Assembly: GCA_019635875.1 (NCBI GenBank)
Contig: JAHBYP010000002.1
Coordinates: 558,001 to 622,000, forward strand
From: Alphaproteobacteria bacterium
GTDB lineage: Bacteria > Pseudomonadota > Alphaproteobacteria > Reyranellales > Reyranellaceae
DNA: 64,000 bases
Direction of reading: 5' to 3'
Shown piece by piece: positions 1 through 64,000 of this stretch; the first letter of the stretch is position 1; each line of letters opens with the position of its first letter. Both the position numbers and the translations under genes were made by a program. Under the pieces are notes generated by a model. That model saw only the letters and a program-made list of their open reading frames with translations. It was not told the origin of the DNA and ran no database searches.

Positions 1-2046
<2,046 letters not shown>

Positions 2047-2225
2047 GACAGTCCATTCCTTTCCCGATCGACGCCACGCCCCGTGACGCGCGCCGCCCGC
2101 CGATCGCCCTATGCGATGACGGGACCGCCGGAACCGTTCGCTCTCGCCCCTGGTCCGACGGTTGTCCTGCGAAGTCGCGGCGCCGGTCGCGTTACCGCAC
2201 GGGTAACCGGTGCCTCGACGCGAAA

Positions 2226-2250
2226 CGGCCCCGCCACAATGACGGGGCCG
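2226..2250 (-). terminator. Stem-loop between rpsO and pnp
   Basis: A perfect 8-bp inverted repeat (CGGCCCCG / CGGGGCCG) with a 9-nt loop lies 9 nt past the rpsO stop codon and is followed on the minus strand by only three T residues. The position matches the partial terminator or RNase processing stem known between rpsO and pnp in other proteobacteria. The weak T tract suggests attenuation or mRNA 3'-end protection rather than full termination. Confidence 0.55.
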
Positions 2251-2259
2251 GTACTCCTG

Positions 2260-2529
2260 CTAGCGACGCAGGCCCAGACGCTCGATCAGAGCGTCGTAGC
2301 GCTTGCTGTCGCGATCCTTGAGGTAGTCGAGCAGCCGACGGCGCTGGCTGACCATCTTCAAGAGGCCGCGACGCGAATGGTGATCCTTCACGTGGCCCTT
2401 GAAGTGCTCGGTGAGGTTGTTGATGCGCTCGCTGAGCAGCGCCACCTGGACCTCCGGCGAGCCGGTGTCGTTTTCCTTGATGGCGTAGGACTTGAGGATT
2501 TCAGCTTTGCGCTCGGCCGTGACCGACAT
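2260..2529 (-). CDS. rpsO: 30S ribosomal protein S15
   Basis: Primary 16S rRNA-binding protein of the small-subunit platform. The 89-residue product starts [13 protein letters not shown] and contains the S15 signature around [16 protein letters not shown] and [18 protein letters not shown]. The open frame extends five codons further upstream, but ATG 2529 gives the family length (88-89 aa) and has a GGGAG ribosome-binding site 7 nt upstream. It begins 15 nt downstream of the truB stop, so the two are probably cotranscribed. S15 represses its own translation in other bacteria; no operator was identified here. Confidence 0.97.
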
Positions 2530-2544
2530 CGGGAACTCCCGCAT

Positions 2545-3525
2545 TCAGAGGTTGAGGACGCGTACCGGCCGCAGCAGATCGCCGTCGATACGGGCGATCG
2601 CCACCAACCGCGCCCCGGCCATCGCCCGCACGATGCGCGCAGGCTCGGCCGATCCCTCGGCGGGCGACATCGTCCCGATCGGCGGCGCCCCGGCGCCGGC
2701 GATCTCGGTCATCGGCACGGCCACCCCTGCGGAGAGGCGCTGAGCCTGCCGGTCCGTCAAGGCCAGCGCCGGGATGTCGTCCAGCGCGGTCACGACGGGC
2801 CACAAATGCCCGAGAAGCGCGGGCTTATGCCCGAAAGACCCCTCCTTGGGAAGCGAATTCGCAGCCGCCTCCAGGGTCGCCATCGAAATTGCGTCCTCGA
2901 TGCGGAATGGACCGCAGACAGTGCGGCTCAGGGCCGCCACATGACCCACCGTGCCCACGGTGCGGGCGATGTCGCGGGCCAACGAGCGGACATAGGTGCC
3001 CTTGCCGCACTCGACCTCCAGCTCGGCCAGGTCGGCGGATGGCCGGGCCAGCACGACCAGCCGGTCCACCCTGACCCGGCGCGGCGCCAGCTCGACGGCC
3101 TCGCCGCCGCGCGCCAGATCGTAGGCCCGCGCACCGTCGATCTTCAGCGCGGAAAAGGCCGGTGGCCGCTGCTCGATCTCGCCGGTGAACGCCTCGAGCG
3201 AGCGTGCGAGATCGCGGTCGGATGGTCGCACCGCCGATTCGCCGACGATTGCCCCCTCCCGATCATCGGTCGCTGTGGCCTGCCCGAAGGCGATGGTGAA
3301 GCGGTAGACCTTGCGGCCGTCCATCACCCACGGGACGGTCTTGGTTGCCTCACCCAGGGCGATCGGCAGCACGCCGCTGGCCAACGGATCGAGCGTGCCG
3401 CCATGGCCGGCCTTGGCGGCACTGAACAGCCAGCGCACCCGGCCAACGGCGGATGTCGAGCCGAGCCCGAGCGGCTTGTCGAGATTCAGCCAGCCGTCGA
3501 CTTTCTCCCGCCGTCTTTGCGTCAC
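2545..3525 (-). CDS. truB: tRNA pseudouridine(55) synthase
   Basis: Makes pseudouridine 55 in the T loop of nearly all tRNAs. The catalytic motif GHGGTLDPLASGVLP is present with the nucleophilic Asp near residue 46, and the N-terminus GWLNLDKPLG is typical. The frame is open to 3600, but GTG at 3525 (VTQRRREKVDGW, about 326 aa) fits family length and has a purine-rich GGGGCAGGAG just upstream. It is the first gene of truB-rpsO-pnp. The usual upstream partners infB and rbfA are absent: the next gene upstream is a divergent OmpA-family gene. Confidence 0.95.
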   Translation of the reverse strand: MTQRRREKVDGWLNLDKPLGLGSTSAVGRVRWLFSAAKAGHGGTLDPLASGVLPIALGEATKTVPWVMDGRKVYRFTIAFGQATATDDREGAIVGESAVRPSDRDLARSLEAFTGEIEQRPPAFSALKIDGARAYDLARGGEAVELAPRRVRVDRLVVLARPSADLAELEVECGKGTYVRSLARDIARTVGTVGHVAALSRTVCGPFRIEDAISMATLEAAANSLPKEGSFGHKPALLGHLWPVVTALDDIPALALTDRQAQRLSAGVAVPMTEIAGAGAPPIGTMSPAEGSAEPARIVRAMAGARLVAIARIDGDLLRPVRVLNL

Positions 3526-3685
3526 GCTCCTGCCCCATTCACCGCGCCGGGCGGCCCGATCCCGACACAAAGCACTCGAACCGTGTCCTCGATGCCACAC
3601 CGCGCCCGCAAGGTCATCGCGGAGCCGCCACCAATCCGGTTACGCGGCGTTGCCTGCGCATCGCCATCCGAGCCGGGAGTTCCCG

Positions 3686-4849
3686 ATGCACCGCGTTCAC
3701 CGTTCCCTCCTCGCCGCCTCGACCGCGCTCGCCCTTGGCGCCGCGAGCGTCGCCGAAGCGCAGGTCCCCGAACAGACCGGCTTCTACGCCGGCGCCACCG
3801 GTCTGTGGAGGTGGAACTGGGGCGATCGCGCCGGCCCGGGCGCCGGCCTGAACGCGCGCCCGCGCAGCGGCCCGGGCTTCAGCGGCATCGTCGGCTTCAA
3901 GACTGACTCGCCCTGGGACTACGCCCTGGGCGGCGGCGCCCAGTGGCACCGCAATTCGTCGTCGACCGTGGGCGGCGCCCGTCTCGACACCTCGTCGCGC
4001 TATCAGTACCTCGACCTCGAGGCCGGCTACAGCATGAACATGGGAAGCGACACCGCCGTGCGCGTGTTCGGCGGCGTCCGCGGCCTGCACTTCAACCAGG
4101 ATGCCGTCGCCGTGGCGATCGGCACCCAGGCGCATCGCAATGTCTGGGCGATCGGTCCGCGCATCGGCATCGGCGCGCAGACATTCTTCACCGAGAACAT
4201 CGGCGTGGTCGGCAGCATCGACGGCTCCCTGCTCGCCGGCAGCTTCAGCGAGGTCGGCACGCCCAATGGCAGCGGCTACTGGCGCCTGGTGCCGGTGGTC
4301 GGCGGCGAGCTCGGCGTGCAGTACCGCTTCTCCGATACGCCCTCGCTGGCGATCACCGGCGGCGCGCGCATCGACGCGTTGTTCAACACTGCCTTCAACG
4401 GCAGCATGGCGCGCGGCACCGCGGTCTCGGCCGGCCCATTCATCCGCCTGACCTACAACCTGTCCGGACCGCGCGGCGCGGCGCCGCCGCCGGCACCGCC
4501 GCCTGCCGCGGCGCCCGCCAGCGGCCGCAGCTACATGGTGTTCTTCGACTTCGACCGCGCCGTCGTCACCGACACCGCGGCGACCACCATCCGCCAGGCG
4601 GCGAACGACGCCAAGGCGGGCCGCGCCACGCGACTCAACGTAACCGGCCACGCCGACCGCTCGGGCGGCGACGACTACAACATGGCGCTGTCGCTGCGCC
4701 GCGCCAACGCGGTCAAGGACGTGCTGGTGCGCGAGGGCATTCCGGCCAACCAGATCGCCGTCGTCGGCCGCGGCGAGAGCCAGCCGCTGGTGCAGACCGC
4801 CGACGGCGTGCGCGAGCCGCAGAACCGGCGCGTCGAGATCGTCTTCTGA
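3686..4849 (+). CDS. OmpA-family outer-membrane beta-barrel protein
   Basis: Predicted outer-membrane protein anchoring the envelope to peptidoglycan. The 387-aa product has a signal peptide with likely cleavage AEA|QVP near residue 24, an N-terminal barrel of about 240 residues rich in Gly and aromatics, a Pro/Ala hinge (APPPAPPPAAAPASG) and a C-terminal OmpA domain from about residue 275. The OmpA domain has FFDFDRAVVT, the peptidoglycan-binding region VTGHADRSGGDDYN and GRGESQP. The frame is open from 3311, but ATG 3686 is the only start giving a signal peptide and has GGGAG upstream. It is divergent from truB and followed by a strong terminator. Confidence 0.9.
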   Translation: MHRVHRSLLAASTALALGAASVAEAQVPEQTGFYAGATGLWRWNWGDRAGPGAGLNARPRSGPGFSGIVGFKTDSPWDYALGGGAQWHRNSSSTVGGARLDTSSRYQYLDLEAGYSMNMGSDTAVRVFGGVRGLHFNQDAVAVAIGTQAHRNVWAIGPRIGIGAQTFFTENIGVVGSIDGSLLAGSFSEVGTPNGSGYWRLVPVVGGELGVQYRFSDTPSLAITGGARIDALFNTAFNGSMARGTAVSAGPFIRLTYNLSGPRGAAPPPAPPPAAAPASGRSYMVFFDFDRAVVTDTAATTIRQAANDAKAGRATRLNVTGHADRSGGDDYNMALSLRRANAVKDVLVREGIPANQIAVVGRGESQPLVQTADGVREPQNRRVEIVF

Positions 4850-4872
4850 TCCGGCCATCGATCGGCAGACGC

Positions 4873-4900
4873 GGGGCGGCTTCGGCCGCCCCTCTTCTTT
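4873..4900 (+). terminator. Intrinsic terminator after the OmpA-family gene
   Basis: A perfect 8-bp stem GGGGCGGC / GCCGCCCC closed by a TTCG tetraloop is followed by the pyrimidine run TCTTCTTT. It starts 24 nt after the OmpA-family stop codon. Confidence 0.8.
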
Positions 4901-5009
4901 GGGGCGGAGGCGTCGCTGGCGCTGCACACCGCCGCGCCCTATGGTGGCTAGCCGTGGGCCAAGTCCTCCGGCGACCTCGACTTCCTCCTCCAGATGGGTG
5001 GGCGATGGG

Positions 5010-5372
5010 GTGATCCGGCTCTTCGCGCCGCTGGCGCTCGGCACCGTGGCCTGGCTGCTCCTCGTCCTGGTGGCGCCGGCGCTCCGCGCACAGGAGGGCT
5101 GGCAAGGCGAAGGCCATGCCCAGTACCACGAGTGGTACCGCCAGCTGATGCACCCCGTTACGGGGCTGAGCTGCTGCGACGGGCGCGATTGCCGGCCCAC
5201 CCGCGCCTATCGCGACCACCACGGCTGGTGGCGCGCCATGCTCAACGGGCGCTGGAAGAGAGTACCGCCGGAAGCCGTGCTGAACATCGTCGCGCCCGAC
5301 GGCAACAGCCACATCTGCGCCGACGAGACGGAGCAAATCCACTGCTTTGTCGGTGGCTTGCCGAAGAGCTGA
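5010..5372 (+). CDS. Small exported protein with CCDGRDC motif, function unknown
   Basis: I do not recognise a characterised family. From the GTG at 5010 the product is 120 aa: a hydrophobic N-terminus (VIRLFAPLALGTVAWLLLVLVAPALRA as two short pieces around residues 1-26) with cleavage likely at ALRA|QEG, then a soluble part with SCCDGRDC, a HHGWW turn, and two more cysteines near the end (HICADE, IHCFVG). The paired and spaced cysteines suggest disulfides or metal binding in the periplasm, which is inference. The open frame runs back to 4899, but upstream residues are Arg/Pro-rich and unlike an export signal. Confidence 0.65.
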   Translation: MIRLFAPLALGTVAWLLLVLVAPALRAQEGWQGEGHAQYHEWYRQLMHPVTGLSCCDGRDCRPTRAYRDHHGWWRAMLNGRWKRVPPEAVLNIVAPDGNSHICADETEQIHCFVGGLPKS

Positions 5373-5379
5373 GCCGTCG

Positions 5380-6042
5380 TCAGGCGGCACCGCGCACGCC
5401 GAACAGCGCGCTGCCGACCCGCACATGGGTGGCGCCGAAGCGCACCGCGGTCTCATAATCGGCGCTCATGCCCATGCTGATCCGATCAAGCCCGTTGCGC
5501 CGGGCGATCTTGGCCAGCAGGGCGAAATGCAGCGCCGGCTCCTCGTCGGCCGGCGGGATGCACATCACGCCGACCACCGGCAGCTTGTGCTCCTCGACGC
5601 AGGCGCGGATGAAGGCGTCTGCTTCCGCGGGCGCGACGCCGGCCTTCTGCTCTTCCTCGCCGGTGTTGACCTGCACGAAGCAGGCCGGCCGCCTTCCCTG
5701 CTTCGCCATCTCGCGCGCCAGCTCGGCCGCCAGCTTCGGCCGGTCGACGCTTTCGATCACATCGAACAGCGCCACCGCGTCGCGCGCCTTGTTGGTCTGC
5801 AGCGGGCCGATGAGATGCACCTCAAGATCGGGGTAGCGCTTCTTGAGGTCAGGAAACTTCGCCTGCGCCTCCTGCACGCGGTTCTCGCCGAACACGCGAT
5901 GGCCGGCGCGCAGCAGCTCCTCGACGCGCTCCGCGCCATGCGTCTTGGACACCGCGACCAGGGTCACGGCGGTGGGATCGCGCGACGCGGCGCGCGCGGC
6001 GGCGGCGATGCGCGCCCGGACCTCGGCAAGCGCGGCGCTCAT
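5380..6042 (-). CDS. PLP homeostasis protein, YggS/PROSC family
   Basis: Single-domain PLP-binding TIM barrel involved in vitamin B6 and amino-acid homeostasis, not a known enzyme. The 220-aa product shows the PLP lysine in AVSKTH (K33), FGENRVQEAQ, the HLIGPLQTNK strand, and the phosphate-binding SMGMSADYETAVRFGATHVRVG segment. Length matches the family. Its ATG overlaps the stop of the upstream TPR gene (ATGA), indicating translational coupling. Confidence 0.93.
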   Translation of the reverse strand: MSAALAEVRARIAAAARAASRDPTAVTLVAVSKTHGAERVEELLRAGHRVFGENRVQEAQAKFPDLKKRYPDLEVHLIGPLQTNKARDAVALFDVIESVDRPKLAAELAREMAKQGRRPACFVQVNTGEEEQKAGVAPAEADAFIRACVEEHKLPVVGVMCIPPADEEPALHFALLAKIARRNGLDRISMGMSADYETAVRFGATHVRVGSALFGVRGAA

Positions 6043-7424
6043 GTCGGGCTCTCGCCGCTCATCGCGCGCATCGCCTCGATACGCTCCAGCCCGATGCGCG
6101 CATCGGCATTGTCGGGATGGCCGGTCTGCGCCGCGACGTAGAGCTCACGCGCCTGCTCGATGTTGCCCAGGGCGAGCTGGCAGTTGCCAAAGTGACCCAG
6201 CAGGCGCGGATCGCCGGGCTGCAGCTTCAGCGCCTTGCGGTGCAGCGGCTCTGCTTCCTGGGGGCGGCCCAGCGCCACCAGGGAGCGGCCGAGATTGGTC
6301 AGCACCAGCGGCTCGTCCGGCATCAGCTTGAAGGCCTTGCGCAGGGTCGCGTGCGCCTCACCCGCCCGGTCTGTCATCAGATAGGCGAGGCCGAGATTGT
6401 TGAGGGCGCGCGCATCTTCGGGATGGCGCTGCAGGAAGGGCTCGAGCGCCGTCACGGCGCGCTGCGGCTCGCCCAGCTCGAGCGCCAGCGTACTCATGTC
6501 GTAGAGCGTATCGGTGTCGTCGGGCGCCGTCTGCAGCGCCAGCACCAGATAATCCAGCGCGCCGGCCGAATCGCCCTGCTCGCCGCGCGCGCGGGCGACG
6601 TTGCGCGTCGCTTCGGCGAAGCCGGCATCGATCTCCAGCGCGCGGCGGAAGGCCGCCTCGGCCTCGGCGGCCTGTCCGGCGCGCAGCAGCACGTGTCCCA
6701 TGCCGTTGTGCAGCTTGGCGTTGGCCGGTGCCAGCTGCAGCGCACCTTCGAAGCCGGCGACCGCCTCGTCGGAGCGGCCGACCATGTCCAGCGCGAGCGC
6801 GCGATCGCCCAGCACCGCGGGCCGCATCGGATCGTTGCTGGGCAGATCGGTCAGCGCCGCGTCGAACACCGCGAGCGCATCGTCGTTGCGGCCCAGCCGG
6901 TAGAGCAGATAGCCCAGCGCCGAGCGCGCCATCACGCGCGCCTGGCGCAGCACCTCGGGGGCGATGCGCCCGGCGGTCTCCGGCCGGTCGCAGATCTGGA
7001 TCAGATCGGCATACTCGCGCTCGGCTGCCGCCAGCCGGTTATTGTCGCTGAGCGCCGCCGCGACGCGCAGCCGCGCATCGATGTTGTCGGGATGCAGGCG
7101 CAGCGCCTGGCGCCATTCGCGGATGGCATCGTCGAGCCGGCCCAGGCCCTGCAGCGCGATGCCGTAGTTGTAGCGCAGCATCGGTTCCTTCGGATCGCGG
7201 CCGATGGCACGTTTCCATAGAAGCTCGGCCTCACGCGCATCGTTGCGCTGCATGGCCGAAACGGCGAGGAAGTGCAGCATGTCGGGCCTGTCCCCAATGC
7301 TTGCATAGGCCATGCGCAGCAGCGCCTCGGCCTCGCTGGCGCGGCCCAGCTGCAGGAGATCGATGCCCTGGCGCAGCGCGGCTTCGGCGCTTGGATCGCG
7401 GGCAGGCACTGGCGGCGCGGCCAT
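6039..7424 (-). CDS. Tetratricopeptide-repeat protein
   Basis: 461 residues made almost entirely of tandem 34-residue TPR helices from about residue 10 to the C-terminus (for example the AEAEAAFRRALEIDAGFAEA and EAEPLHRKALKLQPGDPRLL units). No signal peptide, transmembrane segment or catalytic domain is seen, so a cytosolic scaffold is likely. The partner is unknown. The gene overlaps the downstream YggS-type gene by 4 nt, so they form an operon. Confidence 0.85.
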   Translation of the reverse strand: MAAPPVPARDPSAEAALRQGIDLLQLGRASEAEALLRMAYASIGDRPDMLHFLAVSAMQRNDAREAELLWKRAIGRDPKEPMLRYNYGIALQGLGRLDDAIREWRQALRLHPDNIDARLRVAAALSDNNRLAAAEREYADLIQICDRPETAGRIAPEVLRQARVMARSALGYLLYRLGRNDDALAVFDAALTDLPSNDPMRPAVLGDRALALDMVGRSDEAVAGFEGALQLAPANAKLHNGMGHVLLRAGQAAEAEAAFRRALEIDAGFAEATRNVARARGEQGDSAGALDYLVLALQTAPDDTDTLYDMSTLALELGEPQRAVTALEPFLQRHPEDARALNNLGLAYLMTDRAGEAHATLRKAFKLMPDEPLVLTNLGRSLVALGRPQEAEPLHRKALKLQPGDPRLLGHFGNCQLALGNIEQARELYVAAQTGHPDNADARIGLERIEAMRAMSGESPT

Positions 7425-7508
7425 TCGCGGACTCGCTGATGGTGGAGCGGATACGCGCGGGTTCTAGCCCAGCGGGCTCCACCGGGCAACGCGGGCTGGC
7501 GCGTCGTT

Positions 7509-7967
7509 TCAACTGAGCGAGCGATCGAGCCAGTACTGAACCTGCTCCTTGAAGTCGCGTTCGCACTCCGCGCCGTCCCACTTGCTGACGACGCGGTTGA
7601 TGTTGCGGCCGCTGCTGATGCGGCGCAGATGCGTGCCGGTGCGATGCACCCCGTAGGTGGCGGTATCGGCGCGGCCCGCCGCGAGGATGATGCCGTTGGC
7701 CTGCGCCGGGATGACGACGGCGAACAGCCGGCTGAATCCGTCGCGCGTGTCGCCGATCTGCCGGCGCCTGACCTGGTCCGTGGCAAAGCCGAGCAAGGTC
7801 GCATTGGTCATCGGGCCGGTTTCCTGCGTCCGGTTCGTGTGCTCGACCCATGCTTCGAATTTCTGCCTCTGTGCCGGCGTGACCTGGGCGAGCGCTGGCG
7901 CCAGCCCCATCAACGCCATCACGCCGGCGAGCATCAGCGGACGGCAGACGACGATCATCGTTGCCAT
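7509..7967 (-). CDS. Exported protein of unknown function
   Basis: 152-aa product beginning MATMIVVCRPLMLAGVM with a signal peptide ending ALA|QVTP near residue 28. The mature part of about 125 residues contains no domain I recognise; it has a single cysteine pair-less CERDF segment and an aromatic C-terminus (VQYWLDRSLS). The open frame extends upstream to 8165, but ATG 7967 yields the signal peptide and has GGGGGA 5 nt upstream. It is transcribed alone, divergent from the Smr gene. Confidence 0.65.
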   Translation of the reverse strand: MATMIVVCRPLMLAGVMALMGLAPALAQVTPAQRQKFEAWVEHTNRTQETGPMTNATLLGFATDQVRRRQIGDTRDGFSRLFAVVIPAQANGIILAAGRADTATYGVHRTGTHLRRISSGRNINRVVSKWDGAECERDFKEQVQYWLDRSLS

Positions 7968-8071
7968 GGTTTCCCCCAGCCGAATCGACAATCCGAGTCT
8001 AGCAACAGCGCGCCGATACGGACACCGCGCCCTTGCGATGCCTGCCTTGACCCGTGTGATATCTTCACCGG

Positions 8072-8590
8072 ATGCCGGACGACGATCTCTTTCATCGCGC
8101 CATGAAGGACGCGCGGCCTCTGCGGGGCCGACGAGCGGTCCCGCCGTCGCCGGGCAAGCCGGCACCGAAGCCCGCGGCTGCCGTTTCGCGTGTCAAGGCA
8201 CCGGCGCCATCGGCGGCGGCCTTGCCGGACCTCGACCCGCGCTCGGCCACAGGCCTGGATCGCGCCACCGAGGAGAGCCTGCGGCGCGGCAAGCTGGCGC
8301 CCGATGCATCGATCGATCTGCACGGTCATACCTTGGCCGAGGCCGAGCGCGCGCTGGCGCGCTTCCTCGAGCGCGCCCAGGCGAGCGGTGCCCGCGTGGT
8401 GCTGGTGGTGACCGGCAAGGCGGCGCGCCAGGACGACGGCAACCGACCGGTCGGCGGTCGCATCCATGCTGAGTTTCCGCACTGGCTGAACCGGTCGGAG
8501 AATCGCGGCCGGGTGATCGGCGTGCGCCCCGCCAGCCCGCGTCACGGCGGCGGCGGGGCGTTCTATGTGCTGCTCAGGAAGCCGCGTTAG
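8072..8590 (+). CDS. Smr-domain protein
   Basis: 172 aa with a basic, Pro/Ala-rich N-terminal half and a C-terminal Smr domain (about residues 83-172) carrying the DLHGHT motif, the LVVTGKAAR strand and GGGAFYVLLRK. Stand-alone Smr proteins are nicking nucleases or nucleic-acid binders; this alphaproteobacterial type is uncharacterised. The TGKG-type loop is TGKA here. It ends in a convergent arrangement with ada, separated by a palindromic repeat. Confidence 0.88.
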   Translation: MPDDDLFHRAMKDARPLRGRRAVPPSPGKPAPKPAAAVSRVKAPAPSAAALPDLDPRSATGLDRATEESLRRGKLAPDASIDLHGHTLAEAERALARFLERAQASGARVVLVVTGKAARQDDGNRPVGGRIHAEFPHWLNRSENRGRVIGVRPASPRHGGGGAFYVLLRKPR

Positions 8591-8602
8591 CGCAGCTGGC
8601 TG

Positions 8603-8668
8603 CTGTCATCCCGAGCGTAGCGAGGATACAGGGGTGGCCTGGATCCCTCGCTACGCTCGGGATGACAG
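8603..8668. repeat. Dispersed palindromic repeat, family A
   Basis: Arms of 23 nt (CTGTCATCCCGAGCGTAGCG plus AGG and its exact complement) flank a 20-nt centre. It sits between convergent smr and ada and could act as a bidirectional terminator. Related copies occur at 14171-14237, 41894-41973, 42888-42987 and 58218-58286. Confidence 0.9.
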
Positions 8669-8677
8669 ACAGATGCC

Positions 8678-9835
8678 TCAGCCGGCGGCGCGCTGCTTCT
8701 CGGCCGCCAGGATGCGCTTCTTGCGCTCGACGCCCCAGCGATAGCCGGTGAGCGCGCCGCTCGATCCCACGGCGCGATGGCAGGGTACGACCAGCGCCAC
8801 CGGGTTGGTGGCGCAGGCGCGGCCCACGGCACGGGCCGCACCGGGCTCGCCGATACGCCGGGCGATCTCGCCATAGGTCGCGGTCTGCCCCACGGGAATC
8901 TCGGTCAGCGCCTTCCAAACCCGCCACTGGAACGCGGTGCCGACGATGTCGAGCGGCACGTCGGGCGCGTCGATTGCGGTCGGCTTGCGGCCCTCCAGAC
9001 GGGCCATCACGGCCTTGACCTTCGGCGCCAATGCGCCGCTGTCGGGCACGATCTCGGCCGCCGGGAAGTCCTCGCGCAGGTCGGCGAGCAGCGCCCGCTC
9101 GTCGTCGCCCAGGCGCACCGCGGCGATACCCTTGGCGGTGGCGGCGACCAGCACGCGGCCATAGTCGCTGTCGACCGTGGTCCAGGCGATGCGCGCCCCG
9201 GCGCCGCCCTTGCGGTAGGTCGCGGGCGTCATGCCCAGCACCTGGTCAGACTTTTCGTAGACCCGACTGGAGGAGCCATAGCCGGCGCCGTACAGCGCCG
9301 AGGTCACATTGTCGCCGGCCTTCAGCGCAGCCTTGAAGCGGCTGGTCTTGCGCGCCGCCAGCCAGTCGCGTGGCGCCACGCCCAGCTCGCGCTGGAAGCG
9401 GCGGGTCAAGGTCGAGCCGGTCAGCCCGACTTGGCGCGCGATGCGCTCCAGCGAGGGCCGAACCTCGGCCTCGGCGTCGAGCAGCCGGCACGCCTGGGCG
9501 ACGGCGCGGCTCAGCCCCGCCTCCTGTTGCCAGTCGCGCGGCCGGCAGCGCTTGCAGGCGCGGAAGCCCGCCGCCTCGGCGGCCTCGCAGCTCGGGTGGA
9601 AGTCGACGTTCTTGCGCAGCGGCGGACGCGCGGCGCAGGACGGCAGGCAGTACACGCCGGTCGACCTCACCGAGAAGTAGAAGCGGCCGTTGAAGGCGCG
9701 ATCGCGCGCCTGCACGGCGCGCCACGCCGTCTCGACGTCGGGCGTGGTGGCCCTGGTGGCGGGGAACGCCAGCACCGAAGCGGTCGGCTGGCGCGGGGTG
9801 GCGATGGCCTGGGCCATTGGGGCGGTGTTGCTCAT
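8678..9835 (-). CDS. ada: Bifunctional Ada: methylphosphotriester sensor, AraC regulator and O6-alkylguanine-DNA methyltransferase
   Basis: Repairs alkylated DNA by irreversible methyl transfer and activates the adaptive response. The N-terminal zinc domain has Cys63, Cys67, Cys94 and Cys97 with exactly the spacing of E. coli Ada (38, 42, 69, 72), Cys63 being the methyl acceptor. An AraC-type HTH follows (about residues 105-210), then the methyltransferase domain with PCHR (Cys352). Length 385 aa is slightly above E. coli Ada because of a roughly 25-residue N-terminal extension; an alternative start is Met7. No alkB or alkA is adjacent. Confidence 0.95.
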   Translation of the reverse strand: MSNTAPMAQAIATPRQPTASVLAFPATRATTPDVETAWRAVQARDRAFNGRFYFSVRSTGVYCLPSCAARPPLRKNVDFHPSCEAAEAAGFRACKRCRPRDWQQEAGLSRAVAQACRLLDAEAEVRPSLERIARQVGLTGSTLTRRFQRELGVAPRDWLAARKTSRFKAALKAGDNVTSALYGAGYGSSSRVYEKSDQVLGMTPATYRKGGAGARIAWTTVDSDYGRVLVAATAKGIAAVRLGDDERALLADLREDFPAAEIVPDSGALAPKVKAVMARLEGRKPTAIDAPDVPLDIVGTAFQWRVWKALTEIPVGQTATYGEIARRIGEPGAARAVGRACATNPVALVVPCHRAVGSSGALTGYRWGVERKKRILAAEKQRAAG

Positions 9836-9893
9836 GCTCCAGAGTTAGGACACCGCCGCCAGCGCGGCTATCCGCGCCTTGCGGCGATATCGA

Positions 9894-10496
9894 TCACTGC
9901 CGGCGCGGCATGGTGGGCATCTGCATGCGCTGGGCGTCGGGCGGCACCACGAACAGCGCCGCGTCCTGGGTGCGCCGCTCCAGCCGCACGACCTCCCACA
10001 TGGCCTCGTTGGTCTGCGCGTCGACCGCCTTCAGCGGGATGCCGTCGGGCGTGACGCAGGCCTTGGATTTCTTGCCCTTGTGCTCGGCCTGCCACCAGTC
10101 GCAGGACTCGCCCAGGATGCGGTCGGTGCCGATCCGCGTGCCCTTCATGTCCCACATGTCCATCGGGCCGGAATTGGCGGCGGACGCCTGGTTGAGGTCG
10201 ATCTCCATGGCCATCTTCATGCCCGGCGACGGCTCCATCACCATGGTCGCGGTCTTGCCGCCGCGCTCCATCAGCATGTAGCCCTTCATGCCCATGTTAT
10301 CGACATCGACGCGCATCTTGCCGCTCTTGTGACGCATGAGCGTGGTCATGCCCTGGGCCGGACCGGCCGACGCGGCGACGATCTTGCCCTCGAGCATGAA
10401 ATCGACGGTGGGAAACGGCAGCGGAACCTGCGCCGAGGCGGCCGACGCGGCGAGCGCGACGGCGGCGGCTGAGGCGAGGCGGACAAAGAGGCGCAT
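9894..10496 (-). CDS. DUF4412-like exported protein
   Basis: 200 aa with a signal peptide (MRLFVRLASAAAVALA, cleavage near ASA|QVP at residue 22). The mature domain starts with a VDFMLEGKI strand and is rich in Met (GMKGYMLMERGG, GMKMAMEID, MQMPTMP), a pattern seen in DUF4412 periplasmic proteins that measure or bind unknown ligands. Two cysteines (SCDWW, KACVT) may pair. Family assignment is by sequence pattern only. It lies 31 nt downstream of the HIT gene and may be cotranscribed with it. Confidence 0.7.
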   Translation of the reverse strand: MRLFVRLASAAAVALAASAASAQVPLPFPTVDFMLEGKIVAASAGPAQGMTTLMRHKSGKMRVDVDNMGMKGYMLMERGGKTATMVMEPSPGMKMAMEIDLNQASAANSGPMDMWDMKGTRIGTDRILGESCDWWQAEHKGKKSKACVTPDGIPLKAVDAQTNEAMWEVVRLERRTQDAALFVVPPDAQRMQMPTMPRRQ

Positions 10497-10527
10497 GGAT
10501 GGCTCCGGAGAGGTGGAGGCGTTGAAC

Positions 10528-10908
10528 TCAACCTTCGTTCGGTCGCGGCATGTTGCCCATACGATGGCTCATCTGACGACCGCCGAAAATGTGGACGTGA
10601 AAGTGGAAGACGATTTGGCCGCCATTGGGGCCGTGATTGGCAACAATGCGGTAGCCCAGCGGATCCAGGCCCAGCGCCCCGGCCGTGGCCCCGACGGCAC
10701 GCCAGAACCCGATCACCAGCTCGTCGGGCGCCGAGGCCGCGAAGTCGGCGTTCGACACATACTCGCCCTTGGGAATCACCAGGACATGCACCGGCGCCAG
10801 CGGATTGATGTCGTGGAAGGCAAGCGCGAACTCGTCCTCGTAGACTTTCCTGCAGGGCAATTCGCCGCGCAGGATGCGGGCAAACACGTTGTTGCGGTCA
10901 TAAGTCAT
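10528..10908 (-). CDS. HIT-family nucleotide hydrolase/transferase (HinT-like)
   Basis: 126-aa histidine-triad protein hydrolysing purine nucleoside phosphoramidates or similar nucleotides. The triad is visible as HFHVHIFGG (His102, His104, His106), with the preceding NHGPNGGQIVFH and N-terminal FARILRGELPCRKVYEDE segments typical of HinT. ATG 10908 (MTYDRNN) is chosen over the upstream Arg-rich extension to 10956 because HIT proteins begin near this point. In many proteobacteria it follows hisE; here the upstream region is gene-free. Confidence 0.92.
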   Translation of the reverse strand: MTYDRNNVFARILRGELPCRKVYEDEFALAFHDINPLAPVHVLVIPKGEYVSNADFAASAPDELVIGFWRAVGATAGALGLDPLGYRIVANHGPNGGQIVFHFHVHIFGGRQMSHRMGNMPRPNEG

Positions 10909-11373
10909 CAGCGGCCTCCGGCGTTGCCGCCGGGGCGGGCGCGTCAACCGCCGCACGCCCGGCGGAACGGCTGCGCCGGCGGCACGATACCGATCCCGCG
11001 GGTGTTGTCGATGACGATGGGACGAGGAGATGATCAGCCGACGGTCGGCGCCGACGCTCCCACCGAGCGCATCGGTGGGCAGGAGCCGACGCCGACACGC
11101 CGGGCCGGCCTACACAGTCGGCCGTCACCGCTGGACACCGCGTTGGCGGAACATGGGCGACAGCGATGCTGTTCGCCCATGCTTCTGCCTGCAGACTTGT
11201 TCTTGGCGGCTTCTTGACCTCATCCGGCCGATCGGGGGGCATCGGCCGGAAAATCGACCAGCGGAGGGAGGAGGGCAACCGCCGGACGCGCGACACCGCG
11301 ATTGCGCCTGACCCTAGCAGCGCACGGACGTCAGAGCAAGTGAAGAACGTGGTCTAGTGCTTTGGAATCGCCA
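10909..11373. other. Gene-free 465-bp region with three strong hairpins
   Basis: No convincing coding region: the short open frames inside (11030-11311, 11166-11357) lack homology-like features and ribosome-binding sites. Three inverted repeats stand out: 11059-11079 (8-bp stem, 5-nt loop), 11152-11181 (9-bp plus 4-bp stem around a 3-nt loop with one bulge) and 11224-11249 (9-bp perfect stem, 8-nt loop). It lies upstream of the HIT gene and downstream of the LysE gene. It may hold the HIT promoter or a structured RNA. Confidence 0.5.
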
Positions 11374-12021
11374 CTAACCTTTTGCCTGAGTCCGGGCCAG
11401 ATGGGCCGCCAGGCCGATGAAGAACAGGCCGGTCAGCGCATCCATTGCACGGCGCACCAGGGGCTGGCGGCGCAGCGCCGAGGTGGCGCGTCCGCTGATC
11501 GACGCCACCGCCATCAGGTAGAGCGTACCCGGCACGTTGAAGATCAGCCCCAGCACGACAAACTGCGCCACGACATGGCCACGCGAGGGATCGACGAATT
11601 GCGGCAGGAAGGCGATGAAGAACACCGCCGCCTTGGGATTGAGGGCGTTGGTCAGCGCGCCGCGCAGGAACAGCGAGCGGGCGGTGCTGCGTCCGCGCGG
11701 TATCGACGGCGGGGGTTCGCCGACATGGCCTCGCCATGCCGCCCGCAGTGCCTGCAGGCCGATCCAGACCAGGTAGATCGCGCCGGCGATCTTGATGGCG
11801 TCGAAGGCCCAGGGCGTCGCGGCGATCAGCGCCGAGATGCCGACGGCGGCCAGCAGGATATGGAACAGGCAGCCTACGAACACGCCCATCGACGCCAGCA
11901 CGCCCGCCCGCGCGCCGTCGGCGGCGCTGGTGGCGGCGACCAGGAACGTGTCGGGGCCGGGCGTCAGGATCAGCAGCGCGGCGGCGCCGGTATAGAGCCA
12001 CAGCAGATGCGGATCGAACAT
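11374..12021 (-). CDS. LysE/RhtB-family amino-acid exporter
   Basis: 215-aa inner-membrane protein with about six hydrophobic segments. The N-terminal LYTGAAALLILTPGPDTFLV contains the family PGPD signature, and GALTNALNPKAAVFFIAFLPQFV matches the second conserved LysE block. It probably exports an amino acid or derivative by proton antiport; the substrate cannot be told. Its start is 7 nt downstream of the LpoA-like gene stop, so the two are likely cotranscribed. Confidence 0.9.
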   Translation of the reverse strand: MFDPHLLWLYTGAAALLILTPGPDTFLVAATSAADGARAGVLASMGVFVGCLFHILLAAVGISALIAATPWAFDAIKIAGAIYLVWIGLQALRAAWRGHVGEPPPSIPRGRSTARSLFLRGALTNALNPKAAVFFIAFLPQFVDPSRGHVVAQFVVLGLIFNVPGTLYLMAVASISGRATSALRRQPLVRRAMDALTGLFFIGLAAHLARTQAKG

Positions 12022-12028
12022 CGCCGCC

Positions 12029-13249
12029 TCAATTGACCACCGACATGAAGGCGCTGGGCGCCGGGTCGACCACCTTCAGGCGATCGTCCTCGATCTCGAG
12101 GATCGCCAGCGAGCGCTCGACGCGCCCGTCGGTGCGGAAGCGATAGCGGCCGTCAAGACCGTTGAAGCCGCCGCCGTCGGTGATGGCGCCGGCCGTGAAG
12201 TCGCCACCCGCCCTCAGCCGCGCTAACCGCGCCGCCAGCATCACCGCGTCGTAGGCCAGCGTGGCGATGCGCGGCGGCGCCCTGCCGTGCACGCTCTCGA
12301 ACTTGCGCTCGAAGGCGGCGCGGCGCGCCGGATCGGGCCCGGCGAACCAGGCGCCGACCAGCGCCTTCTCGCCGCCGATATTGGCCACGTCCCACACGCC
12401 GGTGCCGAGCAGCCGCACCCTGCGCGATGCGATATCGGCTTCGGCGAGCGAAGACGCCACGGCGTTCACGCGGGGGGCGCCGATCGGAATGAACAAGGCG
12501 GTGCCTGAGCCATCGGCGCCGATCGTCGCCACGACACGCTTCACCGGCGCCGCCGGATCGCCGCTCGCCGGCACCGTCTCGCTGGCGCCGACATTGATGT
12601 TGGCGCGCTGGGCGGCGTCGCGCAGCGCCTGCATCGCCTGGCCGCCATAGCCCGAGGCCGGCGCCAGCGCGACGATGCGCCTCACGCCCCTGCGCTGGGC
12701 GTAGTCGACGACGCGACGCACCTGGGGCTCGACCGCCAGCCCCATGACGTAGAGCCCCGGCTGCGCCGTGCCCTCGTCGTTGGAGAAGCTGATCATCTCC
12801 AGATTGGCCTGCCTGGCGACCGGTCCGGCGACCGCCGCCGACACGCTGAACAGCGGGCCGAGGATCAGGTTGGAGCCCTCGCGGATGGCGCGCTCGGTGG
12901 CGGCGACCGCGCCGTTGGGCGTGTCGCCGGTGTCGATCGGCACCAGGGCGATGTCCCTGCCGGCGCCATCGAACAGCGCCAGCTCGGCGGCGTCCTGCAG
13001 GGCATGGCCAATCTCGCGCGCGCGGCCGCTGAGCGGCAGCAGCAGGGCGATCTTGGGCTTGCCGCTGGGCGTCACGGCCGGGGACATCGGCGACGGCGGA
13101 ACCGGCCCCGGCGGCGGCGCGATCGGGCGGGACGAGGCCGCCGGATTCGGCTTGGTCTCGCAGCCGGCCAGGGCGATCATCGCCATGGCCGCGCAGGCCA
13201 GCATCGTGGCCACCCGTCGGCGCGGCGCCGTCCCGACCGAATGCGACAT
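12029..13249 (-). CDS. LpoA-like penicillin-binding protein activator lipoprotein
   Basis: 406 aa with a lipoprotein signal ending LAG|C30, a Pro-rich linker (about residues 40-60) and a type I periplasmic-binding fold starting KPKIALLLPLSGRAREIG. This architecture and the location beside rsmI and a UPF0102 gene match the LpoA-type activators of peptidoglycan synthases, which sit in the outer membrane. It could alternatively be an orphan branched-chain amino-acid-type binding lipoprotein. AGGAGG lies 7 nt before ATG 13249, and only 14 nt separates this start from the divergent rsmI start. Confidence 0.85.
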   Translation of the reverse strand: MSHSVGTAPRRRVATMLACAAMAMIALAGCETKPNPAASSRPIAPPPGPVPPSPMSPAVTPSGKPKIALLLPLSGRAREIGHALQDAAELALFDGAGRDIALVPIDTGDTPNGAVAATERAIREGSNLILGPLFSVSAAVAGPVARQANLEMISFSNDEGTAQPGLYVMGLAVEPQVRRVVDYAQRRGVRRIVALAPASGYGGQAMQALRDAAQRANINVGASETVPASGDPAAPVKRVVATIGADGSGTALFIPIGAPRVNAVASSLAEADIASRRVRLLGTGVWDVANIGGEKALVGAWFAGPDPARRAAFERKFESVHGRAPPRIATLAYDAVMLAARLARLRAGGDFTAGAITDGGGFNGLDGRYRFRTDGRVERSLAILEIEDDRLKVVDPAPSAFMSVVN

Positions 13250-13263
13250 GAAAGGCCTCCTGG

Positions 13264-14160
13264 ATGCAGCCGACGACGGTATCCGACGCTACTGATGCGG
13301 CCGCGGGAAGTAAACCGCGGCCCGGTCTGTACGTCGTCGGCACGCCGATCGGCAATGCCCGCGACATCACGCTGCGCGCGCTCGATACCCTGCGCGGCGC
13401 CGACCTGGTCGCCTGCGAGGACACGCGCGTCTCGCGCCCATTCCTGCGCAGCTTGGCGATCGCCGCCCCGCTGATCGCCTGCCACGACCACAACGAGGCC
13501 GAGGCGGCGCGCGCCATCATTGCGGCGCTGGAAGACGGCAAGGTCGTGGCACTGATCTCCGATGCCGGCATGCCGCTGGTCTCCGATCCCGGCCACCGCG
13601 TGGTGCGCGCCGCCATCGACGCCGGCCATCCCGTCACCGTCGTGCCCGGCCCGTCCGCGCCGTTGGCCGCGCTGGCCTTGTCCGGCCTGCCCAGTGACCG
13701 ATTTCTGTTCGCCGGCTTCCTGCCGGCCAGGGCGACGGAACGTCGCCGGGCGATCGCCGCCCTGGCGGCGGTCGATGCGACCCTGCTGCTGTTCGAGGCG
13801 CCGCATCGCCTCGTCGAATCGCTGGAGGATCTCGCCGCCCTGCTCGGGGTTCGCCCCGCCGCCGTCGCGCGCGAGCTCACCAAGCGCTTCGAGGAGACGC
13901 GTCGCGCGCCGCTCGACGCGCTGGCGGCGCACTACCGCGCCGAGGGTCCGCCGCGCGGCGAGATCGTCATCGTCGTCGGCCCACCCGACGCCAACGCGCG
14001 TGCCGTCAGCGCCGACGACGTCGACGCCGCGTTACGTGCGGCGATGGCCGGCGCCGGCGTCAAGGAAGCGGCGGCCGAGGTCGCTGCGCGCTTCGGCAGG
14101 CCACGCCGCGAGGTCTATGCGCGGGCCCTCGAGCTGAAGCGAACGGCGGGCGAGCGATGA
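13264..14160 (+). CDS. rsmI: 16S rRNA (cytidine-1402 2'-O)-methyltransferase
   Basis: Methylates the ribose of C1402 in the decoding centre using SAM. The 298-aa tetrapyrrole-methylase-like protein shows LYVVGTPIGNARDITLRA near residue 23, ACEDTRVSR, ISDAGMPLVSDPG, VPGPSAPLAALALSGLP and FEAPHRLVESL, all diagnostic. The start is forced: no other ATG or GTG lies before the conserved VGTPIGN in frame. It is divergent from the LpoA-like gene and upstream of the UPF0102 gene. Confidence 0.96.
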   Translation: MQPTTVSDATDAAAGSKPRPGLYVVGTPIGNARDITLRALDTLRGADLVACEDTRVSRPFLRSLAIAAPLIACHDHNEAEAARAIIAALEDGKVVALISDAGMPLVSDPGHRVVRAAIDAGHPVTVVPGPSAPLAALALSGLPSDRFLFAGFLPARATERRRAIAALAAVDATLLLFEAPHRLVESLEDLAALLGVRPAAVARELTKRFEETRRAPLDALAAHYRAEGPPRGEIVIVVGPPDANARAVSADDVDAALRAAMAGAGVKEAAAEVAARFGRPRREVYARALELKRTAGER

Positions 14161-14170
14161 ACTGTCTTCC

Positions 14171-14237
14171 CTGTCATCGCGAGCGTAACGAGGGATCCGG
14201 GACCACCCTGGATCCCTCGCTACGCTCGGGATGACAG
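14171..14237. repeat. Dispersed palindromic repeat, family A
   Basis: Imperfect palindrome (left arm CTGTCATCGCGAGCGTAACG, right arm CGCTACGCTCGGGATGACAG) between the co-directional rsmI and UPF0102 genes, 10 nt after the rsmI stop. The left arm differs from the other copies at two positions, so the stem has mismatches. Confidence 0.85.
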
Positions 14238-14246
14238 GTTCGGTGA

Positions 14247-14627
14247 ATGACAGCGCCATCCGAATCCCGCCGTGTCGCGGCCGATCGCTTCGGCCGCTGG
14301 GCCGAGATGCGCTGCGTCTGGCGCCTGCGTCTTGCGGGCTATCGAATCCTGGCGCGGCGCTTCCGCTGCCCCGCGGGCGAGATCGACATCGTCGCGCGGC
14401 GCGGTGGCGTCGTCGCCTTCGTCGAGGTCAAGGCGCGCGCCACGCACGACCAGGCGGCCTTCGCCTTGACAGAATCGCAGCTTCGGCGCATCGCTCGCGC
14501 GGCCGAGGCATTCGCCGCGCGCCACCCCGCGCTGATCGGCTGCGCCTGGCGCTTCGACGCCATGCTGGTCGCGCCGCGCGGCTGGCCCCGGCACATGACC
14601 GATGTCTGGCGGCCGACGAACGGATGA
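14247..14627 (+). CDS. UPF0102 (YraN) family endonuclease-like protein
   Basis: 126 aa with the PD-(D/E)xK nuclease-like core: CPAGEIDIVARRGG followed by FVEVKAR gives the Asp and Glu-x-Lys residues. N-terminal WAEMRCVWRLRLAGYRILARRFR is the usual conserved helix. The family is thought to process or repair nucleic acid but has no settled role. Its position between rsmI and gshB is conserved in alphaproteobacteria. It overlaps nothing; the next gene starts 4 nt after its stop. Confidence 0.9.
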   Translation: MTAPSESRRVAADRFGRWAEMRCVWRLRLAGYRILARRFRCPAGEIDIVARRGGVVAFVEVKARATHDQAAFALTESQLRRIARAAEAFAARHPALIGCAWRFDAMLVAPRGWPRHMTDVWRPTNG

Positions 14628-14631
14628 GGCC

Positions 14632-15486
14632 ATGAGCGAAGCCCGCACGCAGACGCTCGATCGCTTGCGCGCGCTGTGCGCCCGGGATTCTCCCCTGGAC
14701 ATCGCCGAGGCCGCCCTGCTGCTGTCGGTGGCGCGCCAGCCCGGTCTCGATCCCGATCCCTATCGCCAGCATCTCGCGGCGATGGTCGCCGAGGTCGCCG
14801 ATCTCGTGCGCCGCCGTCGCCCGGCGATGGAGGCGATGCGCCAGATCCTCGCCGTCGGCTACGGCTACCGCGGCGATCGCGAGACCTACGACGATCTGCA
14901 GAACGCCGACCTGGCGCGCGTCATCGACCGGCGCAAGGGGCTGCCGGTGGCGCTGAGCGTGATCTGGATGCATGTCGCGCGCGCCCAGGGCTGGCGCGCC
15001 ACCGGCCTGTCCTTCCCCGGCCATTTCCTGCTGCGCATCGATGGCGGCGGCGGCGCCGAGATCGTCGATCCATTCGACCAGGGCGCCTCGCGCACGCCGC
15101 CGCAGCTGCGCAGCCTGCTGAAGGCCACGGCCGGACGCGATGCCGAGCTGACGCCCGATCACGTCGCCGATGTCGACGACCGAGACGTGCTGCTGCGGCT
15201 GGAGAACAACAGCAAGGGCCGCCTGCTGCGCGCCGCCGACATCGCCGGCGCGCTGGCGGTGATGGAGCGCATGACCGCGATCGCGCCCGATCGCGCCGAG
15301 CTCTGGTACGAGATGGGCGCCATCGCCGAGCGGGCCGAGAGCGTCGGTGCGGCGATCCGCGCCTACGACCGTTTCCTCGCGCTCACCGACAAGCCGCACG
15401 CCGATCCCGAGCGCGCCGCCCTGCGCGAGCGGGCGCGCCGACAGGCCAGCGATCACTTGCGGGAACTGCGCCGGCGCCTTAACTGA
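14632..15486 (+). CDS. SirB1-family transglutaminase-like/TPR protein
   Basis: 284 aa. The N-terminal part (about residues 30-190) matches the SirB1 transglutaminase-like N domain with VIDRRKGLPVALSVIWMHVAR and FPGHFLLRI; a C-terminal TPR pair follows (about 200-260, MERMTAIAPDRAELWYEMG). The role is unknown; relatives sit in alphaproteobacterial rsmI-gshB clusters. ATG 14632 is preferred to the in-frame codon at 14602 because it follows a GATGAGG site and starts just after the upstream stop. Confidence 0.87.
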   Translation: MSEARTQTLDRLRALCARDSPLDIAEAALLLSVARQPGLDPDPYRQHLAAMVAEVADLVRRRRPAMEAMRQILAVGYGYRGDRETYDDLQNADLARVIDRRKGLPVALSVIWMHVARAQGWRATGLSFPGHFLLRIDGGGGAEIVDPFDQGASRTPPQLRSLLKATAGRDAELTPDHVADVDDRDVLLRLENNSKGRLLRAADIAGALAVMERMTAIAPDRAELWYEMGAIAERAESVGAAIRAYDRFLALTDKPHADPERAALRERARRQASDHLRELRRRLN

Positions 15487-15488
15487 AA

Positions 15489-15530
15489 GCCCTTCTCCCT
15501 GCCTGCGCGGGGACAAGGACGATGAGGGGG
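15489..15530. repeat. Solo remnant of family B repeat
   Basis: The string CCCTTCTCCCTGCCTGCGCG, then GGGACAAGG and GATGAGGGGG, resembles one half of the long element at 46882-47039. It fills the gap between the SirB1-like gene and gshB. Confidence 0.55.
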
Positions 15531-15537
15531 AAGCGCA

Positions 15538-16485
15538 ATGGCTCTGCGTGTCGCGTTCCAGATGGACCACGTGTCGAGCGTCGACATCGACGGCGATTCG
15601 ACTTTCGTGCTGGCGCTGGAAGCGCAGAAACGCGGCCACGCCGTCTATCACTACACGCCGGCCGACCTGTTCTTCCTCGACGGCAAGGTCAAGGCGCGTG
15701 CGCAGGCCATGTCGGTGCGCCGCGAGAAGGGCAATCACCACACGCTGGGACCACACGAGATCGTCGATCTCGCGACCTTCGACGTCGTCTGGCTGCGCCA
15801 GGATCCGCCCTTCGACATGGCCTATATCACCACCACGCATCTGCTGGAGCGCATCCATCCCGCGACCCTGGTGGTCAACGATCCGCGCGAGGTGCGCAAC
15901 GCACCGGAGAAGCTCTTCGTCACGACGTTCGAAGGCGTTATGCCGCCGACGCTGATCTCCAGCGACATGGCGCAGATCCGCGGCTTCCGCGACGTGCACA
16001 AGGACATCATCATCAAGCCGCTCTACGGCAACGGCGGCGCCGGCGTGTTCCGCGTCCGGCCGGACGACGAGAACCTCGCCTCGCTGCTCGAGATGTTCAC
16101 AAGGATGTCGCGCGAGCCGATCATCGCGCAGCGCTACGTGCCGGAAGTGCGCAAGGGCGACAAGCGCATCATCCTGATCGACGGCGAGGCGGTGGGCGTG
16201 ATCAACCGCGTGCCGGCCGAAGGCGAGGCGCGATCCAACATGCATGTCGGCGGCACCGCCACCAAGTCGACCATGTCGGCGCGCGACCGACAGATCTGCG
16301 AGACAATCGGCCCCGCCCTGCGCGAGCGCGGCATGGTGTTCGTCGGCATCGACGTGATCGGCGACTTCCTGACCGAGATCAACGTCACCTCGCCGACCGG
16401 CCTGCAGCAGATCAACCGCTTCGACGGGGTCTGCCTGGAGGCGAGGATCTGGGACGCGGTCGAGGCAAGGCGGCGCGGCGGCTGA
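15538..16485 (+). CDS. gshB: Glutathione synthetase
   Basis: ATP-grasp ligase joining gamma-glutamylcysteine and glycine. The 315-aa protein begins [20 protein letters not shown] and shows [20 protein letters not shown], the ATP-binding [14 protein letters not shown], and the C-terminal [19 protein letters not shown] metal-binding block. Length equals E. coli GshB. No gshA is nearby. It is the last gene of the rsmI-led plus-strand run. Confidence 0.97.
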
Positions 16486-16571
16486 GGCCACGGGCGCCTT
16501 GATCTCGCCGCGATCCGGGGCAAACTGACACCGCCGAGGCGCCCTACAAGACGCCCGGGGGGGGTGTGGGC

Positions 16572-17144
16572 ATGAGAAGGAAGAATGGGACCGCCCGGCG
16601 GGGCCTGTTGGGCGCGGTGATCGGTGGGCTGGGACTGATCGCGACCGCACGAGCCCAAGGCCTGTTCGACAAGCAGATCATCCACAATGTCGCGCGCGGC
16701 GAGGTCGAGGCGGTGCGGCGCGACCTGCTCAAGGGCGAGAACCCCAACCAGGCGGACGAGCGGCGCACGCCGCTGCTGGTCACCGCGGTGTCCAGGGGCC
16801 ATCTCGCGATCGTCGACTTGCTGCTGAAGGCCGGCGCCGTGGTCGACATCGTCGACGCCGATCAGCGTACCGCCTTGATGTGGGCGGCCGAGCGTGACGA
16901 CATCGACGCCGCCCAGCTGCTGCTGGCCCGCAAACCGCGCGTCAACCTGCAGGACCGCCAGGGCGTCACGGCGCTGATCGCCGCCGCGCGGCGCGGCTCG
17001 GCCGAGATCGTGCGTGCGTTGCTGGCGCACAAGGCGGATCCGAACATCGCCGATTTCACAGGCCGCACGGCCCTGGCGTACGCGGTGCGCAACAACCGCC
17101 ACGCCATCGCCTCGCTGCTGCGCGCCGCCGGTGGCAGGGAGTGA
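16572..17144 (+). CDS. Exported ankyrin-repeat protein
   Basis: 190 aa with a twin-arginine-like or Sec signal (MRRKNGTARRGLLGAVIGG, cleavage near ARA|QGL) followed by about four to five ankyrin repeats, for example RRTPLLVTAVSRGHLAIVDL and DFTGRTALAYAVRNNRHAIA. A periplasmic protein-binding role is likely, with unknown partner. ATG 16572 is chosen over the in-frame GTG 6 nt upstream. The gene is convergent with the cupin gene, with only two bases between the stops. Confidence 0.85.
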   Translation: MRRKNGTARRGLLGAVIGGLGLIATARAQGLFDKQIIHNVARGEVEAVRRDLLKGENPNQADERRTPLLVTAVSRGHLAIVDLLLKAGAVVDIVDADQRTALMWAAERDDIDAAQLLLARKPRVNLQDRQGVTALIAAARRGSAEIVRALLAHKADPNIADFTGRTALAYAVRNNRHAIASLLRAAGGRE

Positions 17145-17146
17145 CG

Positions 17147-17506
17147 CTACCCGGCAGCAGCGCCGGCCGAGAAGCTCAGCAGCACGGTGGCCGGCTCGCG
17201 CGATTCGTTTCGCAGGTAGTGGTGCGCGCCGGCCGGGATCAGCGCCACATCGCCCGGCCACAGCTCAACCGGCCTGCCGTCGATGACACAGGTGATCTCG
17301 CCTGAAAGCAATATTGCCGTCTCGGTCGCCTGGGCATGCCGCTCGCGCGGCGACTCGGCGCCCGGCCGCACCAGGATGCGCGCTACGCTGTGGCGCACGC
17401 CGGGATGCACGCGCTCGCCTATCAGCCATTCAATCGAGCCCCAACCCTCGTCGACCGGCTCGACGACGAGAGGACCATAAGGGGTCTTTATCACGGTCAT
17501 CGACAT
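17147..17506 (-). CDS. Small cupin-domain protein
   Basis: 119-aa single-domain cupin. Motif 1 is seen as RERHAQATETAILLSGE and motif 2 as LWPGDVALIPAGAHHYL, giving His, Glu and His candidates for a metal site. The family spans sugar isomerases, dioxygenases and sensors, so no substrate is assigned. ATG 17506 follows GAGGG; the open frame continues to 17527. Convergent with the ankyrin gene. Confidence 0.85.
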   Translation of the reverse strand: MSMTVIKTPYGPLVVEPVDEGWGSIEWLIGERVHPGVRHSVARILVRPGAESPRERHAQATETAILLSGEITCVIDGRPVELWPGDVALIPAGAHHYLRNESREPATVLLSFSAGAAAG

Positions 17507-17587
17507 GCCCTCGGACTGTGACCCCACTCTCCCGCGCCAGGCGTCGGGGGCAACACCGCGCGGGCGGTCGGATGAGCCGGTCGGCTA

Positions 17588-18283
17588 TCAGACCCGGGCC
17601 AGATACTGGCGCAGCGCATTGGCGCCGGGGTTTGTGTAACGCCGATCCAGCAGGATGGCGCGCGGCGAGGCGCCCTGGCCGTAGTACAGCGCGTTCCAGT
17701 CATTGTCGGGCTCGATGTACGAGCCTTCCAGCGCGCCACCGGCGAACAGGCCCGCGGCGGTCGAGAACGACACAATATCGGCGCCGACCGCCGTGGTCGT
17801 GGCGCCGGCGACGCCAGCGCCTTCGCGGGCGAAGGTCAGCCCGGCCTCGGCGCCGAACTTGAACTTGTCGTTCATCAGGGCGTTCAGGCCCTTGTCGGTC
17901 AGGATGATCAGCACGATCTCCTGCACACGGCCGCCGATCTGCAGGCCGATGCTGCCCGATCCCAGGGAATAGAACGCCGGAGACGACCAGTCGGAGCGGC
18001 CGCTGCGCGCCAGCATCACGGCGCGACCGCCGGCGCCGCCGATGATGAAGGCGGCCTGCGCGAAGGCCGGCATGATCATCACAGCACGTGCCTGCGGCAT
18101 GTGCTTGCGCGCATCGGGTGTTTCCTTGCCCTCGATGATCTTCTGCGCCGTGCGCAGCGAATCGTTGACCAGCGCCTGGCGCTTGGCGTCGGCCAGCGCC
18201 GGGGCGCTGGCGCCGATGCCCAGCAGGGCGGTGCCACCGGCGATCGCGCCGCGGCGCGTCACAAGATTGGTGCGGATCGTCAT
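17588..18283 (-). CDS. Ysc84-like (SYLF) domain exported protein
   Basis: 231 aa with a Tat-like signal (RRGAIAGGTALLG, cleavage ALA|DAK near residue 32) and a C-terminal Ysc84/SYLF lipid-binding domain: ARAVMIMPAFAQAAFIIGG, a SRSGRSDWSSPAFY-like segment, and DIVSFSTAAGLFAGGALEGS. Bacterial members are periplasmic or membrane-associated and of uncertain role. The frame is open to 18418, but Met at 18283 precedes the signal and follows GGAGCG. Confidence 0.88.
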   Translation of the reverse strand: MTIRTNLVTRRGAIAGGTALLGIGASAPALADAKRQALVNDSLRTAQKIIEGKETPDARKHMPQARAVMIMPAFAQAAFIIGGAGGRAVMLARSGRSDWSSPAFYSLGSGSIGLQIGGRVQEIVLIILTDKGLNALMNDKFKFGAEAGLTFAREGAGVAGATTTAVGADIVSFSTAAGLFAGGALEGSYIEPDNDWNALYYGQGASPRAILLDRRYTNPGANALRQYLARV

Positions 18284-18414
18284 GGTCGCGCTCCTTGGTT
18301 TGGCCACGCCGGCGCGGGGAACGCCGTGGGGCGTGGCAACTTCACAATACCACCAATGTCGGCCGGGAGCATGGCTAGGGCGCACGGCGGAATTGTGACG
18401 GCCGCCGGCGCGAT

Positions 18415-18885
18415 TCACGCAGCCGTCATGATCCGCCGCGCCTGCGACACGAATCGCTCGACACTTTCCGGATCACCGCCCCGGGGTTGGAGAGCGACGC
18501 GACGGCCGTCGCGCAGGACCAGGGTGGCCCGCCACGCAGTGTCGGCACCGGCGCGCAGCTCGCCGATGTCATCGAAGCTCCAGCGCGCGTCGCGTCGAGC
18601 GAATGGCGCGTGCCGGGCGAGCTCGACGACACGGCGCACGCCGTCGACGCGACAGGTCGTGGTCCAAAGGGTCAGCACGCGCCACAGGCCGGCGGCCGAA
18701 ACGACCAGGAGAAACGGCGCGAAGAGGGCCAGGGCGAGATCACCCCAATCGCCGCCGGGCTCGTAGAAGCGCAGGCAGAGCCAGGCGGTGAAGCCTCCGG
18801 CCACCGCCAGGAACGCGTTGAAGAAGCGCTCCACGATCGGGCGCTCGGTCAGGACAACGGACGTTTCGCCGGCGTCGACGCGCAT
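18415..18885 (-). CDS. Two-helix membrane protein of unknown function
   Basis: 156 aa with two transmembrane segments (about residues 22-40 and 47-70) joined by a short acidic loop (YEPGGDWGD) and a soluble C-terminal domain of about 80 residues resembling the PH-like domain of small bacterial membrane proteins (RWSFDDIGELRAG, RDGRRVALQPRGG). No function can be given. It is separated by 131 nt from the downstream Ysc84-like gene and 15 nt from the DMT gene stop upstream. Confidence 0.7.
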   Translation of the reverse strand: MRVDAGETSVVLTERPIVERFFNAFLAVAGGFTAWLCLRFYEPGGDWGDLALALFAPFLLVVSAAGLWRVLTLWTTTCRVDGVRRVVELARHAPFARRDARWSFDDIGELRAGADTAWRATLVLRDGRRVALQPRGGDPESVERFVSQARRIMTAA

Positions 18886-18900
18886 CGGCGGCCAGTATAG

Positions 18901-19812
18901 CTAACTGGCGCGACGCAGCAGACGTCCATCGATCGCCGCAAGCCCCAGACCGATCAGCGCCATGCCGGCGAGCTGGCGCGGCTCGATCGTCTCGTCGAGC
19001 ACCAGCACGCCCATCAGCACGCCGCTGACCGGGATCAGGAAAGTCACCAGCAGCACATTGGTGGCGCCTGCCGTCGCCAGAATGCGGAAGTAGAGCACGT
19101 AGCCCAGCGCCGTGCTGAGCAGCGCCAGGCCGCAGAGCGCTGCGACGGTGCGCGGGCCGGGCATTGCCAGGTTCCAGGGCGCATCAACCAGCAGGGCGAC
19201 GGGCAGCAGCATGACCGTGGTGGCGCCGACCTGACCGGCGGCCACCACCAACGGCTTCACGCCCTGGCGGGCGAAGCGCCGGCCATAGAGACCCGCGAAG
19301 GCATAGGACAGTGTCGCGGCGATCACCGCGAGCTGGGCGGCGACATCACCACCCAGCCCGGCGAGCGCCATCGGCCCGATCATCACCGCGACGCCGGCGA
19401 CGCCGGTCAGCGCGCCCGCGAGCTTGCGCGCATCCAACTTCTCGTCGGCGGTGAACACATGCGCCACCAGCACCGTCCACAGCGGCGTCGTGGCGTTGAG
19501 GATCGACGCAAGGCCGCTGCCGATACGCACCTGGCCCCACATGATCAGGCTGAAGGGAATCAAGTTGTTGATCAGCCCCATGGCGAAGAACGCCAGCCAC
19601 ACGGCGCGCTCCCGCGGCACCTGCAGGCGCGTGACGACGACGGCGAGCCACAGGGCGGCGCCCGCGAGTCCGACGCGCGCCAGCACGATGGTCAGAGGCG
19701 GCAACTCGGCGAGTGCGATCTTGCCGAACAGAAACGAGCCGCCCCACAGTACCGATAGCGTCCCGAGCAGCAGCCACTCGGTCGCTCCCATGGTCTGACG
19801 CGAAGAAGTCAT
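18901..19812 (-). CDS. DMT-superfamily (EamA) transporter
   Basis: 303-aa inner-membrane protein with about ten transmembrane helices in two EamA repeats; the first repeat has LSVLWGGSFLFGKIAL and the second begins near LAVIAATLSYAFAGLYGRRFA. It probably exports a metabolite; the substrate is unknown. ATG 19812 (MTSSRQTMGATEWLL) has GGGAG 6 nt upstream and replaces a longer open frame to 19926 that has no membrane character. Confidence 0.9.
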   Translation of the reverse strand: MTSSRQTMGATEWLLLGTLSVLWGGSFLFGKIALAELPPLTIVLARVGLAGAALWLAVVVTRLQVPRERAVWLAFFAMGLINNLIPFSLIMWGQVRIGSGLASILNATTPLWTVLVAHVFTADEKLDARKLAGALTGVAGVAVMIGPMALAGLGGDVAAQLAVIAATLSYAFAGLYGRRFARQGVKPLVVAAGQVGATTVMLLPVALLVDAPWNLAMPGPRTVAALCGLALLSTALGYVLYFRILATAGATNVLLVTFLIPVSGVLMGVLVLDETIEPRQLAGMALIGLGLAAIDGRLLRRAS

Positions 19813-19922
19813 CGTCGCTCCCGCTCGGCGAAAGCGCGACGAGACATGCCGCACGTTTCGCCCGCCATCCGGCGGACGACGGCGAATTGCTGGAGCCACG
19901 TGCGGCCAATCGAACGCAACTT

Positions 19923-19956
19923 TCATCCCCGGGGCCGTCCGCGGCCCCGGGGATGA
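19923..19956. repeat. Compact palindromic repeat, family C
   Basis: 15-nt arms TCATCCCCGGGGCCG / CGGCCCCGGGGATGA around a 4-nt TCCG centre, a perfect hairpin. It lies between cobU and the DMT gene. A close relative is at 56598-56643. Confidence 0.85.
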
Positions 19957-19986
19957 CCGAGGGAATCTGATGCTGCGCGCGTCGCC

Positions 19987-20493
19987 CTAGGCGCCCTTCA
20001 GCATCATCGGCAGGCCGGCAGCCATGAAGACGACGCGATCGGCGCGTTGGGCGACGCGGCGATTGAGCATGCCCTGCGCGTCGCGAAAGCGACGGGCGAG
20101 TGGGTTGTCAGGCACGATGCCCAGCCCGACCTCGTTGGCAACGAGCACGGTCTGGCCGGCGCGTGCGTCGAGCGCGGCCAGCAATTCGTCCGTGGCCGCA
20201 TCGATGTCGCGGTCCCGATGCATCAGGTTGCTCAGCCACAGGGTCAGGCAGTCAACGAGAATGGCGCGCGCTTCGTCGGCGTGCCGGCGCAGCACCAGCG
20301 CGAGATCAAGCGGCTCTTCGATCGTCATCCACGCCTGGCCGCGCTCGGCGCGATGGACGGCGATGCGCTCGGCCATCTCGGCATCCCCTGCCTCGGCGGT
20401 GGCGACGAAAAGGCCGCCGCCCAGCAGCGCGAGCGCATAGCCGCTCTTGCCGGCGCGCGCGCCGCCCAGCACGAGCGTGACAGGCGCCGCCAT
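19987..20493 (-). CDS. cobU: Adenosylcobinamide kinase / guanylyltransferase
   Basis: Phosphorylates adenosylcobinamide and adds GMP in nucleotide-loop assembly of vitamin B12. The 168-aa protein has the P-loop LVLGGARAGKSGYA (residues 8-20), ATAEAGDAEMAERIAVHRAERG with the GMP-accepting His region, LVDCLTLWLSNL and NEVGLGIVPDNPLARRFRDAQG. ATG 20493 is internal to a much longer open frame that is an overlap with the phosphatase gene. It starts 2 nt after the phosphatase stop, the last gene of cobS-cobC-cobU. Confidence 0.95.
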   Translation of the reverse strand: MAAPVTLVLGGARAGKSGYALALLGGGLFVATAEAGDAEMAERIAVHRAERGQAWMTIEEPLDLALVLRRHADEARAILVDCLTLWLSNLMHRDRDIDAATDELLAALDARAGQTVLVANEVGLGIVPDNPLARRFRDAQGMLNRRVAQRADRVVFMAAGLPMMLKGA

Positions 20494-20495
20494 CG

Positions 20496-21149
20496 TCAGG
20501 CGGCTGCGACGACGCGCGGCAGCAGGTTGGTGAAGACGATGCGCCAGGCGTGATCCGGGTCCGCCTGCTCGTAATGCTCGATCAGGGTCAGCGAGACGTT
20601 CTCGGCCTCGAAGCGCACCGCGGCATCGGCGCCCAGCCCCATTGCCAGCGCCAGCGCGGCGCGGATCGTGCCGCCATGGGTGACGGCGACGATGTCGCGA
20701 CCCTTGTGCGTCTCGTTGATCTCGAGAATCGCCGAGCCGGCGCGCTGCATCAGGTCGACGAAGCTCTCGCCGCCTGGCGGCCGGTTGGTCGGCGGGCCGA
20801 GCCAGAAGAGATGGTTGTCGCCATGGTTGGCGGCGATGTCGGCATAGGTCAGGCCCTGCCACTGGCCGAAATGTTGCTCGTTGAAGCGCGGCTCGCGCAA
20901 CGGCTCGCGCCAGTCCGCGCCGTGCGCGCGCAGCGTGTCGGCGGTCTTGATCGCGCGCGACAGGCCACTGGTCACCCACACCGCGCCGCGCGGCAGCAGC
21001 GCCGCCTGGTGACGGAACAGCGCGTGGTCGCTGACGTCGCAATCCATGTCGCTCTGGCCGTAGCAGCGGCCTTCCGGGTTGGGCACCACGGCATGGCGGA
21101 CCCACCACCAGCGTGTCACCGGTGCCTTGTTGCTCGCCGCCGTCGCCAT
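20496..21149 (-). CDS. cobC: Histidine phosphatase, probable alpha-ribazole phosphatase
   Basis: 217 aa of the phosphoglycerate-mutase-like family. The catalytic RHA is seen in WWWVRHAVVPNPEGRCYGQSD (first 15 residues of this block), with VTSGLSRAIKTADTL, FGQWQGLTY and AVTHGGTIRAALAL giving the second His. Sandwiched between cobS and cobU with 2- and 4-nt gaps, it is very probably CobC, which removes the 5'-phosphate of alpha-ribazole phosphate or adenosylcobalamin phosphate. Sequence alone would allow another phosphatase. Confidence 0.85.
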   Translation of the reverse strand: MATAASNKAPVTRWWWVRHAVVPNPEGRCYGQSDMDCDVSDHALFRHQAALLPRGAVWVTSGLSRAIKTADTLRAHGADWREPLREPRFNEQHFGQWQGLTYADIAANHGDNHLFWLGPPTNRPPGGESFVDLMQRAGSAILEINETHKGRDIVAVTHGGTIRAALALAMGLGADAAVRFEAENVSLTLIEHYEQADPDHAWRIVFTNLLPRVVAAA

Positions 21150-21153
21150 ACGC

Positions 21154-21963
21154 CTACCTCCAGCCCACGCACATCGCCACAACGACCAGCGCGGCGGTCT
21201 CCGCCATCTGCTGCGTCGCGCCCAGGACGTCGCCGGTGTAGCCGCCGAAGCGTTCGCGCGCCAGCGGCACCATGCCCCAGGCGACGGCGAAGACGACAGC
21301 CGGGGCCAGCACCGCCGAGATCGGCGACACGCCCATCAGCATGAGGAAGGCGATGCCGCCGCCGATCGCCAGCGTGATGCCGACATCGCTGGTCGTCGGC
21401 TGCCCGACCCCGGCGCCCAGCCCGTCCCCGCGCGCCGGCTCGAGTGCGCCCATCGGCCAGGCGATCGCCGCGCGCGACAGCATGTGGGCCGCGACCAGCG
21501 CCAGCAGCGCGATGCCGGTGTCGCGCGCCGCCAGCTGCGCCAGGGCCGCGACGCGCACGCCGACGGAGAAGATCAACGCCAGCGCGCCGAACGCGCCGAT
21601 GCGGCTGTCGCGCAGGATCTCCAGCCGCCGTTCGATCGAGGCGCCGGCGGGCCCGAGCGCGTCGGCGGTGTCGGCCAGCCCGTCCTCGTGCAGAGCGCCG
21701 GTGATCACGATGGCTGTCAGCAAGCCGACGAAAGCGGCGAGGATCGGTCCGGCCCCCAGCCATTGCGCGATCGCCAGATCGAGGCCGGCTGCCAGGCCGA
21801 TGGCGAGGCCCAGTACCGGCAGGGTCGGTAGCCGCTGCGCCAGACGGAAGCGGGGCGCGCCGCTGAAGTTGAACGGCAGGCGCGTGAAGAAGGTCGCGGT
21901 CTCGCCAAGCGCCGCGAACCATTCCTCGACATTGCCCGGCCGCTGCGGGTTTTCGCTGGTCAT
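21154..21963 (-). CDS. cobS: Adenosylcobinamide-GDP ribazoletransferase (cobalamin synthase)
   Basis: Integral membrane enzyme joining adenosylcobinamide-GDP and alpha-ribazole. The 269-aa protein contains FFTRLPFNFSG, the conserved HEDGLADTADALG block near residue 90 and several hydrophobic helices. ATG 21963 (MTSENPQRP) is chosen instead of the longer frame to 22044, which would overlap the divergent cobT. First gene of the cobS-cobC-cobU run; cobT starts 59 nt away on the other strand. Confidence 0.95.
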   Translation of the reverse strand: MTSENPQRPGNVEEWFAALGETATFFTRLPFNFSGAPRFRLAQRLPTLPVLGLAIGLAAGLDLAIAQWLGAGPILAAFVGLLTAIVITGALHEDGLADTADALGPAGASIERRLEILRDSRIGAFGALALIFSVGVRVAALAQLAARDTGIALLALVAAHMLSRAAIAWPMGALEPARGDGLGAGVGQPTTSDVGITLAIGGGIAFLMLMGVSPISAVLAPAVVFAVAWGMVPLARERFGGYTGDVLGATQQMAETAALVVVAMCVGWR

Positions 21964-22022
21964 GACGGGGCGATTGTAGGACAGTCCGCGCCCCTCCGAC
22001 ACGGCCGCACCCGCTTCCCCGT

Positions 22023-23051
22023 ATGACCGCCCCTCAGGCCGCAACCTTCGCCGAGATGCGCGCGGTCATCGCGCAAATGCCGGGACCGGATGTCGCGGCG
22101 CAAACCAAGGCACGCTTGCGCCAGGCCGACCTCACCAAGCCGCCCGGCTCGCTTGGCCGGCTGGAGGAGATCGCCGAGTGGCTGGCGGCGTGGCAGGGCC
22201 GCGAGCGGCCACGCTGCGAGCGTCCCCGGGTCTGCGTCTTCGCCGGCGCCCATGGCGTGGCGGCGCGCGGCGTGTCGGCCTATCCGGCCAGCGTCACCCA
22301 GCAGATGGTGCGCAACTTCGTGGCCGGCGGCGCGGCGGTGAACCAGCTCACCGCGGCGATCGACGGTGACCTCAGGGTCTACGAGATGGATCTCGCCCAC
22401 CCCGTGGCCGATTTCACCCAGGGACCGGCGATGGACGAGGCGCGCTGTGCGCGCGCCATGGCCTACGGCATGATGGCCGCCGAAACCGGAATCGACGTGC
22501 TGTGCCTGGGCGAGATGGGCATCGCCAATACGACCTCGGCCGCCGCTCTCTGCCTGGCGCTGTTCGGCGGCACGGCGGAAGACTGGGTCGGGCCGGGCAC
22601 CGGCGTCGCCGGCGAGGCGCTCGCACGGAAGATCGAGACCGTGCGGCTGGGCGTCGAGCGCCATCGCGCCGTCTCGGGCGATCCGCTGGCGGTGCTGGCG
22701 GCGCTGGGCGGCGAGGAGATCGCCGCCATCGCCGGCGCCATCCTGGCGGCGCGCATGGGTCATATCCCCGTACTGCTCGATGGCTTTGCCTGCACCGCCG
22801 CGGCCGCCGTGCTGCACCGCCTCGATCCCGCCGCTCTGGATCATTGCCTCGTTGCCCATCGTTCCGCCGAACCGGCGCATGGAGCGCTGTGCGGGAGACT
22901 GGCGAAGCGGCCACTCCTGGATCTCGGCATGCGGCTGGGAGAAGCCTCCGGCGCGGCCCTCGCCGTGGCGCTCCTGAAGGCTGCCTGCGCCTGTCTCGAT
23001 GGCATGGCGACCTTCGGTGAGGCCGGTGTCAGCGGCCGGAATGGAAGCTGA
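22023..23051 (+). CDS. cobT: Nicotinate-nucleotide--dimethylbenzimidazole phosphoribosyltransferase
   Basis: Makes alpha-ribazole 5'-phosphate, the lower-ligand nucleotide of B12. The 342-aa protein shows LTKPPGSLGRLEEIAEWLA, FAGAHGVAARGVSAYPASVTQ, GEMGIANTTSAAAL, VGPGTGV and the C-terminal FGEAGVSG with the catalytic Glu at residue 333. Divergent from cobS. Together the four genes cover nucleotide-loop assembly; no corrin-ring genes and no recognisable cobalamin riboswitch are in this window. Confidence 0.96.
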   Translation: MTAPQAATFAEMRAVIAQMPGPDVAAQTKARLRQADLTKPPGSLGRLEEIAEWLAAWQGRERPRCERPRVCVFAGAHGVAARGVSAYPASVTQQMVRNFVAGGAAVNQLTAAIDGDLRVYEMDLAHPVADFTQGPAMDEARCARAMAYGMMAAETGIDVLCLGEMGIANTTSAAALCLALFGGTAEDWVGPGTGVAGEALARKIETVRLGVERHRAVSGDPLAVLAALGGEEIAAIAGAILAARMGHIPVLLDGFACTAAAAVLHRLDPAALDHCLVAHRSAEPAHGALCGRLAKRPLLDLGMRLGEASGAALAVALLKAACACLDGMATFGEAGVSGRNGS

Positions 23052-23331
23052 GCTATTGACACGCCCTTCGGCGGCAACGGTGCCGACCGATGCGAAGTCA
23101 GCCGATGCGTTGGGCCTCAGACCGTCGTCAAGGCGGCCGGCGAGGATCCCGTCAACCACGTGGTGATCTTCGCCAGCCATCGGGAGGCGTCGGCAGCGGC
23201 GCCCGCGAAACAGACGGCAACGACATCGCCGTCCAGACCGGCAACGTCACCGTCGCCTGTATCGGCTGATCGGCCGTTGCGACCAGCCCCGGCCGCCGCT
23301 TCGAGGAGCGCTCAGGGCTCATTCAGCCCGG
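23052..23331 (+). other. Intergenic stretch with possible coding remnant
   Basis: 280 nt between cobT and the convergent DUF2272 gene. Two plus-strand reading frames look protein-like but are out of register: VVKAAGEDPVNHVVIFASH (about 23121-23180) and, in another frame, ARETDGNDIAVQTGNVTVAC ending at a TGA at 23269. This could be the tail of a frameshifted secreted-protein gene. No start codon or ribosome-binding site is evident. Confidence 0.25.
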
Positions 23332-24138
23332 TCATCGGCCCTGGCGGGCGTAGTGGTTCTCGATCACGGCGAACCACGGTCGCGCACCGTCGCGATCGCT
23401 CGGGGCAACCAGGCGGCCCGCTGCGTCGATGTCGAAAATGCTCAGCGTCACCGAATCGGCAACATTGCCGCCGATCGCCTCCAGCAGGCCGCGCGCCGGA
23501 TCGACTCCCACGACGACGTCGCAGTGCGAGGCGAGGAAGTTGCCGTCAGGCCGGCGGAAATGGCCGATCGAGATCTCCGACACCGGCGCACGCGCCGACG
23601 GCCGGCGCGCCGCGCAGACCAGATCGCCGGGCTGCGGCACCGCTTCGAGATAGTGACGCAGCACGAAGGGTGCGTCGGGATCGCGCTGCTGGCGCTTCCA
23701 GATCGTCTCGAGATAGGCCGCATGGGCCGGGTGACCGCAGAAGGCCTTCGTGGGCACGCCGGCCTGGATCATCACCCACGACACGAACACCGCCGACCAG
23801 GGCCGCGCCGCGACCTGCTCGACCGGCAGCGACCAGCTCACCGAGCGCCAATAGGCCTGCACCCATTCCGGCCGATCGGTCTCGCTCAGGCCCGATCTCA
23901 CCTCCTCGCCCTTGGCATCGCCCGCGCGATAGCGCCAGGTCTGGCGGCCGAAACGGTCCCATTCGCCGAACAGCAGGGTCGCGATGTTGCTGGCGTAGTC
24001 GCGGCCGGGCAGCGCCGTCCTCGGATCCCGGTACTGCTTGGCGGGTTCGCAGGCGGGCGGCGGCCCGGGCCGCTGCCCGGCGCAGGCGGCCAGCGCAAGT
24101 AGCAGCAGAAACGCGCCAGGCACGCCCGAAGAACGCAT
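23332..24138 (-). CDS. DUF2272 lipoprotein
   Basis: 268 aa with a lipoprotein signal ending ALAA|C19 and a DUF2272 domain: GEWDRFGRQTWRY, RPWSAVFVSWVMIQAGVP, then HCDVVVGVDPARGLLEAIGGN. The SAVFVSWVM segment and later His resemble NlpC/P60- or CHAP-like amidase folds, so a cell-wall role is possible but unproven. ATG 24138 is chosen over an in-frame GTG at 24153. Confidence 0.82.
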   Translation of the reverse strand: MRSSGVPGAFLLLLALAACAGQRPGPPPACEPAKQYRDPRTALPGRDYASNIATLLFGEWDRFGRQTWRYRAGDAKGEEVRSGLSETDRPEWVQAYWRSVSWSLPVEQVAARPWSAVFVSWVMIQAGVPTKAFCGHPAHAAYLETIWKRQQRDPDAPFVLRHYLEAVPQPGDLVCAARRPSARAPVSEISIGHFRRPDGNFLASHCDVVVGVDPARGLLEAIGGNVADSVTLSIFDIDAAGRLVAPSDRDGARPWFAVIENHYARQGR

Positions 24139-24258
24139 GCCGCCACTAGACACGAAGCCATCGATGCAAGGAAGCCCTGCGCCGCGGGACGCTTCACGAC
24201 CCCGGCTGCGGCCCGCTAATCTCCGCCGCCAACGGGATGCGACCCAGGGAGAGCGATC

Positions 24259-25824
24259 ATGGACGGCAACGACCAGATGACCGGTGCGGAGAGCCTGGTG
24301 CGCACACTAGTGAAGAGCGGCGTGAACGTCTCGTTCAGCAATCCCGGCACCTCGGAGATGCACTATGTCGCGGCCCTCGATCGGGTCGAGGGCATGCGCT
24401 GCGTGCTCGGCCTGTTCGAGGGCGTCTGCTCGGGCGCCGCCGACGGCTACTACCGCATGACCGACAAGCCAGCGGCAACCCTGCTGCATCTCGGACCGGG
24501 GCTGGCCAACTCGGCCGCCAACCTGCACAACGCCAAGAAGGCCGGCTCCGGCATCGTCAACATCGTCGGCGAGCACGCCACGCATCACATCAAGTACGAC
24601 ACGCCGCTGACCGCCGACATCGAGGGCATCGCCCGGCCGTTCTCGCACTGGGTCAAGACCTCGCCCAACCCCGGCACCGTGGGCAAGGACGGCGCCGCCG
24701 CGGTGCAGGCCGCCCGCCTGGGCTGCGGCCAGATCGCCACGCTGATCCTGCCGGCCGATTGCGCCTGGACGCCGGGCGGCGAGGTCGCCGAGCCGGTGCC
24801 GGTGCCGGCGCAGCGCAAGCCCGATGCCGACACGGTGAAGGCGGCCGCCAGGGCGCTGACCTCGGGTGAGCCGGCGATGCTGCTGCTGGGCGGCCGCGCG
24901 CTGCGCGCAAAAGGTCTGGAGCTGGCTGGCAAGATCGCCGCCAAGACCGGCTGCAAGGTGCAGGGCTCGGGCGGCACGGCGCGGCTGTCGCGCGGTGCCG
25001 GCCGGGTGCAGATCACCCGCCTGCATTTCGTCGTCGAGCAGGCGCAGGCCATGCTCAAGGGCATGAAGCAGATGGTGCTGGTCGGCGCCAAGGAGCCGGC
25101 AGCGTTCTTCGCCTATCCCGGCAAGCCGAGCATTCTGACCCCCGAGGGCTGCACGCTGACCAGGCTCTGCGCCGTTGAGGACGATTGCGAGGCCGCGCTC
25201 GAGGCGCTCGCCGCCGAGCTCGGCGCCACCGGCCTGCAGCCGGCCGGCGTGGCGCAGGCCAAGCGGCCGGAAAAGCCCAGCGGCAAGTTCACCCTGGATG
25301 GGCTGGGCCAGGCGCTGGGTGCCGTGCTGCCCGAGGGCGCTATCGTGGTCGACGAATCGGTGACCACCGGGCGCGGCTTCTTCCCGTTCAGCGTCGGCGC
25401 GCCGCCGCATGACTGGCTGAACAACATGGGCGGTTCGATCGGCTTCGGCGCCCCGGTCGCGGTCGGCGCCGCGGTGGCCTGCCCGGATCGCAAGGTCGTC
25501 TGCATGATCGGCGACGGCAGCGCGATGTACACGATCCAGGCGCTGTGGACGATGGCGCGCGACAACCTCGACGTCTGTGTCATCATCTTCGCCAACCGCT
25601 CCTACCAGATCCTCTACAGCCAGCTAAGCGATGTTGGCGCACCCAACCCGGGACCGCGCGCCATCGACATGCTGACCCTGGACCGCCCGACGCTGAAATT
25701 TGTCGAGCTGGCCAAGGGCATGGGCGTCGAAGGCGCCCAGGCGCACGACCTGGAGGCGCTCAACAAGCAGCTGCAATACGCCATGAGCACCAAGGGTCCG
25801 TACCTGATTGAAGTCGTGATGTAG
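24259..25824 (+). CDS. Thiamine-diphosphate-dependent enzyme, acetolactate synthase-like
   Basis: 521 aa in the three-domain decarboxylase/synthase fold. The N-terminal Pyr domain has FSNPGTSEMHYVAALD and the cofactor-activating Glu54 (LGLFEGVCSGAADGYYRM). The C-terminal PP domain has CMIGDGSAMYTIQALWTMAR with a downstream NRSYQ, the GDG-N thiamine site. The short length, the absence of a partner small subunit and the lack of FAD-region features suggest a benzoylformate- or sulfopyruvate-type decarboxylase or a carboligase rather than IlvB. The substrate is not deducible. It has no clear operon partner. Confidence 0.88.
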   Translation: MDGNDQMTGAESLVRTLVKSGVNVSFSNPGTSEMHYVAALDRVEGMRCVLGLFEGVCSGAADGYYRMTDKPAATLLHLGPGLANSAANLHNAKKAGSGIVNIVGEHATHHIKYDTPLTADIEGIARPFSHWVKTSPNPGTVGKDGAAAVQAARLGCGQIATLILPADCAWTPGGEVAEPVPVPAQRKPDADTVKAAARALTSGEPAMLLLGGRALRAKGLELAGKIAAKTGCKVQGSGGTARLSRGAGRVQITRLHFVVEQAQAMLKGMKQMVLVGAKEPAAFFAYPGKPSILTPEGCTLTRLCAVEDDCEAALEALAAELGATGLQPAGVAQAKRPEKPSGKFTLDGLGQALGAVLPEGAIVVDESVTTGRGFFPFSVGAPPHDWLNNMGGSIGFGAPVAVGAAVACPDRKVVCMIGDGSAMYTIQALWTMARDNLDVCVIIFANRSYQILYSQLSDVGAPNPGPRAIDMLTLDRPTLKFVELAKGMGVEGAQAHDLEALNKQLQYAMSTKGPYLIEVVM

Positions 25825-25826
25825 TA

Positions 25827-25865
25827 GGAGGATCGGCGCCTCGTCGGCCTCCTCCCAGTGTTTTC
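25827..25865 (+). terminator. Probable terminator after the ThDP-enzyme gene
   Basis: AGGAGGATCGGCG and CGTCGGCCTCCT form an imperfect GC-rich stem just after the stop codon, followed by CCCAGTGTTTTC with a short T run. Confidence 0.5.
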
Positions 25866-25948
25866 AACGACTTCCATGAGCCGGCAGGACGCCGGCAGAC
25901 CCATTTCCCGGTCTTTCGCTGCGGGTCGGCTCTTCGTATATTGGGGCC

Positions 25949-26884
25949 ATGTCCTCCGAATCATCGCCTGATCGAAGTCCCGGCGCGGCCGGCGATGGCG
26001 GCCGATTGCGCCGTGTCTGGCGCCGGCTGCGTCGTCGCGACCGCGGCGAGGAAATCCGCGACGCCATCCAGGAGATCATCGAGAAGACACCGGAGTTGCG
26101 CGACGCGCCGGCCAACATGCCGGCGCTGGGCGGCGAGGAGCGCACGCTGTTCGCCAACATCCTGCGCCTGCGCGGCAAGACGGTGTCGGATGTCATGGTG
26201 CCGCGCGCCGACATCCTGGCCGTGCCGGTCGACACCTCGCTGGAGGACACCGTCCGCCTGATGCAGCGTGAGGCGCATTCGCGCTACCCCGTCTACCGCG
26301 AGTCGCTCGACGACACGATCGGCATGGTCCACATGAAGGACGTCATGCCGTATTGGAACGCCGGCCGGAAGTTCCACCTCCGCGACGTACTGCGCCGCGT
26401 GATCTTCGCGGCACCCACCCTGCCGGTGCTCGATCTGCTGCTCGACATGCGCCGCCAGCGCGTCCACATGGCGCTGGTGGTCGACGAGTTCGGCGGCACC
26501 GACGGGCTGGTCACCATCGAGGATCTGGTCGAGGAGATCGTCGGCGAGATCGAGGACGAACACGACGTCCAGACCATGGACAAGCCGGTGCCCAAGGGTG
26601 ACGGCGTCTTCGAAGCCACCGGCCGCACCACCATCGAGGCCTTCGAGGAGGCACTGGGGCCGGCGCTGAACGAGGAGGAGCGCGGCGAGGTCGACACCCT
26701 GGGCGGCCTGATCTTCAGCCTCGCCGGCCGTATTCCCCTGCGCGGCGAGATCGTGCGCCACCCCAACGGGTTGGAGTTCGAGATCCTCGACGTCGACCCG
26801 CGCCGTATCCGCCGCCTGCGCGTGCGTCGCCGCTCGCCGCCCGATGGCCCGCAGACCATGGACCGCGGCAACGAATCGGGCTGA
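25949..26884 (+). CDS. corC: CBS-domain protein of the CorC/TlyC/HlyC family
   Basis: 311 aa with two CBS domains (about residues 80-200; VSDVMVPRADILAVPVDTS, HMALVVDEFGGTDGLVTIEDL) and a C-terminal CorC_HlyC transporter-associated domain (GEVDTLGGLIFSLAGRIP). The soluble form lacking DUF21 helices is linked to magnesium/cobalt efflux and to the ybeY-lnt neighbourhood. Here it stands alone: lnt lies 25 kb away and ybeY and phoH are not in the window. Basic N-terminus (residues 18-35) is Arg-rich. Confidence 0.92.
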   Translation: MSSESSPDRSPGAAGDGGRLRRVWRRLRRRDRGEEIRDAIQEIIEKTPELRDAPANMPALGGEERTLFANILRLRGKTVSDVMVPRADILAVPVDTSLEDTVRLMQREAHSRYPVYRESLDDTIGMVHMKDVMPYWNAGRKFHLRDVLRRVIFAAPTLPVLDLLLDMRRQRVHMALVVDEFGGTDGLVTIEDLVEEIVGEIEDEHDVQTMDKPVPKGDGVFEATGRTTIEAFEEALGPALNEEERGEVDTLGGLIFSLAGRIPLRGEIVRHPNGLEFEILDVDPRRIRRLRVRRRSPPDGPQTMDRGNESG

Positions 26885-26943
26885 TCAGCCTTGCGCTCGA
26901 CTGCCCATTGGCACGGGCGTGTTTCGAACACATATTCGTCGCA

Positions 26944-27858
26944 ATGAGGGACCCGTATTCCGTGCTGGGCGTGGCCAGGACGGCGTCGGCGGACGAGATC
27001 CGCAAGGCGTACCGACGGCTGGCCAAGCAGAACCACCCCGACCTGCATCCCGGCGACAAGGATGCGGAGGCGCGCTTCAAGGAGATCTCGGCGGCGCATG
27101 CGCTGCTGTCGGATGCCGAGCAGCGCAAGCGCTACGATGCCGGCGAGATCGACGCCAGCGGGCAGGAGAAGCCGCGTGGCTTCTACCGCGACCACGCCGG
27201 CCAGGCCGGCGGCCGCAAGTACGATCGGGGCTTCAATCCCGAGGACCTGCAGGGCTTCGGCGACATGTTCTCCGACCTGTTCGGGCGCGGCGGCTTCCGT
27301 CCCGGCATGGGCGGCCGCGGCGGCACCGTCGCCTTCACGTTGTCGATCCCCTTCCTGATCGCCGCGCGCGGCGGCAGGCAGGCCATCCAGCTGCCCGACG
27401 GTCGCCTGCTGGAGGTGACGATTCCCGAAGGCGCCGAGGACGGCGAGACCCTGCTGCTGAAGGGCCAGGGCATGCCCGGGGTGGAAGGCGCGCCGGCCGG
27501 CGACGCCATCGTCGAGCTCGACGTGCAGCCGCATGCGGTCTTCAAGCGCGACGGCCGCGATATCCGCGTCGACCTGCCGATCACCTTGGGCGAGGCCGTG
27601 CTGGGCGGCTCGGTTCGCACGCCCACCATCGGCGGGCCGGTGATGCTGAAGGTCACGCCCGGCTCCAACAGCGGCAAGGTGATGCGACTGCGCGGCCGCG
27701 GCCTGCTCGACCGCCGCACCGGCAAACGCGGCGATCAGCTCGTCACGCTGCAGGTGACGCTGCCGGAGCAGGCGGACGAGAAGCTCAAGGCATTTCTCGA
27801 GGACTGGCAGGCCGGCAAGGCGCATGACCCGCGCAGCCACCTGGAGGCGCTGACATGA
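26944..27858 (+). CDS. cbpA: DnaJ-class co-chaperone CbpA
   Basis: 304 aa: J domain (residues 1-65, YSVLGVARTASADEIRKAYR with HPD at 31-33), a Gly/Phe linker (about 80-130, DMFSDLFGRGGFRPG) and two C-terminal substrate-binding domains, with no zinc finger, which separates CbpA from DnaJ. It stimulates DnaK ATPase and can bind DNA in E. coli. The start MRDPYSVLG at 26944 matches J-domain beginnings; the frame is open to 26908. It overlaps cbpM by 4 nt. Confidence 0.93.
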   Translation: MRDPYSVLGVARTASADEIRKAYRRLAKQNHPDLHPGDKDAEARFKEISAAHALLSDAEQRKRYDAGEIDASGQEKPRGFYRDHAGQAGGRKYDRGFNPEDLQGFGDMFSDLFGRGGFRPGMGGRGGTVAFTLSIPFLIAARGGRQAIQLPDGRLLEVTIPEGAEDGETLLLKGQGMPGVEGAPAGDAIVELDVQPHAVFKRDGRDIRVDLPITLGEAVLGGSVRTPTIGGPVMLKVTPGSNSGKVMRLRGRGLLDRRTGKRGDQLVTLQVTLPEQADEKLKAFLEDWQAGKAHDPRSHLEALT

Positions 27859-28175
27859 CGACTCTCGAAGAGTTGCTGCGCCTTCACGGGACGCTCACAC
27901 CGGCGCGGATCGAGCGCTGGATCGCGGTCGGCCTGCTGCGGCCCGAAGGCGACGACGATCCGCCGCGCTTCGCCGCCATCGACGTGGCCCGCGTGCAGCT
28001 TCTGATCGAATTGCGCGAGGATCTGGCGATCGACGACTCGGCGCTGGAAGCGGTCGTGCCGCTGCTCGACCAGGTGCATACGCTGCGTCATCGTCTGGCG
28101 CGCCTTGCCGACGCCATCGCGCGCCAGCCCGAAGAGGTGCGCCGGGCGATCGCCGCGGCGCTGGTCGAGCGCTGA
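27855..28175 (+). CDS. cbpM: CbpM-like modulator of CbpA
   Basis: 106 aa with a MerR-like helix-turn-helix fold: LTPARIERWIAVGLLRPEGDD followed by IDVARVQLLIELREDLAIDDSALEAVVPLLDQV, the typical CbpM pattern. CbpM binds the CbpA J domain and inhibits it. The ATGA overlap with cbpA supports coupled synthesis of the pair. Confidence 0.88.
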   Translation: MTTLEELLRLHGTLTPARIERWIAVGLLRPEGDDDPPRFAAIDVARVQLLIELREDLAIDDSALEAVVPLLDQVHTLRHRLARLADAIARQPEEVRRAIAAALVER

Positions 28176-28188
28176 CAACCCAAACGAA

Positions 28189-28216
28189 AGCAGCGGCGTG
28201 TCGCCACGCCGCTGCT
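28189..28216. terminator. Bidirectional terminator between cbpM and metK
   Basis: A perfect 12-bp stem AGCAGCGGCGTG / CACGCCGCTGCT with a TCGC tetraloop lies between the convergent stops. On the minus strand it is followed by TTTCGTTTGGG, a good intrinsic terminator for metK. Confidence 0.85.
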
Positions 28217-28239
28217 CGTGATCCTCGCTCGTCGGACGA

Positions 28240-29526
28240 CTACTTCTCGCCGAAGGCGCCCTTCAGTTCCTTCACCAGGTCGGTGCGCTCCCACGAGAAG
28301 CCGCCGTCCTTCTCCGGCTTGCGGCCGAAATGGCCGTAGGCGGCCGTGCGCTGATAGATCGGCTTGTTGAGCTGCAGGCCGCGGCGGATGTTGGTCGGGC
28401 GCAGCGGGAAGATGTCGGCGAGGATCTTCTCGAGCCGGCGTTCGTCGACCTTGCCGGTACCCTGGGTGTCGACATAGAGCGACATCGGATCGGCGACGCC
28501 GATGGCGTAGGCGACCTGGATCAGGCAGCGATCGGCCAGCCCGGCGGCGACCACGTTCTTGGCGAGGTAGCGTGCGGCGTAGGCGGCCGAGCGGTCGACC
28601 TTGGTCGGATCCTTGCCCGAGAAGGCACCGCCGCCGTGCGGCGCATAGCCACCGTAGGTGTCGACGATGATCTTGCGACCGGTCAGGCCGCAATCGCCGT
28701 CGGGGCCGCCGACGACGAAGTTGCCGGTCGGGTTGACGAAGAAATCGGCGTCCTTCCTGGGCATCCAGCCATCGGGCAGCGACTTGGTCACGTGCGCCCG
28801 GATCATCTCCTTGATCATGCCCGAGTTGTACTTCCTGCCCTTGGCCGTCGCCTCGCGATGCTGCGTCGAGACCACGACCTTCACCGCGCCCACCGCCTTG
28901 CCGCCGGCGTAGCGCACGGTGACCTGGCTCTTGGCGTCGGGCTGCAGGTCGGGCAACTCGCCCGAGCGGCGCGCCTCGCTCAGCACCTGCAGGATCTTGT
29001 GCGAGAAGTAGATCGGCGCCGGCATGAACGAGCCCTTCTCGTAGGCCTCGCTGTCGCGGCAGGCGAAGCCGAACATCAGGCCCTGGTCACCCGCGCCTTC
29101 CTGCTCGCCGAGATTGCCGCCCTTCTTCTTGGCGTCGACGCCCATGGCGATGTCGGGCGACTGGCCGTGCAGCAACACCTCGACATCGGCGCCGTGGAAG
29201 GAGAAGCCGTCCTGGTCGTAGCCGATGTCGCGCACCACGCCGCGGGCGATCTCGCTCAGCGCCTCGCGGTTGACCACGGTGTGGCCGCCGTACTTGCGCA
29301 TGAACGGCGCCTGCGCGCGGCCCTCGCCGGCAATGACGATCTTGTTGGTGGTGGCGAGCGTCTCGCAGCCCAGGCGGGTATTGGCGTGGCTGTCGTCGGC
29401 GATGCCGAGCTTCACGTCGTTGGCGATGAAGGCATCGAGGATGGCGTCGGAGATCTGGTCGCAGACCTTGTCGGGATGTCCCTCGGAGACGGATTCGCTG
29501 GTGAAAATGTAGTCCTGAAGCGCCAC
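28240..29526 (-). CDS. metK: S-adenosylmethionine synthetase
   Basis: Makes SAM from methionine and ATP. The 428-aa product begins at GTG ([20 protein letters not shown]) with AGGAG upstream and includes [12 protein letters not shown], the Gly-rich [20 protein letters not shown] and the usual AYGHFGR near the C-terminus. It is longer than E. coli MetK (384), as in several alphaproteobacteria, with extra residues between the conserved blocks. The upstream 188-nt leader holds a SAM-II-like aptamer, suggesting feedback control by its product. Confidence 0.97.
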
Positions 29527-29593
29527 GGCAGGGCTCTCCTTGCTTCTTCGTTCTGGACCGGGATCGAGCCGGACCCGTGGGGGACACGGGGCG

Positions 29594-29685
29594 CGCCGTC
29601 GACCGCTTAGCCATTTTTTTCGTGGTGGCAAGGGGCCCGAAATCCATCCACGGCCGGCCGGCCCTTCCGACAGGCGGTCGACGGG
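29594..29685 (-). promoter_or_regulatory. Candidate SAM-II (SAM-alpha) riboswitch before metK
   Basis: Read on the minus strand, P1 is CGTGG (29652-29648) with CCACG (29625-29621). The loop starts with a GGATTT block and ends in TTGC, and P1 is followed by an A-rich strand, AAATGGCTAAGCGG, ending at 29603. These match the known SAM-II consensus elements (GAUUU in loop 1, UUGC before the P1 3' arm, AAAUG-GCUAA after it). An 11-bp perfect stem (29674-29684 with 29596-29606) encloses the element and shares bases with its 3' strand. The pseudoknot pairing could not be proven by eye. It is 77 nt from the metK start. Confidence 0.62.
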
Positions 29686-29708
29686 CCATAGAAAGACGGA
29701 GAGAGGGC

Positions 29709-29740
29709 CGGAAATCAAGCGCTTCCGGGCTGATTTCGGG
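29709..29740 (-). terminator. Stem-loop overlapping the DMT gene stop codon
   Basis: GAAATCA and TGATTTC arms flank a 13-nt loop; on the minus strand the stem is followed by pyrimidine-rich CCCTCTCTCCGTCTTTCT. It may terminate the gpsA-led transcript before the metK leader. Confidence 0.35.
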
Positions 29741-30650
29741 GACTTACGGTCGCGGCCTCACGGGCGCGTACGCGTTCGCGATGCACGATGTAGAGGCCGG
29801 CGCCGACCAGCAGGGTCATGCCGGCCCAGGTCAGGCCGTCGGGTATGTGGTTCCAGACCGCCCAGCCGATGATTACTGCCCAGACCAAGCCGCTGTAGCG
29901 GAAGGCGCCGATCACTGAGGCTTCTCCGGCGCGCATCGCCAGCACCACCCAGTGATAGCCGATGGCCAGGAACAGCGAGGCGCTGCCGAGCAGGGCCCAT
30001 TCACGCCAGCCCATCGGCCGCCAGTCGTCGATCGCTGCCATGGCGCAGCCGAACAGGCCGACCGACAGCGCGTTGGCGAAGGTGATGACCACGGAGGGCA
30101 CCTCCGCGCCGATGCGCCTGGTGTAGATGTCGCGGAAGGCGTGCAGGCCGGTGGCGCCGAAGGCCAGCAGCGCCCACCAGTTCAGCCCTTCGGGCGAGGG
30201 CCGCACGATCAGCAGCACGCCGACGAAGCCCACCGCCACCGCGCTCCATCGCCGCCAGCCAACGGCTTCGCTGAGCCACAGCACGGCCATCACGGTGATG
30301 AAGATCGGCGTCGCCATGTTGATCGCCGTGGCGGTGGCGATGGGCAGGGCGAACAGCGCCAGCAGATAGGAGAAGGTGCCGGCGATATCGAGCGCGCAGC
30401 GGCCCAGCAGGCTGGGCTCGCCGAGCCAGCGCAGCTCGCGCAGCGGCGTGCTGGCCAGCAGCACCGCGCCGATCCACAGCGATGCCATCATGCCGCGCAC
30501 GCCAACCACCTGGCTCGCCGGCATGCTCTCACTGGCGATCTTGATCAGCGTGTCGTTGACGATGAACACCGACATCGCCGCCGACATGAGCGCAATGCCG
30601 CGCCGGTTGGCCGCCAGAACGCCGGCGGCATCGCCCGTCATTGCGGACAT
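29715..30650 (-). CDS. DMT-superfamily (EamA) transporter
   Basis: 311 aa, about ten transmembrane helices in two EamA repeats, with [20 protein letters not shown] and the second-repeat [21 protein letters not shown]. Substrate unknown; relatives export amino acids or nucleotides. Met1 and Met4 are both possible starts. It begins 12 nt downstream of the TPR gene stop and is probably part of gpsA-EVE-TPR-DMT. Its stop lies 188 nt before metK. Confidence 0.9.
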
Positions 30651-30662
30651 GACGCGATACTC

Positions 30663-31301
30663 TTACGCCGGCGGCAGCTTCTTGAAGACCTCGACGATCG
30701 GATCGAGCAGCGCAGCGTCGGGCTGCTGCCGGCTGCCCTGGGCGTAGCGCACGTAGTCGGCGCACAGCATGCGCATCAGCGGCGCGAAGGGCTCCGGCGC
30801 GTGCTCGAAGAACGGCTTGAGCTTGGCCACGCCCTCTCCTGCCGCGGTGCAGGCGTCGCGCATGCGCTGCTGGCCGGCGAGCAGCCGGCCCTCGGCGCCC
30901 AGCGACAGCGCCAGATCGGGAATGAACTGCTCGGGCGTGGCGCGGGCCAGCCCGCGATAGACGATGGTGCCCTCCTGCGCCGCCATCAGCGCCTCGTCGA
31001 AGCGCTCGGCCGCGCCCAGCATGGTCGCCAAGGTGTTGAGCGCCAGTGCGAGATCGGGCGTCAGATCGGGTGTCTCCCCGGCCAGCGCGCGGCGCAACTC
31101 GACGGCTTCCTCGGCCGGCTTCACCGCCTCGTGCACCTGACCCACCGCGTTGAGCATGGTGGCGAGCGCGTTGAGCGAGGCGGCGAGGTCGGGCCGCGCC
31201 TTGGGATCGCCGGCAGCTCGGCCGCGGTCCTGCTCGACCTGGTGCGTGACTGCAGCCAGCACCTCCTCGGGTGAAGGCTCCTGCTGCTCGGTGCTGCTCA
31301 T
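30663..31301 (-). CDS. TPR-like cytosolic protein
   Basis: 212 aa, mostly alpha-helical, with two clear TPR-like units of about 42 residues (DLAASLNALATMLNAVGQVHEA and DLALALNTLATMLGAAERFDEA) and degenerate copies after them. No export signal. Function unknown. Its ATG overlaps the stop of the EVE gene by 4 nt, so the two products are made together. Confidence 0.78.
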   Translation of the reverse strand: MSSTEQQEPSPEEVLAAVTHQVEQDRGRAAGDPKARPDLAASLNALATMLNAVGQVHEAVKPAEEAVELRRALAGETPDLTPDLALALNTLATMLGAAERFDEALMAAQEGTIVYRGLARATPEQFIPDLALSLGAEGRLLAGQQRMRDACTAAGEGVAKLKPFFEHAPEPFAPLMRMLCADYVRYAQGSRQQPDAALLDPIVEVFKKLPPA

Positions 31302-31711
31302 GCCTTCTCTCCCGCCATCTTCATCAACAGCGCCCAGTGCGGGTCGCTGACCGCGACCACCGACAGCCGGCCCTGGCGCACGAGGCCGAAATCCTTGAGC
31401 TTGGCGTCTTGCTTGATCGCCTTCAGCGTTACCGGCGTCTTCAGCGGTTTCACCGCCTCGAGATCGACCATGCCGAACTTGCCGGTCTCGTCGGTGTGGT
31501 CGGGATAGTACTCCTTCGCCACGCGCACGATACCGACGATCTCCTTGCCGTCACCAGAGTGATAGAAGAAGGCGAGGTCGCCCTTCTTCATCGCCTTCAT
31601 GTTGGCTGCGGCCTGATGATTGCGAACGCCGCTCCAGAAGGTACGCTTGTCCTTGACCATCTGGTCCCAGCCATAGGTCGACGGTTCGGACTTCACCAGC
31701 CAATGGGCCAT
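31298..31711 (-). CDS. EVE-domain protein
   Basis: 137-aa single EVE (PUA-like) domain: MAHWLVKSEPSTYGWDQM, RNHQAAANMKAMKKGDLAFFYHS and GIVRVAKEYYPD are all canonical. EVE domains bind modified bases in DNA or RNA, but the ligand of this widespread short type is not established. The frame is open to 31792; Met at 31711 fits the family. It starts 1 nt after the gpsA stop. Confidence 0.92.
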   Translation of the reverse strand: MAHWLVKSEPSTYGWDQMVKDKRTFWSGVRNHQAAANMKAMKKGDLAFFYHSGDGKEIVGIVRVAKEYYPDHTDETGKFGMVDLEAVKPLKTPVTLKAIKQDAKLKDFGLVRQGRLSVVAVSDPHWALLMKMAGEKA

Positions 31712-31712
31712 G

Positions 31713-32717
31713 TCACTCCCCTTCGCCGCGCAGCGGACGGGCCAGCAGTGCGCGGATGGTCGCCTCGACGTCGGCGCCATGATGCAACACATGGGCGACG
31801 GCGGTACAGATCGGCATCTCGACGTCGTGCCGGCGCGCGACCTCGGCCACCACCGGTGCCGTGTAGAACCCCTCGGCGACCGAACTGCGCGCCGCCAGGA
31901 AGTCAGCGGCCTTCGCGCCCTCGCCGACGGCGACGCCCAGCGAGCGGTTGCGCGACAAGGGCCCGTTGCAGGTCAGGGTGAGATCGCCCAGACCGGCCAG
32001 ACCGGCCATGGTTTCGACCCTGGCGCCCATCGCCACGCCCAGCCGCGCCATCTCGGCGAAGCCGCGCGTCAGCACGGCGGCGCGCGCGTTGTCGCCCAGC
32101 TTGCGGCCATCGGCGATGCCGCAGGCGATGGCCAGCACGTTCTTCACCGCGCCACCCAGCGCCGCGCCGGTCAGGTCGTCGCTCCAGTAGGGCCGAAATG
32201 TCGCCGTCGCCAGCGTCCCGGCCATCGCGCGTCCCAGCGCGGCATCGGCGCAGGCGAGCGTCACCGCCGTCGGCAGGCCGCGCGCGACCTCCTCGGCGAA
32301 GGTCGGTCCCGACAGCATGGCCACCGGCCGGCCCGGCATCGCCGCGCCCACCGCGGCGGGCATCAGGGCGCCGGTGGCGGTCTCGATGCCCTTGGCGCAG
32401 ATGATCACCGGCACGCCCTGCGCGAGGTGGCGATGCAGCTCCGACGCCATCGCGCGGGTGACCTGTGCCGGCGTCACCAGCAGCACGATGTCGGCGCCCA
32501 GCCCGGCCAGATCCGCAGTGGCGCGGATCGCCGGATCGAGCGCGTGGCCGGGCAGGAAGGCGGTGTTGCGGTGGTCGCGGCCGATCTCGGCCACCACCTC
32601 GGGCTCGCGCGCCCACAGGGTGACGTCGCGCCCGGCGCGGCGCGCGGTCATCGCCAGGGCCGTGCCCCAGGCGCCGCCGCCGACGATACCGATGCGGGAG
32701 AAGCCGGGCCGGTCCAT
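31713..32717 (-). CDS. gpsA: NAD(P)-dependent glycerol-3-phosphate dehydrogenase
   Basis: Supplies sn-glycerol 3-phosphate for phospholipids. The 334-aa protein has the Rossmann motif IGIVGGGAWGTALA (residues 9-22), CAKGIETATG, SGPTFAEEVARGLPTAVTLA, the catalytic Lys in GAVKNVLAIACGI and the substrate loop GARVETMAGLAGLGDLTLTC. Length is normal. First gene of a four-gene minus-strand run; tsaD, a common neighbour, is not here. Confidence 0.96.
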   Translation of the reverse strand: MDRPGFSRIGIVGGGAWGTALAMTARRAGRDVTLWAREPEVVAEIGRDHRNTAFLPGHALDPAIRATADLAGLGADIVLLVTPAQVTRAMASELHRHLAQGVPVIICAKGIETATGALMPAAVGAAMPGRPVAMLSGPTFAEEVARGLPTAVTLACADAALGRAMAGTLATATFRPYWSDDLTGAALGGAVKNVLAIACGIADGRKLGDNARAAVLTRGFAEMARLGVAMGARVETMAGLAGLGDLTLTCNGPLSRNRSLGVAVGEGAKAADFLAARSSVAEGFYTAPVVAEVARRHDVEMPICTAVAHVLHHGADVEATIRALLARPLRGEGE

Positions 32718-32830
32718 CCCCTCTTGTACCCGCCCCGGCCATCCACCGGCCAGAAGCTTGCGGCGGTCGAATCGCGATGTTACGTGGCGATGATGCGGCC
32801 TTCCCCTTCTGCCGCGCCAGCCGGCCGTTC

Positions 32831-34510
32831 ATGGCCACTGCGCTGACAGCGCCCCCCGCCGCGCCCGATCTGCGCGATGCGGTTCGCCGTGTGTGGTTCG
32901 GCTCAGCGCTCTATCCGCTGTTCCTGCGCACGAGGCCGCCCGGCGCCTTCTTCGCCGTGGCGCCCGATCCGTGGCCAGGCGACCCGGCGCGCGCCGACAC
33001 GCTGCTCGCCGGACAGTTCGCCGCCTACGGCCGCACGGGCCCGTTCGAGGGCGAACCCTGGCAGCGCGCCGACGCCGACCCGCTGTGGCTGGCCGAGCTC
33101 AACAAGTTCGAGTGGCTGCGCGACCTGCGCGACGCCGGCCAGCCGCTGGCCGCCAACATGGCGGCGGCCAAGGTCGACGAATGGATCGCGGCGAACCCGC
33201 GATGGTCGCCGATCGCCTGGCGCGCCGACGTGCTGTCGGTCCGCGTCGTCATGTGGATCCGGCACTTCGATTTCCTGGCGTCGGGCGCCACCGAAGGCTT
33301 CGCCGCGCGGCTGGTCGCCAGCCTGGCACAGCAGCGCCGTCACCTCGAACGGCTGATCCCCGGTGGGCTGGCCGGCACCCGCCTGCTGGCGGCGATGAAG
33401 GCGGCGGCGATCGTCGACCTCGCCTTCATCAAGGCCGGGCCAGAGCACGACCGCGCGCTGGAGCGTTCGCTGGCGCGCCTGTCGCGCGCGCTGGCGCGCA
33501 TCGTGCTCGACGACGGCACCATCGCCGAGCGCAGCCCGCGCCAGCAATTCGTCGCGCTGCGCCATCTCATCGACCTGCGCGCCTGCCTGCTGTCGGCCGA
33601 CCGCACCGGGCCACCCACCCTGCAGGCGGCGATCGAGCGCGCTTCGGGCATGCTGCGCTTCTTCCGCCATGGCGATGGCGGGCTGGCCTGCTTCAACGGC
33701 TCCGACGAAGGCGATCCGGCGTTGCTCGACCTCGCGCTGGCGCGCACCGGCACGACGGCGCGGCCGCCCAAGGAAGCCCCGCGCGGCGGCTTTCAGCGTC
33801 TGGCCGCCGGCGCCGCCCAGGTGATCGCCGATACCGGCATGCCGCCCGGACGCAGGCTGGACCTCGAAGCCCATGCCGGCACGCTGTCCTTCGAGTTCTC
33901 GCTCGGCAGCGAACGCATGATCGTCAATTGTGGCGCCTATCCCGGGCTGGCGGCGGAGTGGCGCTCGACCATGCGCTACACCGCGGCGCATTCGACGGCC
34001 GTGGTCGACGACACCAATTCCTCCGAGGTCATGCCCGACGGGCCGCTGGAGCATCCGCCGGCCCATGTCGCGGCCAAGCGCTTCGAGCGAGACGGCGCGC
34101 TGTGGCTGGAGCTCAGCCACGACGGCTGGCGCTCGCTGTTCGGCGTCGTGCACAAGCGGCGCCTGTGGCTGTCGCCCGACGGCACCGATCTGCGCGGCGA
34201 GGACACGCTGGCGGGACCGGAGGGCAAGCGCGTGAAGAAGACCGCCTCGGGGCGCAAGTTCGCCGTGCGCTTCCACCTGCATCCCGACGTCAAGGCGTCG
34301 CTGGCGCAGTCCGGCGCCAGTGCGTTGCTGCGGCTGCCCTCGGGCCAAGGCTGGCGTCTGCGCGCCAGCGGCGGCACCATCGGTCTGGCGGAAAGCGTCT
34401 ATCTCGGCGACGGCCAGCGCATCCGCCGCGCCGCGCAGCTGGTGCTGACCGGCGCGCTGGGTCCCGACGGCGCCAAGATCAAATGGGCCTTCACCCGGGT
34501 CGAGGGCTGA
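32831..34510 (+). CDS. Heparinase II/III-like protein
   Basis: About 559 aa with an N-terminal alpha-helical toroid (residues 20-330; YLF-type FEWLRDL and WIAANPRWSPIAWRADVLS) and a C-terminal beta-sandwich with FSLGSERMIVNCGAYPG and the TAAHSTAVVDDTNSSEV block typical of the Heparinase_II_III domain. It is presumably a polysaccharide lyase acting on an unknown uronate polymer. No signal peptide is obvious. A start at 32777 is possible. It lies near purH as in other alphaproteobacteria, with two genes inserted between. Confidence 0.88.
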   Translation: MATALTAPPAAPDLRDAVRRVWFGSALYPLFLRTRPPGAFFAVAPDPWPGDPARADTLLAGQFAAYGRTGPFEGEPWQRADADPLWLAELNKFEWLRDLRDAGQPLAANMAAAKVDEWIAANPRWSPIAWRADVLSVRVVMWIRHFDFLASGATEGFAARLVASLAQQRRHLERLIPGGLAGTRLLAAMKAAAIVDLAFIKAGPEHDRALERSLARLSRALARIVLDDGTIAERSPRQQFVALRHLIDLRACLLSADRTGPPTLQAAIERASGMLRFFRHGDGGLACFNGSDEGDPALLDLALARTGTTARPPKEAPRGGFQRLAAGAAQVIADTGMPPGRRLDLEAHAGTLSFEFSLGSERMIVNCGAYPGLAAEWRSTMRYTAAHSTAVVDDTNSSEVMPDGPLEHPPAHVAAKRFERDGALWLELSHDGWRSLFGVVHKRRLWLSPDGTDLRGEDTLAGPEGKRVKKTASGRKFAVRFHLHPDVKASLAQSGASALLRLPSGQGWRLRASGGTIGLAESVYLGDGQRIRRAAQLVLTGALGPDGAKIKWAFTRVEG

Positions 34511-34522
34511 TCGGCGTCCAGC

Positions 34523-35218
34523 ATGCGCGAGTTGGTCCTGCTGCCCGGCTTCATGTGCGATGTCGACCTGTGGAGCGACATGATGCCGATGCTGGCGGCG
34601 CTGGGCCGGCCGCATTTCGGCAATGTCTACGAGGACGATTCGCTCGACGGCATGGCAAGACGCGTGCTCGCCGAATCGCCGCCGCGCTTCGTCCTGATCG
34701 GCTTCTCGATGGGCGGCTTCGTGGCGCGCATCGCCACCCTGATGGCGCCCGAACGCGTCGCCGGCGTCGCCTTCATCTGCAGCTCGGCGCGCGCGCAGTC
34801 GGCCAGCGAGGACGCGCACAAGCAAGCGCGCATCGACGCGCTCAACGCACCGGGCGCGCGCGGCGGCTCGGCGCGCAGCTTCTCGCAGGCGCTGCATCCG
34901 GATCGCGAGCGCGATCCGGCCCTGCTCGAACGGCTGCGCGGCATGACACGCCGGCTGGGCAAGACGGTGATGATCCGCCAGCTCACGCCCGCGCGCGCCG
35001 ACGGCTACGTCGATCTCGAGCGCATCACCTGCCCGTCGCTGGTGATCGCCGCGCGCCAGGACCGCCTGCGCCGCTTCGAGGAAACCGAGCGCATGGCCAG
35101 GCACCTGCGCGACGGGCGCTTCGCCGTCGTCGAGGATTGCGGTCACATGGCGCCGCTGGAGCGCCCGCGCGAGCTGTCGACCCTGCTGACGGACTGGATC
35201 GCCGATACCGGGCTGTAA
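34523..35218 (+). CDS. Alpha/beta-fold hydrolase
   Basis: 231 aa. The nucleophile elbow is GFSMGG (Ser62), the acid is probably in the ARQDRLRR turn, and the catalytic His is in DCGHMAPLERP (His208). The N-terminus VLLPGFMCDVDLWSDM resembles esterases and BioH-type carboxylesterases. No specific substrate. It follows the heparinase-like gene by 12 nt and may be cotranscribed. Confidence 0.88.
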   Translation: MRELVLLPGFMCDVDLWSDMMPMLAALGRPHFGNVYEDDSLDGMARRVLAESPPRFVLIGFSMGGFVARIATLMAPERVAGVAFICSSARAQSASEDAHKQARIDALNAPGARGGSARSFSQALHPDRERDPALLERLRGMTRRLGKTVMIRQLTPARADGYVDLERITCPSLVIAARQDRLRRFEETERMARHLRDGRFAVVEDCGHMAPLERPRELSTLLTDWIADTGL

Positions 35219-35221
35219 CCG

Positions 35222-36208
35222 CTACTCCGGCTTGACACCCGCGAGCTTGGCGACGTCGCCCCAGACCTTCAGCTCGGTCCTGATGCGGGCGGCGAAGACA
35301 TCTGGCGCCTCGCCGCCGGTCTCGCTGGCGAGATCGGCGATCTTGGCCTTGACCTCGGGCTCCGCCAGGACCGCGGCGCAGTCGGTGTGGAGCCGCTTGG
35401 CGAGCGCCGGCGCCATGCCGCCCGGCCCGAACAGCGAGAACCAGGCCGGCCGCGCCAGATCCGGGATGCCGACCTCGGCCATGGTCGGCACGTCGGGGAT
35501 CACCGACAGTCTCTTCTCCGTGGTCACCGCCAGCATGCGCAGGGCGCCGCTGCGGTGGTGCGACATCGCCGTCAGCGGGCTGGTGAAGCCGACCGGGATG
35601 TGGCCGCCGATCAGCTCCTGAAGCATCGGCGCAGCGCCCTTGTACATCACGTTCTCGATCTGCAGGCCGCTCTTCACCCGGAATAGCTCGCCGGTCATGC
35701 GGGTGGTGTTCTCGGTGCTGCCCCATTGGTACTTGCCGGGGTTGGCGCGCGCCAGTTTGAGGAACTTGTCCATAGAATCGAGGCCCGTCTTGGTCGAGCC
35801 GACCAGGGTCAGGCCGCTCATCACCAGGGTCGTGATGGCCGTGAAGTCCTTCTCGGTGTCGTAGGGCAGGTTCTTGTTGGTGAACGGGTTGATGACGTGG
35901 GCGCTGGTCATGATCAGCAGCGTGTGGCCGTCGGCCGGCGCGCGCGCGACGATCTCGCTGCCGAGGATGCCGCTGGCGCCGCCCTTGTTGTCGACCACCA
36001 CGGTCTGCTTCCAGCGTTCCGACAGCCTGGGTGCGAGCAGCCGGGCGACGATGTCGGTGCCGCCACCGGCCGGATAGGGCACCACGACGCGCACCGTCTT
36101 GCCGGGAAAATCCTGCGCTCGGACCAGCGCGGGCGCCGCCAGCAGGCCCGCCATCGCCATGCCGCCGCGCGCCAGCACGCGCCGCCTCGACCATCGATTG
36201 TTCGCCAT
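35222..36208 (-). CDS. Tripartite tricarboxylate transporter (Bug) substrate-binding protein
   Basis: 328 aa with a twin-arginine signal (WSRRRVLARGGMAMAG, cleavage VRA|QDF) and the Bug fold: VRVVVPYPAGGGTDIVARLL, KGGASGILGSEIVARAPADGHTLL, and IPDVPTMAEVGIPDL. Bug proteins bind small carboxylates in the periplasm. No TctA or TctB membrane genes lie near, so it is an orphan. A GTG at 36214 with a good AGGGAG site is an alternative start. Convergent with the hydrolase gene. Confidence 0.93.
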   Translation of the reverse strand: MANNRWSRRRVLARGGMAMAGLLAAPALVRAQDFPGKTVRVVVPYPAGGGTDIVARLLAPRLSERWKQTVVVDNKGGASGILGSEIVARAPADGHTLLIMTSAHVINPFTNKNLPYDTEKDFTAITTLVMSGLTLVGSTKTGLDSMDKFLKLARANPGKYQWGSTENTTRMTGELFRVKSGLQIENVMYKGAAPMLQELIGGHIPVGFTSPLTAMSHHRSGALRMLAVTTEKRLSVIPDVPTMAEVGIPDLARPAWFSLFGPGGMAPALAKRLHTDCAAVLAEPEVKAKIADLASETGGEAPDVFAARIRTELKVWGDVAKLAGVKPE

Positions 36209-36355
36209 CTCCACTCTCTCCCTGTCGCGTCTGTCTTGGCTGTCGGCCGCACAGGTATGTCATAACCGCCGGATCATCCACAATCCGTCGCATCCACGGG
36301 GCGCCGGTGTTTGCTATAGAGCGCGCGAAAATCCCTTCGCCGCCGGAAAGCCGCC

Positions 36356-37969
36356 ATGTCCGCCCCCGCCCAGGTCCAGCCTTCGCCCACCCCCGACCTG
36401 GCGCGCATCGGCCGCGCCCTGGTCTCGGTGTCCGACAAGGAGGGGCTGGTCGAGTTCGGCCGCTTCCTCGCCGCCCAGGGCGTGGAGATCCTGTCGACCG
36501 GCGGCTCGGCCAAGGCCCTGCGCGACGCCGGCGTGAAGGTGGTCGAGGTTTCCGACCACACCGGCTTCCCCGAGATCATGGATGGCCGGGTCAAGACGCT
36601 GCAGCCTGCGATCCATGGCGGCATCCTCGGCCGGCGCACCGACGCCACGCACCAGAAGGCGATGACCGATCACCGCATCGCGCCGATCGATCTCGTCGTG
36701 GTCAACCTCTACCCGTTCGAGGCCACGGTGGCACGCGGCGCGGACTACGCCACCTGCGTGGAGAACATCGACATCGGCGGCCCGGCGCTGATCCGCGCCT
36801 CGGCCAAGAACCACGACTTCGTGACCATCGCGGTCGATCCGCAGGACTACGCTGCGATCCGCGCCGAGATGGAGGGCAATGGCGGCGCCACGACGCTCAA
36901 GCTGCGCCAAACTCTCGCCGCCAAGGCCTATGCGCGCACCGCCGCCTACGACTCGGCGATCGCCGGCTGGTTCGCCGGACAGCAGGGCGAGACCTTCCCC
37001 GAGCGCCTGACCATTGCCGCCACGCGCGTGCAGAGCCTGCGCTATGGCGAGAACCCGCATCAGCAGGCAGCGTTCTACAGCGACGGCAGCCGGCGCCCCG
37101 GCGTCGCCACGGCGCGCATCGTCCAGGGCAAGGAGCTGTCCTACAACAACATCGGCGACACCGAGGCGGCCTACGAGTGCGTCGCGGAGTTCAACGAGCC
37201 GGCGGTCGTCGTCATCAAGCACGCCAACCCGTGCGGCGTGGCGGTCGCGAAGAGCCAGTACGACGCCTACCTCAAGGCCTATGCCTGCGATCCGGTGTCA
37301 ATCTTCGGCGGCATCGTCGCGATGAATACGACGCTCGAGGCGCGCACGGCCGAGGACCTTTCCAGGCTCTTTCTCGAGGTCGTGATCGCGCCTGACGCGA
37401 CCGCCGAGGCACTGGAGATCCTCGCCAGGCGCAAGAACGTGCGCGTGCTGCTGGCCGGTTCGTTGCCCGATCCGTCGAGCGCCGGCATGACGCTGAAGAG
37501 CGTCGCCGGCGGCTACCTCCTGCAGACCCGCGACAACGGCAAGCTCGGCCGCGCTGACCTCAAGGTGGTGACCCGACGGGCGCCGACGGCCAAGGAGCTC
37601 GACGACCTGCTCTTCGCCTTCACGGTGTGCAAGCACGTGAAGTCCAACGCCATCGTCTACGCCCGGGACGGCGCCACGGTGGGCGTCGGCGCCGGCCAGA
37701 TGAACCGCCGCGATTCCTCGCGCATCGCCGCCATCCGCGCCGCCGAATCGGGCGAGATCGCCAAGTTGGCGCAGAGCCCGGCGATCGGCAGCGTCGTCGC
37801 CTCGGACGCCTTCTTCCCCTTCGCCGACGGCCTGCTCGCCGCCGCCGAGGCCGGCGCCACCGCCGTGATCCAGCCCGGCGGCTCGATGCGCGACAAGGAG
37901 GTGATCGAGGCCGCCGACGAGAAGGGCCTGGCCATGGTCTTCACCGGGATGCGTCACTTCCGGCACTGA
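36356..37969 (+). CDS. purH: Bifunctional AICAR transformylase / IMP cyclohydrolase
   Basis: Last two steps of IMP synthesis. The 537-aa protein has the MGS-like cyclohydrolase domain (residues 15-200; [39 protein letters not shown]) and the transformylase domain with [14 protein letters not shown] carrying the catalytic Lys-His pair, plus the C-terminal [20 protein letters not shown]. Length is normal. Single transcript likely; a short upstream gap separates it from the divergent Bug gene. Confidence 0.97.
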
Positions 37970-38059
37970 GGCCGTCCGGATCGCGCTTGGGCTGATCGCG
38001 CCGCTGGACTACCCTTCGCCGAGGACCGGCCGACGACGCCGGCGGGGGGCGTGGGGAAT

Positions 38060-39073
38060 ATGGCGCGTGGCACGACGATGGCGTTCATCGGCGATCTGAT
38101 TTTCGACAGCAGATGCAGCGCCGCGGCGGCGGCCGGACGACCGCAGGACGTCTGGGGAGACGTGCTGCCGCTGCTGCGCGGCGTCGACGCGGTGATCGCC
38201 AATCTCGAGGTGCCGCTGACCGACTGGCCGCGGCGCTGGCGGGGCACGTTCAAGCCGGTGCGGCTGCGCGCGGCGCCCGCCGCGGTGAGCCTGCTGAGCG
38301 CCGCCAACATCGCCTTCGTGAACTTCGCCAACAACCACACGCTGGATCGCGAGGCCGAGGGTCTGGCCGAGACGCTCGGCCTGCTCGACGGCGCCGGCAT
38401 CGCCCGCGCCGGCGCCGGGCTCGATGCCGAGGAAGCGGCGCGGCCGGCGCTGTTTCAGGTCGCCGGCACGACCATCGGCGCCATCGGCCTGACCGACAAC
38501 ACGCCGGCTTTCGCCGCCGGCCCCGGCCGGCCGGGCAGCAACTACATGCGCATCGACGACGATGCGCCCACCATGGCGCGCATCGCCGCCGATGTCCGCG
38601 GCCTGCGCGAAGCCGGGGCGCGCACCGTGATCCTGAGCGCCCATTGGGGTCCAAACCTGAGGCCCTGGCCGCCGGCCCGCTTCCGCCGCTTCGCGCGCGC
38701 CGCCATCGATTGCGGCGTCGATGTCTTCCACGGCCACTCCGCGCATATCGTGCAGGGCGTCGAGCGGCGCGGCGACGGCGTCATCCTGTACGACACCGGC
38801 GACTTCATCGACGACGTCTGGTGGTTCCCGTTCCTGCCCTTCTTCACCGGCGGCGTCTTCCTCGTCGATTTCGTCGACGGCAAGGTGAGCGGCCTGCGCG
38901 TCGTGCCTGTCGTGCTGCATCCCGGCCGGGTGCGGCTGGCGCGCGGCGCCTTCCACCGCCGCATGATCTCGCGACTGGCCCGGCTGTCGCCGCCGGGCGG
39001 CCGCGCCGAGCACGCCGCCGGCGACGCCGCGCATTTCATCGCCGAGCCGGTGGCGGCGGCAGGCGAGGCCTAG
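38060..39073 (+). CDS. CapA-family metallophosphatase-like protein
   Basis: 337 aa of the CapA/PgsA poly-gamma-glutamate type, a calcineurin-like fold. Metal-site motifs are FIGDLIFD, IANLEVPLTD, FANNHTLDRE, SAHWGPNLR and HGHSAHIVQGVE. No transmembrane anchor is seen, unlike Bacillus PgsA, and no capBC genes are nearby, so capsule synthesis is not implied. ATG 38060 follows GTGGGGAA; a GTG at 38051 is in frame. First gene of a closely packed plus-strand set. Confidence 0.87.
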   Translation: MARGTTMAFIGDLIFDSRCSAAAAAGRPQDVWGDVLPLLRGVDAVIANLEVPLTDWPRRWRGTFKPVRLRAAPAAVSLLSAANIAFVNFANNHTLDREAEGLAETLGLLDGAGIARAGAGLDAEEAARPALFQVAGTTIGAIGLTDNTPAFAAGPGRPGSNYMRIDDDAPTMARIAADVRGLREAGARTVILSAHWGPNLRPWPPARFRRFARAAIDCGVDVFHGHSAHIVQGVERRGDGVILYDTGDFIDDVWWFPFLPFFTGGVFLVDFVDGKVSGLRVVPVVLHPGRVRLARGAFHRRMISRLARLSPPGGRAEHAAGDAAHFIAEPVAAAGEA

Positions 39074-39077
39074 CGCC

Positions 39078-39734
39078 ATGCCGCACGGGCTCTCGCGACG
39101 GCGGGCATTGGCGGCGATCGGCGCGTTCGTGGCGGGCCCGGCCGCGGCGCAGCTGCCGGCAGCGCCGCGCGATCTGTCCTTCCGCGTCTCGCGCCAGGGC
39201 AGCCCGATGGGCAGCCTGCGGCTGGCCTTCGCCCGCGACGGCGACCGCCTGATCGCCCGCACCCTGGTCGAGCTGTCGGTCTACGTCGCCTTCGTGCGGG
39301 TCTTCCGCTACACGCACGATGCGACCGAGATCTGGCAGGGCGACCGGTTGCTGTCGCTGCGCGCCGAGACCTATGACGATGGCCAGCGCTACAGCGTGCG
39401 CGCCACGCCGCAGGGCGACAACCTGCGGCTCGAAGGTCCGGCCGGCGCGCGCATGGTGCCGTCGCGCTCGCTGACCTCGAACTCGGTGTGGCATCCCGCC
39501 TTCGTGCGCCAGCGCAACGTCATCGACTGCGAGAAGGCGCGTTTCGAAATCGTCACGGTCGAAGCGCTGGGCCAGCGCGTGCTGCCGGTGCTGGGCGCGC
39601 AGCGTCTCGCCAACGGCCACCGGGTCACCGTCTCCTATGCCCGCGGCGAGACCTGGCACGATCAGGCCGGCGAGTGGGTCCATAGCGTGTTCCAGACCAA
39701 GGGCGAGACGCTGACCTACGAGCGCGACGGCTGA
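39078..39734 (+). CDS. DUF6134-like exported protein
   Basis: 218 aa with a Tat-like signal (LSRRRALAAIGAFVAGP, cleavage AAA|QLP near residue 25). The mature domain is a predicted beta-rich sheet with FRVSRQGSPMGSLRLAF, RYTHDATEIWQGDRLL and VSYARGETWHDQAGEWVHS. Uncharacterised family; the assignment to DUF6134 is by pattern. It starts 4 nt after the CapA-like stop and 12 nt before the ThDP gene. Confidence 0.7.
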   Translation: MPHGLSRRRALAAIGAFVAGPAAAQLPAAPRDLSFRVSRQGSPMGSLRLAFARDGDRLIARTLVELSVYVAFVRVFRYTHDATEIWQGDRLLSLRAETYDDGQRYSVRATPQGDNLRLEGPAGARMVPSRSLTSNSVWHPAFVRQRNVIDCEKARFEIVTVEALGQRVLPVLGAQRLANGHRVTVSYARGETWHDQAGEWVHSVFQTKGETLTYERDG

Positions 39735-39746
39735 GGGAGAACGGCC

Positions 39747-41477
39747 ATGGAAGGCAACGAGATTCGGCGCTCGACCGCCGCCTACTTCCTCGACGGTCTC
39801 AACGAGATCGGCATCGACTTCCTGTTCTGCAACTTCGGCACCGACCACGCGCCGCTGATCGAGGAGATGGCGGCGGCGCGGCGCAACGGCCGCAAGCTGC
39901 CGGGCATCGTGCTCTGCCCGCACGAGAACACCGCGGTGCACATGGCAGCGGGCTACGCCCTGGCCACCGGGCGCGGCCAGGGCGTCATGGTGCATGTCGA
40001 CGCCGGCACCGCGAACTCGGCGATGGCGCTGCACAATCTCTGCCGCGCGCGCATCCCGGTGATGCTGATGGCCGGCAAGGCGCCTTTCACCACGCGCGGC
40101 GAGCTCTTGGGCTCGCGCGACACCTACGTGCATTTCGTGCAGGAACCGTTCGACCAGGCAAGCGTCGTGCGGCCCTACACCAAGTGGGAATACAACCTGC
40201 CCTCGGGCGTGATCGTGAAGGAGGCGCTGCGCCGCGCCCATACCGTGATGTCGAGCGATCCACGCGGCCCGGTGTATCTCACCTTCCCGCGCGAGACCTT
40301 GACCGAGCTGTGGTCGGAGAGCGCCATCCGCTCCTATCCCGGCGAACGCTTCGGACCGGTCGCGGCCAGCGGCGCCGACGCCGCCACCATCGACGTGCTG
40401 GCGGACAGGCTGCTGGCGGCGGAGCGGCCGCTCCTGATCACCGCCTACTCCGGCCGCAACCACGCCACGCCCGCCATCCTCGATCGCCTGGCGCGCTTCG
40501 CCGGCATCCGCGTCGTCGAGTTCAGCCCGCTGCACCTGAACATGCCGCAGGACTCGCCCTGCCATGGCGGCTTCGCGGCGGGCAGGCATGTCGCCGAGGC
40601 CGATGTAGGCCTGCTGGTCGATGTCGACGTGCCGTGGATCCCGCAGGACACACCCGACGATCCGCGCACCTGGTGGGCGCATATCGACATCGACGCCGAG
40701 AAGCGCGCCATGCCGATGTGGACCTTCCCCGGCAATCTGCGCATCCAGGGCGACAGCCATCGCGTGCTGGCAGATCTGCTGGCGGCGCTGGAGACGCGCG
40801 CCGATGCCGGTTTCCGCGAGCGTGCAGCCAAGCGCGTGGCGGCGCTGGATGATGAACAGACCGCGCGCCGCAAGCAGGCCGCCTCGCTCGCCGCCGACGC
40901 GGGCACGCCGGGACAGATCAACCCGCACTTCCTTTGTGCCGCCGTGGCGAAGGCGCTGAAGCCCGAGGACATCATCCTCAACGAGGCGATCCGCAACGGC
41001 CCCGTGGTTTTCCAGCAGGTGCCGCGCACCCGGCCGGGCACCCTGGTGGGTCTCGCCGGTGGCGGACTGGGCTTCTCCGGCGGCATGGCGCTGGGCCTCA
41101 AGCTTGCCATGCCGGAGCGCACCATCGTGCAGTTCGTCGGCGACGGCACCTTCTATTTCTCCAACCCGCAATCGACGGCTTCGGTCGCCAGCCAGTACGG
41201 CCTGCCGGTCTTCACCGTGGTGCTCGACAATTCCGGCTGGGGCGCGGTGAAGGCCGCGACCCTGCGCGTCTATCCCGAGGGTGAGGCCAAGGCCGAGGGC
41301 GAGTTCGGTGCAAGGCTCTCGCCGCACATGGACTTCGCCAAGGTCGCCGAGGCCAGCGGCGCGTATGGCGAGCTGGTCTCCGATCCCCGAGTGGTCGAGG
41401 CCGCGATCGCACGCTGCCTCGATGCGGTGCGCAACGGCCGCTCCGCGCTGCTGCACGCCAAGGTCACCAGGATCTGA
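39747..41477 (+). CDS. Thiamine-diphosphate-requiring enzyme, acetolactate synthase-like
   Basis: 576 aa with the full three-domain ThDP fold. Pyr domain: FLFCNFGTDHAPLIEEM and the activating Glu in CPHENTAVHMAAGYALA. Middle domain near residues 205-340. PP domain: VQFVGDGTFYFSNPQST with LDNSGW giving the thiamine GDG-N site. The FGTDH sequence replaces the usual PGE/PGT and is a subfamily marker of uncharacterised thiamine-pyrophosphate-requiring proteins. Operon context (VOC protein 8 nt downstream) suggests a small-molecule catabolic role; substrate unknown. Confidence 0.9.
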   Translation: MEGNEIRRSTAAYFLDGLNEIGIDFLFCNFGTDHAPLIEEMAAARRNGRKLPGIVLCPHENTAVHMAAGYALATGRGQGVMVHVDAGTANSAMALHNLCRARIPVMLMAGKAPFTTRGELLGSRDTYVHFVQEPFDQASVVRPYTKWEYNLPSGVIVKEALRRAHTVMSSDPRGPVYLTFPRETLTELWSESAIRSYPGERFGPVAASGADAATIDVLADRLLAAERPLLITAYSGRNHATPAILDRLARFAGIRVVEFSPLHLNMPQDSPCHGGFAAGRHVAEADVGLLVDVDVPWIPQDTPDDPRTWWAHIDIDAEKRAMPMWTFPGNLRIQGDSHRVLADLLAALETRADAGFRERAAKRVAALDDEQTARRKQAASLAADAGTPGQINPHFLCAAVAKALKPEDIILNEAIRNGPVVFQQVPRTRPGTLVGLAGGGLGFSGGMALGLKLAMPERTIVQFVGDGTFYFSNPQSTASVASQYGLPVFTVVLDNSGWGAVKAATLRVYPEGEAKAEGEFGARLSPHMDFAKVAEASGAYGELVSDPRVVEAAIARCLDAVRNGRSALLHAKVTRI

Positions 41478-41485
41478 GGAAGGCC

Positions 41486-41890
41486 ATGACCCTCTCCGTC
41501 GAAGCCCTCGATCATCTCGTGATCAACGTGCAGGACGTCGAGACCGCGGCGTCGTGGTACGAGCGCGTGCTGGGCATGAAGCGCGTCGTCACCGAGCCGC
41601 GGCCGGGCCGCACGGTGACCTCGATGCATTTCGGGCGGCAGAAGATCAACCTGCGCCCGCACTGGGCGACGCAGGAGCAGTGGTTCACCGGCCGCGCCAT
41701 CGCGCCGGGCAGCGACGATCTGTGCTTCCTCACGCGCTCGACGCCGCAGCAGGTCGCCGATCACTTCAGAAGCTGCGGCGTGGCGATCGAGGAAGGCCCC
41801 GGCGAGAAGCTCGGCGCCATGGGCGTCATCGTCTCGGTCTATTGCCGCGACCCCGACGGCAATCTGATCGAGGTGTCGTCGTACAAGTAG
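41486..41890 (+). CDS. VOC-family (glyoxalase/dioxygenase-type) protein
   Basis: 134-aa two-module VOC fold: LDHLVINVQDVETAASWYERVLG, SMHFGRQKINLRPH and YCRDPDGNLIEVSS. His10, His61-type and the terminal Glu could bind a metal. The family includes glyoxalase I, extradiol dioxygenases and epimerases. It follows the ThDP enzyme by 8 nt, the last gene of the CapA-DUF-ThDP-VOC set. Confidence 0.9.
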   Translation: MTLSVEALDHLVINVQDVETAASWYERVLGMKRVVTEPRPGRTVTSMHFGRQKINLRPHWATQEQWFTGRAIAPGSDDLCFLTRSTPQQVADHFRSCGVAIEEGPGEKLGAMGVIVSVYCRDPDGNLIEVSSYK

Positions 41891-41893
41891 AGC

Positions 41894-41973
41894 CACGCCT
41901 GGTCATCCCGAGCGCAGCGACGGATCTACGGCCGGCCGTAGATCCGTCGCTGCGCTCGGGATGACCAGGCGTG
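41894..41973. repeat. Dispersed palindromic repeat, family A (near-perfect 80-bp palindrome)
   Basis: Begins CACGCCTGGTCATCCCGAGC and ends in its complement, with the centre ACGGC|CGGCCGT. It fills the whole gap between the convergent VOC and PdxA-like genes (3 nt from one stop, 3 nt from the other), so it can fold in either transcript and probably serves as a terminator. Confidence 0.92.
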
Positions 41974-41975
41974 CC

Positions 41976-42881
41976 TCAGCGACTGGCCAGCAGCTCGATC
42001 GTCTCGATCACGCCGGTCGCATCGGCGAGGTTCCTGCCGGCGATGTCGAATGCGCAGCCATGCGCCACCGAGGCGAACAGCACCGGCACGCCGAGGATCA
42101 GGGCCGAGGCGCGCAGCGGCGAGATCAGCTTGATCGGGATGTGGCCCTGGTCGTGGAACATCGCGAGATAGACGTCGTGCCGGCGCTGGCTCAGCAGCAG
42201 GTCGGCACCGACCGGCCCGTCGACGGCGAGACCCTCGCGCCGCAATCGCGCCACCGCAGGCTTGGTGACGCGTTCGTCGTCGTCGCCGAACAGCCCGTCC
42301 TCGCCGGCGTGCGGGTTGATGCCGAAGACGCCCAGGCTGGGTGTCGCGACGCCGAGCATCCTGGTGGTCGCCACAGCGGCATGCGCCGCCGACGCCACGA
42401 GCTCGGGCGACAGCCGCGCCAGGGCGCGCACCACCGATTCGTGCAAGGTGACGTGCGCGATGCGGATGCCCTTGGCCACCAGCATCATGAAGGCACGGTC
42501 GCGCGGCGTGCGCGTGGCATCTGCGACGAGCCCGGCATAGCCGCTGAAGGGAATGCCGGCGCGATTCACCGCGGTCTCCGAGTGCGGGCAGCCGATCACG
42601 GCGTTGATGCGGCCCGCCTCGGCCAGGCGGATCGCGGCCTCGGCATAGGCGACGGTCGCCTTGCCGGCGCGCGGGTCGAGCTGGCCCGGCGCATAGCCTG
42701 AGGGGTCGAGGCCGGGCGCGTCGACGAACTCGGGAACGGGCACGCCCAGGCGCGCGGCCGTATCGCGGATCACGAAGCCATCGCCCACCAGCACCGCGCC
42801 GGCGAAGCGTCGCGCCGCCTTGATGGCGATCTCCGGGCCGATGCCGTTGGGATCGCCCAGCGCGATGCCGATGCGGGTCAC
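41976..42881 (-). CDS. PdxA-family dehydrogenase, probable aromatic cis-diol dehydrogenase
   Basis: 301 aa of the PdxA fold with GDPNGIGPEIAIKA, the metal His residues in CPHSETAVNRAG, HVTLHESV and FHDQGHIPIKL, and GINPHAGEDGLFG. PdxA oxidises 4-phosphohydroxythreonine in B6 synthesis, but TphB, a PdxA relative, oxidises and decarboxylates the cis-diol of terephthalate. Here it is the last gene after Rieske dioxygenase alpha and beta, so a diol dehydrogenase role is more likely. Starts at GTG 42881. A 100-nt palindrome separates it from the beta gene. Confidence 0.85.
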   Translation of the reverse strand: MTRIGIALGDPNGIGPEIAIKAARRFAGAVLVGDGFVIRDTAARLGVPVPEFVDAPGLDPSGYAPGQLDPRAGKATVAYAEAAIRLAEAGRINAVIGCPHSETAVNRAGIPFSGYAGLVADATRTPRDRAFMMLVAKGIRIAHVTLHESVVRALARLSPELVASAAHAAVATTRMLGVATPSLGVFGINPHAGEDGLFGDDDERVTKPAVARLRREGLAVDGPVGADLLLSQRRHDVYLAMFHDQGHIPIKLISPLRASALILGVPVLFASVAHGCAFDIAGRNLADATGVIETIELLASR

Positions 42882-42887
42882 TCCCGT

Positions 42888-42987
42888 GTCGTCCTGAGCG
42901 CAGCGAAGGACCTTGCGGTGGTGCGCATGATCACAATGCCTCGGATGATCGCAAGACCGCGAGGTCCTTCGCTGCGCTCAGGACGAC
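42888..42987. repeat. Dispersed palindromic repeat, family A variant
   Basis: 26-nt arms (GTCGTCCTGAGCGCAGCGAA plus GGACCT and complement) flank a 48-nt centre between the Rieske beta gene and the PdxA-like gene, within the presumed operon. The left arm reaches within 7 nt of the PdxA-like start codon, so folding could affect its translation. Confidence 0.88.
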
Positions 42988-42999
42988 GAGGCTTGCCCA

Positions 43000-43464
43000 T
43001 CAGAACGGGATCGCCACCAGCGTATCGAAGCGGCGGCCGTCGCAGACCACGACGCGTTCGGCGAAGCGCAGGGCGCCCGAGGCGTCGGGCTTGACCTTGT
43101 CGCGGTAGACGCCCGTGGCGAACAGGTCGGTCGTGCCGTCGCGCATCACGCGCACCAGCAGGAACGGCGTCTCGACATCGGCGGTGCCGTTGGTCTCGCC
43201 CAGCACCACCGGCAGGCCGACGACGTGGCGGTAGCGCTGGCCCTCGTAGATGTTGACCTTGCGCAACGAGGACACGCGGTCCTCGAGCATGCCGCGCGTG
43301 TCGGCATAGATCAGGCCGGCCTCGTGGCCCTTGGCGACGTTCTCGGCCGTGGTCAGCTTGTAGAGGCAGGGGTCGAGGAACAGCTTGGGCCATTCCTCGA
43401 GCTGGTCGGTGTCGATGACGCGCGCGTAGGTCGCGTTCAGCTCGACGAGGCGCGCGAGATCCAT
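43000..43464 (-). CDS. Aromatic-ring-hydroxylating dioxygenase, beta subunit
   Basis: 154 aa with the NTF2-like fold of Rieske dioxygenase small subunits: LVELNATYARVIDTDQLEEWP, YKLTTAENVAKG, LRKVNIYEGQRYRHVVG and GVYRDKVKPDASGALRFAERVVVCD. Structural partner of the alpha subunit, needed for stability. Its ATG shares one base with the alpha stop codon (TGATG), a strong coupling sign. Length is typical (150-180). Confidence 0.93.
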   Translation of the reverse strand: MDLARLVELNATYARVIDTDQLEEWPKLFLDPCLYKLTTAENVAKGHEAGLIYADTRGMLEDRVSSLRKVNIYEGQRYRHVVGLPVVLGETNGTADVETPFLLVRVMRDGTTDLFATGVYRDKVKPDASGALRFAERVVVCDGRRFDTLVAIPF

Positions 43465-44744
43465 CAGTAGCCCATGTGCCGGCGATAGGCCTTCCAGAAG
43501 CCGCGCACCGAGGCTTCGGTGGCGCGCGTCGCCTGGCTCTCGGCCGTGGCGCCGCCCATCTCGATCACCGAGACATGCTCGCCCGCCGCCGCCGTGCCGC
43601 GCTGCACGAAGCCGCCGACGCAGCCGTCCTCCATCGAGATGAAGCCGGCCGGGCCGACGAGGTTCTGCTGCTTCAGGCGCCGCCGGTTCATTTCAGGGGA
43701 ATCGTCGGTGAAGCCGAAGTACGTCCACACCAGGTCCATCCTGTCGACGCCGCGCGGCACGACGTGGCGCACGGCCAGGCAATTGTGAATCTGCTGCAGG
43801 ATGAAGCCGGGAAAGACCGAGAGGATCTGCAGCTGGATCTGGTCGCCGAACTCCTCGACCGAGTCGAGCACGCTGGGATCGGCCAGTGCGAAGCGGCCGT
43901 CCTGGTCGGTGCGGATCTCCTGCGCCTTGTAGGCGCCGGCATTGGCGCCTTCCGCGACGCCGATGGTGTAGCTCGAATGGTTGCCGCCGTCCTCGCTGAC
44001 CAGCACGCCGCCGCCCTGGGTCAGGCGCGAGATGCGGAAGGTGGTGAGGAAGGTGTGCAGCAGGCTGGCGTGATAGGTGTCCTTGACGTTCTCGACATAG
44101 AGCTTCCAGTTGTTGGGCAGCGGCTGCACGAAGCGGCCCATGACGCGGATCGGCCGGTTGAGCACGCGCTTGAGCCGGCCCAGCACCTCGGCGCCGATGA
44201 AGTCCTCGATCGGCGGCGTGTCGTCCGACAGCGTGGCGAAGACCAGGCCGCACAAGGTCGTGGTGCGCAGCTTACGCGGGCTGAACCTGGCGCGATCGAA
44301 GCCCGGCGGCATGCCGCCCAGGCCGTTGATGCCCTTCTCGAAGGCGATGCCCTTGAGGTTGCCGCAGAGATCGTAGCCCCAGGCGTGATAGACGCACTTG
44401 AAGTTGCCCTTGACGTTGCCGCCGTCGTCGAAGGCGATCAGCGCGCCGCGATGGGCGCAGCGATTCTCGAAGCAGTTGATCGCGCCGTCGGCGTCGCGCA
44501 CGACGATGACCGGCATGGCGCCGACCTGGTTGGTGCGGTAGTCGCCCTTGTCGGGGATGTCGGCCTCGAGGCAGACGAAGTTCCACGTCGCGCCCTCGAA
44601 GAGCCGGCGCATCTCGCGCTGGTAGTTGGCCTCGTCCCGGTAGACCCAGTAGGGCACGCGCGCCAGCGAGTCCTCGGGCCACGGCCCGTGCGGCGTCTGC
44701 CCTGGCAGATCCTCGTGGCCGATTACGTCGTGCCGGATGTCCAT
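43464..44744 (-). CDS. Rieske aromatic-ring-hydroxylating dioxygenase, alpha subunit
   Basis: 426 aa. Rieske cluster ligands are C96/H98 (CAHRG) and C117/H120 (CVYHAWGYD). The mononuclear iron site has NVKDTYHASLLH with the bridging Asp222 and His225 and His230. Inserts O2 into an aromatic ring using electrons from a reductase. The best comparison is with the TphA2/OhbB/anthranilate-type carboxylate dioxygenases, judged by the NVKDTYHASLLHTF block. No reductase or ferredoxin gene is in the operon. GGGAGG is 7 nt before the ATG. Confidence 0.95.
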   Translation of the reverse strand: MDIRHDVIGHEDLPGQTPHGPWPEDSLARVPYWVYRDEANYQREMRRLFEGATWNFVCLEADIPDKGDYRTNQVGAMPVIVVRDADGAINCFENRCAHRGALIAFDDGGNVKGNFKCVYHAWGYDLCGNLKGIAFEKGINGLGGMPPGFDRARFSPRKLRTTTLCGLVFATLSDDTPPIEDFIGAEVLGRLKRVLNRPIRVMGRFVQPLPNNWKLYVENVKDTYHASLLHTFLTTFRISRLTQGGGVLVSEDGGNHSSYTIGVAEGANAGAYKAQEIRTDQDGRFALADPSVLDSVEEFGDQIQLQILSVFPGFILQQIHNCLAVRHVVPRGVDRMDLVWTYFGFTDDSPEMNRRRLKQQNLVGPAGFISMEDGCVGGFVQRGTAAAGEHVSVIEMGGATAESQATRATEASVRGFWKAYRRHMGY

Positions 44745-44810
44745 GGCGAACCTCCCTCGGTTCTTGGGGTGCAGCCTGACCGATCCAGGGTGACGACGCC
44801 AGAGCCTTCA

Positions 44811-44960
44811 CTCCCTCGCCCCGCTTGCGGGGAGAGGGTGGGGCCCGTCGCGCGTAGCGCGATGGGAGGGTGAGGGGTTCGTGCGACAAACCGTGGCCAC
44901 GGTCAGGTGGGGTCCAGCCCCTCACCCCGACCCTCTCCCCGCGAGCGGGGAGAGGGAGTT
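44811..44960. repeat. Dispersed repeat, family B, inside the operon
   Basis: Two inverted modules: CCCTCGCCCCGCTTGCGGGG plus AGAGGG (44813-44838) and, at the other end, CCCTCTCCCCGCGAGCGGGG plus AGAGGG. A further small hairpin (CGCGCGTAGCGCG) lies near 44850. The whole spans the gap between oppC-like and Rieske alpha genes. Confidence 0.8.
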
Positions 44961-44966
44961 GAAGAG

Positions 44967-45878
44967 CTACCGGTCCCGCAGCTTCGGATCGATCGCGTCG
45001 CGCAGGGCGTCGCCGAACAGGCTGATGCCGAGCACGGCCAGGACGATGGCGAGTCCGGGGAACACGGCGATCCACGGCGCCGTCGTGGCGTACTCCTCGG
45101 CGCCGCCCTGCAGCATCAGGCCCCAGGCCGCCACCGGCTCCTGCACGCCCAGGCCGAGATAGCTGAGCGAGGCCTCGGCGAGGATCGCCTGGCCGACGAA
45201 GGCCGACAGCAGGATGAGAAACGGCGCCACGACGTTGGGCACCATGTGGCGCAGCACGATGCGCGCGTGGCTGAAGCCGAGCGCGCGCGCGGCGTCGACA
45301 TAGGGGATCTCGCGCACCGCCAGCGCGCTGGCGCGCACGACGCGCGCGCAGCGCGGCACCAGCGGCACGGTGATGGCGACGATGACGTTGAACACGCCGG
45401 TGCCGAAGACCGAGACCACCGCCAGCGCCAGGATGATCAGCGGGAAGGCCATCAGCACGTCGAGCACGCGCTGGAAGACAAGGTCGAACCAGCCGCCGAA
45501 ATAGGCGCTGGCGACGCCCAGCACGAGGCCGATGATGCCGCCGACCACGGCGCAGGTGAAGCCGACGATCATCGCCGTGCGCGCGCCATGCACGAGACGC
45601 GAGAGGATGTCGCGGCCGAGCTGGTCGGTGCCCAGCAGATGGGTCAGGCTCGGCGCCTGCATCATGGCGGTGAAGTCGTTCTCCTCGGGATCGAAGGGCG
45701 CAATCCACGGCGCGAACACGCCGGTCAGCAGCATCACGACGACGATCAGCAGCCCGACCGTGCCGAGCGGCTGACGGCGCACGAAGTCGAGCGCCAGCCG
45801 CGTCGGCGACTTCCTGAGATCCACCGCCTCCTCGGCCGGCATGGGCGGGACGGCGCCGTTCTGCACGGTGACGGTCAT
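44967..45878 (-). CDS. ABC transporter permease, DppC/OppC type
   Basis: 303 aa with six transmembrane helices and the cytoplasmic EAA loop (AARALGFSHARIVLRHMVPN). N-terminal cytosolic extension about 30 residues, then LALDFVRRQPLGTVGLL. Second permease of a peptide/opine/nickel-type importer with the gene 13 nt upstream. It lies 88-222 nt upstream of the Rieske alpha gene on the same strand. Confidence 0.94.
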   Translation of the reverse strand: MTVTVQNGAVPPMPAEEAVDLRKSPTRLALDFVRRQPLGTVGLLIVVVMLLTGVFAPWIAPFDPEENDFTAMMQAPSLTHLLGTDQLGRDILSRLVHGARTAMIVGFTCAVVGGIIGLVLGVASAYFGGWFDLVFQRVLDVLMAFPLIILALAVVSVFGTGVFNVIVAITVPLVPRCARVVRASALAVREIPYVDAARALGFSHARIVLRHMVPNVVAPFLILLSAFVGQAILAEASLSYLGLGVQEPVAAWGLMLQGGAEEYATTAPWIAVFPGLAIVLAVLGISLFGDALRDAIDPKLRDR

Positions 45879-45891
45879 GCCTCTTGGCCTC

Positions 45892-46863
45892 TCACGAGTA
45901 GCGGATGCGCGGGTCGAGCCAAGCGTAGAGCACGTCGACCACGAGGTTGGTGATGACGAAGACGACGACGATCAGCATCACCAGGGCCTGGGTCAGCACG
46001 TTGTCCTGGTTCTGCACCGCCAGCACCAGCAGGCGGCCGATGCCGTTGATGTTGAACACCTGCTCGGTGACGACCAGGCCGCCGATCAGGAAGGCGAACT
46101 CGATGCCGATCAGGGTGACCACCGGCAGGAGCGCGTTCTTCAGCGCGTGGCGGTTGATGATGAGCTTCTCGATCAGGCCCTTGGCGCGCGCCGTGCGGAT
46201 GTAGTCCTCGCGCAGCACCTCGAGCATGGCCGAGCGCGTCAGCCGCATGGTGACGGCGGAGTAGCGGTAGCCGACGGTGATCGCCGGCAGCATGACCACC
46301 GTCAGATTGTGCAGCGGATCCTGCCAGAACGGCGCGTAGTCGATCGGCGGCATCCACGCCTTGCCGGTGGTCCAGTAGGTGATGTCGAGCACCAGCACCA
46401 GCGACATGATGCCGAGCCAGAACGAGGGCGTGGCGATGCCGGCGATGGCGACCACGCGCACCACGTGGTCGAGCCAGGTGTTCTCCTTCAGCGCCGAGAT
46501 GGTGCCGAGCGGGATGGCGATGAGGACGGCGATGATGGTGGCCATCAGCGCGATCTGCAGCGACACCGGCAGGCGCACACCGATCTCGAAGACCACCGGA
46601 TTGCCCGACCACATCGACTTGCCGAAATCGAGCGAGATGTAGTTCCAGATGAAGTCGAGGAATTGCAGCAGCAGCGGGTCGTTCAGGCCAAGCTGCGCGC
46701 GGCAGGCGTTGACCGCGTCCTGGTTTACGTGCGCGCCGCCGGAGCCCAGGCGGATGACGCAGACATCGCCCGGGATCAATCGCATCAGGGTGAAGACCAG
46801 CGCCGCCGCCCCGAGGAGCGTCGGGATCGCGATCAGGAGGCGCGTGACGATGTAGCGGTACAC
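45892..46863 (-). CDS. ABC transporter permease, DppB/OppB type
   Basis: 323 aa starting from GTG (VYRYIVTRLLIAIPTLLG) with GGGAG upstream. Six transmembrane segments, a large first periplasmic loop (about residues 30-95) and the EAA motif TARAKGLIEKLIINRHALKN. Forms the membrane channel with the DppC-type partner. Confidence 0.94.
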   Translation of the reverse strand: MYRYIVTRLLIAIPTLLGAAALVFTLMRLIPGDVCVIRLGSGGAHVNQDAVNACRAQLGLNDPLLLQFLDFIWNYISLDFGKSMWSGNPVVFEIGVRLPVSLQIALMATIIAVLIAIPLGTISALKENTWLDHVVRVVAIAGIATPSFWLGIMSLVLVLDITYWTTGKAWMPPIDYAPFWQDPLHNLTVVMLPAITVGYRYSAVTMRLTRSAMLEVLREDYIRTARAKGLIEKLIINRHALKNALLPVVTLIGIEFAFLIGGLVVTEQVFNINGIGRLLVLAVQNQDNVLTQALVMLIVVVFVITNLVVDVLYAWLDPRIRYS

Positions 46864-46881
46864 TCAGAGCTCCCGATAGCC

Positions 46882-47039
46882 ACCCTTCTCCCCGCGCAGG
46901 CGGGGAGAAGCTGCCCGAAGGGCGGATGAGGGGCTTGGAGGTCTCTCGACTTCCAGTCTGCTCGTTGCGCCGGCGCGAAGCCCCTCATCCGCCTCGCTGC
47001 GCTCGGCGCCTTCTCCCCGCCTGCGCGGGGAGAAGGGCA
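46882..47039. repeat. Dispersed repeat, family B, long form
   Basis: CCTTCTCCCCGCGCAGGCGG plus GGAGAAG begins the element and CCTTCTCCCCGCCTGCGCGG plus GGAGAAGG ends it. Inner GGATGAGGGGCTT and AAGCCCCTCATCC arms pair across a short centre. It fills the gap between oppB-like and the binding-protein gene. Confidence 0.88.
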
Positions 47040-47045
47040 GTCACT

Positions 47046-48653
47046 TCACTTGTCCAGCCAGACGTTGGCCAGATCCTGGTTGAGGTAGTGGCTGGGGCTG
47101 ATCTTCCAGCCCTTGACGTAGGCGCGGTGCGGCAGGATGCGATACCAGTAGGGCGTCACGATCGCATGCACCATGGTGTCGAGCGTATGCTTCTCGTAGG
47201 CCCGCATCGCTGCGCGCTGCTCCTTCGGATCGGTCGCGGCGAGCATCTTCTTGTAGAGCTCGCTCGACTTGGGATCATCGTAGCCGCCGTAGCTCTCGGG
47301 ATACTCCTTCTGCGGCAGGTACTTGCTGGTGTCGAGCGCCGGGTTGACCACGCTCTGGCAGTTGGCGTCGACGACGACGTCGAAGTCGCCGGTGCGCATC
47401 GCCTGGAACCACGGGCCGGTGGGTACCACCTTCTGCTCGACCTCGAGCCCGATCTTCTTCCACTCGCCGATCAGCCAGGTGCCGACGAACTTGTAGGGCT
47501 GGTCGACGTTGCGGTTGACCAGGGTAAACTTGAGGTTCTCCTGCCCCGCCTCCTTGAGCAGGCGGCGCGCCTCGGCGCGGGACTTCTCGATGTCCGGCCA
47601 GAAGCCGACGATCTGCTGCAGCTCCTCCTTGGTCGCCGCCAGCGGTGAGCCCGGGAAGACGATACCGCCGGGCGTGCGCACGATGGCGATCTTGCTGAGC
47701 GCCGGCGCGCCGCGCCAGTGGTCGACGGCGAGCGCCAGCGCGCGCCGCACGCGCACGTCGTCGAACGGCTTGCGCTTGTGGTTGGGCGTGACGATGTTGC
47801 CGCAGTTCCAGTCGCTGTCCTGGACGACGATCTTGTCGGCACCCTCCTTCATCAGCTCGTCGCGCGCCGACGGCGGCACGCCGCGGAACTCCATGGCGGC
47901 GCGGTCGCCGCGGACGGCGTCGACCCGGGTCGCCTGCTTGGCGGCGAAGATGCCCTCGATGGCGTCGAGATAGGGCTGGCCCTTGTGGTGGTAGTCTGCG
48001 TAGCGCTCACCCTTGATCGACTGGCCGATCGCGTAGGAGACGAACTTGAACGGGCCGGAGCCCATGATGTTCTTCTCGTACCAGTGCTGGTCCTTGTCGA
48101 GGATCTCCTTCTTGTAGATGTAGGTGAAGGGATCGGCGAGCGCCGGCAGGAAGGCCGCCGACGGCACCTTGAGGCGGAAGACGACGGTGGAGTCGTCCGG
48201 CACCTCGATCTTCTCGACCATCGAGTAGTAGCTGACGCGCGCGCTGGTGATGCCCTTGGGCGGGAACACGATGCGGCTCCAGCTGGCGCCGACGTCATGC
48301 GCGGTGAGCTTGCTGCCGTCGTGCCACTTCACGTCGGAGCGAATCTTGAAGGTGTAGGTCTTGCCGCCGTCGGTCGGCTTGGGCATCTCGGTGCACAGAT
48401 CGCAGACGAACTCGGTCGTCGAGGCCGGGTTGTCGGGCGGCACGCGGATCAGCACGCTGTAGAACGGCGCGGTGGCGTGCACCGTGGCGAACGTCGTCTC
48501 GCGGTGTCCGTCGAAGCTCGGCGGCGAGTCCGCCGGAATCATGAACACCAGCGTGCCGCCGCGCTTGGGCGCCTGCGCGCTGGCCGGTGCGACGGCGAGC
48601 ATCGCCGTCAAGGCAAGGCCGGTAGCGGCCCATAGTCCCGTTCTGGACTTCAT
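47046..48653 (-). CDS. ABC transporter substrate-binding protein, family 5 (DppA/OppA type)
   Basis: 535 aa with a Sec signal (MKSRTGLWAATGLALTAML, cleavage ASA|QAP). The family-5 pattern is clear: APKRGGTLVFMIPADSPPSFDGH, WHDGSKLTAHDVGASWSRI, IMGSGPFKFVSYAIGQSI and the FDDVRVRRALALAVD block. Periplasmic ligand unknown; the class takes peptides, opines, or small glycosides. ATG 48653 has GGAGG 5 nt upstream; the codon before it is an in-frame GTG. Confidence 0.94.
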   Translation of the reverse strand: MKSRTGLWAATGLALTAMLAVAPASAQAPKRGGTLVFMIPADSPPSFDGHRETTFATVHATAPFYSVLIRVPPDNPASTTEFVCDLCTEMPKPTDGGKTYTFKIRSDVKWHDGSKLTAHDVGASWSRIVFPPKGITSARVSYYSMVEKIEVPDDSTVVFRLKVPSAAFLPALADPFTYIYKKEILDKDQHWYEKNIMGSGPFKFVSYAIGQSIKGERYADYHHKGQPYLDAIEGIFAAKQATRVDAVRGDRAAMEFRGVPPSARDELMKEGADKIVVQDSDWNCGNIVTPNHKRKPFDDVRVRRALALAVDHWRGAPALSKIAIVRTPGGIVFPGSPLAATKEELQQIVGFWPDIEKSRAEARRLLKEAGQENLKFTLVNRNVDQPYKFVGTWLIGEWKKIGLEVEQKVVPTGPWFQAMRTGDFDVVVDANCQSVVNPALDTSKYLPQKEYPESYGGYDDPKSSELYKKMLAATDPKEQRAAMRAYEKHTLDTMVHAIVTPYWYRILPHRAYVKGWKISPSHYLNQDLANVWLDK

Positions 48654-48719
48654 CACACCCTCCCTAAGAACCTGTCTGGTCTTTCCCCATCCCCTTCCAG
48701 ATGTACGCCTACTCGATAG

Positions 48720-49706
48720 TCACGTCGCTTCGCTGCAGGCGACCCAGTGGCCCGGCCTGAGCTCGCGCAGCGCCGGGCGCGTGCGCGAGCAGCCCTCGAC
48801 CGCCATCGGGCAGCGCGGATGGAACACGCAGCCGGAGGGCGGGTTGATCGGGCTGGGCACCTCGCCCTTGGGCGGGCTGAACCGGCGCGACGCCTCGACC
48901 GTCGGGTCGGGCACCGGCACGGCGGCGAGCAGCGCCTGGGTGTAGGGATGCAGCGGATTGTCGAACAGCTCGTCGCATTCGGCCATCTCGACGATGCGGC
49001 CGAGATACATGACGGCGACGCGATGGCAGAGATGGCGCACCACCGACAGATCGTGGGCGATGAACAGGTAGGTGAGCTTGAATCGCTCTCGCAGATCCTC
49101 GAGGAGGTTGACGACCTGCGCCTGGATCGACACGTCGAGCGCCGAGACCGCCTCGTCGCAGACGATGAACTCCGGATCGAGCGCCAGCGCGCGCGCGATG
49201 CCGACGCGCTGGCGCTGGCCGCCGGACATCTCGTGCGGATAGCGGTCGGTGAACTTGGGATCGAGCCCGCATACCGACAGCAGCTCGCGCACGCGCTCGC
49301 GCCGCTTCGCAGCGTCGGGCTCGACACCGTGCACCTTGATCGGCTCGCCGATGATGTCGCCGACCTTCATGCGCGGGTTCAGCGAGCTGTAGGGATCCTG
49401 GAAGATCACCTGCATGCGCCGGCGCAGCGCGGTCAGGTCGCGGCGCGGCATCTGCGCGACGTCGGCGCCGTCGAACATGATCTGCCCCGCCGTCGGCTTC
49501 TCGAGCCTGAGGATACAGCGGCCGGTGGTGGTCTTGCCGCAGCCGCTCTCGCCCACCAGGCCAAGCGTCTCGCCGCGGCCGATCGTGAAGTCGACGCCGT
49601 CGACCGCCTTGACGTCGCCGATCTTGCGCGACAGCACGATGCCTTCGGTGATCGGGAAGTGCATCTGCAGGCCGCGCACTTCGACGAGGGGCGCCGCCAA
49701 GTTCAT
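48720..49706 (-). CDS. ABC transporter ATP-binding protein, DppF/OppF type
   Basis: 328 aa: Walker [14 protein letters not shown]-loop [11 protein letters not shown], signature [15 protein letters not shown], Walker [13 protein letters not shown] and the H-loop [10 protein letters not shown]. The C-terminal oligopeptide extension has the Cys-rich [14 protein letters not shown] cluster of this subfamily. ATG 49706 overlaps the upstream ATPase stop (ATGA); the longer open frame to 49808 is an overlap. Confidence 0.95.
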
Positions 49707-50701
49707 TGCGCCGCCTCCGCCATCGCACCCAACTCGTCGCGGCGAAAGCACGCGGAGCTGTGGCCCGCTTCGCCGGCCGGCTCGAGCGGCGGCCTCGACT
49801 GCGCGCACTTCTCGATGGCGAAGCGGCAGCGCGGCCGGAAGGAGCAGCCGCCGTCAAGCCTTGTCAGGTCAGGCGGCTGGCCCTCGACCGGATCGAGCCG
49901 CGCGCGGCGCGGCTGGTCGAGCCTCGGGACCGAACGCAACAGCGCCATGGTGTAGGGGTGGCGCGGGTCGTGATAGATCGCCGCGGCGCTGCCCGATTCA
50001 ACGATGCGCCCGGCATACATCACGTTGACCCGCTGGGCGTAGCGCGCGACCACGCCGAGATTGTGGGTGATGACGATCAGCGCCACGTTGAAACGCTCGG
50101 TCAGCGCCTTCATCAGCTCGAGGATCTGCGCCTGGATGGTGACATCGAGCGCCGTGGTCGGTTCGTCGGCGATAATCAGCTTGGGATTGCAGGCCAGCGC
50201 CACGGCGATCATCACGCGCTGGCGCATGCCGCCTGAGAGCTGGTGCGGGTACTGCTTCAGCCGGCGCGGCGCATCGGCGATTCCCACCATTTCCAGCAGC
50301 TCCAGCGCCCGCTTGTGCGCCGCCTCGCGATCGGCGCCCTGGTGCTGCTCCAACACCTCGGTGATCTGCCGACCGATGGTCAGCACCGGATTGAGTGACG
50401 TCATCGGCTCCTGGAACACCATGCCGATGTCGCGGCCGCGCACCTCGCGCATCTCCGCTTCCGAGAGCGAGCGCAGGTCGCGGCCGTCGAACACGATCTC
50501 GCCGCCCGTTATGCGCCCCGGCGGATCGGCGATCAGGCGCATGATCGACAGCGCGCCGACCGACTTGCCCGAGCCGCTCTCGCCGACGACGGCGACGGTC
50601 TCGCCCTGCTCCACGGTGTAGGAAATGCCGTCGACGGCGCGGACCAGGCCGGCGCCGGTACGAAACTCGGTGTGAAGATCCTTAACCTCAAGCAACGGCA
50701 T
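49703..50701 (-). CDS. ABC transporter ATP-binding protein, DppD/OppD type
   Basis: 332 aa: Walker [14 protein letters not shown]-loop [12 protein letters not shown], signature [15 protein letters not shown], Walker [24 protein letters not shown] and C-terminal [14 protein letters not shown] cluster. First gene of the eight-gene minus-strand operon candidate; the 207-nt space upstream (50702-50908) must hold its promoter, though none is recognisable. Confidence 0.95.
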
Positions 50702-50908
50702 GAGGTCGCTCCGTGGCGCGCATTTTCCGTCCCTGTCTGATGCTGCCGCAGGCCAAGGCTGCGGCGCGGCCTCTGGCGGGCCGGCGGAAACCTTACGGAT
50801 CGCGGGCGTTCAGTACAAGTGCGACAGGCATCGGGCCGCAGGCCGAATGCGGCGTCCGCGGAAAGACAGTTGGTCGCGGCGCATCGGCTATCCTGTGGGG
50901 CCGGTGCA

Positions 50909-51661
50909 CTATCGCGCGCGCACGATGTCGTGATCGCCCACGATCGCATGACGCCGCAGCCTGAGGAAGGTCGGCGTGCGGCCGGCCAGCATCTTGCGTT
51001 CATAGCGCGTGGGCGGCCAGTCGTCGGGCCGCGTACGCCAGTCGCCGGGACGCTCGGCGAGCCACTCGAAGGCCGGATGCAGGCAGGCGTGCTCGACCAT
51101 CCACGGCAGGTAGCTGGGATCGTCGGTCGCCAGCCGCAGCTCGGCGCCCGGCGCCATCAAGGTCGCGAGTCGATCGAGGTTCTCGCGGCAGACGAAGCGG
51201 CGCTTGTGATGGCGCGCCTTAGGCCAGGGATCGGGAAAGAGGACGAAGACGGCGGTCAGCGAGCCGGGCGGCAGCGCGGCCATGACGAAGCGCGCGTCGT
51301 TGTCGTGGATGCGCACGTTGTCCAGCCCCAGGCGCTCGACATGCGCCAGCGCCTTGGCGACGCCGTTGATGTAGGGCTCGCAGCCGATCAGCCCGACGTC
51401 GCGATGCTGGTCGGCCTGCCACGCCAGGTGCTCGCCGGCACCGAAGCCGATCTCGAGCCAGTAGCCACCCGGCATGGCGCGGCCGAACAGGGCGGCGAGG
51501 TCGAGCCGGTCCGCGTGGTCGGCGGGATCGAGGCTGGGCGTCACCGGCACGCGCAGGTGTGGCAAACGCGCATCGAGCAGTGCCTGCTGGTGGGCGCGCA
51601 GCCTCTTGCCCTGGCGGCGGCCATAGATCGTGCGAATATGCGGCGCGGTGTCGGTTTGCAT
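50909..51661 (-). CDS. trmB: tRNA (guanine-N7-)-methyltransferase
   Basis: Methylates G46 of tRNA with SAM. The 250-aa protein contains IRTIYGRRQGKRL, WLEIGFGAGEHLAWQA (SAM motif I), GCEPYINGVAKAL, and the family hallmark FPDPWPKARHHKRRF. ATG 51661 is used; a GTG 36 nt upstream is in frame. In many alphaproteobacteria it follows metK and lnt; here it is separate from metK but next to lnt through a small gene. Confidence 0.95.
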   Translation of the reverse strand: MQTDTAPHIRTIYGRRQGKRLRAHQQALLDARLPHLRVPVTPSLDPADHADRLDLAALFGRAMPGGYWLEIGFGAGEHLAWQADQHRDVGLIGCEPYINGVAKALAHVERLGLDNVRIHDNDARFVMAALPPGSLTAVFVLFPDPWPKARHHKRRFVCRENLDRLATLMAPGAELRLATDDPSYLPWMVEHACLHPAFEWLAERPGDWRTRPDDWPPTRYERKMLAGRTPTFLRLRRHAIVGDHDIVRAR

Positions 51662-51713
51662 GGCCGGCGCGGCATAGGCCGCGGCGCGGCGCTTCACAAG
51701 CCGGATCGGACGG

Positions 51714-51863
51714 TCAGGCGAAGCTGTGCGCGGCGATCATTCCCAGAACACCGATGACCAAAAGGCCGCCCAGCACATTGATGACGCGATTGACGGGATC
51801 GTAGCCGCGGCGGATGAAATAATCCTGCGCCCACTCCGCGAACCATTCCCTGATCAAGGACAT
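51714..51863 (-). CDS. 49-residue single-span membrane protein
   Basis: A short open frame with an ATG at 51863 and TGA at 51714. The N-terminal half is amphipathic and aromatic (MSLIREWFAEWAQDYFIRRG), followed by YDPVNRVINVLGGLL and one hydrophobic span to the C-terminus (VIGVLGMIAAHSFA). GGAG lies 10 nt before the start. Codon usage shows GC-rich third positions like its neighbours. It lies between trmB and the divergent lnt. Function unknown. Confidence 0.6.
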   Translation of the reverse strand: MSLIREWFAEWAQDYFIRRGYDPVNRVINVLGGLLVIGVLGMIAAHSFA

Positions 51864-51990
51864 TGCGTCTCAGCTCCGACCCTGCCGATGGGCCATCCCA
51901 CAGGCAAATACTACAGCAAAGTTCCTCTCTTCTGCAATGAAATCGGGGTAAACAATTGAAAGGAAACGGTGTTTGTCGACGGATGCGCCG

Positions 51991-53616
51991 ATGAGAGGAC
52001 TGTCGTCGTGGGCCCGCTGGCTGGGCGGCCTGACCGGATGGCGGCGAATTGCCGTCGCTGCTGCGCTGGGCGCCGGTGCCGGCTTCGCCATGCCGCCGTG
52101 GTACGTCCTGCCGCTGATGCCGATCGGCCTGGTCGGCCTTCTCTGGCTGCTCGACGGCACGATGGGGCCGGCGCCGCGCCGCCGCCGGACCTTCTTCGAC
52201 GGCTTCTTCTGGGCGCTGGGCCATTTCTCGGTCGGCTGCTACTGGATCATCGAGGCGTTCTTCGTGCCGCCGGCAATCTTCGCACCCCTGGGGCCGCCCA
52301 TCGTGCTCGGCCTGGCGGCGCTGCTGTCGCTGTTTGTCGGCACCGCCTGCATGCTCTACGTCGCGACCATCAGGGCGATGCCCGACCGCTTCGCCGGCTG
52401 GCGCCGCGTGGTGCTGTTCGCGCTGTGGTGGGTCGTCGCCGAATGGGGGCGCGGCCACGTCATGACCGGATTTCCGTGGAACCCGGCCGGGCACGTCTGG
52501 GCGTTCAGCGCACCGGCGCTGCAGCCCGCCGCCTGGGTCGGCGTCTATGGCCTTTCCCTGCTGACGATCCTCGTCCTGGCGATGCCGGCGAGCCTGACCG
52601 ACGCCGGCACGAGACGCTGGCTGCCGAGCGCCGTCGTCGTGGTGCTCGCGGTGGCGATCGGCGTGGCCGGCGGCGCCTCGCTTGAGGCTCGGCTGGCCCA
52701 GGCCGATGCCCGCACCACGCCGGTCGAAGGGCGGCCGCTGCTGCGCCTGGTGCAGCCCAATATCCCGCAAGGCGAGAAATGGCGCTCCGAACGGCGCGCC
52801 GAACATGTCGCCAAGCTGATGCGGCTGAGCACCGCCGGCCGGCCGGCCGGCGTGGCGCACGTGATCTGGCCGGAGACCGCGACAGCCTTCCTGCTGGCGC
52901 AGTCGCCGACCTATCTCGCTGCCTTCCAGCCACTGGTGCCCAAAGGCGGCTTTCTGCTCGCCGGCGCGCCGCGCGGGCCCATGACGCCGGAGGAGAACCG
53001 GCGCGCCGCGGCGCTGACCGGCGGCGTGCCGGTGTGGAACAGCCTGCACGCCATCGACGATCAGGGCGTGATCCGCGCCACCTACGACAAGATCCATCTC
53101 GTGCCGCTGGGCGAGTATCTCCCGCTGCGCGACATCATCCCGCTCAGCGACACGATCGGCCGCGGCTCCTTCGAGTTCGGCGAGACGCGGACACCGATCG
53201 CCCTGCCCGGCCTGCCGCCCTTCGCGGTGGCGATCTGCTACGAGGCGATCTTCCCCGACGAGATCGTACCCCGGCCGCGCCCGGCCTGGATCCTCAACGT
53301 CACCAACGACTCGTGGTTCGGCACCTCGAGCGGACCTTACCAGCACATGGTCAGCGCCCGCCTGCGCGCGGTCGAGGAAGGCCTGCCGATGATCCGTGTG
53401 GCCAATACCGGCATCAGCGCCGTGATCGACGGCGGCGGCCGCGTACTGCGCCAGCTCGGCATGAACGTCGAGGGAGTAATTGATGAACGGTTGCCGCCGC
53501 CGCTGTCGCCGACGTTGTACGGGCGCCACGGTGATGCCGTCTTGCTGGCGTTGATGGCCATCGTCACGCTCGGCGTCTCGGTCCGACAATTCCGCATCTC
53601 AAAATCTGCACAATGA
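51991..53616 (+). CDS. lnt: Apolipoprotein N-acyltransferase
   Basis: Inner-membrane enzyme adding the third acyl chain to lipoproteins. About 541 aa: an N-terminal eight-helix membrane part (residues 1-220) and a periplasmic carbon-nitrogen hydrolase domain with the triad Glu (VIWPETATAF), Lys (YDKIHLVPLGEYLP) and Cys (AICYEAIFPDE), then a last helix. ATG 51991 is used; a TTG at 51973 with AAGGAAA upstream is a real alternative. Followed by an XRE gene as in relatives. Confidence 0.95.
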   Translation: MRGLSSWARWLGGLTGWRRIAVAAALGAGAGFAMPPWYVLPLMPIGLVGLLWLLDGTMGPAPRRRRTFFDGFFWALGHFSVGCYWIIEAFFVPPAIFAPLGPPIVLGLAALLSLFVGTACMLYVATIRAMPDRFAGWRRVVLFALWWVVAEWGRGHVMTGFPWNPAGHVWAFSAPALQPAAWVGVYGLSLLTILVLAMPASLTDAGTRRWLPSAVVVVLAVAIGVAGGASLEARLAQADARTTPVEGRPLLRLVQPNIPQGEKWRSERRAEHVAKLMRLSTAGRPAGVAHVIWPETATAFLLAQSPTYLAAFQPLVPKGGFLLAGAPRGPMTPEENRRAAALTGGVPVWNSLHAIDDQGVIRATYDKIHLVPLGEYLPLRDIIPLSDTIGRGSFEFGETRTPIALPGLPPFAVAICYEAIFPDEIVPRPRPAWILNVTNDSWFGTSSGPYQHMVSARLRAVEEGLPMIRVANTGISAVIDGGGRVLRQLGMNVEGVIDERLPPPLSPTLYGRHGDAVLLALMAIVTLGVSVRQFRISKSAQ

Positions 53617-53655
53617 CTGTGGTAATTTTCCCGTAAGGCGCGCATGGCCACCACC

Positions 53656-53697
53656 TTGCGACAACCAGTCGTATAAATAATGTCTTAACGTTAGGAC
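53656..53697 (+). promoter_or_regulatory. Candidate promoter with 16-bp palindrome upstream of the XRE gene
   Basis: TTGCGA and TAATGT hexamers are spaced 16 nt (53656-53661 and 53678-53683) in a locally AT-rich patch. Directly at the -10 edge lies GTCTTAACGTTAGGAC (53682-53697), symmetrical except for one base pair. The XRE start is 200 nt further on, so a long leader or a second promoter is implied. Confidence 0.35.
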
Positions 53698-53896
53698 CAA
53701 TTGACGCTATGTTGACGATAGATTCACGGTCCACGTCGGACACTGAGCATTCATTCGATGAGTGCGCCACGCCCGCCCACCGTGAATCGGGGGCGTACGT
53801 GGCGTTCTGCCATGTACGGGATTGGCGTGGAGCGCTGGACGTCCCAGTCGACGGATTTCAGCGCTGAGCGTCGCCGCAACAAGGAGCAAAGCGACC

Positions 53897-54352
53897 ATGG
53901 CAGGTCATCCCGTCGACGTTCATGTCGGCATGCGTGTACGCCAGCGGCGAACGCTATTGGGCATGAGCCAGGAGAAGCTCGGAGAAGCTGTCGGGCTCAC
54001 CTTCCAGCAGATCCAGAAGTACGAGCGCGGCGCCAATCGCATCGGCTCCAGCCGGCTCTACGAGTTCAGCAAGGTGCTCGACGTGCCCGTCTCGTATTTC
54101 TTCGACGAGATGCCGGTGAACGTGCTGGTCGGCCGCGGCGGCCGCGGTCGTGGCCGCAAGGCCGGCCTGGCCGAGGAAGGCACGCCGTTCGAGGACGAGA
54201 AGGATCCGCTCGCCAAGCGCGAAACGCTCGAGCTGGTGCGCGCCTACTACAAGATTGACGAGGAGAAGGTGCGCAAGCGCATCTTCGAGATGGTCAAGGC
54301 CGTCGGCGCCGCCTCGAAGGCGCACAAGCTCGCCACCGGCAAGAAGCGCTGA
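53897..54352 (+). CDS. XRE-family transcriptional regulator
   Basis: 151 aa with an N-terminal HTH_3 (residues 8-70): VGMRVRQRRTLLGMSQEKLG, LTFQQIQKYERGANRIGSSRL, DVPVSYFFDEMP. Then a Gly/Arg-rich stretch (GRGGRGRGRKAG) and a helical C-terminus ending in KKR. This SinR-like type is regularly found beside lnt in alphaproteobacteria. ATG 53897 follows AAGGAG; longer frames begin at 53822. Confidence 0.92.
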   Translation: MAGHPVDVHVGMRVRQRRTLLGMSQEKLGEAVGLTFQQIQKYERGANRIGSSRLYEFSKVLDVPVSYFFDEMPVNVLVGRGGRGRGRKAGLAEEGTPFEDEKDPLAKRETLELVRAYYKIDEEKVRKRIFEMVKAVGAASKAHKLATGKKR

Positions 54353-54377
54353 GCTGCGGTCCGCCCGGCGCCGCGGC

Positions 54378-54764
54378 TCAGCCGCCGGCGTCCGCCGGCC
54401 TCACATAGACGTCCTTCACCGCCAGCCTGCCGTCGCGGAAGGTGTAGCGCTCGACGCCCACCGCGGCGAAAGGCCTGCCCGTGGCCTTGTCGGTTCCCGT
54501 CATCCTGAAGGTCATGAACGAGGCGTCCGGCGCGTGGTGATAGACCACGTCGGCGAAGCGCACGTTCTCGACCTGGCTCTTGCGCTCGGTGAAGAAGGCC
54601 TCGACCTTCTCGCGCGAATCGAGCGTGCGCAGGCTGCCATTGGCCAGGAGCGTCCAGGTGAAGTCGGGCGTCACCACCGCGTACATCGCCTCCATGTCCT
54701 GCTTGAAGAACGCACGCCCGAAGGCGCGGAAGATCGCGTCGCGTTGCTCGGCGCTGGGCATCAT
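54378..54764 (-). CDS. NTF2-like (SnoaL-type) protein
   Basis: 128 aa with the cone-shaped NTF2-like fold: DAIFRAFGRAFFKQDMEAMYAVV, FTWTLLANGSLRTLDSREKVEAFF, FRMTGTDKATGRPFAAVGVERY and VKDVYVRP at the end. Members are isomerases, hydrolases or binders; substrate unknown. AAGGAG lies 7 nt before ATG 54764. It starts 17 nt after the creatininase stop, so the two are cotranscribed. Confidence 0.85.
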   Translation of the reverse strand: MMPSAEQRDAIFRAFGRAFFKQDMEAMYAVVTPDFTWTLLANGSLRTLDSREKVEAFFTERKSQVENVRFADVVYHHAPDASFMTFRMTGTDKATGRPFAAVGVERYTFRDGRLAVKDVYVRPADAGG

Positions 54765-54781
54765 GCGCAACTCCTTCCGGT

Positions 54782-55525
54782 TCAGCTCGCGGTGAAGGCG
54801 AGATAGTCCCTGGCGACTTCCTCGACGGCAGTCTCGTAGAAGCGCTTGCCGTGCGCGGCCGTCGACAGATTGGGGTTCGAGCCGATGCGCCCGTCGGGGA
54901 AGGCGCGGCGATAGTCCTCGGCGTCGGCGAAGCTGCCGTTGGGCGCCACCTCGGGCGACATCGGCATCTTCTTCTCGGTCTGCGGATGCATGTAGAAGGT
55001 CATCGACACTTCGCTCGGCGTGGCGTGGCTGCCCTCGGCATTGCCGTAGAGCTCCTTCGACAGCGCGCGGATGCCCGGCCCTTCCCACCAGTTGCGCAAC
55101 TTGCACTTCACCGAGGGTGCGTTGCTGCCGCGCACAAGCGAGCGCTCGGCATAGATCTCGGAGAACGCCGCCGTCACCGTGGCGATGTTGCCGCCATGGC
55201 CGTTGACGAAGAAGAAGCGGGTGAAGCCGTGGCGCACCAGCGACTGGATGTTGTCGCGCACCACCGCGATCAGGGTCGAGGGCCGCAAGGTCATCGAGCC
55301 GGGGAAGTCGAGATGGTGCTGCGCCATGCCGACCGAGATCGTCGGCGCGACCAGCGCGCCCAGCTTCTCGCCAACGCCCTGCGCGACGAACTCCGCCGTC
55401 AGCGCATCGGTGCCGACCAGGCCGTTGGGCCCGTGCTGCTCGGTCGAGCCGATTGGGATGATGATCCCGGTGCTCTTGCGCAGATACGCCTCGACATCGT
55501 GCCACGTCACCAGCTGCAGCCGCAT
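54782..55525 (-). CDS. Creatininase-family amidohydrolase
   Basis: 247 aa with the binuclear metal ligands of the family: IPIGSTEQHGPNG (Glu, His), VGTDALTAEFV (Asp), FVNGHGGN (His) and EGSHATPSEVS (Glu). Members hydrolyse creatinine, formamidopyrimidines or other cyclic amides. The NTF2-like partner does not fix the substrate. ATG 55525 (MRLQLVTWHD) is used; a GTG at 55546 is in frame. Confidence 0.9.
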   Translation of the reverse strand: MRLQLVTWHDVEAYLRKSTGIIIPIGSTEQHGPNGLVGTDALTAEFVAQGVGEKLGALVAPTISVGMAQHHLDFPGSMTLRPSTLIAVVRDNIQSLVRHGFTRFFFVNGHGGNIATVTAAFSEIYAERSLVRGSNAPSVKCKLRNWWEGPGIRALSKELYGNAEGSHATPSEVSMTFYMHPQTEKKMPMSPEVAPNGSFADAEDYRRAFPDGRIGSNPNLSTAAHGKRFYETAVEEVARDYLAFTAS

Positions 55526-55840
55526 CGTCCTGATCCTTGTCGTCACCGCGCGCGGAGCATGGCCGCACCCGCCGCTGATCGCAAGCGAGGCCAGACCACT
55601 ACAATATGTAGTGGGTAGAGCTGGTCACCGAGCCGAAGATGAGGCCATGGATTGTGATTGGTCCACAATGATTTGATCCACCGCCCGAATCGACCTTTGC
55701 CGACGGTCAAATATGGCCACTGGGCACGCGCGATTCTTCTTTTAATCCTCTGAATATCATAGAGGAATCTGTTCATGATTTCATCGTGAGAGGGAACGCG
55801 CGAAAATCCTCCTGTAGGGTTGGGGGATATTCATCAGGCC
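55526..55840. other. AT-richer gene-poor patch with 19-bp palindrome
   Basis: 315 nt with clearly lower GC than the rest of the window. It contains a perfect hairpin CCACTACA-ATA-TGTAGTGG (55596-55614), which looks like a repressor operator. A minus-strand frame 55543-55776 (77 codons; N-terminus MNRFLYDIQRIKRRIARAQW) is the only long frame and is basic and Trp-rich; I cannot tell whether it is real. Confidence 0.35.
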
Positions 55841-55936
55841 ATGAACGCGATTCGTGACTTCTGGCACGACCTCTCGTGGGATCTGCGTTGCGCCCTGCGG
55901 GACATTGGCGTGCGACTGAGCGCGGTCTTCCGCTGA
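55841..55936 (+). CDS. Possible 31-residue peptide
   Basis: ATG to TGA frame MNAIRDFWHDLSWDLRCALR then DIGVRLSAVFR, an amphipathic helix with alternating charged and aromatic residues. A weak AGG precedes the ATG. It lies 7 nt before the next small gene. Coding status is uncertain. Confidence 0.3.
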   Translation: MNAIRDFWHDLSWDLRCALRDIGVRLSAVFR

Positions 55937-55943
55937 GGCGGCC

Positions 55944-56138
55944 ATGAGCGCACCCGACACCGCCAGTGACGGCTTGCGGGCGCGACCGCTTTTCAGCACC
56001 ATGGTGGTACCGCCCAGGCGGCGGCGCACATTTGCCCAGCGACTGCGCATGGCGGTGCGCCACAATTTCGGCATGGGCGTGTTCTTCGTCATGCTGCTGG
56101 CCTGCGGCGCGCTGGTCCTCCTTTCGCGCCAGGCCTAG
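55944..56138 (+). CDS. Small single-span membrane protein
   Basis: 64 aa: a disordered N-terminus, a basic stretch (VVPPRRRRTFAQRLRMAVRH) and one hydrophobic helix near the C-terminus (FGMGVFFVMLLACGALVLLS). GAGGCGGCC precedes the ATG. This positive-inside topology is usual for real small inner-membrane proteins. Function unknown. Confidence 0.5.
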   Translation: MSAPDTASDGLRARPLFSTMVVPPRRRRTFAQRLRMAVRHNFGMGVFFVMLLACGALVLLSRQA

Positions 56139-56212
56139 CTGGCCAACTGAGCGCCCGCGTGCTAACAATCTTTCATGTCCGGGACGATGCTCCTTCGGCG
56201 GCGAATTAGCCA

Positions 56213-56235
56213 CCCGGCCCTTCTCGAGGGCCGGG
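56213..56235. promoter_or_regulatory. Strong stem-loop in the leader of the ACT-domain gene
   Basis: 9-bp perfect stem CCCGGCCCT / AGGGCCGGG with a 5-nt TCTCG loop, 40 nt before the ACT-protein start. There is no T run, so a leader structure or processing site is more likely than a terminator. Confidence 0.4.
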
Positions 56236-56274
56236 CCGTGCTGTCATTCGCCATCGCCGATCGGAGTTCCCGAC

Positions 56275-56592
56275 ATGTTGTCTGTCACGGCCGCTGAGCC
56301 GACCGCTTCCGACTACCGTTCCAACAGCGTGCCGCGCGACGTGCATTGCTTCGCCGTCGCCGCCGATCCCTCGCCCGGCCTGCTGCCGCGCGTGCTCGAG
56401 CTGATCGCCAAGCGCGGCCTGGTGCCGTTGCGTGTGCACGCCGCGCTCGAGGGCACGCCACGCACGCCCGACGCCGAGGTGCTGACCGTCGACGTCCAGG
56501 TCGCCGGCCTCGATGCCGATACCGCCGCGCATGTCGCGCGCAGCCTGACGCAGCTGGTCGGCGTGTTCGACGTGACGTCGTCGGCGCGGTAG
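56275..56592 (+). CDS. ACT-domain protein resembling the acetolactate synthase small subunit (IlvM-like)
   Basis: 105 aa. Residues 22-95 form an ACT domain: HCFAVAADPSPGLLPRVLELIAKRG, LRVHAALE, then VDVQVAGLDADTAAHVARSL. ACT domains bind amino acids and regulate enzymes; the DPSPGLLPRVLEL start resembles IlvM/IlvH. No large subunit is adjacent, and neither ThDP enzyme in the window is close. ATG 56275 follows GGAG 9 nt upstream. Confidence 0.78.
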   Translation: MLSVTAAEPTASDYRSNSVPRDVHCFAVAADPSPGLLPRVLELIAKRGLVPLRVHAALEGTPRTPDAEVLTVDVQVAGLDADTAAHVARSLTQLVGVFDVTSSAR

Positions 56593-56597
56593 CTCAG

Positions 56598-56643
56598 CCC
56601 TCTGTCATCCTCGGGGCCGTCCGCGGCCCCGAGGATCACAGGG
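56598..56643. repeat. Compact palindromic repeat, family C
   Basis: TCATCCTCGGGGCCG TCCG CGGCCCCGAGGAT hairpin, flanked by CCCTCTG and CAGGG. It lies between the convergent ACT and GST genes, 6 nt past the ACT stop, and is similar to 19923-19956. Confidence 0.82.
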
Positions 56644-56650
56644 TGCGGCG

Positions 56651-57280
56651 CTACGTCGGGAAGTTGCGCTTCAGCACCGCCGCGAGATCGGGCACCGCGT
56701 CGGTGCGCGTGGCGATAGCGTTGAGCTTCGGCGTCTCGGCGAACCACGGACGCCTGGGCGTCCAGCGCGTCATGATCGCGACGTAGAGATCGAGCGCGCT
56801 GAAGCGCTGGCCGAGGAACCACGGACCCTCGCCCAGCGACTCCTCGACCTGGCGCCACAGCCGCAGGCGATAGTCGTTGAAGCGTTCACGCAGCTCCTTC
56901 TGCGGCCCCTCGCCGGTGAGCCAGCGGCTCGTGTCGTCGGCGACGGTGAAGGTCGGGTAGATGTTGGCGACCAGGAAGACCAGCCAGCGCAGGAACGCCG
57001 TGCGCTCCTTCGTGCCCGCCGGCGGCACCAGCGTGCGATCGGCGGACGCGTCGTCGGCCAGCAGCAGGGTGATCGCCGCGCTCTCGGTCATCACTGCGCC
57101 GTCGGGCAGCACCAGGGTCGGCACCTGCGCCAGCGGATTGACGCGCGCGAGCTTCTCGCGCGCCTCGGCCGATTTGAAGAGATCGCCGACCTCCTCGAAC
57201 TCGAAGGGCCGGCCGTACCACACGAGCTGCGCCTCGATCAGCGCCGAGCCCCAGCCGCTGCGTCCGAACAGGCGGTACAT
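56651..57280 (-). CDS. Glutathione S-transferase family protein
   Basis: 209 aa: thioredoxin-like N-domain (MYRLFGRSGWGSALIEAQLV, NPLAQVPTLVLPDGAVMTESAAI with the cis-Pro and glutathione-binding ES) and an all-helical C-domain from about residue 90 (FLGQRFSALDLYVAIMTRW). Conjugates or reduces small molecules using glutathione, made by gshB in this window. It begins 9 nt after the beta-hydroxyacid dehydrogenase stop. Confidence 0.92.
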   Translation of the reverse strand: MYRLFGRSGWGSALIEAQLVWYGRPFEFEEVGDLFKSAEAREKLARVNPLAQVPTLVLPDGAVMTESAAITLLLADDASADRTLVPPAGTKERTAFLRWLVFLVANIYPTFTVADDTSRWLTGEGPQKELRERFNDYRLRLWRQVEESLGEGPWFLGQRFSALDLYVAIMTRWTPRRPWFAETPKLNAIATRTDAVPDLAAVLKRNFPT

Positions 57281-57289
57281 CGCGGCACC

Positions 57290-58159
57290 TCAGTCGTTGT
57301 TGAGCAGGTGGATCAGGCTCGAGGTGTCCCAGCGCCGTCCGCCGCGGCGCTGCACCTGGGCGTAGAACTGGTCGACCAGCGCGGTGACCGGCAGGCGCGC
57401 GCCCTGGTTGCGCGCCTCGTCGAGGCAGATGTTGAGGTCCTTGCGCATCCAGTCGACAGCGAAGCCGTAGTCGAACTTGCCGGCGACCATGTTCTGCCAG
57501 CGATTGTCCATCTGCCAGCTCTGCGCCGCGCCCTTGGAGATCACGCCCATCACCTTCTCGATGTCGAGCCCGGCCTTCATGCCGAGATGGATCGCTTCGC
57601 TCAGCCCCTGCACCAGGCCGGCGATGCAGATCTGGTTCATCATCTTGGTAAGTTGCCCCGAGCCCGAGGGGCCGATCAGGGTGCAGGCCTTGGCGAAGCT
57701 GTCGGCCACCGGCCTGGCGCGGTCGAACGGCTCCTGGTCGCCGCCGCACATCACCGCGAGCTGGCCGTTCTCCGCGCCCGCCTGGCCGCCCGAGACCGGC
57801 GCGTCGACGAAATGCAGGCCGAGCTTCTTGGCCCCGGCGTAGAGCTCGCGCGCGACATTGGCGGAGGCGGTGGTGTTGTCGAACAGGATGGCGCCCTTCT
57901 TCATGCCGGCGAAGGCGCCGTCCTTGCCGAGCACGACCGAGCGCAGATCATCGTCGTTGCCGACGCAGCAGAAGACGATATCGCAGCCCTCCGACGCCTC
58001 GCGCGGCGTCTTCTTCGCCGCGCCCTTGTGCTTCTGCGTCCACTGCTCGGCCTTGGCGAAGGTGCGATTGTAGACCGTGACGTCGTGGCCCTTGGCCGCG
58101 AGATGCCCGGCCATCGGGAAGCCCATCACGCCGAGTCCGAGAAAGGCGACCTTGGCCAT
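57290..58159 (-). CDS. Beta-hydroxyacid dehydrogenase (3-hydroxyisobutyrate dehydrogenase family)
   Basis: 289 aa: NAD(P)-binding AFLGLGVMGFPMAGHLA (residues 5-21), NRT, CDIVFCCVGNDDDL, substrate motif FVDAPVSGGQAGAENGQL and the catalytic Lys in GSGQLTKMMNQI. Could reduce or oxidise tartronate semialdehyde, 3-hydroxyisobutyrate or a related acid. GGAGG is 5 nt before ATG 58159 and settles the start; four extra codons upstream are open. Confidence 0.93.
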   Translation of the reverse strand: MAKVAFLGLGVMGFPMAGHLAAKGHDVTVYNRTFAKAEQWTQKHKGAAKKTPREASEGCDIVFCCVGNDDDLRSVVLGKDGAFAGMKKGAILFDNTTASANVARELYAGAKKLGLHFVDAPVSGGQAGAENGQLAVMCGGDQEPFDRARPVADSFAKACTLIGPSGSGQLTKMMNQICIAGLVQGLSEAIHLGMKAGLDIEKVMGVISKGAAQSWQMDNRWQNMVAGKFDYGFAVDWMRKDLNICLDEARNQGARLPVTALVDQFYAQVQRRGGRRWDTSSLIHLLNND

Positions 58160-58217
58160 AGAATCCTCCATCGAGAGCGCGCCGCACCCTAGCTCAAGGC
58201 CCGTGCACGCGAGTTCA

Positions 58218-58286
58218 CTGTCATTCCGAGCGCAGCGAGGAATCCATGCATCTCCGCTGGATTCCTCGCTGCGCTCGGAATGACAG
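58218..58286. repeat. Dispersed palindromic repeat, family A
   Basis: 29-nt perfect arms (CTGTCATTCCGAGCGCAGCG plus AGGAATCCA and complement) around an 11-nt centre. It lies between the permease gene stop and the dehydrogenase start on the minus strand. Confidence 0.92.
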
Positions 58287-58307
58287 AGTGATTCAATACG
58301 CTATAGC

Positions 58308-59756
58308 TCAGCTTCGCGTCAGCAGCACCAGGATCGTCGCCACGCCGACGAGCAGCGGCGGCAGCGCCAGCGGCCAGGCGCGGCGATAGACGGCGCCGTC
58401 GCCGCCGGCCAGCGCCAGGATCGCCGCGCCCATCGAGACGCGGATCGGCGACAGCATGGTGAGGTTGGCGGTGACGCTGTTCTGCACCGCCGCGATCCAG
58501 TCAAGCGGCAGGCGCGTCTCGGCCGCCAGTGCCCCCTGCATCGGCATCAGCATGGCGTTCGACGCGGCCCCACTGCCGGTGAGGAAGCCGCCGACCGCCG
58601 CGAACAGCGGCGTCGCCAGCGCCGCGGCCGAGCCGACCGCCGCGGACAGCGCATCGGCGATGATCGCCGCCATGCCCGCCGCGACATAGAACGCGGCCAT
58701 GATGACGAACAACAGGGTCACGACGCTGGGCCGCCACGCCGCGCGTGCCGTGCTCCCTACGACGGCGCTGATGGGTGCACGCAGCGCCAGCGCGCTCAGC
58801 AGGCCGACCGCGAGCAGCCAGAAGCCCGGCGCGTAGAACGGCGGGAAGGATGGCTGGCCGGCGATCGGCTGCCATGCCCACAGGCTTTTCAGCATCGTCT
58901 GCAAGGGTGCGACGGTGCGCGTCAGCACCAGCGCGATGGTCAGGGCCGCATAGGGCGCCGCACCCGACGCGGCGCGGCGCAGCGCCGCGGCATCGGGCCG
59001 CTCGTCGCGTAGCCAGCGCAAGGCCGCCAGCACGCCCAGCGGCGCGGCGCCGGCGATCTCGACATCGATGACCAGATGCGACGCCCACACCGTGCCGACG
59101 ATCGCGATGGTCCACACGAGGTCGTCGAGGCGCTGGGCGGCCGTCGGGGCCGGGCCGATGCCGCGCCGGAAGTACCAGAACAGGGCGAGGTAGCCGAGAT
59201 GCACGGGCATCTGCAGCAGCCCGCACAGCGCCCCGAGCGTGGTCGGCGACAGGCCGGCGAGCAGCCCGCCCACGGTCGTGCCTGCGGCCAGCGCGCCCCA
59301 CGGCACCATCGACTGGCTGTAAAGGCCGAAGAGCAGCGCCGGCACGCCGCCGATGCCCAGCCGGCTCACCGCCGCCAGCGCGATGATGTAGCCGACGCCA
59401 AAGCCGGTGACCGCCTCGGCGAAGGGCCCGAGCAGGAAGCAGACGAAGTACAGGCGGCGGTGATCAGGCGCCGCTGCCATGGTTTGCGATGGCGGCGTCG
59501 GCTGCGCCCTGGCGGCGATGCAGCGGTAGAAGAATACGCCGCCGGCGACGATCGAGATCACCTGCCAGGAGAGCCACGATCCGACCAGGGTCTGGTCGAC
59601 GGCGAAGCCCGCGAACCCCCCGGTGCCGTGCAGCCCCAGGGCGGCGATCACCGTTGCGGCCAGGCCGGCGGCGCCCGCCGCCAGGGCCCCGAAGCGGCCG
59701 CTGGCGAGCAGGACGATGACAAGAACCAGCGGGGCGGCGGCGGCGAGAAGGGTCAT
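58308..59756 (-). CDS. L-lactate permease-family transporter
   Basis: 482-aa membrane protein with about 12-13 helices. LctP traits are the GPFAEAVTGFGVGYIIAL block (about residues 110-128), FGLYSQSMVPWGALAAGTTVGG, and the C-terminal GFLTGSGAASNAMLMPMQG / NSVTANLTMLSPIRVSMGAAI. Imports lactate or glycolate-like acids with protons. It is shorter than E. coli LctP (551). ATG 59756 (MTLLAAAAPL) is chosen over the frame to 59855. Confidence 0.88.
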   Translation of the reverse strand: MTLLAAAAPLVLVIVLLASGRFGALAAGAAGLAATVIAALGLHGTGGFAGFAVDQTLVGSWLSWQVISIVAGGVFFYRCIAARAQPTPPSQTMAAAPDHRRLYFVCFLLGPFAEAVTGFGVGYIIALAAVSRLGIGGVPALLFGLYSQSMVPWGALAAGTTVGGLLAGLSPTTLGALCGLLQMPVHLGYLALFWYFRRGIGPAPTAAQRLDDLVWTIAIVGTVWASHLVIDVEIAGAAPLGVLAALRWLRDERPDAAALRRAASGAAPYAALTIALVLTRTVAPLQTMLKSLWAWQPIAGQPSFPPFYAPGFWLLAVGLLSALALRAPISAVVGSTARAAWRPSVVTLLFVIMAAFYVAAGMAAIIADALSAAVGSAAALATPLFAAVGGFLTGSGAASNAMLMPMQGALAAETRLPLDWIAAVQNSVTANLTMLSPIRVSMGAAILALAGGDGAVYRRAWPLALPPLLVGVATILVLLTRS

Positions 59757-59865
59757 GCGCGGGACGGCCGCAGCCATGCCGCGCCGGCGGGGGACTGAGC
59801 AAGGAAAAGCTTGTCGCCAGACAAGCTTGCGGCCCGGTGTGGTTTCCCGTATCAAGCCGCGCGGC

Positions 59866-59940
59866 GCCCCGATAGCTCAGCGGTAGAGCAACCGCTTCGT
59901 AAGCGGTAGGCCGTTGGTTCAAATCCGACTCGGGGCACCA
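59866..59940 (+). tRNA. tRNA-Thr(CGU)
   Basis: 75-nt cloverleaf with encoded CCA: acceptor GCCCCGA / TCGGGGC, D arm GCTC-AGCGGTA-GAGC, anticodon stem ACCGC / GCGGT with loop TTCGTAA (anticodon CGT, reads ACG) and T arm GTTGG-TTCAAAT-CCGAC. All stems pair fully. Confidence 0.97.
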
Positions 59941-59969
59941 TTTTCCCTCGTCCGGCGGCGGAAGCGCAC

Positions 59970-61418
59970 GTGACGCAACAACCGCCGATCTATGTCTGCG
60001 TGACCAACCTGCTCGAGAGCCGTCACCAGAAGAAGACCGGCATTCCCCGGGTCGAGCACGAGGTCGCCCGATATCTCGCGGCACGCGGCGCATCGGTGGT
60101 CGCCTGGAGCGACCAGCACAGGCATTTCCATCGGGTCGACTTCGCGGCCGTCCTCGAAGCGATCACGCGCGCGCAGTCGCTCGACCTCGAGGCGATCTGT
60201 GCCGAGCCGCCGCAGCCGCATCCCAGGGCCGCACTCCGGCGCGCGCTGGCCCGGGCGTCGGCCGCGCTGGCCGGTCGCTTGCCGGTGAGCGGCGAACCGG
60301 GCCGCACCATCGTGCTTGCCGCCTTTCGCCGGATCGCCGCGGCCTGGCAGCATTTCTCGCCACAGGAGCGGCGCGCGATGGCGCAGCGCCTGCGGCTGAC
60401 CGAAGGCTCCGATCGCCTCGGCCACTTCATCGACGTGCTGGTGGAAACGCGCGCCGGCGAAAAGCCGTCCGACACGCCCTCCGGTCCCGTCGAGCTCGCG
60501 CGCGATTCGACCCTGCTTCTGCTCGGCATCTGGTGGAACCCGTCGCCGCTGCGCGAGATCGCACGGCTGAAGCGCGAGCGCGGCGTGCGCTTCGTCGCCC
60601 TGGTGCATGACCTGATCCCGATCCGCCGGCCGGCGTTCTTCACCGACGCGACCGGTCGCCGGCGCTTCACGCGCTTCATCGACGGCCTGATCGAGAGCGC
60701 CGACACGATTTGCGCGACCTCTGCCTATGTCGCGCACGACGTCGAGGCCTATGCGCGCGAACGGAAGGCGACGATCCGGCCAGTGGTGCGCGTGCCGTTG
60801 AGCTCCGATCTCGAGGGCGGCGTGGTGCCGCGGCCCGCGGCGGCGCTGGCCCGCCATTCGCTGCAGCCGGGGCGCTTCGTCGTCTATGTCTCGACCATCA
60901 ACCCGCGCAAGAACCACCTTTTCGCCTATCGTCTGTGGCGCAGGCTGGTCGAGGAGCTGGGCGAGGCGGCGCCAACCCTGGTGTTCGCCGGCCAGCGCGG
61001 CTGGCGCTACGAGGAACTGTTCGCGACCATGTCCGCCGACACGCTGATGTGGAACCGCAAGCTGCGCTTCGTCGAGGGGCCGACCGACGGCGAGGTCGCC
61101 TGGCTGTATGCCAATTGTGCCTTCACCCTCTTCCCGTCGCTGTACGAAGGCTGGGGCCTGCCGATCCTCGAATCGCTGTCCTTCGGCAAGTATTGCCTGG
61201 CCGCCGCCAACACGTCGCTGCCCGAGGCCGGCCAGGGTCTCGCCTTCCATGCCGACACCGACGACGAGGCGGCGTGGCTCGCCGAGCTGCGCCGCGTCAT
61301 CGGCGAGCCGGGCTATCTCGAGGCGGCCAACGCGCGCATCCGCGAGCGCTTCGTGGCGCGCAACTGGGACGAGGTTGGCGCCGAACTGCTCGCGGCGGTG
61401 GAAGGCGTGCGCTCATAG
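59970..61418 (+). CDS. GT4-type glycosyltransferase
   Basis: 482 aa. GT-B fold: N-terminal IYVCVTNLLESRHQKKTGIP, a central VALVHDLIPIRRPAFF, and C-terminal YVSTINPRKNHLFAYRLWRR with the EX7E motif in SLYEGWGLPILESLSFGKYC. Acceptor and donor unknown; likely polysaccharide or lipopolysaccharide assembly. Starts at GTG 59970 with GGCGGAAG upstream, 29 nt after tRNA-Thr. A roughly 70-residue insert around residues 85-150 is low-complexity Arg/Ala. Confidence 0.9.
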   Translation: MTQQPPIYVCVTNLLESRHQKKTGIPRVEHEVARYLAARGASVVAWSDQHRHFHRVDFAAVLEAITRAQSLDLEAICAEPPQPHPRAALRRALARASAALAGRLPVSGEPGRTIVLAAFRRIAAAWQHFSPQERRAMAQRLRLTEGSDRLGHFIDVLVETRAGEKPSDTPSGPVELARDSTLLLLGIWWNPSPLREIARLKRERGVRFVALVHDLIPIRRPAFFTDATGRRRFTRFIDGLIESADTICATSAYVAHDVEAYARERKATIRPVVRVPLSSDLEGGVVPRPAAALARHSLQPGRFVVYVSTINPRKNHLFAYRLWRRLVEELGEAAPTLVFAGQRGWRYEELFATMSADTLMWNRKLRFVEGPTDGEVAWLYANCAFTLFPSLYEGWGLPILESLSFGKYCLAAANTSLPEAGQGLAFHADTDDEAAWLAELRRVIGEPGYLEAANARIRERFVARNWDEVGAELLAAVEGVRS

Positions 61419-61446
61419 AGCCGCGCGCGATCGTTCGCCGGCGCCC

Positions 61447-61836
61447 CTATATCTCCGCATAGATCTCGAGCACGTTGCCGTCGGGGTCGCGGAAGAAGAT
61501 CGTGCGATGGCCGAACGCCTGGTCGGTCAACGGCGCGATCAGCGTCACGCCTTTGGTCTCCAATGCCGCGGCACACCGCGCCACTTCCGACGGCGCGACC
61601 CGGAACGCCAGCTGCACCGAGAGATCTCCGGCAGCGGGCGGCGTGCCGCCGAAGCGCGGGCCGTGCACCGCGAGGGCCAGCGTCGTGCCGCCGACGCGGT
61701 ACTCGATCCACCGCTCGCTCAGCACCCGGATCAGCGGGAACTCCATGACGTGCTCGTAGAAGTGCCGCATCGCCTTCAGGTCGCGAGCGTAGATGGCCGT
61801 ACAGTCGATCTGGCGGATCTCGCCGAGTGGGGACAT
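61447..61836 (-). CDS. VOC-family protein
   Basis: 129-aa VOC fold: DCTAIYARDLKAMRHFYEHVM, ALAVHGPRFGG and FFRDPDGNVLEIYAE. May be a glyoxalase-like or resistance-type enzyme, or a binding protein. It is divergent from the XRE gene across a 75-nt spacer that holds a candidate operator, so it is likely controlled by that regulator. Confidence 0.9.
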   Translation of the reverse strand: MSPLGEIRQIDCTAIYARDLKAMRHFYEHVMEFPLIRVLSERWIEYRVGGTTLALAVHGPRFGGTPPAAGDLSVQLAFRVAPSEVARCAAALETKGVTLIAPLTDQAFGHRTIFFRDPDGNVLEIYAEI

Positions 61837-61892
61837 TCGGGGGTCCTTTGGTCGGGAGGCCGGGATCCTAAGGAAGTTCTACACTGGTAAAA

Positions 61893-61906
61893 GATAAGAT
61901 ATTATC
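61893..61906. promoter_or_regulatory. Candidate operator between VOC and XRE genes
   Basis: GATAA-GATA-TTATC inverted repeat in an AT-rich island (about 61875-61912), 5 nt before the XRE ATG. CTGGTA/CCTGGTA direct repeats flank it. It could bind the XRE product for autoregulation. Confidence 0.4.
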
Positions 61907-61911
61907 CTGGT

Positions 61912-62781
61912 ATGAAAACCACCACGCGGCGGGACGAACTCGCGCGGTTCCTGCGCAACCGGCGCGAGCGACTCGACCCGGCGGCGTTCGGGATCACGCC
62001 CGGTGGACGCCGCCGCACCGCCGGCCTGCGGCGAGAAGAGGTCGCCGAAGCCGCCGGCATCAGCGCCACCTGGTATGTCTGGCTCGAGCAGGGCCGCGAC
62101 GTGAACGCCTCCGCCCATGCGCTGCGCGCGCTCGGCCGGGCGCTGCGGCTGAGCCAGGCGGAGCAGACCTATCTGTTCCGGCTGGCGCGGCCGGACCTCG
62201 ACTGGCGCGACGGCCCGGTCGGCGAGGCGATGCCGGCGGCCAACCTGCTGTCGCTGATCGGCGGCTTGGCGCCGCACCCGGCATACATCACCAACCGCTA
62301 CCGCCAGGTCGTCGCCACCAACCGGCCAGCCCGCCTGTTGCTGGGCGCCTTCGACAGCGGTGATCCGGCGCGCGGCAGCGTCATCGGCCGCATGTTCCTC
62401 GACCCGCTGTGGCGCGAGATCTTCGTCGATTGGAAGACTGTGGCGCGCTCGACGGTGGCGCAGTTCAGGCTGGCGACGGCGGCGATGGCCGACGATCCGG
62501 TGCTGGCGTCGCTGGTGGCGCTGCTCATTGCGTCGAGCGAGGAATTCGCGCGCTGGTGGGCCGATCGCGAACTCGCCGAACCGCCGATCTGGCGCAAGAC
62601 AGTGCGGCACGGGCTGGTCGGCGACATGGAGTTCGACTTCGCCGTGCTGCAGCCAGCCGGCCGCGACAGCGACTTCGCCGTCTCGCTCTACGCACCGGCC
62701 GACGCGACGAGCCGCGAGCGGATGGAACGGCTGGCGAAGACGAATGCGGCGGTCCGGCTTCGGGAGCCGCCATCAAGGTGA
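61912..62781 (+). CDS. XRE-family regulator with MmyB-type ligand-binding domain
   Basis: 289 aa. N-terminal HTH_31 (residues 5-80: ELARFLRNRRERLDPAAFG, RRTAGLRREEVAEAAGISATWY, WLEQGRDVNAS) and a C-terminal MmyB-like PAS-type domain (about 105-270: NRYRQVVATNRPARLLLGA, FDPLWREIF-like MFLDPLWREIFVDW, GDMEFDFAVLQPAGRD). Relatives often bind fatty acids and control a divergent oxidoreductase; here the divergent gene is a VOC protein. Confidence 0.93.
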   Translation: MKTTTRRDELARFLRNRRERLDPAAFGITPGGRRRTAGLRREEVAEAAGISATWYVWLEQGRDVNASAHALRALGRALRLSQAEQTYLFRLARPDLDWRDGPVGEAMPAANLLSLIGGLAPHPAYITNRYRQVVATNRPARLLLGAFDSGDPARGSVIGRMFLDPLWREIFVDWKTVARSTVAQFRLATAAMADDPVLASLVALLIASSEEFARWWADRELAEPPIWRKTVRHGLVGDMEFDFAVLQPAGRDSDFAVSLYAPADATSRERMERLAKTNAAVRLREPPSR

Positions 62782-62821
62782 TCCCTGTCATCGCAGCAGG
62801 GGATCTTCCATGCGAGCGCCG

Positions 62822-64000
62822 CTACGCCAGGCTGGCCTGCGGCGCGAAGGCGATGGCGTCGGTCTGGAACTTGAACAGGTCGTGGTACATGCCGCCATGC
62901 GCCATCAACTCGGCATGGCTGCCTTCCTCGACGATGCGGCCGTCGTGGATCATGACGATACGGTCGAAATTGGTCGTCGACACCAGCCGGTGCGTCGCGG
63001 CGATCAGGCCGCGCTCCTGCCGCGTCGCCATCAGGTGATCGAAGATCACGCGCTCGGTCTTGATGTCGAGCGCGCTGGTCGCCTCGTCGAGGATGAGGAA
63101 GGCCGGCTGCTGCATCAGCACGCGCGCCAGCGCCACGCGCTGGCGCTGGCCGCCCGACAGCAGCCGGCCGCGATCGCCCATCTCCGCCTCGAGATTGCCG
63201 TTGAAGCCTGCGACGACGTCGGTCAGCGCCGCCATGCGGATGGCTTTCTCGATCTCCTCCTCGCTGGCGTCGGGCTTGGCGAACACCAGGTTGCGCCGCA
63301 GGCTGCCGCTGAAGATGAAAGGCTCCTGGTTGACGTAGCCGATGGCGCCGCGCAGGCCGTTGGCGTCGTAGTCGTCGAGGTCCTTGCCGTCGAGCGTCAC
63401 GCGCCCGCGCTCGGGGAAGCGCAGATGGGCGAGAATCTCCAGAAGGGTCGTCTTGCCCGAGCCCGACAGGCCGACGATCGCCGTGGTCGAGCCGGGGGCC
63501 ACCGAGAAGTTGATGTCCTTCAGCGCCCAGCGATCCTCGACGTAGCGGAACCAGACGCCGTGCACGTCGAGCGCGCCGGCGCCGGTGGGCGGCGGCGGTG
63601 GCTCTTCCGGCCGCGGCGGCTTGGCCTGCTCGACCGCCAGCACGATGTCGGCGTAGCCCCTCACGCGAGGCAGCTGCGGCGCCAGCGAATTGACGTCGGC
63701 CACGATCTGGCGCAGCTGCATATAGGCGCGGATCATCGCGGCGAAGAAGCCGACGCCGATGCCCAGCCGCTCGCCGAAGCTGCCCCAGTCCGAAAGCGCC
63801 AGCACGCCGAACACCGAGCTGATCATCAGCAGGCCGCCGACCTCGAGCACGAAGTTCTGCTCGGACTGCTTGATCGCGAACACGCGGCGCCGCTCGATCA
63901 GGTCGCCGCCGGTATCCGCGTAGGCATCGAGCATCCGCAGTTCCTGGTTGCTCTGCTTGACGACGCGCATGCCCTCGAGCAGCTCGTGCGACTGGCCGGC
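62822..64000 (-). CDS. ABC exporter (fused permease and ATPase), 5' end cut by window
   Basis: The 393 visible codons read from the right edge without a start. They hold the last transmembrane helices (about residues 38-65 and 75-110 of the visible part), a Pro-rich linker (PPRPEEPPPPPT) and a full nucleotide-binding domain: [41 protein letters not shown] and ATHRLVS. This is the MsbA/lipid-or-peptide exporter half-transporter layout. Substrate unknown. Confidence 0.93.
   Translation of the reverse strand, partial: AGQSHELLEGMRVVKQSNQELRMLDAYADTGGDLIERRRVFAIKQSEQNFVLEVGGLLMISSVFGVLALSDWGSFGERLGIGVGFFAAMIRAYMQLRQIVADVNSLAPQLPRVRGYADIVLAVEQAKPPRPEEPPPPPTGAGALDVHGVWFRYVEDRWALKDINFSVAPGSTTAIVGLSGSGKTTLLEILAHLRFPERGRVTLDGKDLDDYDANGLRGAIGYVNQEPFIFSGSLRRNLVFAKPDASEEEIEKAIRMAALTDVVAGFNGNLEAEMGDRGRLLSGGQRQRVALARVLMQQPAFLILDEATSALDIKTERVIFDHLMATRQERGLIAATHRLVSTTNFDRIVMIHDGRIVEEGSHAELMAHGGMYHDLFKFQTDAIAFAPQASLA

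Follow-up and report, generated by a model that had tools for sequence, protein, structure and literature searches.

The window, i.e., the whole stretch of 64,000 nucleotides that was analysed, carries metK (SAM synthetase) on its minus strand, and the gene is preceded on that strand by a leader of riboswitch type at 29594-29685 (Table 1). The initial annotation described in this leader a P1 helix, a GGATTT and a TTGC block in the loop, and AAAUGGCUAA following P1, all bracketed by a perfect 11-bp stem that includes the GCGG just after GCTAA. Each of these blocks was recovered on the minus strand where it had been placed (GGAUUU at 29645-29640), and the bracketing stem is exact in the sequence. 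Further upstream lies a promoter-like element, and the transcript would be expected to start near 29682, within the 5' strand of the enclosing stem, so that transcription may miss the outermost 2-3 bp of this stem.

Table 1. Features of the metK leader region in the window, listed in the direction of transcription of metK (positions count from the first letter of the window; SD, Shine-Dalgarno).
Feature	Position	Strand	Basis or remark
Promoter-like TTGATT-N18-TTTCTA	29689..29718	-	putative; similar in other Reyranellaceae genera
Enclosing stem, 5' strand CCGUCGACCGC	29674..29684	-	unchanged in all three genomes sampled for the genus
Weak local hairpin GUCGG-AAGGG-CCGGC, 5' of P1	29657..29671	-	position of the abutting hairpin of the class; p=0.45 in the window, pronounced in other genera
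P1, 5' strand CGUGG	29648..29652	-	sequence; covariation in 109 leaders
Spacer AUG (3 nt), P1 to GAUUU	29645..29647	-	1 nt in canonical SAM-II
GAUUU, triplex third strand (equivalents of SAM-II G8-U12)	29640..29644	-	comparison, model R3
Remainder of loop L1, CGGGCCCC	29632..29639	-	GGCC able to form P2b with GGUC 29604-29601
P2, 5' strand UUGC-C (UUGC = 29631-29628)	29627..29631	-	covariation
P1, 3' strand CCACG	29621..29625	-	pairs with CGUGG; covariation
AAAUGGCUAA, after P1	29616-29607	-	sequence
P2, 3' strand G-GCUAA (G41 to A46)	29607..29612	-	pair 24-41 as CG, GC, AU, UA
Position 47, G	29606	-	always G in metK leaders (109/109) and A in canonical elements (58/58 parsable)
GCGGUC, P2b 3' strand and inner half of enclosing stem	29601..29606	-	pairing
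Enclosing stem, 3' strand GCGGUCGACGG	29596..29606	-	exact pairing; begins directly 3' of GCUAA
Platform hairpin CCCGUG/CACGGG	29574..29590	-	without U-run 3' of the hairpin
Candidate anti-SD GGCUC-GA-UCC	29561..29570	-	complementary to GGAGAGCC
UCGAUC	29562..29567	-	can pair with GGUCGA 29604-29599 in the aptamer 3' strand
GGUCC element	29555..29559	-	common to most class leaders
SD region AAGGAGAGCC	29532..29541	-	sequence
metK (SAM synthetase)	28240..29526	-	GTG start at 29526

The aptamer in the window is real. A covariance model, R3, was built from metK leaders of other orders and without any Reyranellales sequence in order to avoid circularity. It gave a single match in the 64 kb of the window, the metK leader, at 56.3 bits (E=3.3e-11), so that the leader is assigned to the metK class described below, which has G at position 47, by a model holding no sequence from its own order. 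In the 6.2-Mb genome the window leader was likewise the best match (E=3.2e-9), followed by a canonical SAM_alpha element before metZ (28.8 bits). The SAM_alpha model of Rfam (RF00521), by which the initial annotation proposed that the aptamer could be recognized, gave only 12.9 bits at a gathering threshold of 36, and the SAM-II long loops model (RF01726) 23.3 bits at a threshold of 44. The SAM/SAH family (RF01727) gave no match in the leader up to E=10, and a scan of the whole window at gathering thresholds returned tRNA only and no riboswitch family. Thresholds alone would thus have dismissed the aptamer. This extends to the class, which is largely overlooked by Rfam: among 20 class loci scanned only one passed the RF00521 threshold (40 bits), a metK leader from family f35 (L083, 1494-1570) that still has G47 and is bracketed by an 11-bp flank helix, and RF01726 gave 23-40 bits (best member L147, 40.0), below 44 in every locus scanned, although the metK leader was its genome-wide best match, at about 25-32 bits, in most Reyranellaceae genomes collected. 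Minimum-free-energy folding of the window leader (z=-0.75) is uninformative for a pseudoknot.

Reyranellaceae leaders were collected via the metK protein, and the core was present in 46/46 parsable ones as well as in the metK leader of a genome from another family of the same order. A model made from 14 leaders (R1) detected further metK leaders in other families, and a broader model (R2) detected the class in all 29 genomes of family f157, in 3/3 of f35, in two of f149 and in one of f107. In the order to which genome G118 belongs, R2 matched 97 of 150 genomes; matches were counted at E<=1e-4, where weak ones may represent canonical SAM_alpha, so that the class can account for at most this number. 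Nearly all strong matches with enough sequence had metK 39-194 nt downstream, one of them (L210) being followed by metZ instead; viral contigs were searched for the class core and none was found. The same variant is found ahead of metK in many alphaproteobacterial families (dozens) and in further orders. The blocks on which the first description rested are indeed kept in orthologous metK leaders, i.e., GAUUU in 101, UUGC in 108 and GCUAA in 100 of 109. Some leaders depart from this core. Those of a Vineibacter-type genus (g4; L052-L055) have GAGUU for GAUUU and a 1-nt spacer, the U10 to G change being a further alteration of the pocket seen in one genus. In the metK leader of another genome of the window's genus (L023, G003) GCUCA replaces GCUAA, and that aptamer may be weakened or decayed. 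Five leaders from several families in the order of G118 (L172, L185, L186, L187, and L188) read GGCUCUAAG, in which CUAA lacks the G before it.

Pairing and covariation scores for P1 and the interleaved P2 were above every shuffle and slid control (alignment A2). Over the 109 leaders P1 pairs occur as CG, UA, or AU, pair 24-41 as CG, GC, AU, or UA, and pair 17-49 as CG, UG, or GC; the latter two remained above shuffles when only 40 distinct rows were used. C.C is common at 24-41 in some families, and this pair is therefore not universal. Covariation in P1, 24-41, and 17-49 demonstrates that the H-type pseudoknot of SAM-II is formed by P1 and P2, and the covariation anticipated for related metK leaders is found in both helices. 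In addition, a hairpin lies 5' of P1 and abuts it, with a mean score of 15.2 vs 8.7 in shuffled flanks over the 109 leaders (p<0.05 in 47/109); its helix covaries within Reyranella-type genomes, and 20 canonical leaders had no excess of such a hairpin. A short L1, a helix through the ligand pocket, the hairpin abutting P1, and G47 are the hallmarks of the class. It is very improbable that the region is ordinary conserved promoter or leader DNA of metK without RNA function. The promoter-like site is conserved as well, as expected from such DNA, but the two interleaved helices show compensatory changes across 109 leaders, which contradicts this explanation, and the covarying abutting hairpin and the match to SAM-II models also speak against it. 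The proposal of a SAM-II-like aptamer in the metK leader is consequently upheld as regards the core, which occurs in orthologues, and the pseudoknot, which covaries, but the element is not a plain SAM-II as it is subthreshold in Rfam and has no A47.

The base that follows GCUAA, position 47, is more telling than the enclosing stem. It is G in every one of the 109 metK leaders, and of 21 comparison elements 20 have A. A further 60 RF00521 matches from many families had A47 in 58/58 parsable cases, and 0/60 were followed by metK. A47 also stands in the consensus lines of both Rfam families (RF00521 and RF01726). The sole exception seen among the comparison elements (L210, 201-259) precedes a metZ-like gene and is a canonical-looking SAM_alpha with a strong terminator-like hairpin, yet it has G47. 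Although G47 sequences served to train the models, a single position is worth only about 2 bits, and the Reyranellaceae leaders found by the metK protein alone all have G47. Guanine carries a 6-oxo group, as does inosine. In SAM-II, A47 contacts the amino and carboxylate groups of SAM (PMC3764141); in SAM-V the equivalent A50 makes the same contacts and inosine at this position severely reduces SAM binding (PMC6061858). The other pocket residues of SAM-II, U10-U12, U20, U21, G22, C23, G42, C43, U44, A45, and A46 (PMC3764141), are kept in the window, and the adenine contact U44 and the sulfonium contacts U11 and U21 are kept in the class. In metK leaders C19-G47 can pair, as can G18-U48 and C17-G49, and P2 is extendable via 18-48, 17-49, and 16-50, all of which are open in canonical SAM-II (RF00521).

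As A47 is replaced by G with the other contacts kept, the amino-acid end of the ligand would be read differently or less well, and ligand recognition in the class is probably different from, or weaker than, that of known SAM-II. Tight SAM binding is not to be assumed, as G47 would remove the known amino-acid anchor. It is conceivable, with chances we put slightly below even, that a SAM-II fold in which A47 has given way to a C19-pairable G47 represents a new recognition mode, either that of a SAM sensor tuned to higher SAM concentrations for metK, the last step, or that of a sensor of another adenosyl-sulfur compound. The genome of the window also contains a canonical SAM_alpha element of 54 bits with A47 directly before a metZ-type gene (L070, 931-1007; G000:C1:810931-811006), and two SAM-II-type sensors thus coexist in it. 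It is tempting to speculate, though only tentatively, that the G47 class binds SAM at a deliberately lower affinity than the A47 element before metZ, so that biosynthesis genes would be turned off first and metK last. This would be a refinement of the OFF switch proposed below, with the mechanism otherwise the same. The inosine effect at A50 of SAM-V, the presence of both types in one genome, and the retention of U11, U21, and U44 are in agreement with a lowered affinity; on the other hand, a C19-G47 pair may make a different but equally tight pocket. A change of ligand to another adenosyl-sulfur compound (e.g., SAH, decarboxylated SAM, or methylthioadenosine), bound through the kept adenine and sulfur sites, is unlikely. 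A constant substitution where the amino-acid end is recognised would suit such a change, and SAM-I variants before metK and polyamine genes have switched to spermidine (PMC10853860). Against it, the metK context suits product feedback by SAM, and the U-A.U triples that read the sulfonium retain their residues, an argument against the neutral compounds SAH and MTA.

The enclosing stem exceeded shuffled flanks in the window (p=0.015) and in two sister genomes (0.005). Its length in the window's genus, of which three genomes were sampled, is 12, 11, and 11 bp, and its 5' strand is invariant in these while the linker varies; covariation was absent, there being no variation in the stem among the three. 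As a feature of the class the stem was rejected, since p<0.05 was reached in only 8% of the 109 leaders, and the mean flank-helix score over leaders was in slight excess (17.1 vs 16.0+-0.2 in mismatched leaders). Long flank helices unrelated to the window stem were seen in L078 and L083. Elsewhere than in the window's genus a local hairpin takes the place of the stem, which is a genus-level accessory (three genomes sampled). The initial annotation proposed that the stem may switch against the pseudoknot and form an expression platform. The inner half of the stem is the P2b strand and the full stem and P2b are therefore mutually exclusive, so that competition with P2b is plausible, but the stem does not compete with P1 or P2a, is found in one genus only, and is followed downstream by a conserved platform, an anti-SD element with GGUCC. 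Some weight must be given to the alternative, which we do not favour, that the stem does not switch and is a static P0 helix bracketing the aptamer, with no role beyond stabilising the leader or the leader's 5' end. When the leader is folded with P1 formed and the P2 strands withheld, the stem keeps its outer half, a hairpin occupies the corresponding site in other genera, and the predicted transcript start lies at the stem 5' strand, all of which fit a static helix; the sharing of GCGGUC with P2b does not.

In the platform, the leaders carry a GCCCNNGGUCC-like element 5' of the start codon and the Shine-Dalgarno region is complementary to this element, e.g., CUCCGGU/ACCGGAG and CCCCG/CGGGG in class members. 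The mean score of this helix was 15.6 vs 14.7+-0.24 in mismatched and 14.0+-0.3 in shuffled leaders. In GC-rich leaders, Shine-Dalgarno hairpins often arise by chance. When the window leader was folded, the Shine-Dalgarno GG was paired in every computed state, and the two states were not separated. The strand after GCUAA can also pair with this same platform element, as GUGGGC/GCCC in most leaders, GGUCGA/UCGAUC in the window, GGUCGG/CCGAUC in L033, and GGACGA/UCGUCC in L201. In an anchored test, pair 53-X of this alternative helix was paired in 71% of cases vs 47% in shuffled ones (p=2e-4); its covariation was insignificant once duplicate rows were removed, and a general test of the aptamer 3' strand was level (13.46 vs 13.36+-0.12 in mismatched leaders). 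A transcription terminator was rejected for the window since the platform hairpin has no U-run behind it, in keeping with control of translation and not of termination. L1 (CCCUUGC) is also complementary to the Shine-Dalgarno sequence of the window (GCAAGGAG), but this was set aside because it is not kept in other genera.

The platform model is one reasoned from these pairings. We consider it probable that the leader acts as a SAM-dependent translational OFF switch of metK, based on a SAM-II superfamily variant specific to metK. SAM, which MetK makes, would bind in the major-groove triplex and stabilise P2 via P2b, which would capture the strand 3' of GCUAA (GCGGUC in the window, GUGGGC in most leaders). 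The captured strand could then not pair with the downstream element (UCGAUC in the window, NGCCC in most), and this element, now free, would pair with the Shine-Dalgarno region and turn metK translation off. In the window's genus the extra 5' strand CCGUCGACCGC would be a third partner of the post-GCUAA strand, would replace the P1-abutting hairpin of other genera, and would most likely hold the ligand-free state against the pseudoknot, thereby raising the SAM level needed.

Judged by its sequence, the window leader is a new variant within the SAM-II superfamily, specific to metK, and belongs to neither RF00521 nor RF01726. It shares with SAM_alpha/SAM-II (RF00521; structure 2QWY) the H-type pseudoknot, P1, the GAUUU third strand, the UUGC/GCUAA core, an A-rich L3, and the association with methionine-cycle genes of alphaproteobacteria. 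The metK class differs from it, besides position 47, in the loop between GAUUU and UUGC, which is mostly 7 nt in the class and 12 in SAM-II, in the spacer after P1 (3 nt in 88/109 metK leaders vs 1 nt in 21/21 canonical elements), and in the P1-abutting hairpin, the placement before metK, and a translational-looking platform. The closest Rfam model is SAM-II long loops (RF01726; Bacteroidetes, marine; PMC2864571), which has the same P1-A-NN-GAUUU spacing and UUGC.ACC junction, but has A47 in its consensus and differs in taxa and tail. SAM-V (PMC6061858) has in common with the class the SAM-binding core and, as proposed here for metK, a translational OFF switch by Shine-Dalgarno occlusion; however, A50 is kept in SAM-V, SAM-V was unmatched in the Rfam scan, and the Shine-Dalgarno sequence lies inside the pseudoknot helix in SAM-V and about 65 nt downstream in the metK leader. 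SAM/SAH (RF01727) shares the placement before metK in alphaproteobacteria (Rhodobacterales). A survey of methionine regulation in proteobacteria lists SAM_alpha before metY, metA, metX, metC, metW, and hom, not metK, and no SAM riboswitch for its nine Rhodospirillales genomes (PMC4239095). No earlier description of the metK class was found in the literature searched, which consisted chiefly of freely accessible main texts.

For Rhodospirillales and their relatives, the control of SAM synthesis gains a candidate in one variant class that spans metK in many families. The constant change at a residue that grips SAM in known SAM-II offers a clear test of how riboswitch affinity or specificity is tuned, and a single cell has two SAM-II-type sensors, one with A47 before metZ and one with G47 before metK.
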